Part shown: in pieces, positions 1 to 13,055 of the stretch
How the letters are laid out: every line of letters starts with the position of its first letter
How positions within the stretch are numbered: the stretch's first letter is position 1
Made by a program: the position numbers and the translations under genes
The notes under the pieces: model-generated
Told to the model about the DNA's origin: nothing
Database searches by the model: none
The model's input: the letters and a program-made list of their open reading frames with translations, nothing else
Assembly: GCA_003158415.1 (NCBI GenBank)
Contig: PMJA01000368.1
Span: forward strand, 1-13,055
Direction: 5' to 3'
Source of the DNA: Methylobacter sp.
GTDB lineage: Bacteria; Pseudomonadota; Gammaproteobacteria; Methylococcales; Methylomonadaceae
Length of the DNA: 13,055 nucleotides

Positions 1-266
1 CGTTTAAGCAAGGCAATGCCAATTGCATTAGTGCCCGCGCAAACATCAAGTACCCGCTGGTTCGGCTGCAATTCAATCATCGACATAAAGGTACGCAGGA
101 ACCAGTTCCAACAGCCCAGGCTGGCAACCATATTGCCGCGATCGTAATAAGGGGCAATGTTCTTGAAAGCATCATTCAGTTGTTCGGACCAAACCGCGCT
201 AAAAGCGGTTTCTCTAGCCTGTTCGCGTTTGGTCAGTGGTGGTAAAGCCATAGGTATAAGTTCCAT
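1..266 (-). CDS. UbiE/COQ5-like class I SAM methyltransferase, N-terminal part only (runs off left edge)
   Basis: This is a partial gene: 88 complete codons are visible and the C-terminus lies beyond base 1. An IAPYYDRGN segment (residues about 37-45) is followed by a Trp-rich stretch and then by RVLDVCAGTNAIGIALL (residues 71-87). The last is SAM-binding motif I in the form seen in UbiE/COQ5-type C-methyltransferases, with Asp74, Ala77, Gly78 and Thr79 visible. The substrate cannot be read from this fragment. The start is Met1 at 266-264, with a purine-rich GGGAGGGAG stretch rather far upstream; Met6 is an alternative with GGAA about 9 bases before it. The gene is on the same strand as the electron-transfer genes and begins 185 bases after the 4-helix cytochrome gene, with a REP-pair element in between. 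It may be the last gene of that operon or an independent gene. The methyltransferase fold is fairly sure; a quinone substrate would be a guess. Confidence 0.75.
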   Translation of the reverse strand, partial: MELIPMALPPLTKREQARETAFSAVWSEQLNDAFKNIAPYYDRGNMVASLGCWNWFLRTFMSMIELQPNQRVLDVCAGTNAIGIALLK

Positions 267-314
267 ATTAATGTTTACGCTCCCTCCCAAACTTCCAGCC
301 TGGGAATGCAGCTA

Positions 315-445
315 TGTAGGGTGGACAATGCTTTTCTGCCCACCTTTTATTGCTTATTTTACATATAGTTATGACGTTCAACCCATCCATTGTGGAGCGG
401 AACACCTGTTTCGCGTGGGCACAAAAAGCATGTGCCCACCCTACA
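315..445. repeat. BIME-like pair of inverted GTAG-headed REP hairpins
   Basis: Two similar arms of about 30 bases lie in opposite orientation. The left arm has GTAG at 316-319, then a stem 320-327 with 337-344 (one A-C mismatch, nine-base loop). The right arm, read on the minus strand, has GTAG at 444-441, then a 9-bp stem formed by 415-423 and 431-439. The GTAG heads face outward. A GTAG/GGAG tetranucleotide next to an imperfect hairpin is the known layout of REP sequences handled by TnpA-REP (RAYT) proteins, and two inverted REPs form a BIME. The element starts only 7 bases beyond the stop of the 4-helix cytochrome gene and ends before the methyltransferase gene. Family membership is inferred from layout only; no RAYT gene is in the window. 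Confidence 0.7.
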
Positions 446-451
446 CTACTA

Positions 452-1177
452 TTATTTCTTCGTCCAGCGCGGCAGCCACATTTGCGCAAACGAGGTTGCA
501 AACATCACCATAGCCGCCAAGCTATAGCCCATGCCGCCGATCATCGTAATCCAGGCGCAGCCGGGCCAGAACTTGGTCAGCCACCAGGACGCGACATCCA
601 GCACCAGAAAAGCAAACGGCGTCGATATTAAGACCAGTTTCCAGAATTGATTAAACTCGGCCAGACCGAAAATCGCCCCAACAAACATGAAAATGAAGCC
701 GATGCCGAATAAATGGATATGCGATACCCGCGTCAATGTGGAAATGCTGGCGCCATGATCGACTTCCGCCAGACTTGTTACCACATCAAGTTTAGTCACT
801 TCAGGCAAGCCGGATTCGGCGTCATGACAAGTGCCGCAGTTTTTTTCCAGCAAGGGCCGCACCTTGTCCCACTCGGCAACCGGGGCGCCGTCACGCACCC
901 ATTTAATCAGGGTGAAATTGACCTCGGCCGGGGCTTTGTCTTTCATTTTACCGGTGAGGGCCGCTTCCAGCTTGGAGCCTGAGCGGTTGCCGTAATAACT
1001 GTAGACGATGTCATTCATCGACAAACCCGGCTTACCGTCGGCCATGCCGTGCGTGAGCATGATCTGTGCGCCCGCCATACACAAGCCCAAGCCGATCACC
1101 AATAAAAACCCGGTGAACAAAAACCGGTACGTCAAAGGCAACGTGCCTAAGGTTAAATCACACTTCGGTTCAATCAT
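452..1177 (-). CDS. Four-helix inner-membrane protein with one periplasmic c-type haem site
   Basis: This is a 241-residue protein of a family I do not recognise. Predicted membrane helices lie at about 17-41, 152-172, 179-199 and 208-231. Between helices 1 and 2 is a hydrophilic domain of about 110 residues with one CGTCH haem c motif (114-118). Haem c attachment requires the periplasm, which places both termini in the cytoplasm; the basic tail RWTKK agrees with this. His43 at the end of helix 1 and His153/His155 at the start of helix 2 lie on the same predicted periplasmic face and could hold a further cofactor, which is inference. The gene starts 10 bases after the mtrB stop, and its AGGA ribosome site overlaps that TAG stop, which suggests translational coupling. 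Its position suggests a quinol-side or periplasmic electron partner of the MtrAB conduit. It is not a NapC/NirT tetrahaem (CymA) protein. Confidence 0.85.
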   Translation of the reverse strand: MIEPKCDLTLGTLPLTYRFLFTGFLLVIGLGLCMAGAQIMLTHGMADGKPGLSMNDIVYSYYGNRSGSKLEAALTGKMKDKAPAEVNFTLIKWVRDGAPVAEWDKVRPLLEKNCGTCHDAESGLPEVTKLDVVTSLAEVDHGASISTLTRVSHIHLFGIGFIFMFVGAIFGLAEFNQFWKLVLISTPFAFLVLDVASWWLTKFWPGCAWITMIGGMGYSLAAMVMFATSFAQMWLPRWTKK

Positions 1178-1187
1178 TTTTTATTTC

Positions 1188-3548
1188 CTAAAAGCTATGG
1201 TTATAAGAGAGGGCGACGACATTGACGGCATAACTTTGCGGCTGCAGGCCGGTCGGTATAAGAGCGGTTGGCGTAGTACCAAACTGCTGACCGTTGTAAT
1301 AATAATCGTTGCTGTTTAATTTTTGATACATATAGGTCAAAGACAGCTTGCCATTTTTATGCACTTTATAATTGCCGGTTAATTTCAGGCTGATTATTTC
1401 GTTGGAAATAGGCGATAAAGAACCGCAAGTCAGCGAAGCGCCGCTTCCACAGGTGGGACTATAAGGTGTCTGCGTTAAATAGCCGGTGGTATCCAGCGCA
1501 TAAGACAAATCGCCGATCAGTTCCAGCTTATTATTGAATAGACCGTCGCGCCGTGTCAGTAGGCCGACGGTGTTGCTGTTGTCCTGTAGCTGATTAGTCC
1601 AGATATTCATCGGCGTCGTTATTTGCGAAGGCGTGTAGGCCGCCGTGCCATTGCCGGTGGCGCCGCTGCTCAAATTCCTCAAGCCGTTCTGCCAGTTCCA
1701 ATAAGCGGAAACGCTGCTGTTTTCTGCGTAGTTGTAATTCGCGTCGACATTGACACCGGTCGAGCGCCCGTTTTGTACACCCAACGTCGCATCGTAATTA
1801 TCGTAGGCATAACGGCCATTCACGCCCACATCCAGTTTTTGGGTCGCCTGCCAAGTGAAGCCGGCTTTCGTCATATTCTCAACGCGACTGGCATAAGGGT
1901 AAGCGACGAAACCTAAAAAATTGCCTGCGTTCAAGGCGGAACTGGAAATAGCTGTCGTTGAAGCATAGTTTCCGGCATTAGCAAGGAAAGCAGCCGTGTC
2001 TGCGCGACGGTCAGAAAAAGTGTAGCCGGCGTTAAAATTAACATCGTCAATCATTTTTAACCGGTAGGTCAAAGCGATTTTATCCTCCTCGCTGGACGGA
2101 CTGGAAACACACTGGGCACCGCCGACTACCGTATCGCACCAACGCTTGACGCTCTCGTGCTCATAAGCCAAGTTCACATTTTGCGCCTTGGTCAGTCGGT
2201 AAGCCGCCGCCGCCTCGTATTGCGTCTTGCTGTTGCTGTAGGGCGTATTAATTCCGGTGTAATAACCATTAGTGCCAACACCACTAGAACCAATGTTCAC
2301 ATAATTGTAGGTATTCGAACTGGTGAGGTTGACGCGCTCGTTGTATTTAAGCCCGGCGCTCAAGGTCAAATCCTTGATACTCTGATTGGTCAGCTTTAAA
2401 TCCCCGTGCTTGGTTTCCACCACGCCATTCAGCGATGAAGCAGGCAATCCGCCCGCCTGCATCATATTGGAATATAAGGTTCCACCGGGTTGCAGGTTGA
2501 CTTGTTGTATGTTGGTCGGAGCGTAAGCGGAATTCTGCGAGTTATAACCGTAAGAAAATCCGCCTGCCAATTTGGTGGCCGAGGTAAAATTATAACCACC
2601 GGTCAGATTTGCCTGATGCAGGGTATTGCTGGGCGCAGTGCTCATGGTGTTGTTTGTGTAGCAATTGGTTCCCGTACAAGGGCTTGCTGCGCTAGTCACC
2701 GGACTTTGCCAACTCAGGCTATTATAATCGTCATGGAACATCGAGCCATAATACCCGCCGGTAAGATGCCCTTTATCGCCTCTCCAGTTCAAAGCAGCAT
2801 TGACATTATCCGTCTGGTAACTGGTCGGGTTCATGATGATATTATTGCCTTCGGCTTTCCCGGTGGTCTTGCCTGGGATAGTTATCCCGCCTTGCGACCC
2901 GGTACCGATGAGCTTGCCGCCGGACTGATCCAGATGATTATAATCAATCTGTGCGCTTAACGACGGGCTGAACGTATACGAGGTGCTTACAGAACCGTTC
3001 TTGCGGTTGACGTACTCCTGTTCGGTATGGAAATCACCTAACTGGGTCGAATTTAGCCCAGTTTTTGTATTAATAGTTGAGCCAAAATTTGTGGGCAAAG
3101 TTAAATTATTCCCACCGCCGCCTTGTAAAGGCGTTTGATAGCTATTGGTGATATTGTGCTGCAATTCGTCGTAGCCCAGATTTATTTTCCAGTTACCCTG
3201 ATCGCTGACCGAGCCGTCGAGCGCACGGGAAGTGGTGCCCAAGTTAGACCCACCCAGTTTCCAGCGCAGGGCACTGTCTTTGCTGCTATCGTAGCCGTCT
3301 CCGCCGCGCACATCAAAGCCGCCCAGACCATAAAAGCCGCTGTCATTTAAACCGTTATACTGACCGAATCGGGCCGAGTTTTGGCTGGAATACAAAGTGC
3401 CGGCTTCTATCGAGTTGGTCGGCTGCTTTAAGGCCGCTGCGTCATCATCGGCATAAGCGTCCAGAGGCAGTGTGGCGACCGCCATCAATGCGCAACGCAC
3501 CGCCAGGCCCAAGAAACTGACATGCTTTTCTTCATTACGAGTTTTCAT
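1188..3548 (-). CDS. mtrB: MtrB/PioB-family outer-membrane beta-barrel of a decahaem electron conduit
   Basis: This 786-residue protein has a signal peptide (about 1-33, ending AYA before DDD), many alternating aromatic/polar strands rich in Asn, Ser, Gly and Tyr, and a C-terminal Phe in the SYNHSF end typical of barrel proteins recognised by the BAM machinery. MtrB/PioB proteins form a pore that sheaths the decahaem MtrA/PioA and carries electrons across the outer membrane. The length is nearer PioB (about 810) than Shewanella MtrB (about 700). The N-terminal CxxC of Shewanella MtrB is absent. Instead, three cysteine pairs (291/296, 471/480, 700/708) sit in loop-like segments and could form disulfides. 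I chose the ATG at 3548 because GGAG lies 7 bases upstream and the signal peptide starts there; an upstream in-frame ATG at 3608 would overlap the decahaem gene. It lies 19 bases after the mtrA stop. Confidence 0.93.
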   Translation of the reverse strand: MKTRNEEKHVSFLGLAVRCALMAVATLPLDAYADDDAAALKQPTNSIEAGTLYSSQNSARFGQYNGLNDSGFYGLGGFDVRGGDGYDSSKDSALRWKLGGSNLGTTSRALDGSVSDQGNWKINLGYDELQHNITNSYQTPLQGGGGNNLTLPTNFGSTINTKTGLNSTQLGDFHTEQEYVNRKNGSVSTSYTFSPSLSAQIDYNHLDQSGGKLIGTGSQGGITIPGKTTGKAEGNNIIMNPTSYQTDNVNAALNWRGDKGHLTGGYYGSMFHDDYNSLSWQSPVTSAASPCTGTNCYTNNTMSTAPSNTLHQANLTGGYNFTSATKLAGGFSYGYNSQNSAYAPTNIQQVNLQPGGTLYSNMMQAGGLPASSLNGVVETKHGDLKLTNQSIKDLTLSAGLKYNERVNLTSSNTYNYVNIGSSGVGTNGYYTGINTPYSNSKTQYEAAAAYRLTKAQNVNLAYEHESVKRWCDTVVGGAQCVSSPSSEEDKIALTYRLKMIDDVNFNAGYTFSDRRADTAAFLANAGNYASTTAISSSALNAGNFLGFVAYPYASRVENMTKAGFTWQATQKLDVGVNGRYAYDNYDATLGVQNGRSTGVNVDANYNYAENSSVSAYWNWQNGLRNLSSGATGNGTAAYTPSQITTPMNIWTNQLQDNSNTVGLLTRRDGLFNNKLELIGDLSYALDTTGYLTQTPYSPTCGSGASLTCGSLSPISNEIISLKLTGNYKVHKNGKLSLTYMYQKLNSNDYYYNGQQFGTTPTALIPTGLQPQSYAVNVVALSYNHSF

Positions 3549-3567
3549 AATTAGCTCCGTAGTTAGT

Positions 3568-4524
3568 TTAGCGTTGCAACAGCGCACCGGCAGGATCATT
3601 CGACCCATGCACCATGCTGTGACAATTCATACAGGCCCGACCGGTATAACTCGAACTGGGATTGCCGGTTATCCCGCCTTGAGCGCCTGCGGCATTTCCG
3701 GCAACCGGATTTTTACTGGCATGCGGGCCATCGTGGCACTCATCACACATGAACGGCGGACGCGACTTCAGCAACGGCGTGATGTTGGAGCCGTGCGGGG
3801 TATGGCAAATGGTACAGTCTTCGGTTGCCGGCTGATGTTCCCACAGGAATGGCCCGCGTTTTTCGGCATGGCAGGTGTAGCAGGTTTCGGTGACGGTATT
3901 TTTAACCAGCAATTTCGGCCCAGCCGAACCGTGCGGGTTATGGCAATCGGAACAGGCGATTTTGCCTTCAGGAATCGGGTGATGAGAAAACTTGTTCGCC
4001 TGCGCCTTTTGATCCTGGTGACAGGTATAGCAGACCTGGGCTTGAGTCGGTTTCTCACGCACTTTGTCATGCGGCGTATGGGCGACATGACAGGAGGTAC
4101 AAGCCAGATTGGCGGCCTGATGCGCTCCGCCCTGCCAATGCGTGCGTTTGGGATCTTTTTCGTGGCAAGTCAGACAAGCCGTGTTTTGATCGTTGACTGC
4201 GTTAGGTGAGTAAGCGCCTTTTTTGCTGCCGAAGATGACATCAGGCGCATTACTCTTGCTACTTAAATGCTTTAGACTTTCGCCATGACAAGACTGGCAC
4301 GATGGCGTGCGTGTATCGGCCTTGTTGCCGTGCGCGGTTTGATAAATAGTAAGAATCGGCGTCTTATCGTTTTCATCGTGACAACGGGTACATTCCGAGT
4401 CCTTGTCTATCATTTGTGCGGGCGACTTGGCAGGCGCTTTGCCTGCGGGTGTCGCCGCGTTTTCGGCATGAGCGGACGCAACAAAGAGTCCGCACAGCAT
4501 GATAATTTTAATTAATTCATTCAT
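3568..4524 (-). CDS. mtrA: MtrA/MtoA/DmsE-family periplasmic decahaem cytochrome c
   Basis: This 318-residue protein has a signal peptide (1-20, cleavage after AHA) and exactly ten CxxCH haem c motifs, starting at residues 45, 76, 117, 142, 165, 191, 215, 237, 260 and 298. The spacing and the CMNCHSMVHGS segment near the C-terminus match the MtrA/DmsE family, whose Shewanella member has about 333 residues. There is no long N-terminal extension like that of PioA. The mature protein should sit in the periplasm, inserted into the MtrB pore, and pass electrons along the haem chain between periplasm and cell surface. The ribosome site is weak (GGAA about 8 bases before the ATG). The gene is followed closely by mtrB, the usual partner. 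The direction, reduction of outside acceptors or oxidation of Fe(II) as in MtoA, cannot be decided from the sequence. Assignment to the family is firm; the name mtrA rather than mtoA is a convention. Confidence 0.95.
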   Translation of the reverse strand: MNELIKIIMLCGLFVASAHAENAATPAGKAPAKSPAQMIDKDSECTRCHDENDKTPILTIYQTAHGNKADTRTPSCQSCHGESLKHLSSKSNAPDVIFGSKKGAYSPNAVNDQNTACLTCHEKDPKRTHWQGGAHQAANLACTSCHVAHTPHDKVREKPTQAQVCYTCHQDQKAQANKFSHHPIPEGKIACSDCHNPHGSAGPKLLVKNTVTETCYTCHAEKRGPFLWEHQPATEDCTICHTPHGSNITPLLKSRPPFMCDECHDGPHASKNPVAGNAAGAQGGITGNPSSSYTGRACMNCHSMVHGSNDPAGALLQR

Positions 4525-4837
4525 TAGGATAGTTCCGGCAAGTTATTTTTGAGCGGCAACAGCACTCAAGCTAATGATTCACATAACAGTCAACGATCCG
4601 CGAGGCTAAAAAACCCACATAGTGTCTGATGTAGTTTTACAGGCAACCGCCTAAAGCGGGTATCGCCCAATATTGACAAGCTTTCCAGTCATCCTGGAAG
4701 CGGACGTTGCGCACCTTAAAGAGGCAACCTTTATAAAAATAAAAACACCGGAAGTCATTCTGTCATTAATCTGATAGCTGTCTGGCGTTTTTCAACTGAT
4801 TATTTTTGTTTGTGTCTTTTGTAATAAACTGCGTTTT
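4525..4837 (-). promoter_or_regulatory. 313-base leader/intergenic region upstream of mtrA
   Basis: I see no gene here. It separates the monohaem cytochrome c gene from mtrA on the same strand, so it should hold the mtrA promoter or a processing and termination point. Visible structure includes a 6-bp dyad TTCCAG/CTGGAA (4683-4688 with 4694-4699), a short CCGC/GCGG dyad near 4648-4660, and the terminator-like inverted repeat listed separately. A TTGTCA hexamer (minus strand, 4679-4674) resembles a -35 box, but no good -10 box lies at the right distance, so I do not call a promoter. Confidence 0.4.
4741..4792 (-). terminator. Weak terminator-like inverted repeat after the cytochrome c gene
   Basis: The 12-base arms 4741-4752 and 4781-4792 pair with one mismatch and one wobble across a 28-base loop. 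On the minus strand the second arm runs into a T-rich stretch (TTTTTATTTTTAT). It lies about 45 bases downstream of the cytochrome c stop at 4838, so it could separate that transcript from mtrAB. The long loop and A/T-heavy stem make it a poor intrinsic terminator. Confidence 0.3.
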
Positions 4838-5185
4838 TTAAAGGGAAAGTATCCAATCCACCAAGTTTTTGACTTCTTTAGGATCGTCCGATTTGACGAT
4901 CATGTGGGGTTCTTCATGTCCGTCGGGGAATTTGGCTTTTTCGCCTGAAGATAGATGTTTAAGCAGCTTTTCTTCGCCTTTAGGATCGGCCTTGAATTTA
5001 GCGGCGGACTTAGTAAATGACGGGCCGTCTTTATCCTTATCGACACCGTGGCATCTAAAACAATTGTTTTGCTTGGCGAAGTCTTTGGCCGCATCGGCGT
5101 CGACTTCCGCCTGGGCGGAAAAACAACAAACAGCAAGCGTCATTGCAGAAAAAGTCTTCAGACTCAATGAATATAAATGTTTCAT
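4838..5185 (-). CDS. Secreted monohaem class I cytochrome c (possible MtoD-like shuttle)
   Basis: This 115-residue protein has a signal peptide (1-26, ending AQA before EVD) and a single CFRCH haem motif (42-46). A GPSF segment follows at 54-57, and Met95 in PHMIV is a plausible axial ligand, as in small His/Met class I cytochromes c. It would be a soluble periplasmic electron carrier. It lies upstream of the decahaem cytochrome gene on the same strand. In Fe(II)-oxidising Sideroxydans, the monohaem cytochrome MtoD is encoded with mtoA and mtoB, so a similar link to the decahaem conduit is plausible but inferred. I chose the ATG at 5185 because GGGGA lies just upstream and it begins a normal signal peptide; a TTG 18 bases further upstream is less likely. 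It could also serve other respiratory enzymes. Confidence 0.88.
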   Translation of the reverse strand: MKHLYSLSLKTFSAMTLAVCCFSAQAEVDADAAKDFAKQNNCFRCHGVDKDKDGPSFTKSAAKFKADPKGEEKLLKHLSSGEKAKFPDGHEEPHMIVKSDDPKEVKNLVDWILSL

Positions 5186-5215
5186 AGTGTTCCCCAATAG
5201 CAACAGTTAAATAGG

Positions 5216-5221
5216 ATTATG
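5216..5221 (-). promoter_or_regulatory. Possible -10 box of the cytochrome c gene
   Basis: On the minus strand this reads CATAAT, one base off the sigma-70 -10 consensus, about 30 bases before the ATG at 5185. No convincing -35 hexamer lies at 16-18 bases; the nearest are poor TTG-containing matches. Weak support only. Confidence 0.25.
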
Positions 5222-5375
5222 GTTTGTAGGGTAGAGCAACAACCCTGTCATTGTCAAATGAAAAACGCATGACAGCTTGGCATTATTACGCTAAAACCGC
5301 CGATGCGCCCTGAACTAAGCAAGGATAGCCGGACAGGCCGCTACTGAGGCGCGTTACTGGGGCACCGAAAATGCG

Positions 5376-5407
5376 CTATCATCATTAAGAAACAATCTAT
5401 CATCATT
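5376..5407. repeat. Exact 11-bp direct repeat with 21-bp period
   Basis: CTATCATCATT occurs at 5376-5386 and again at 5397-5407 with no mismatch, separated by 10 bases. The 21-bp period is two turns of B-DNA, which would put both copies on the same face of the helix, as in tandem protein-binding sites. It lies about 190 bases upstream of the cytochrome c start and about 90 bases beyond the dCMP deaminase stop. I recognise no known operator in it. Confidence 0.6.
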
Positions 5408-5420
5408 TTTGAACAGTCAG

Positions 5421-5441
5421 GTAGGGTATGCATCGCGTACC
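5421..5441 (+). repeat. Single REP-like hairpin with GTAG head
   Basis: GTAG (5421-5424) is followed by a 7-bp stem (5425-5431 with 5435-5441, including one T-G pair) closed by an ATC loop. This is the REP layout also seen at 315-445 and 6227-6248. It lies between the dCMP deaminase and cytochrome c genes. Confidence 0.55.
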
Positions 5442-5495
5442 AGTTATCCCGATGTAATTGTAACCGGGGTTAATTTTATTATGCATTAATGCCAG

Positions 5496-6023
5496 TTATT
5501 CGTATAAGCATTTCATACGTTCTAATTCTTTTAGAAAGAAACTGTCGCTAATATTGAGTTCTTCATAACAGATTATCATTACGTTTGTGTCTTGAAACAT
5601 TTTATTTACCGATTCGTTAAGACTTTCATGATGACTGTGTTCTTTCTTGCGAAGATAAATCACTTTTTTTATACCGACTTGAATAATTGCTTGCGCACAG
5701 GTATTGCATGGAAATTGGGTAACATAAATCGTCGAACCTGTCATGCTGTGTGCCATACAGTTATAGATAGCATTCTTCTCAGCGTGAACTACATAGGTAT
5801 GTTTAGATCGCACTAAATCGTTATCATCACTATCTTCCCAATATTGGGGATCGTTATCGTTACAGCCTCTAGGTAACCCATTATAACCAATGCCTATTAT
5901 TCTATTACTAGCATCAACGATACATGCACCATTTTGTGTTTTACTATCTTTCGATCGAAATGAAGATAAAAATGCTATCGACATAAAGTAAGTATGCCAA
6001 GACATATAATTTTCTTTCTTCAT
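5496..6023 (-). CDS. dCMP deaminase (deoxycytidylate deaminase, zinc-dependent)
   Basis: This 175-residue protein would deaminate dCMP to dUMP, feeding dTMP synthesis. Visible are the YFMSIAFLSSFRSKD opening, GACIVD (32-37), the GYNGLPRGC loop (46-54) that in this family lies in the nucleotide-binding region, the zinc/catalytic HAE (His80, Glu82), and PCNTC with zinc ligands Cys106 and Cys109. It resembles the eukaryotic and phage-type enzymes. No thymidylate gene is nearby. The coding sequence is visibly AT-richer than its neighbours: two 60-base stretches counted by hand, 5521-5580 and 5641-5700, are about 27% and 35% G+C, against about 63% for 9841-9900 in rluC. It is flanked by REP-like hairpins, which suggests acquisition. 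No clear ribosome site precedes the first ATG; Met7 (6005) is an alternative start. Confidence 0.9.
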   Translation of the reverse strand: MKKENYMSWHTYFMSIAFLSSFRSKDSKTQNGACIVDASNRIIGIGYNGLPRGCNDNDPQYWEDSDDNDLVRSKHTYVVHAEKNAIYNCMAHSMTGSTIYVTQFPCNTCAQAIIQVGIKKVIYLRKKEHSHHESLNESVNKMFQDTNVMIICYEELNISDSFFLKELERMKCLYE

Positions 6024-6119
6024 TTGTTTTGTGATTTATTTATTAATCTGTCAGTATGAAACTTAGAGGAACAGTCTAAAGAACAAAAAAGTCCATCTTT
6101 AAACGAACCACTCCGAAGC

Positions 6120-6144
6120 GTGACGGGATTTGCAATCCCGTCAC
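6120..6144. repeat. Perfect 11-bp intergenic dyad
   Basis: GTGACGGGATT (6120-6130) and AATCCCGTCAC (6134-6144) are exact reverse complements around a three-base loop. There is no T-run directly after it on either strand, so it is not a standard intrinsic terminator. It lies between the dCMP deaminase start and the rne stop. It looks like a dispersed repeat unit or an RNA-stabilising hairpin. Confidence 0.7.
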
Positions 6145-6226
6145 TCATGTTTTGTAGATAGTCGTAATTTTCAAACGTTCCTGTCGAGGCTTGCAAACCC
6201 CCACCGGCTCCGCTCCAAGCGAAGAA

Positions 6227-6248
6227 GGCGCGCGGCGGCGCGCCCTAC
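6227..6248 (-). repeat. GC-rich REP-like hairpin just after the rne stop
   Basis: Read on the minus strand, GTAG (6248-6245) precedes a hairpin with a 6-bp all-GC stem (6244-6239 with 6232-6227). It begins 4 bases beyond the rne stop codon, so it would form a stable structure at the 3' end of rne mRNA. REP elements are often found at such places and can protect mRNA ends. Confidence 0.55.
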
Positions 6249-6252
6249 CAGG

Positions 6253-8646
6253 CTATTCTTCGCTGGCCTTGGGCGCAGATTCAGTAGCCGCTTTTTGCGG
6301 CTCCGGCGCCTTTACAACAGGCGCTTGAGGCTCAGAACGCTCGGTTCTTTCCACCCGTTCGGCAAAATCACTGTCATAAGACCGGGATGGCCCAGGACGA
6401 TCTTCGCTACGGCTGTCTGATGCCGCCAAGTCGGTGTCGCCGTTGCTGGTATCGCCCTCGCCTTCCGCTTTTTTGTAGTTGGGGTTGCGCGGTCTTCTAC
6501 GGTTTGGACCTCTGCGACTGGCGCTTTTTCTGGCGGCAGGCGGGCTTTGCTCGTCCGTCGTTGCAACAACATCCTGCGTCACTAATGCCGCTTCGGTTAC
6601 CGGCGCAATAGCAGCCGTCGGTGCTTCGGGTTTAAACGCTACGTTAGTTTCATCGACTCCTTCATTGACCGGCGCAAGATTACGCCTAACGTTGCGGCCC
6701 GGCCCCCTGATATTGCGACCAGACCGGGGTTCTTTGTTTTGTTCCGGTTTGGCGTCTTGCACCGGTGCGGCGCGCTCAGGACGCGGCTCCTGTTTTTGAC
6801 GCGGTTCCTGATTTTGACGCGGCTCCTGGCTTCTTGGCCCTTGATTTCTACCGCCGCGCCGGTTATTCCGGCCTCTGCCCGGCTGACTTTCGTCAGTCGC
6901 TCTTACTCTTTCAACCCGCGCAGGCGATACTTTGACTTCCGGCTCAGGTTCAGACTCAGCTGCAAATCCGGAGCCTATGAGCTTATGCCAAAAGCGCTTA
7001 ATCAAGCTGGCAGCTTCATTTTTTGTTTGTACAGGCGCGGGGGAATCGTGCATAAATTCCTTGATGGCCGCGTTTTCAACTTTCGGTTTTATTTGTTGCG
7101 CAAATTCAGGAACGGTAATGTCTTCCGCTTTTATCTGCAAGTAACTGGGTTTTTCGTCGCCGGTTTCTTTTTCCTTGATGCGCTCAATGTCATAAGCCGG
7201 TGTTTCCAGATGCTTGCTAGGCAAAATAATGATACCGACCTTCAATCGGGCTTCGATTTGTTCGATGGCATGGCGCTTTTCATTCAACAGGAAAGTCGCA
7301 CACTCGATAGGCAAATGGGCGATCACTTTTTCCGTGCCTTTCTTCATGGCTTCTTCTTCGAGAATGCGCAACACCGAAAGCGCTACCGACTCCACGTTAC
7401 GTATCGTGCCCTGGCCTTTACAGCGCGGGCAAGGCAATTGCGTGGAATCGCCCAAAGACGGACGCATCCGTTGTCTAGACATTTCCAGCAGGCCGAAACG
7501 CGAAATACGACCGGTTTGAATGCGGGCTCTATCGATTTTAAGCGCATCACGCAGATGATTTTCCACCATGCGTTGATTTTTATTGGACAGCATGTCAATG
7601 AAGTCGATGACAAACAAGCCGCCCAAATCGCGCAATCTGAGTTGGCGGGCGATTTCATCGGCCGCTTCCAGGTTGGTGTTCAGCGCAGTTTCTTCAATGT
7701 CACTGCCTTTGGTGGCGCGGGCGGAGTTGATGTCAACTGAGGTTAACGCTTCGGTATGGTCGATAACCAATGATCCGCCTGAAGGCAGCGAAACTTCACG
7801 ACAGTAGGCGACTTCAATTTGGGATTCAATCTGGTAACGGCTGAATAAAGGCACCGCATCCTGATACAGTTTCGCTTTAGGCAAAAAATGCGGCATAACC
7901 TGTTTAAGGAAGTCTTGCACCAACTTGAATGAGTCTTCATTATCGATCAAAATCTCGTCGATATTACCGCGCAAGTGATCGCGCAAAGCCCGGATGATAA
8001 CGTTGCTTTCCTGAAACACCAAAAACGGCGCTTTCTGCTCATTGGACGTGCGATCGATGGCTTCCCACAGTTGCAGCAGATAATTCAAATCCCATTGCAG
8101 TTCTTCGGCATTTTTGCCGCAGCCCGCCGTCCTGACGATCAAGCCCATGCTTTCGGGAATTTCCAGCGCTGCCATGACTTCACGCAAATCGCTGCGGGTT
8201 TCGCCTTCTATGCGCCGGGATATGCCGCCAGCCTTGGGATTGTTCGGCATTAATACCAGATAAGTACCCGCCAGACTGATATAAGTCGTTAGCGCTGCGC
8301 CTTTATTGCCGCGCTCTTCCTTTTCAATTTGAACCAGGATTTCCTGGCCTTCCTTGATCATGTCTTTTACAGCGGGACGACGACCATCCGGTTCAGCGCC
8401 GTCCTGACTTTGCCTGTAGAGCGGGGAAATTTCCTTGAAAGGCAAAAAGCCGTGTTTTTCCGCGCCATAATTGATAAATGCCGCTTCCAAACTGGGTTCT
8501 ACGCGAGTGATGATACCTTTGTAGATATTGGATTTTTTTTGTTCTTTTGAAGGGACTTCTATGTCAAAATCATACAGTTTTTGACCGTCTACCAAAGCGA
8601 CTCGCAGTTCTTCAGCCTGCGTAGCGTTGATAAGCATTCTTTTCAT
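6253..8646 (-). CDS. rne: Ribonuclease E
   Basis: This 797-residue endoribonuclease initiates mRNA decay and matures rRNA and tRNA precursors. It aligns with E. coli RNase E from the first residues ([10 protein letters not shown]). It shows an S1-like region at about 35-125, the 5'-sensor/RNase H-like part, and the DNase I-like catalytic part with Asp305 (VDINSARA) and Asp348 (VIDFIDM), which match E. coli Asp303 and Asp346. The zinc-link CPRC (Cys406, Cys409) joins the dimer pairs. The C-terminal half is low-complexity: an amphipathic segment [15 protein letters not shown] (547-561) probably binds the membrane, as segment A does in E. coli, and an Arg-rich stretch (about 579-660, with repeated EPRQ units near 608-620) probably binds RNA. 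The scaffold is shorter than in E. coli (1061 residues in total). AAGGA lies 6 bases before the ATG. It is divergent from rluC, as in E. coli. Confidence 0.98.
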
Positions 8647-9147
8647 TTTGTATCCTTATAGTTTCCTGCTCCATTGTCAGATTTTACTGAATTGAACCGG
8701 TTTTGGTTAGCGCATCATTGTGTGTGTCAATACAAGCACGAAGCATTATGTCTAACCAGTAACATAATCAGCTTAGTCTTTACGGTCTTATGTTCCGTCA
8801 TCTGCGCCATCTTTGTCGTTATTTTAGACTTCAACAAGAAGCCATAGCTTGGGCGCGGACAGATTAAGTTAATATTTCTCAGTCTTGGGTCGTAAAGTCT
8901 GTTTTAAACAGGTGTTAAAAATCGTGCGTCTAGGGTCGTACGATGAACCCGAAAATCTTATAATGAGAAATTAATCACGTAAGTGTTGTTTTAATCTTCA
9001 TTAAGTTGCTCTAAGCCGGTTTCATCACTGAAAAATCCGCAGAGCTTAAAGTTGTTTTTCTTAAAAACTTGCCTAATATAACAACCTTATCGCCTTACAT
9101 CAATTTTAAAGCATCAATCATCCCCGGATACTGGTATTATTTGCACT
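8647..9147. promoter_or_regulatory. 501-base divergent rne/rluC intergenic region with a structured rne leader
   Basis: I see no gene here. It must hold both divergent promoters. Nearest to rne, TGGTTAG (8704-8710) and CTAACCA (8752-8758) can form a 7-bp stem in the rne leader RNA around a smaller internal stem. A near-repeat GTCT(T/A)GGGTCGTA occurs at 8882-8894 and 8928-8940, with the palindrome CTGTTTTAAACAG at 8899-8911 between the copies. On the plus strand, a TATAAT at 8959-8964 lacks a good -35 box. E. coli rne is autoregulated through hairpins in a leader of about 360 bases; a similar role here is inferred from length and pairing only. Confidence 0.5.
9132..9140 (+). promoter_or_regulatory. 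Candidate extended -10 promoter of rluC
   Basis: TGGTATTAT matches the extended -10 form TGnTATAAT with one difference. Initiation about 7 bases downstream would fall at or next to the A of the rluC ATG (9148). The ATG has no Shine-Dalgarno sequence before it, so a leaderless mRNA would explain both facts. No -35 box is visible, which an extended -10 may not need. Confidence 0.4.
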
Positions 9148-10104
9148 ATGAGCATAGAAGAAAGCGCGTTACCTAAAGTTGTATATGTCGAAATTACTGA
9201 AGACAATAGCGACCAACGATTGGACAATTTTTTAATTACCCGTTTAAAAGGCGTACCTAAAAGCCATATTTACCGCATCGTCAGAAAAGGCGAAGTCAGG
9301 GTTAATAAAGGCCGCGTGGATGTCAAGTACCGCCTGGTTGCCGGCGATATAGTCCGGGTTCCTCCGGTCAGGGTGGCCGAACGCAGCGAAGAGTCATACA
9401 TTCCACAGGGTTTGCAAGCCGCGTTGCAACAGGGTATTTTGTTTGAAGACGAAGGTTTTCTGATCATCAACAAACCGGCCGGTTTTGCCGTACACGGCGG
9501 TAGCGGCGTCAGTTCCGGCATAATCGAAGGATTGCGCCTGTTAAGACCCGACGCACATTTTTTAGAACTAGTACACAGGCTGGACAAAGACACATCAGGT
9601 TGCCTGCTGATCGCCAAAAAACGTAGTGCTTTGCGCCTGTTGCAAGAACTTTTCCGCAACAGCCAAATTCAGAAGACTTATCAGGCTCTGCTCTCCGGGC
9701 AATGGGCCAGAAAAAAGCTGGTAGTCACCGCGCCCTTGTTAAAAAATGCCGGCAAAGGCGGCGAACGCATCGTGGTCATCAGTCCGTCCGGCAAAGCAGC
9801 AGAAACACTGTTTCGACGCTTGCAGTTATTTCCTGACGCCACCCTGGTTGAAGCCTCGCCGAAAACCGGGCGCACCCATCAAATACGCGTGCATGCCGCC
9901 AGCCTGGGCCATCCTATCGTCGGCGATGAACGTTATGGCCTGGATGAAGTCAATAGGGCCTTTAAAAGCAAAGGCTATAAACGCATGTTTCTCCATGCGC
10001 AAACCTTACGGTTTCAGCATCCTGTTACCGGGGCGCCCATGATCATTTCAGCCCCCTTACCGGCGCAACTGGAAACTTTATTAAAACATGAAGCACAGGT
10101 TTGA
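9148..10104 (+). CDS. rluC: 23S rRNA pseudouridine synthase RluC
   Basis: This 318-residue RluA-family enzyme in E. coli makes pseudouridines 955, 2504 and 2580 in 23S rRNA. An S4 RNA-binding domain spans about 23-75 (QRLDNFL, KGEVRVNKGR). The catalytic domain has HRLDKDTSG with Asp146 as catalytic aspartate, the KTYQA segment (176-180) and the GRTHQIRVHAAS segment (241-252). The N-terminal half is close to E. coli RluC (KGVPKSxIYRIxRKGEVRVNK, RxPPVRVAER), which supports RluC over RluD or RluA. There is no Shine-Dalgarno sequence before the ATG. Its 3' end overlaps the next gene by 17 bases, so the two are probably translationally coupled. Confidence 0.95.
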   Translation: MSIEESALPKVVYVEITEDNSDQRLDNFLITRLKGVPKSHIYRIVRKGEVRVNKGRVDVKYRLVAGDIVRVPPVRVAERSEESYIPQGLQAALQQGILFEDEGFLIINKPAGFAVHGGSGVSSGIIEGLRLLRPDAHFLELVHRLDKDTSGCLLIAKKRSALRLLQELFRNSQIQKTYQALLSGQWARKKLVVTAPLLKNAGKGGERIVVISPSGKAAETLFRRLQLFPDATLVEASPKTGRTHQIRVHAASLGHPIVGDERYGLDEVNRAFKSKGYKRMFLHAQTLRFQHPVTGAPMIISAPLPAQLETLLKHEAQV

Positions 10105-10735
10105 TTTAATTATCTTTGATTGGGACGGCACCCTGATCGATTCCATAGACTGGATTACCCGGTGTCTGCAACAGGCCGCCGTACAATGCGATTACCCAGT
10201 GCCGCAAGCGCAGGCGGCCAAGGATGTGATCGGTTTAAGCATTAACAGGGCCATGCAAACGCTGTTTCCTGACGCCGATGCAAAAACGCAACAGCAATTG
10301 GTCGCCAGTTACAGTCGCAATTATTTATCCAAACAAATCAGTGCGGATGATTTGTTTCCAGGCGTTCAGGAGATGTTGGGGCAATTAAAAAATCAAGGCT
10401 ATCAGCTTGCGGTTGCCACCGGCAAAACCAGGGTCGGCTTGCAGGAAGCATTACGGGCTACCGGCACGGAACACCTGTTTTGTATAACCCGCTGTGCGGA
10501 TGAAACCGCATCCAAGCCCGATCCACGCATGTTGCGCGAAATTATTTTGCATACCTCTACCGCAAAAGAACGCACATTAATGGTGGGCGATTCCATACAC
10601 GACTTGCAAATGGCGCTCAATGCCCCCATTCCGGCTATTGCCGTGTCATGCGGCGCAAACTCGGCAGCCAGCCTGCAACAATACCAGCCATTGCTGTGCC
10701 TGCAACAGACTACTGAATTACTTAACATTATTTAA
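10088..10735 (+). CDS. HAD-superfamily phosphatase (subfamily IA, phosphoglycolate phosphatase-like)
   Basis: This 215-residue hydrolase has all four HAD motifs: FDWDGTLIDS with nucleophile Asp11 and Asp13, Thr111 in VATGKT, Lys143 in SKPDP, and Asp168/Asp172 in MVGDSIHD. Residues about 20-85 form a helical C1 cap, as in phosphoglycolate phosphatases and related enzymes. It probably removes phosphate from a small metabolite in the cytoplasm; the substrate cannot be read from the sequence. It starts inside the end of rluC. An HAD hydrolase between rluC and an sppA-like gene is also found in Pseudomonas, so the position is conserved though the function is not known to me. Confidence 0.92.
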   Translation: MKHRFDLIIFDWDGTLIDSIDWITRCLQQAAVQCDYPVPQAQAAKDVIGLSINRAMQTLFPDADAKTQQQLVASYSRNYLSKQISADDLFPGVQEMLGQLKNQGYQLAVATGKTRVGLQEALRATGTEHLFCITRCADETASKPDPRMLREIILHTSTAKERTLMVGDSIHDLQMALNAPIPAIAVSCGANSAASLQQYQPLLCLQQTTELLNII

Positions 10736-10747
10736 GGTTAAAAAGTC

Positions 10748-11719
10748 ATGGAAAATCGATACAAAGCAGACGTCACCCGCGAATCCGGCTGGGAACGTGA
10801 CGTCATTGAAAAACTGGCTTTAGCCGCTGTCACGGAACAAACCCGCGCCAGACGTTGGAGCATTTTTTTTAAGTCTTTAATTTTTTTATATTTAATCGCC
10901 GTCTCTGGCGTGGCCCTCTATCCTGCGTTTAAAAAAGATATGGGCATCGACAGCAACGAACATACCGCTGTCATTGACGTGGTAGGCGTTATTGCTGAAG
11001 ACAAAGATGCCAGCGCGGAAAGCATTATCGAAGGCTTAAGAAACGCCGTTAAAGACAAACAAACCAAAGGCATTATTCTGCACTCGAACTCGCCGGGCGG
11101 CAGTCCCGTGCAATCCGCTTATGTTTATGAAGAAATCAGGAAAATAAAAAAAGAACATCCTGATTTGCCGATTTATGCCGTGGTCAGCGATATTTGCGCC
11201 TCCGGCTGTTATTACATTGCCTCGGCCGCCGACAAAATTTTTGTCAACCCCTCCAGTCTTATCGGCTCTATCGGCGTATTGATGGATGGCTTTGGTTTTG
11301 TTGATATTATGCAAAAACTGGGCGTAGAGCGAAGATTATTGACCGCAGGCGCGCATAAAGCCATGCTCGATCCTTTTTCGCCGCCTAAAACGGACGAAAC
11401 CGAGTACATGCAGGGCTTATTGGATCAAGTTCACCAGCAATTCATAAGCGCGGTTAAAGCCGGACGCGGCGACAGGCTCAAAGAATCGCCGGATATGTTT
11501 TCCGGCCTGATTTGGACCGGCGAAGCCGGCGTAAAATTGGGTGTTGCCGATGCCTTTGGTACTGAAGACACCGTCGCCAAAGATATTATCGGCGCGGAAA
11601 AACAGGTGGACTTTACCAAGCAGGGCCGATTGCTGGATAAAATAGTCGGCAAACTGGGCGCTTCTTTCGGGCAGGCTATCGGCACTTCAATTCAGGGGCC
11701 ATCCGCGCTTATGCGTTAA
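10748..11719 (+). CDS. sppA: SppA-type signal peptide peptidase (S49 family, short form)
   Basis: This 323-residue serine protease has a cytoplasmic N-tail, one membrane helix (about 38-58) and a periplasmic S49 domain. SNSPGGSP (113-120) is the substrate-loop/oxyanion region; Ser152 in ICASGCYYIAS is the expected nucleophile and Lys204 in GAHKAMLDPF the expected general base of the Ser-Lys dyad. It is the short, single-domain form, about half the length of E. coli SppA (618 residues), and probably assembles into a ring. It would digest signal peptides left in the membrane. It starts 12 bases after the HAD stop, and its AAGG ribosome site overlaps that TAA stop, so it belongs to the rluC operon. 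Confidence 0.94.
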   Translation: MENRYKADVTRESGWERDVIEKLALAAVTEQTRARRWSIFFKSLIFLYLIAVSGVALYPAFKKDMGIDSNEHTAVIDVVGVIAEDKDASAESIIEGLRNAVKDKQTKGIILHSNSPGGSPVQSAYVYEEIRKIKKEHPDLPIYAVVSDICASGCYYIASAADKIFVNPSSLIGSIGVLMDGFGFVDIMQKLGVERRLLTAGAHKAMLDPFSPPKTDETEYMQGLLDQVHQQFISAVKAGRGDRLKESPDMFSGLIWTGEAGVKLGVADAFGTEDTVAKDIIGAEKQVDFTKQGRLLDKIVGKLGASFGQAIGTSIQGPSALMR

Positions 11720-11773
11720 GTTAGGAATGCAATTCCAATTACAAACCAACACTAAACATTCAAAGGAACAACT

Positions 11774-12859
11774 ATGCAAAAGACTATAGGCTATGCAGCC
11801 CATCAGCATAACGCGCCACTGGTTCCGTTTAGCTTTGAAAGGCGAAATCCTGGGCCTACCGATGTCCAGATAGAAATACGCTACTGCGGGGTTTGTCACT
11901 CCGACATACATCAAGTGCGCAATGAATGGGGCGGCTCGGTGTTTCCCATGGTGCCCGGCCATGAAATTGTCGGCACAGTGACTCAAGTGGGCGGTAAAGT
12001 TAAAGGTTTTAAGCCCGGCGATAGCGTCGGCGTCGGCTGCATGGTCGACTCCTGCCGGGTTTGCCCCGATTGCCAGGATAATCTGGAGCAATTTTGCAAT
12101 CAGGCGGAATTTACTTATAACAGCCCCGACAAACATAGCGGCGGCACCAACTACGGCGGCTATTCCGGCCAGATCGTAGTTAACCAGGACTTTGTGCTGC
12201 ATGTTTCGGATAAACTTAATCCCGCCGCCGTAGCGCCCTTGTTATGCGCGGGCATTACCACCTATTCGCCGTTGAAACACTGGAAAGTCGGCAACGGCGA
12301 CAAAGTCGGCATCGTAGGCTTGGGCGGATTGGGTCACATGGGCGTAAAATTTGCCCATGCCTTTGGCGCGCATGTCGTGCTGTTCACCACCAGTCCCGGC
12401 AAAGCGGAAGACGCTAAACGACTGGGCGCTGATGAAGTAGTCATCTCCAAAAATCACGATGAGATGCAAGCCCACCTTGCCAGCTTTGACTTCATACTAG
12501 ACACCGTCGCCGCCCCGCATAACCTGGATGACTACACGGCATTGCTCAAGCGTGACGGCACGTTATGCCTGGTGGGCGTGCCTAGCCACCCGCATCCGTC
12601 ACCATCCGTCGCCAATTTGGTATTCAAACGGCGGCGCGTAGTCGGTTCTTTGATCGGCGGCATAAAGGAAACCCAGGAAATGCTCGATTTCTGTGCCGAA
12701 AACGCAATCACGTCAGACATAGAAATCATCCAGATCCAGCAGATTAACGACGCCTACGAGCGCGTGTTGAAAAGTGACGTGAAGTACCGCTTTGTAATCG
12801 ACATGACCAGCCTAAAACTACCCAACAGATTGAATCAACCTAAAGCACTACTAAATTAA
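11774..12859 (+). CDS. Zinc-dependent alcohol dehydrogenase, cinnamyl-alcohol (CAD/YahK-like) type
   Basis: This 361-residue medium-chain dehydrogenase interconverts an alcohol and an aldehyde. Catalytic zinc ligands are Cys41 (GVCHSD), His63/Glu64 (PGHE) and Cys158 (LLCAGIT). The structural zinc lobe has Cys94, Cys97, Cys100 and Cys108. The Rossmann motif GLGGLGHMG lies at 182-190. The Ser/Lys-containing segment after the next strand (TTSPGK, 205-210) suggests NADP(H) preference, as in CAD-like enzymes. The substrate is unknown; broad aldehyde reduction is usual for the family. It lies 54 bases after sppA with a good AAGGA site 6 bases before the ATG. In Pseudomonas sppA is followed by maf/yceD/rpmF, so this gene probably marks a break in the conserved order. 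It may be co-transcribed with sppA or have its own promoter. Confidence 0.95.
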   Translation: MQKTIGYAAHQHNAPLVPFSFERRNPGPTDVQIEIRYCGVCHSDIHQVRNEWGGSVFPMVPGHEIVGTVTQVGGKVKGFKPGDSVGVGCMVDSCRVCPDCQDNLEQFCNQAEFTYNSPDKHSGGTNYGGYSGQIVVNQDFVLHVSDKLNPAAVAPLLCAGITTYSPLKHWKVGNGDKVGIVGLGGLGHMGVKFAHAFGAHVVLFTTSPGKAEDAKRLGADEVVISKNHDEMQAHLASFDFILDTVAAPHNLDDYTALLKRDGTLCLVGVPSHPHPSPSVANLVFKRRRVVGSLIGGIKETQEMLDFCAENAITSDIEIIQIQQINDAYERVLKSDVKYRFVIDMTSLKLPNRLNQPKALLN

Positions 12860-13055
12860 CTCGCTCACGCGGCTTCTTTTCAATATTGTTAGTGGCGGTG
12901 AAGAAACGCGGAAAACTGGCGGGCATCGACAACGGACACGACAGCTACTGAGGTAGAGTAAAAAGCAAAAACCCGCGTCGCTTCGCTCCGACTAACCTTC
13001 GATGGGGGTGGCACCTTTCCCGTGGTTTTGGCAGCAATTCCCAATTTAAAATCCT
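12860..13055. other. Intergenic tail, no supported gene
   Basis: After the alcohol dehydrogenase stop I see no convincing gene and no good terminator. A short dyad CTAC-TGAG-GTAG lies at 12945-12956. A minus-strand frame is open from the right edge for 36 codons, but it is Arg-rich with no motif and ends at a stop near 12950. Confidence 0.4.

Follow-up and report, generated by a model that had tools for sequence, protein, structure and literature searches.

The window, a stretch of 13,055 nucleotides that makes up a whole contig (C196) of a Methylobacter MAG of 80% completeness and 425 contigs, harbors an outer-membrane electron conduit of the Mto type, MtoD-MtrA-MtrB, in which the position of CymA is taken by an unrelated membrane protein with four helices and a single CxxCH motif, termed 4TMc here. 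We place at roughly 60% the probability that 4TMc replaces CymA as a quinol/cytochrome c module of this conduit, perhaps operating on a modified quinone. The set is encoded entirely on the minus strand and is constructed by an MtoD-like periplasmic monohaem cytochrome c of 115 aa (4838-5185), a decahaem c-type cytochrome MtrA/MtoA of 318 aa (3568-4524), an outer-membrane barrel MtrB/MtoB/PioB of 786 aa (1188-3548), and the inner-membrane 4TMc of 241 aa (452-1177). A preliminary description of this DNA had reported four adjacent same-strand genes, which is borne out by the coordinates of the reading frames and their family matches; it had let the set end at position 452, whereas 200 bp beyond that point a UbiE/COQ5-type methyltransferase gene begins on the same strand.

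The bare finding is already known, since a report of June 2026 presents the same four proteins, in the same order and in the same host order, as a PCC/EET cluster (Methylobacter_1_02045-02048) from an anode-enriched Methylobacter. That report includes the four-helix monohaem protein, describes synteny across 11 Methylococcales genomes and notes that MtrC/OmcA are lacking; its anode was poised at +600 mV, and the direction of electron flow is stated by the authors to be not established (PMC13322032). The main text of that report makes no mention of MtoD, Sideroxydans, a methyltransferase, rhodoquinone, ubiE, Cyc2 or Zetaproteobacteria. A table of Methylobacter genomes that contain MtoA, MtrA/MtrB and Cyc2 has been given elsewhere (PMC12810054). 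Among the best-ranked open-licence papers on rhodoquinone with electron transfer or decahaem cytochromes, and on cyc2 with methanotrophs, none brings these subjects together. As far as these searches go, three points are new, namely the mto identity of the cluster with CymA replaced, the membership of 4TMc in a family common to Cyc2 loci and Zetaproteobacteria, and the slot for a quinone enzyme beside it.

The two central components score far beyond chance in their families. Exactly ten CxxCH motifs, the number given before, were counted in the decahaem cytochrome, which reaches 279.6 bits with TIGR03508 (cut-off 192.2) and matches chain A of PDB entry 6r2q (E 6e-68). The barrel, rightly recognized earlier as MtrB/PioB, reaches 433 bits with TIGR03509 (cut-off 240) and 419 bits with PF11854, and matches chain B of the same entry (E 8.5e-17), which we take to be the Shewanella MtrCAB complex. 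A ten-CxxCH cytochrome of the MtrA/DmsE family therefore adjoins an MtrB/PioB barrel, as in MtrAB/MtoAB conduits. Although MtrA and MtrB homologues are common to the window and Shewanella MtrCAB, the two systems differ in that the Methylobacter genome has an MtoD-like shuttle, shows no match to NapC/NirT (CymA) proteins and contains no MtrC/OmcA above the cut-off of 209 in its 80% complete assembly, a match on contig C278 being rejected as MtrC/OmcA at 25.5 bits. The absence of CymA and MtrC noted for the window hence extends to the genome as assembled.

The monohaem cytochrome, which contains one CxxCH and scores 39.1 bits with PF00034, finds its best PDB match in 4XXL (E 1.6e-37, residues 6-116), the bis-His MtoD of Sideroxydans lithotrophicus with a potential of +155 mV (PMC4412085). 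Besides the haem histidine, H78, H91 and H95 (P0004 numbering) are invariant in 13/13 aligned MtoD-like relatives and, judged from this alignment, are candidate distal haem ligands. In S. lithotrophicus ES-1 the genes are arranged as mtoD-mtoA-mtoB-cymA (Slit_2498-2495; PMC12016527, PMC4412085). Since the monohaem gene is an MtoD homologue, the window reads mtoD-mtoA-mtoB-X, with 4TMc as X at the place of cymA; the homologues of MtoD, the decahaem cytochrome and the barrel are shared in the same order, whereas ES-1 has cymA/imoA, encoding a tetrahaem NapC/NirT protein, where the window has 4TMc followed by the gene of a quinone enzyme. The preliminary description, which had proposed a self-contained variant route with non-canonical partners, was accordingly right about an MtrAB conduit with an inner-membrane partner other than CymA and mistaken about the monohaem cytochrome, which is a canonical partner. 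Its premise that a CymA-type protein is the known partner of MtrAB was also too narrow, as NetBCD has been reported too (PMC8805035).

The description of 4TMc as a four-helix membrane monohaem protein agrees with its AlphaFold2 model (62 sequences, pLDDT 86.7, pTM 0.70), in which long helices span residues 15-41, 145-170, 177-203 and 205-234 and the haem domain, with the only CxxCH at residue 114 (C114, C117, H118), lies between the first and the second. Conservation was assessed, as was the phylogeny, on 171 distinct copies longer than 480 bp out of 208 matches (FastTree, midpoint root). D47, D56, M78, W93, C114, C117, H118, H153, H155, D194 and W198 are invariant in all 171 members, and H43 is kept in 164. 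M78 may serve as the distal haem ligand. H153 and H155 are placed by the model near the start of helix 145-170, directly after the haem domain, a place that could accommodate a quinone site or a second haem of the b type. No match to 4TMc was found in local copies of Pfam and NCBIfam, and it is devoid of the NapC/NirT four-haem domain, while relatives carry PF27139 as precomputed in the protein database. The name 'elongation factor-1 alpha' given by NCBI to some relatives is taken as an annotation error; the open-licence literature yielded nothing that joins this name with mtrA or that concerns PF27139 in such a context. A PDB search with the 4TMc sequence of the window returned nothing, and one with the family profile returned a single match at E<0.1, a cytochrome c555 construct at positions 81-134. 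The matches from Foldseek and VIA look like generic helix bundles and include no convincing relative.

An MtrB match was found in 22 of 151 Methylococcales genomes (21 above the cut-off), and 4TMc adjoins MtrB in 11 of the 22 (G000, the genome of the window, with G033, G084, G087, G088, G093, G099, G118, G130, G148 and G150), so that the conserved neighbourhood of decahaem cytochrome, barrel and four-helix protein, for which a search had been recommended and whose absence from relatives would have told against the earlier proposal, does exist; the notion that every MtrAB locus of the order uses 4TMc was rejected on the same count. Ten of the 11 genomes have a completeness of 97% or more, and a search for NapC/NirT at E<=1e-5 gave no match in any of the 11, so that the CymA of a CymA/MtrC set elsewhere, which would have spoken against the earlier proposal, was not found. 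Ten of the 11 MtrAB loci without adjoining 4TMc were read, that of G128 (L193) being left out. In G114, G047 and G010 a NapC/NirT match lies no more than 1.5 kb from MtrAB, a cytochrome b561 stands beside the MtoD-like gene in place of NapC in G040 and G096, and neither was seen in the reading-frame lists of the loci of G026, G074, G129, G136 and G138, where a genome-wide search of G026 for NapC gave none; G084 has both b561 and 4TMc. The MtrA of the window is 45% identical to that of a NapC-type locus and 52% identical to that of a b561-type locus, and it looks as though inner-membrane modules, which may be functionally equivalent, are exchanged on one conduit. The Mtr-linked 4TMc copies, including that of the window, constitute a single clade of 14 rows with FastTree support of 100, 13 of which lie within 2 kb of MtrB and the fourteenth on a contig that ends just past 4TMc.

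The 4TMc family extends far beyond these loci. Members occur in 123 of the 151 Methylococcales genomes, compared with 22 for MtrB, which disposes of the idea that 4TMc is confined to MtrAB loci. Of 398 genomes drawn from across the phylum, 65 gave a 4TMc match: the genome of the window, three others of the same class (one weak), and 61 genomes of the families f47 and f67, which are probably Zetaproteobacteria, judging from named loci of the same clades; the f47 genomes G286, G334 and G377 are not among the matches. Twenty-six named zetaproteobacterial loci (L102-L127), including that of Mariprofundus ferrooxydans PV-1, contain 4TMc; 19 of them have a monohaem cytochrome gene downstream, and 21 a trihaem gene. 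For L104, L118 and L125, which were read completely, the gene next in line is presumably hemN, a name given from the sequence. Eight copies of the other zetaproteobacterial branch are located in [NiFe]-hydrogenase clusters, between HybE and a NiFe-hydrogenase-like gene, an assignment made by Pfam on L086 and by BLAST to L086 for the remainder; these assembly clusters, with HupH, HybE and the NiFe-like gene, are L079, L080, L082, L084 and L086-L089.

The 4TMc tree has two deep branches with Cyc2-linked copies in both, part of which come from loci picked because of Cyc2. As L053-L062 and L197-L201 were fetched for or near Cyc2-like matches, the frequency of this pairing was counted in L128-L181 only, where 17 of the 52 loci that could be read encode a Cyc2-like protein directly upstream of 4TMc, on the same strand and less than 400 bp away (35 do not, and two more are too short upstream); these 54 are the non-zetaproteobacterial loci among the best 80 of 560 relatives of the query and thus represent mainly the deep branch near the zetaproteobacterial query. 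Cyc2, a fused cytochrome-porin, is likewise an outer-membrane conduit paired with another branch of 4TMc, but it is unrelated to the conduit of the window, which contains none. The motif AXPXFAR[Q/K][T/Y] precedes the CxxCH of Cyc2 (PMC8406198) and is present exactly in, for example, L150, L158, L167 and L175. In the genome of the window there are three Cyc2-like haem-porin matches (contigs C41, C102 and C13; L182-L184), of which that on C41 is followed by a 4TMc gene and has AMPSFSRQT before its CxxCH, with S in place of A, and hence does not match the motif. Within 5 kb of 4TMc in the 26 named zetaproteobacterial loci no Cyc2-like match was found with a profile built from methanotroph sequences, which may miss others. 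An island in L179 (CAIPPE010000255.1, 6659-14627) combines both kinds of conduit, a Cyc2-4TMc pair converging on 4TMc-4TMc-MtrB-MtrA-MtoD. In two other cases (L048 in G040, 6107-9321; L022 in G075) the neighbours of 4TMc are a dihaem cytochrome c and an oxidase of the COX1 family, and 79 of 122 non-zetaproteobacterial rows of the tree have none of the partners described, the flanks being short in some.

From these features we infer a route in which 4TMc would oxidize quinol at a site around H153, H155 and D194, all three invariant, close to its periplasmic face; from there the electron would travel via the covalent haem c and the MtoD-like shuttle to MtrA inside MtrB, through which electrons would leave or enter at the cell surface. 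The adjoining UbiE-like or RquA-related gene would adjust the quinone to the 4TMc module, giving a rhodoquinone-like form of lower potential. We lean toward outward flow, which a quinol of low potential would help to drive, with inward flow the second choice and a small remainder for operation both ways. The published anode at +600 mV is not decisive, since ordinary ubiquinol would also suffice there.

One rival reading, to which we would give perhaps three chances in ten, is an Mto-like inward route, in which electrons of Fe(II) or reduced organic matter would enter through MtrAB and reach ubiquinone via the MtoD-like shuttle and 4TMc. The homology to MtoD and the mto gene order point inward, as do the presence of the 4TMc family in Zetaproteobacteria, known Fe(II) oxidizers among them, and its kinship with Cyc2 through the pairs in Methylococcales; moreover, Methylobacter sp. 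S3L5C has been reported to raise cyc2 expression on dissolved organic matter (PMC12211021). A low-potential quinone, however, would be of no help to inward flow, the relative described in print came from an enrichment on an anode, albeit with the direction left open by its authors, and none of the 26 named zetaproteobacterial loci has a Cyc2-like match adjoining 4TMc.

The proposed link to a modified quinone relies on the fifth gene. In the window only its 5' part is present (1-251, minus strand), with an ATG at 251, before the gene runs off the contig end; the fragment scores 26.3 bits with PF01209 and shares 84-92% identity with the complete genes that follow 4TMc in L033, L035, L036 and L037. 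The same-strand slot downstream of 4TMc is readable in 11 loci (the window, L033-L041 and L179). In five of them (the window and the four loci just named) a UbiE/COQ5-like methyltransferase is encoded there, at a distance of 39 to 496 bp from 4TMc; in four (L038-L041) the slot is filled by an RquA-related protein, and neither is present in L034 and L179. The contig of L032 ends after 4TMc; in that genome a matching gene stands at C56:325-1095, close to the beginning of a different contig, and is probably adjacent as well. Three complete UbiE-like relatives reached 129-144 bits with TIGR01934, under the cut-off of 158, and the genome of the window has a separate canonical UbiE with 310.5 bits. 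The RquA-related proteins of L038-L041 score 118-124 bits with NF038261, under the cut-off of 175, and 45-48 bits with TIGR01934 in the two scanned; a further RquA-related gene lies away from the cluster in the genome of the window (G000:C377; L238:269-1069, minus strand; 145 bits, also under that cut-off).

Canonical SAM motifs are disrupted in RquA (PMC9814641). The RquA-related proteins of L038-L041 and G000:C377 resemble it in an altered motif I, which reads SCAFGD in these five as opposed to ACVYGD or ACVYGN in RquA, but they fall under the RquA cut-off. In a tree in which 20 of 30 RquA loci passed the filter, they branch beside RquA and not within it, and the relatives of UbiE and RquA form separate clades. 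An identification of the fifth gene as true RquA finds no support, as it is UbiE-like in the window and under the cut-off elsewhere. The potentials at stake are -63 mV for rhodoquinone and +110 mV for ubiquinone (PMC9814641).

Within Methylococcales both families co-occur specifically with the cluster. Among the 151 genomes, the UbiE-like protein (E<=1e-40) occurs in six and the RquA-related protein (E<=1e-20) in five; together they mark ten genomes, all among the 11 with MtrAB-4TMc, and at these thresholds neither family was found in a Methylococcales genome without that combination. The cluster-bearing genomes are akin, so that this co-occurrence does not amount to tenfold independent evidence, and the use of one slot by two enzyme families counts as at least two events. 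In a survey of 221 loci, which did not cover L222-L239, strong matches were confined to MtrAB-4TMc loci, with two weak ones (44 and 36 bits) elsewhere. The fifth gene could nevertheless stand there by coincidence and simply have travelled with the cluster, its product acting elsewhere, such as in fumarate respiration or on a different substrate; we regard this as unlikely, on a par with inward flow. Homologues of the two families are abundant outside the cluster (785 and 2665 matches), and the gene is absent in G084 and L179; against this, two different quinone-enzyme families fill one slot in two branches, the gap to 4TMc is only 39-40 bp in two loci, and the genes past the fifth differ between L033, L036 and the genus of L035/L037 in the stretches compared, L035 and L037 sharing two.

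Slightly less probable is a 4TMc without quinone contact, an anchored cytochrome c relaying electrons from the bc1 complex or the cytochromes of methanol dehydrogenase to MtoD, which would suit its single haem motif and the many copies that stand alone or beside soluble cytochromes, as the trihaem and monohaem genes of the zetaproteobacterial loci illustrate, but would leave four helices and the invariant H153, H155 and D194 in excess of the needs of an anchor and sits poorly with the CymA position, the quinone-enzyme genes adjoining Mtr-linked copies and the eight copies in hydrogenase clusters.

The reading of 4TMc as a quinol/cytochrome c module may be carried further, as a conjecture that we consider doubtful: the family would be a new class of quinone:cytochrome c oxidoreductase and a general partner of MtrAB and Cyc2 conduits in methanotrophs and iron-oxidizing Zetaproteobacteria, the methanotroph MtrAB version working on a dedicated modified low-potential quinone made by the product of the neighbouring gene. 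For the passage of electrons between the inner membrane and an outer-membrane conduit, 4TMc, a small uncharacterized membrane cytochrome, is a candidate in electroactive methanotrophs and Cyc2-type iron oxidizers alike. A special quinone in methanotrophs, if true, would explain how methane electrons could be discharged to low-potential acceptors, and the combination of 4TMc, MtrAB and the quinone enzyme might be utilized as a genomic marker for the coupling of methane oxidation to minerals or electrodes. Rhodoquinone in iron oxidizers is worth checking in light of the RquA-family matches in f47, the presumably zetaproteobacterial family, where 30 genomes have such a match, 14 of them above the cut-off; in G155, G163 and G167 the gene lies at least 17 kb from 4TMc or on another contig.

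Scans of the window found promoter-like and terminator-like sites no more often than chance (one promoter-like site against 7.1 expected and eight terminator-like sites against 7.2). A dCMP/cytidine-deaminase-like gene on the minus strand (5496-6023) is located in a stretch of low GC content (about 40%) that separates the cluster from rne.
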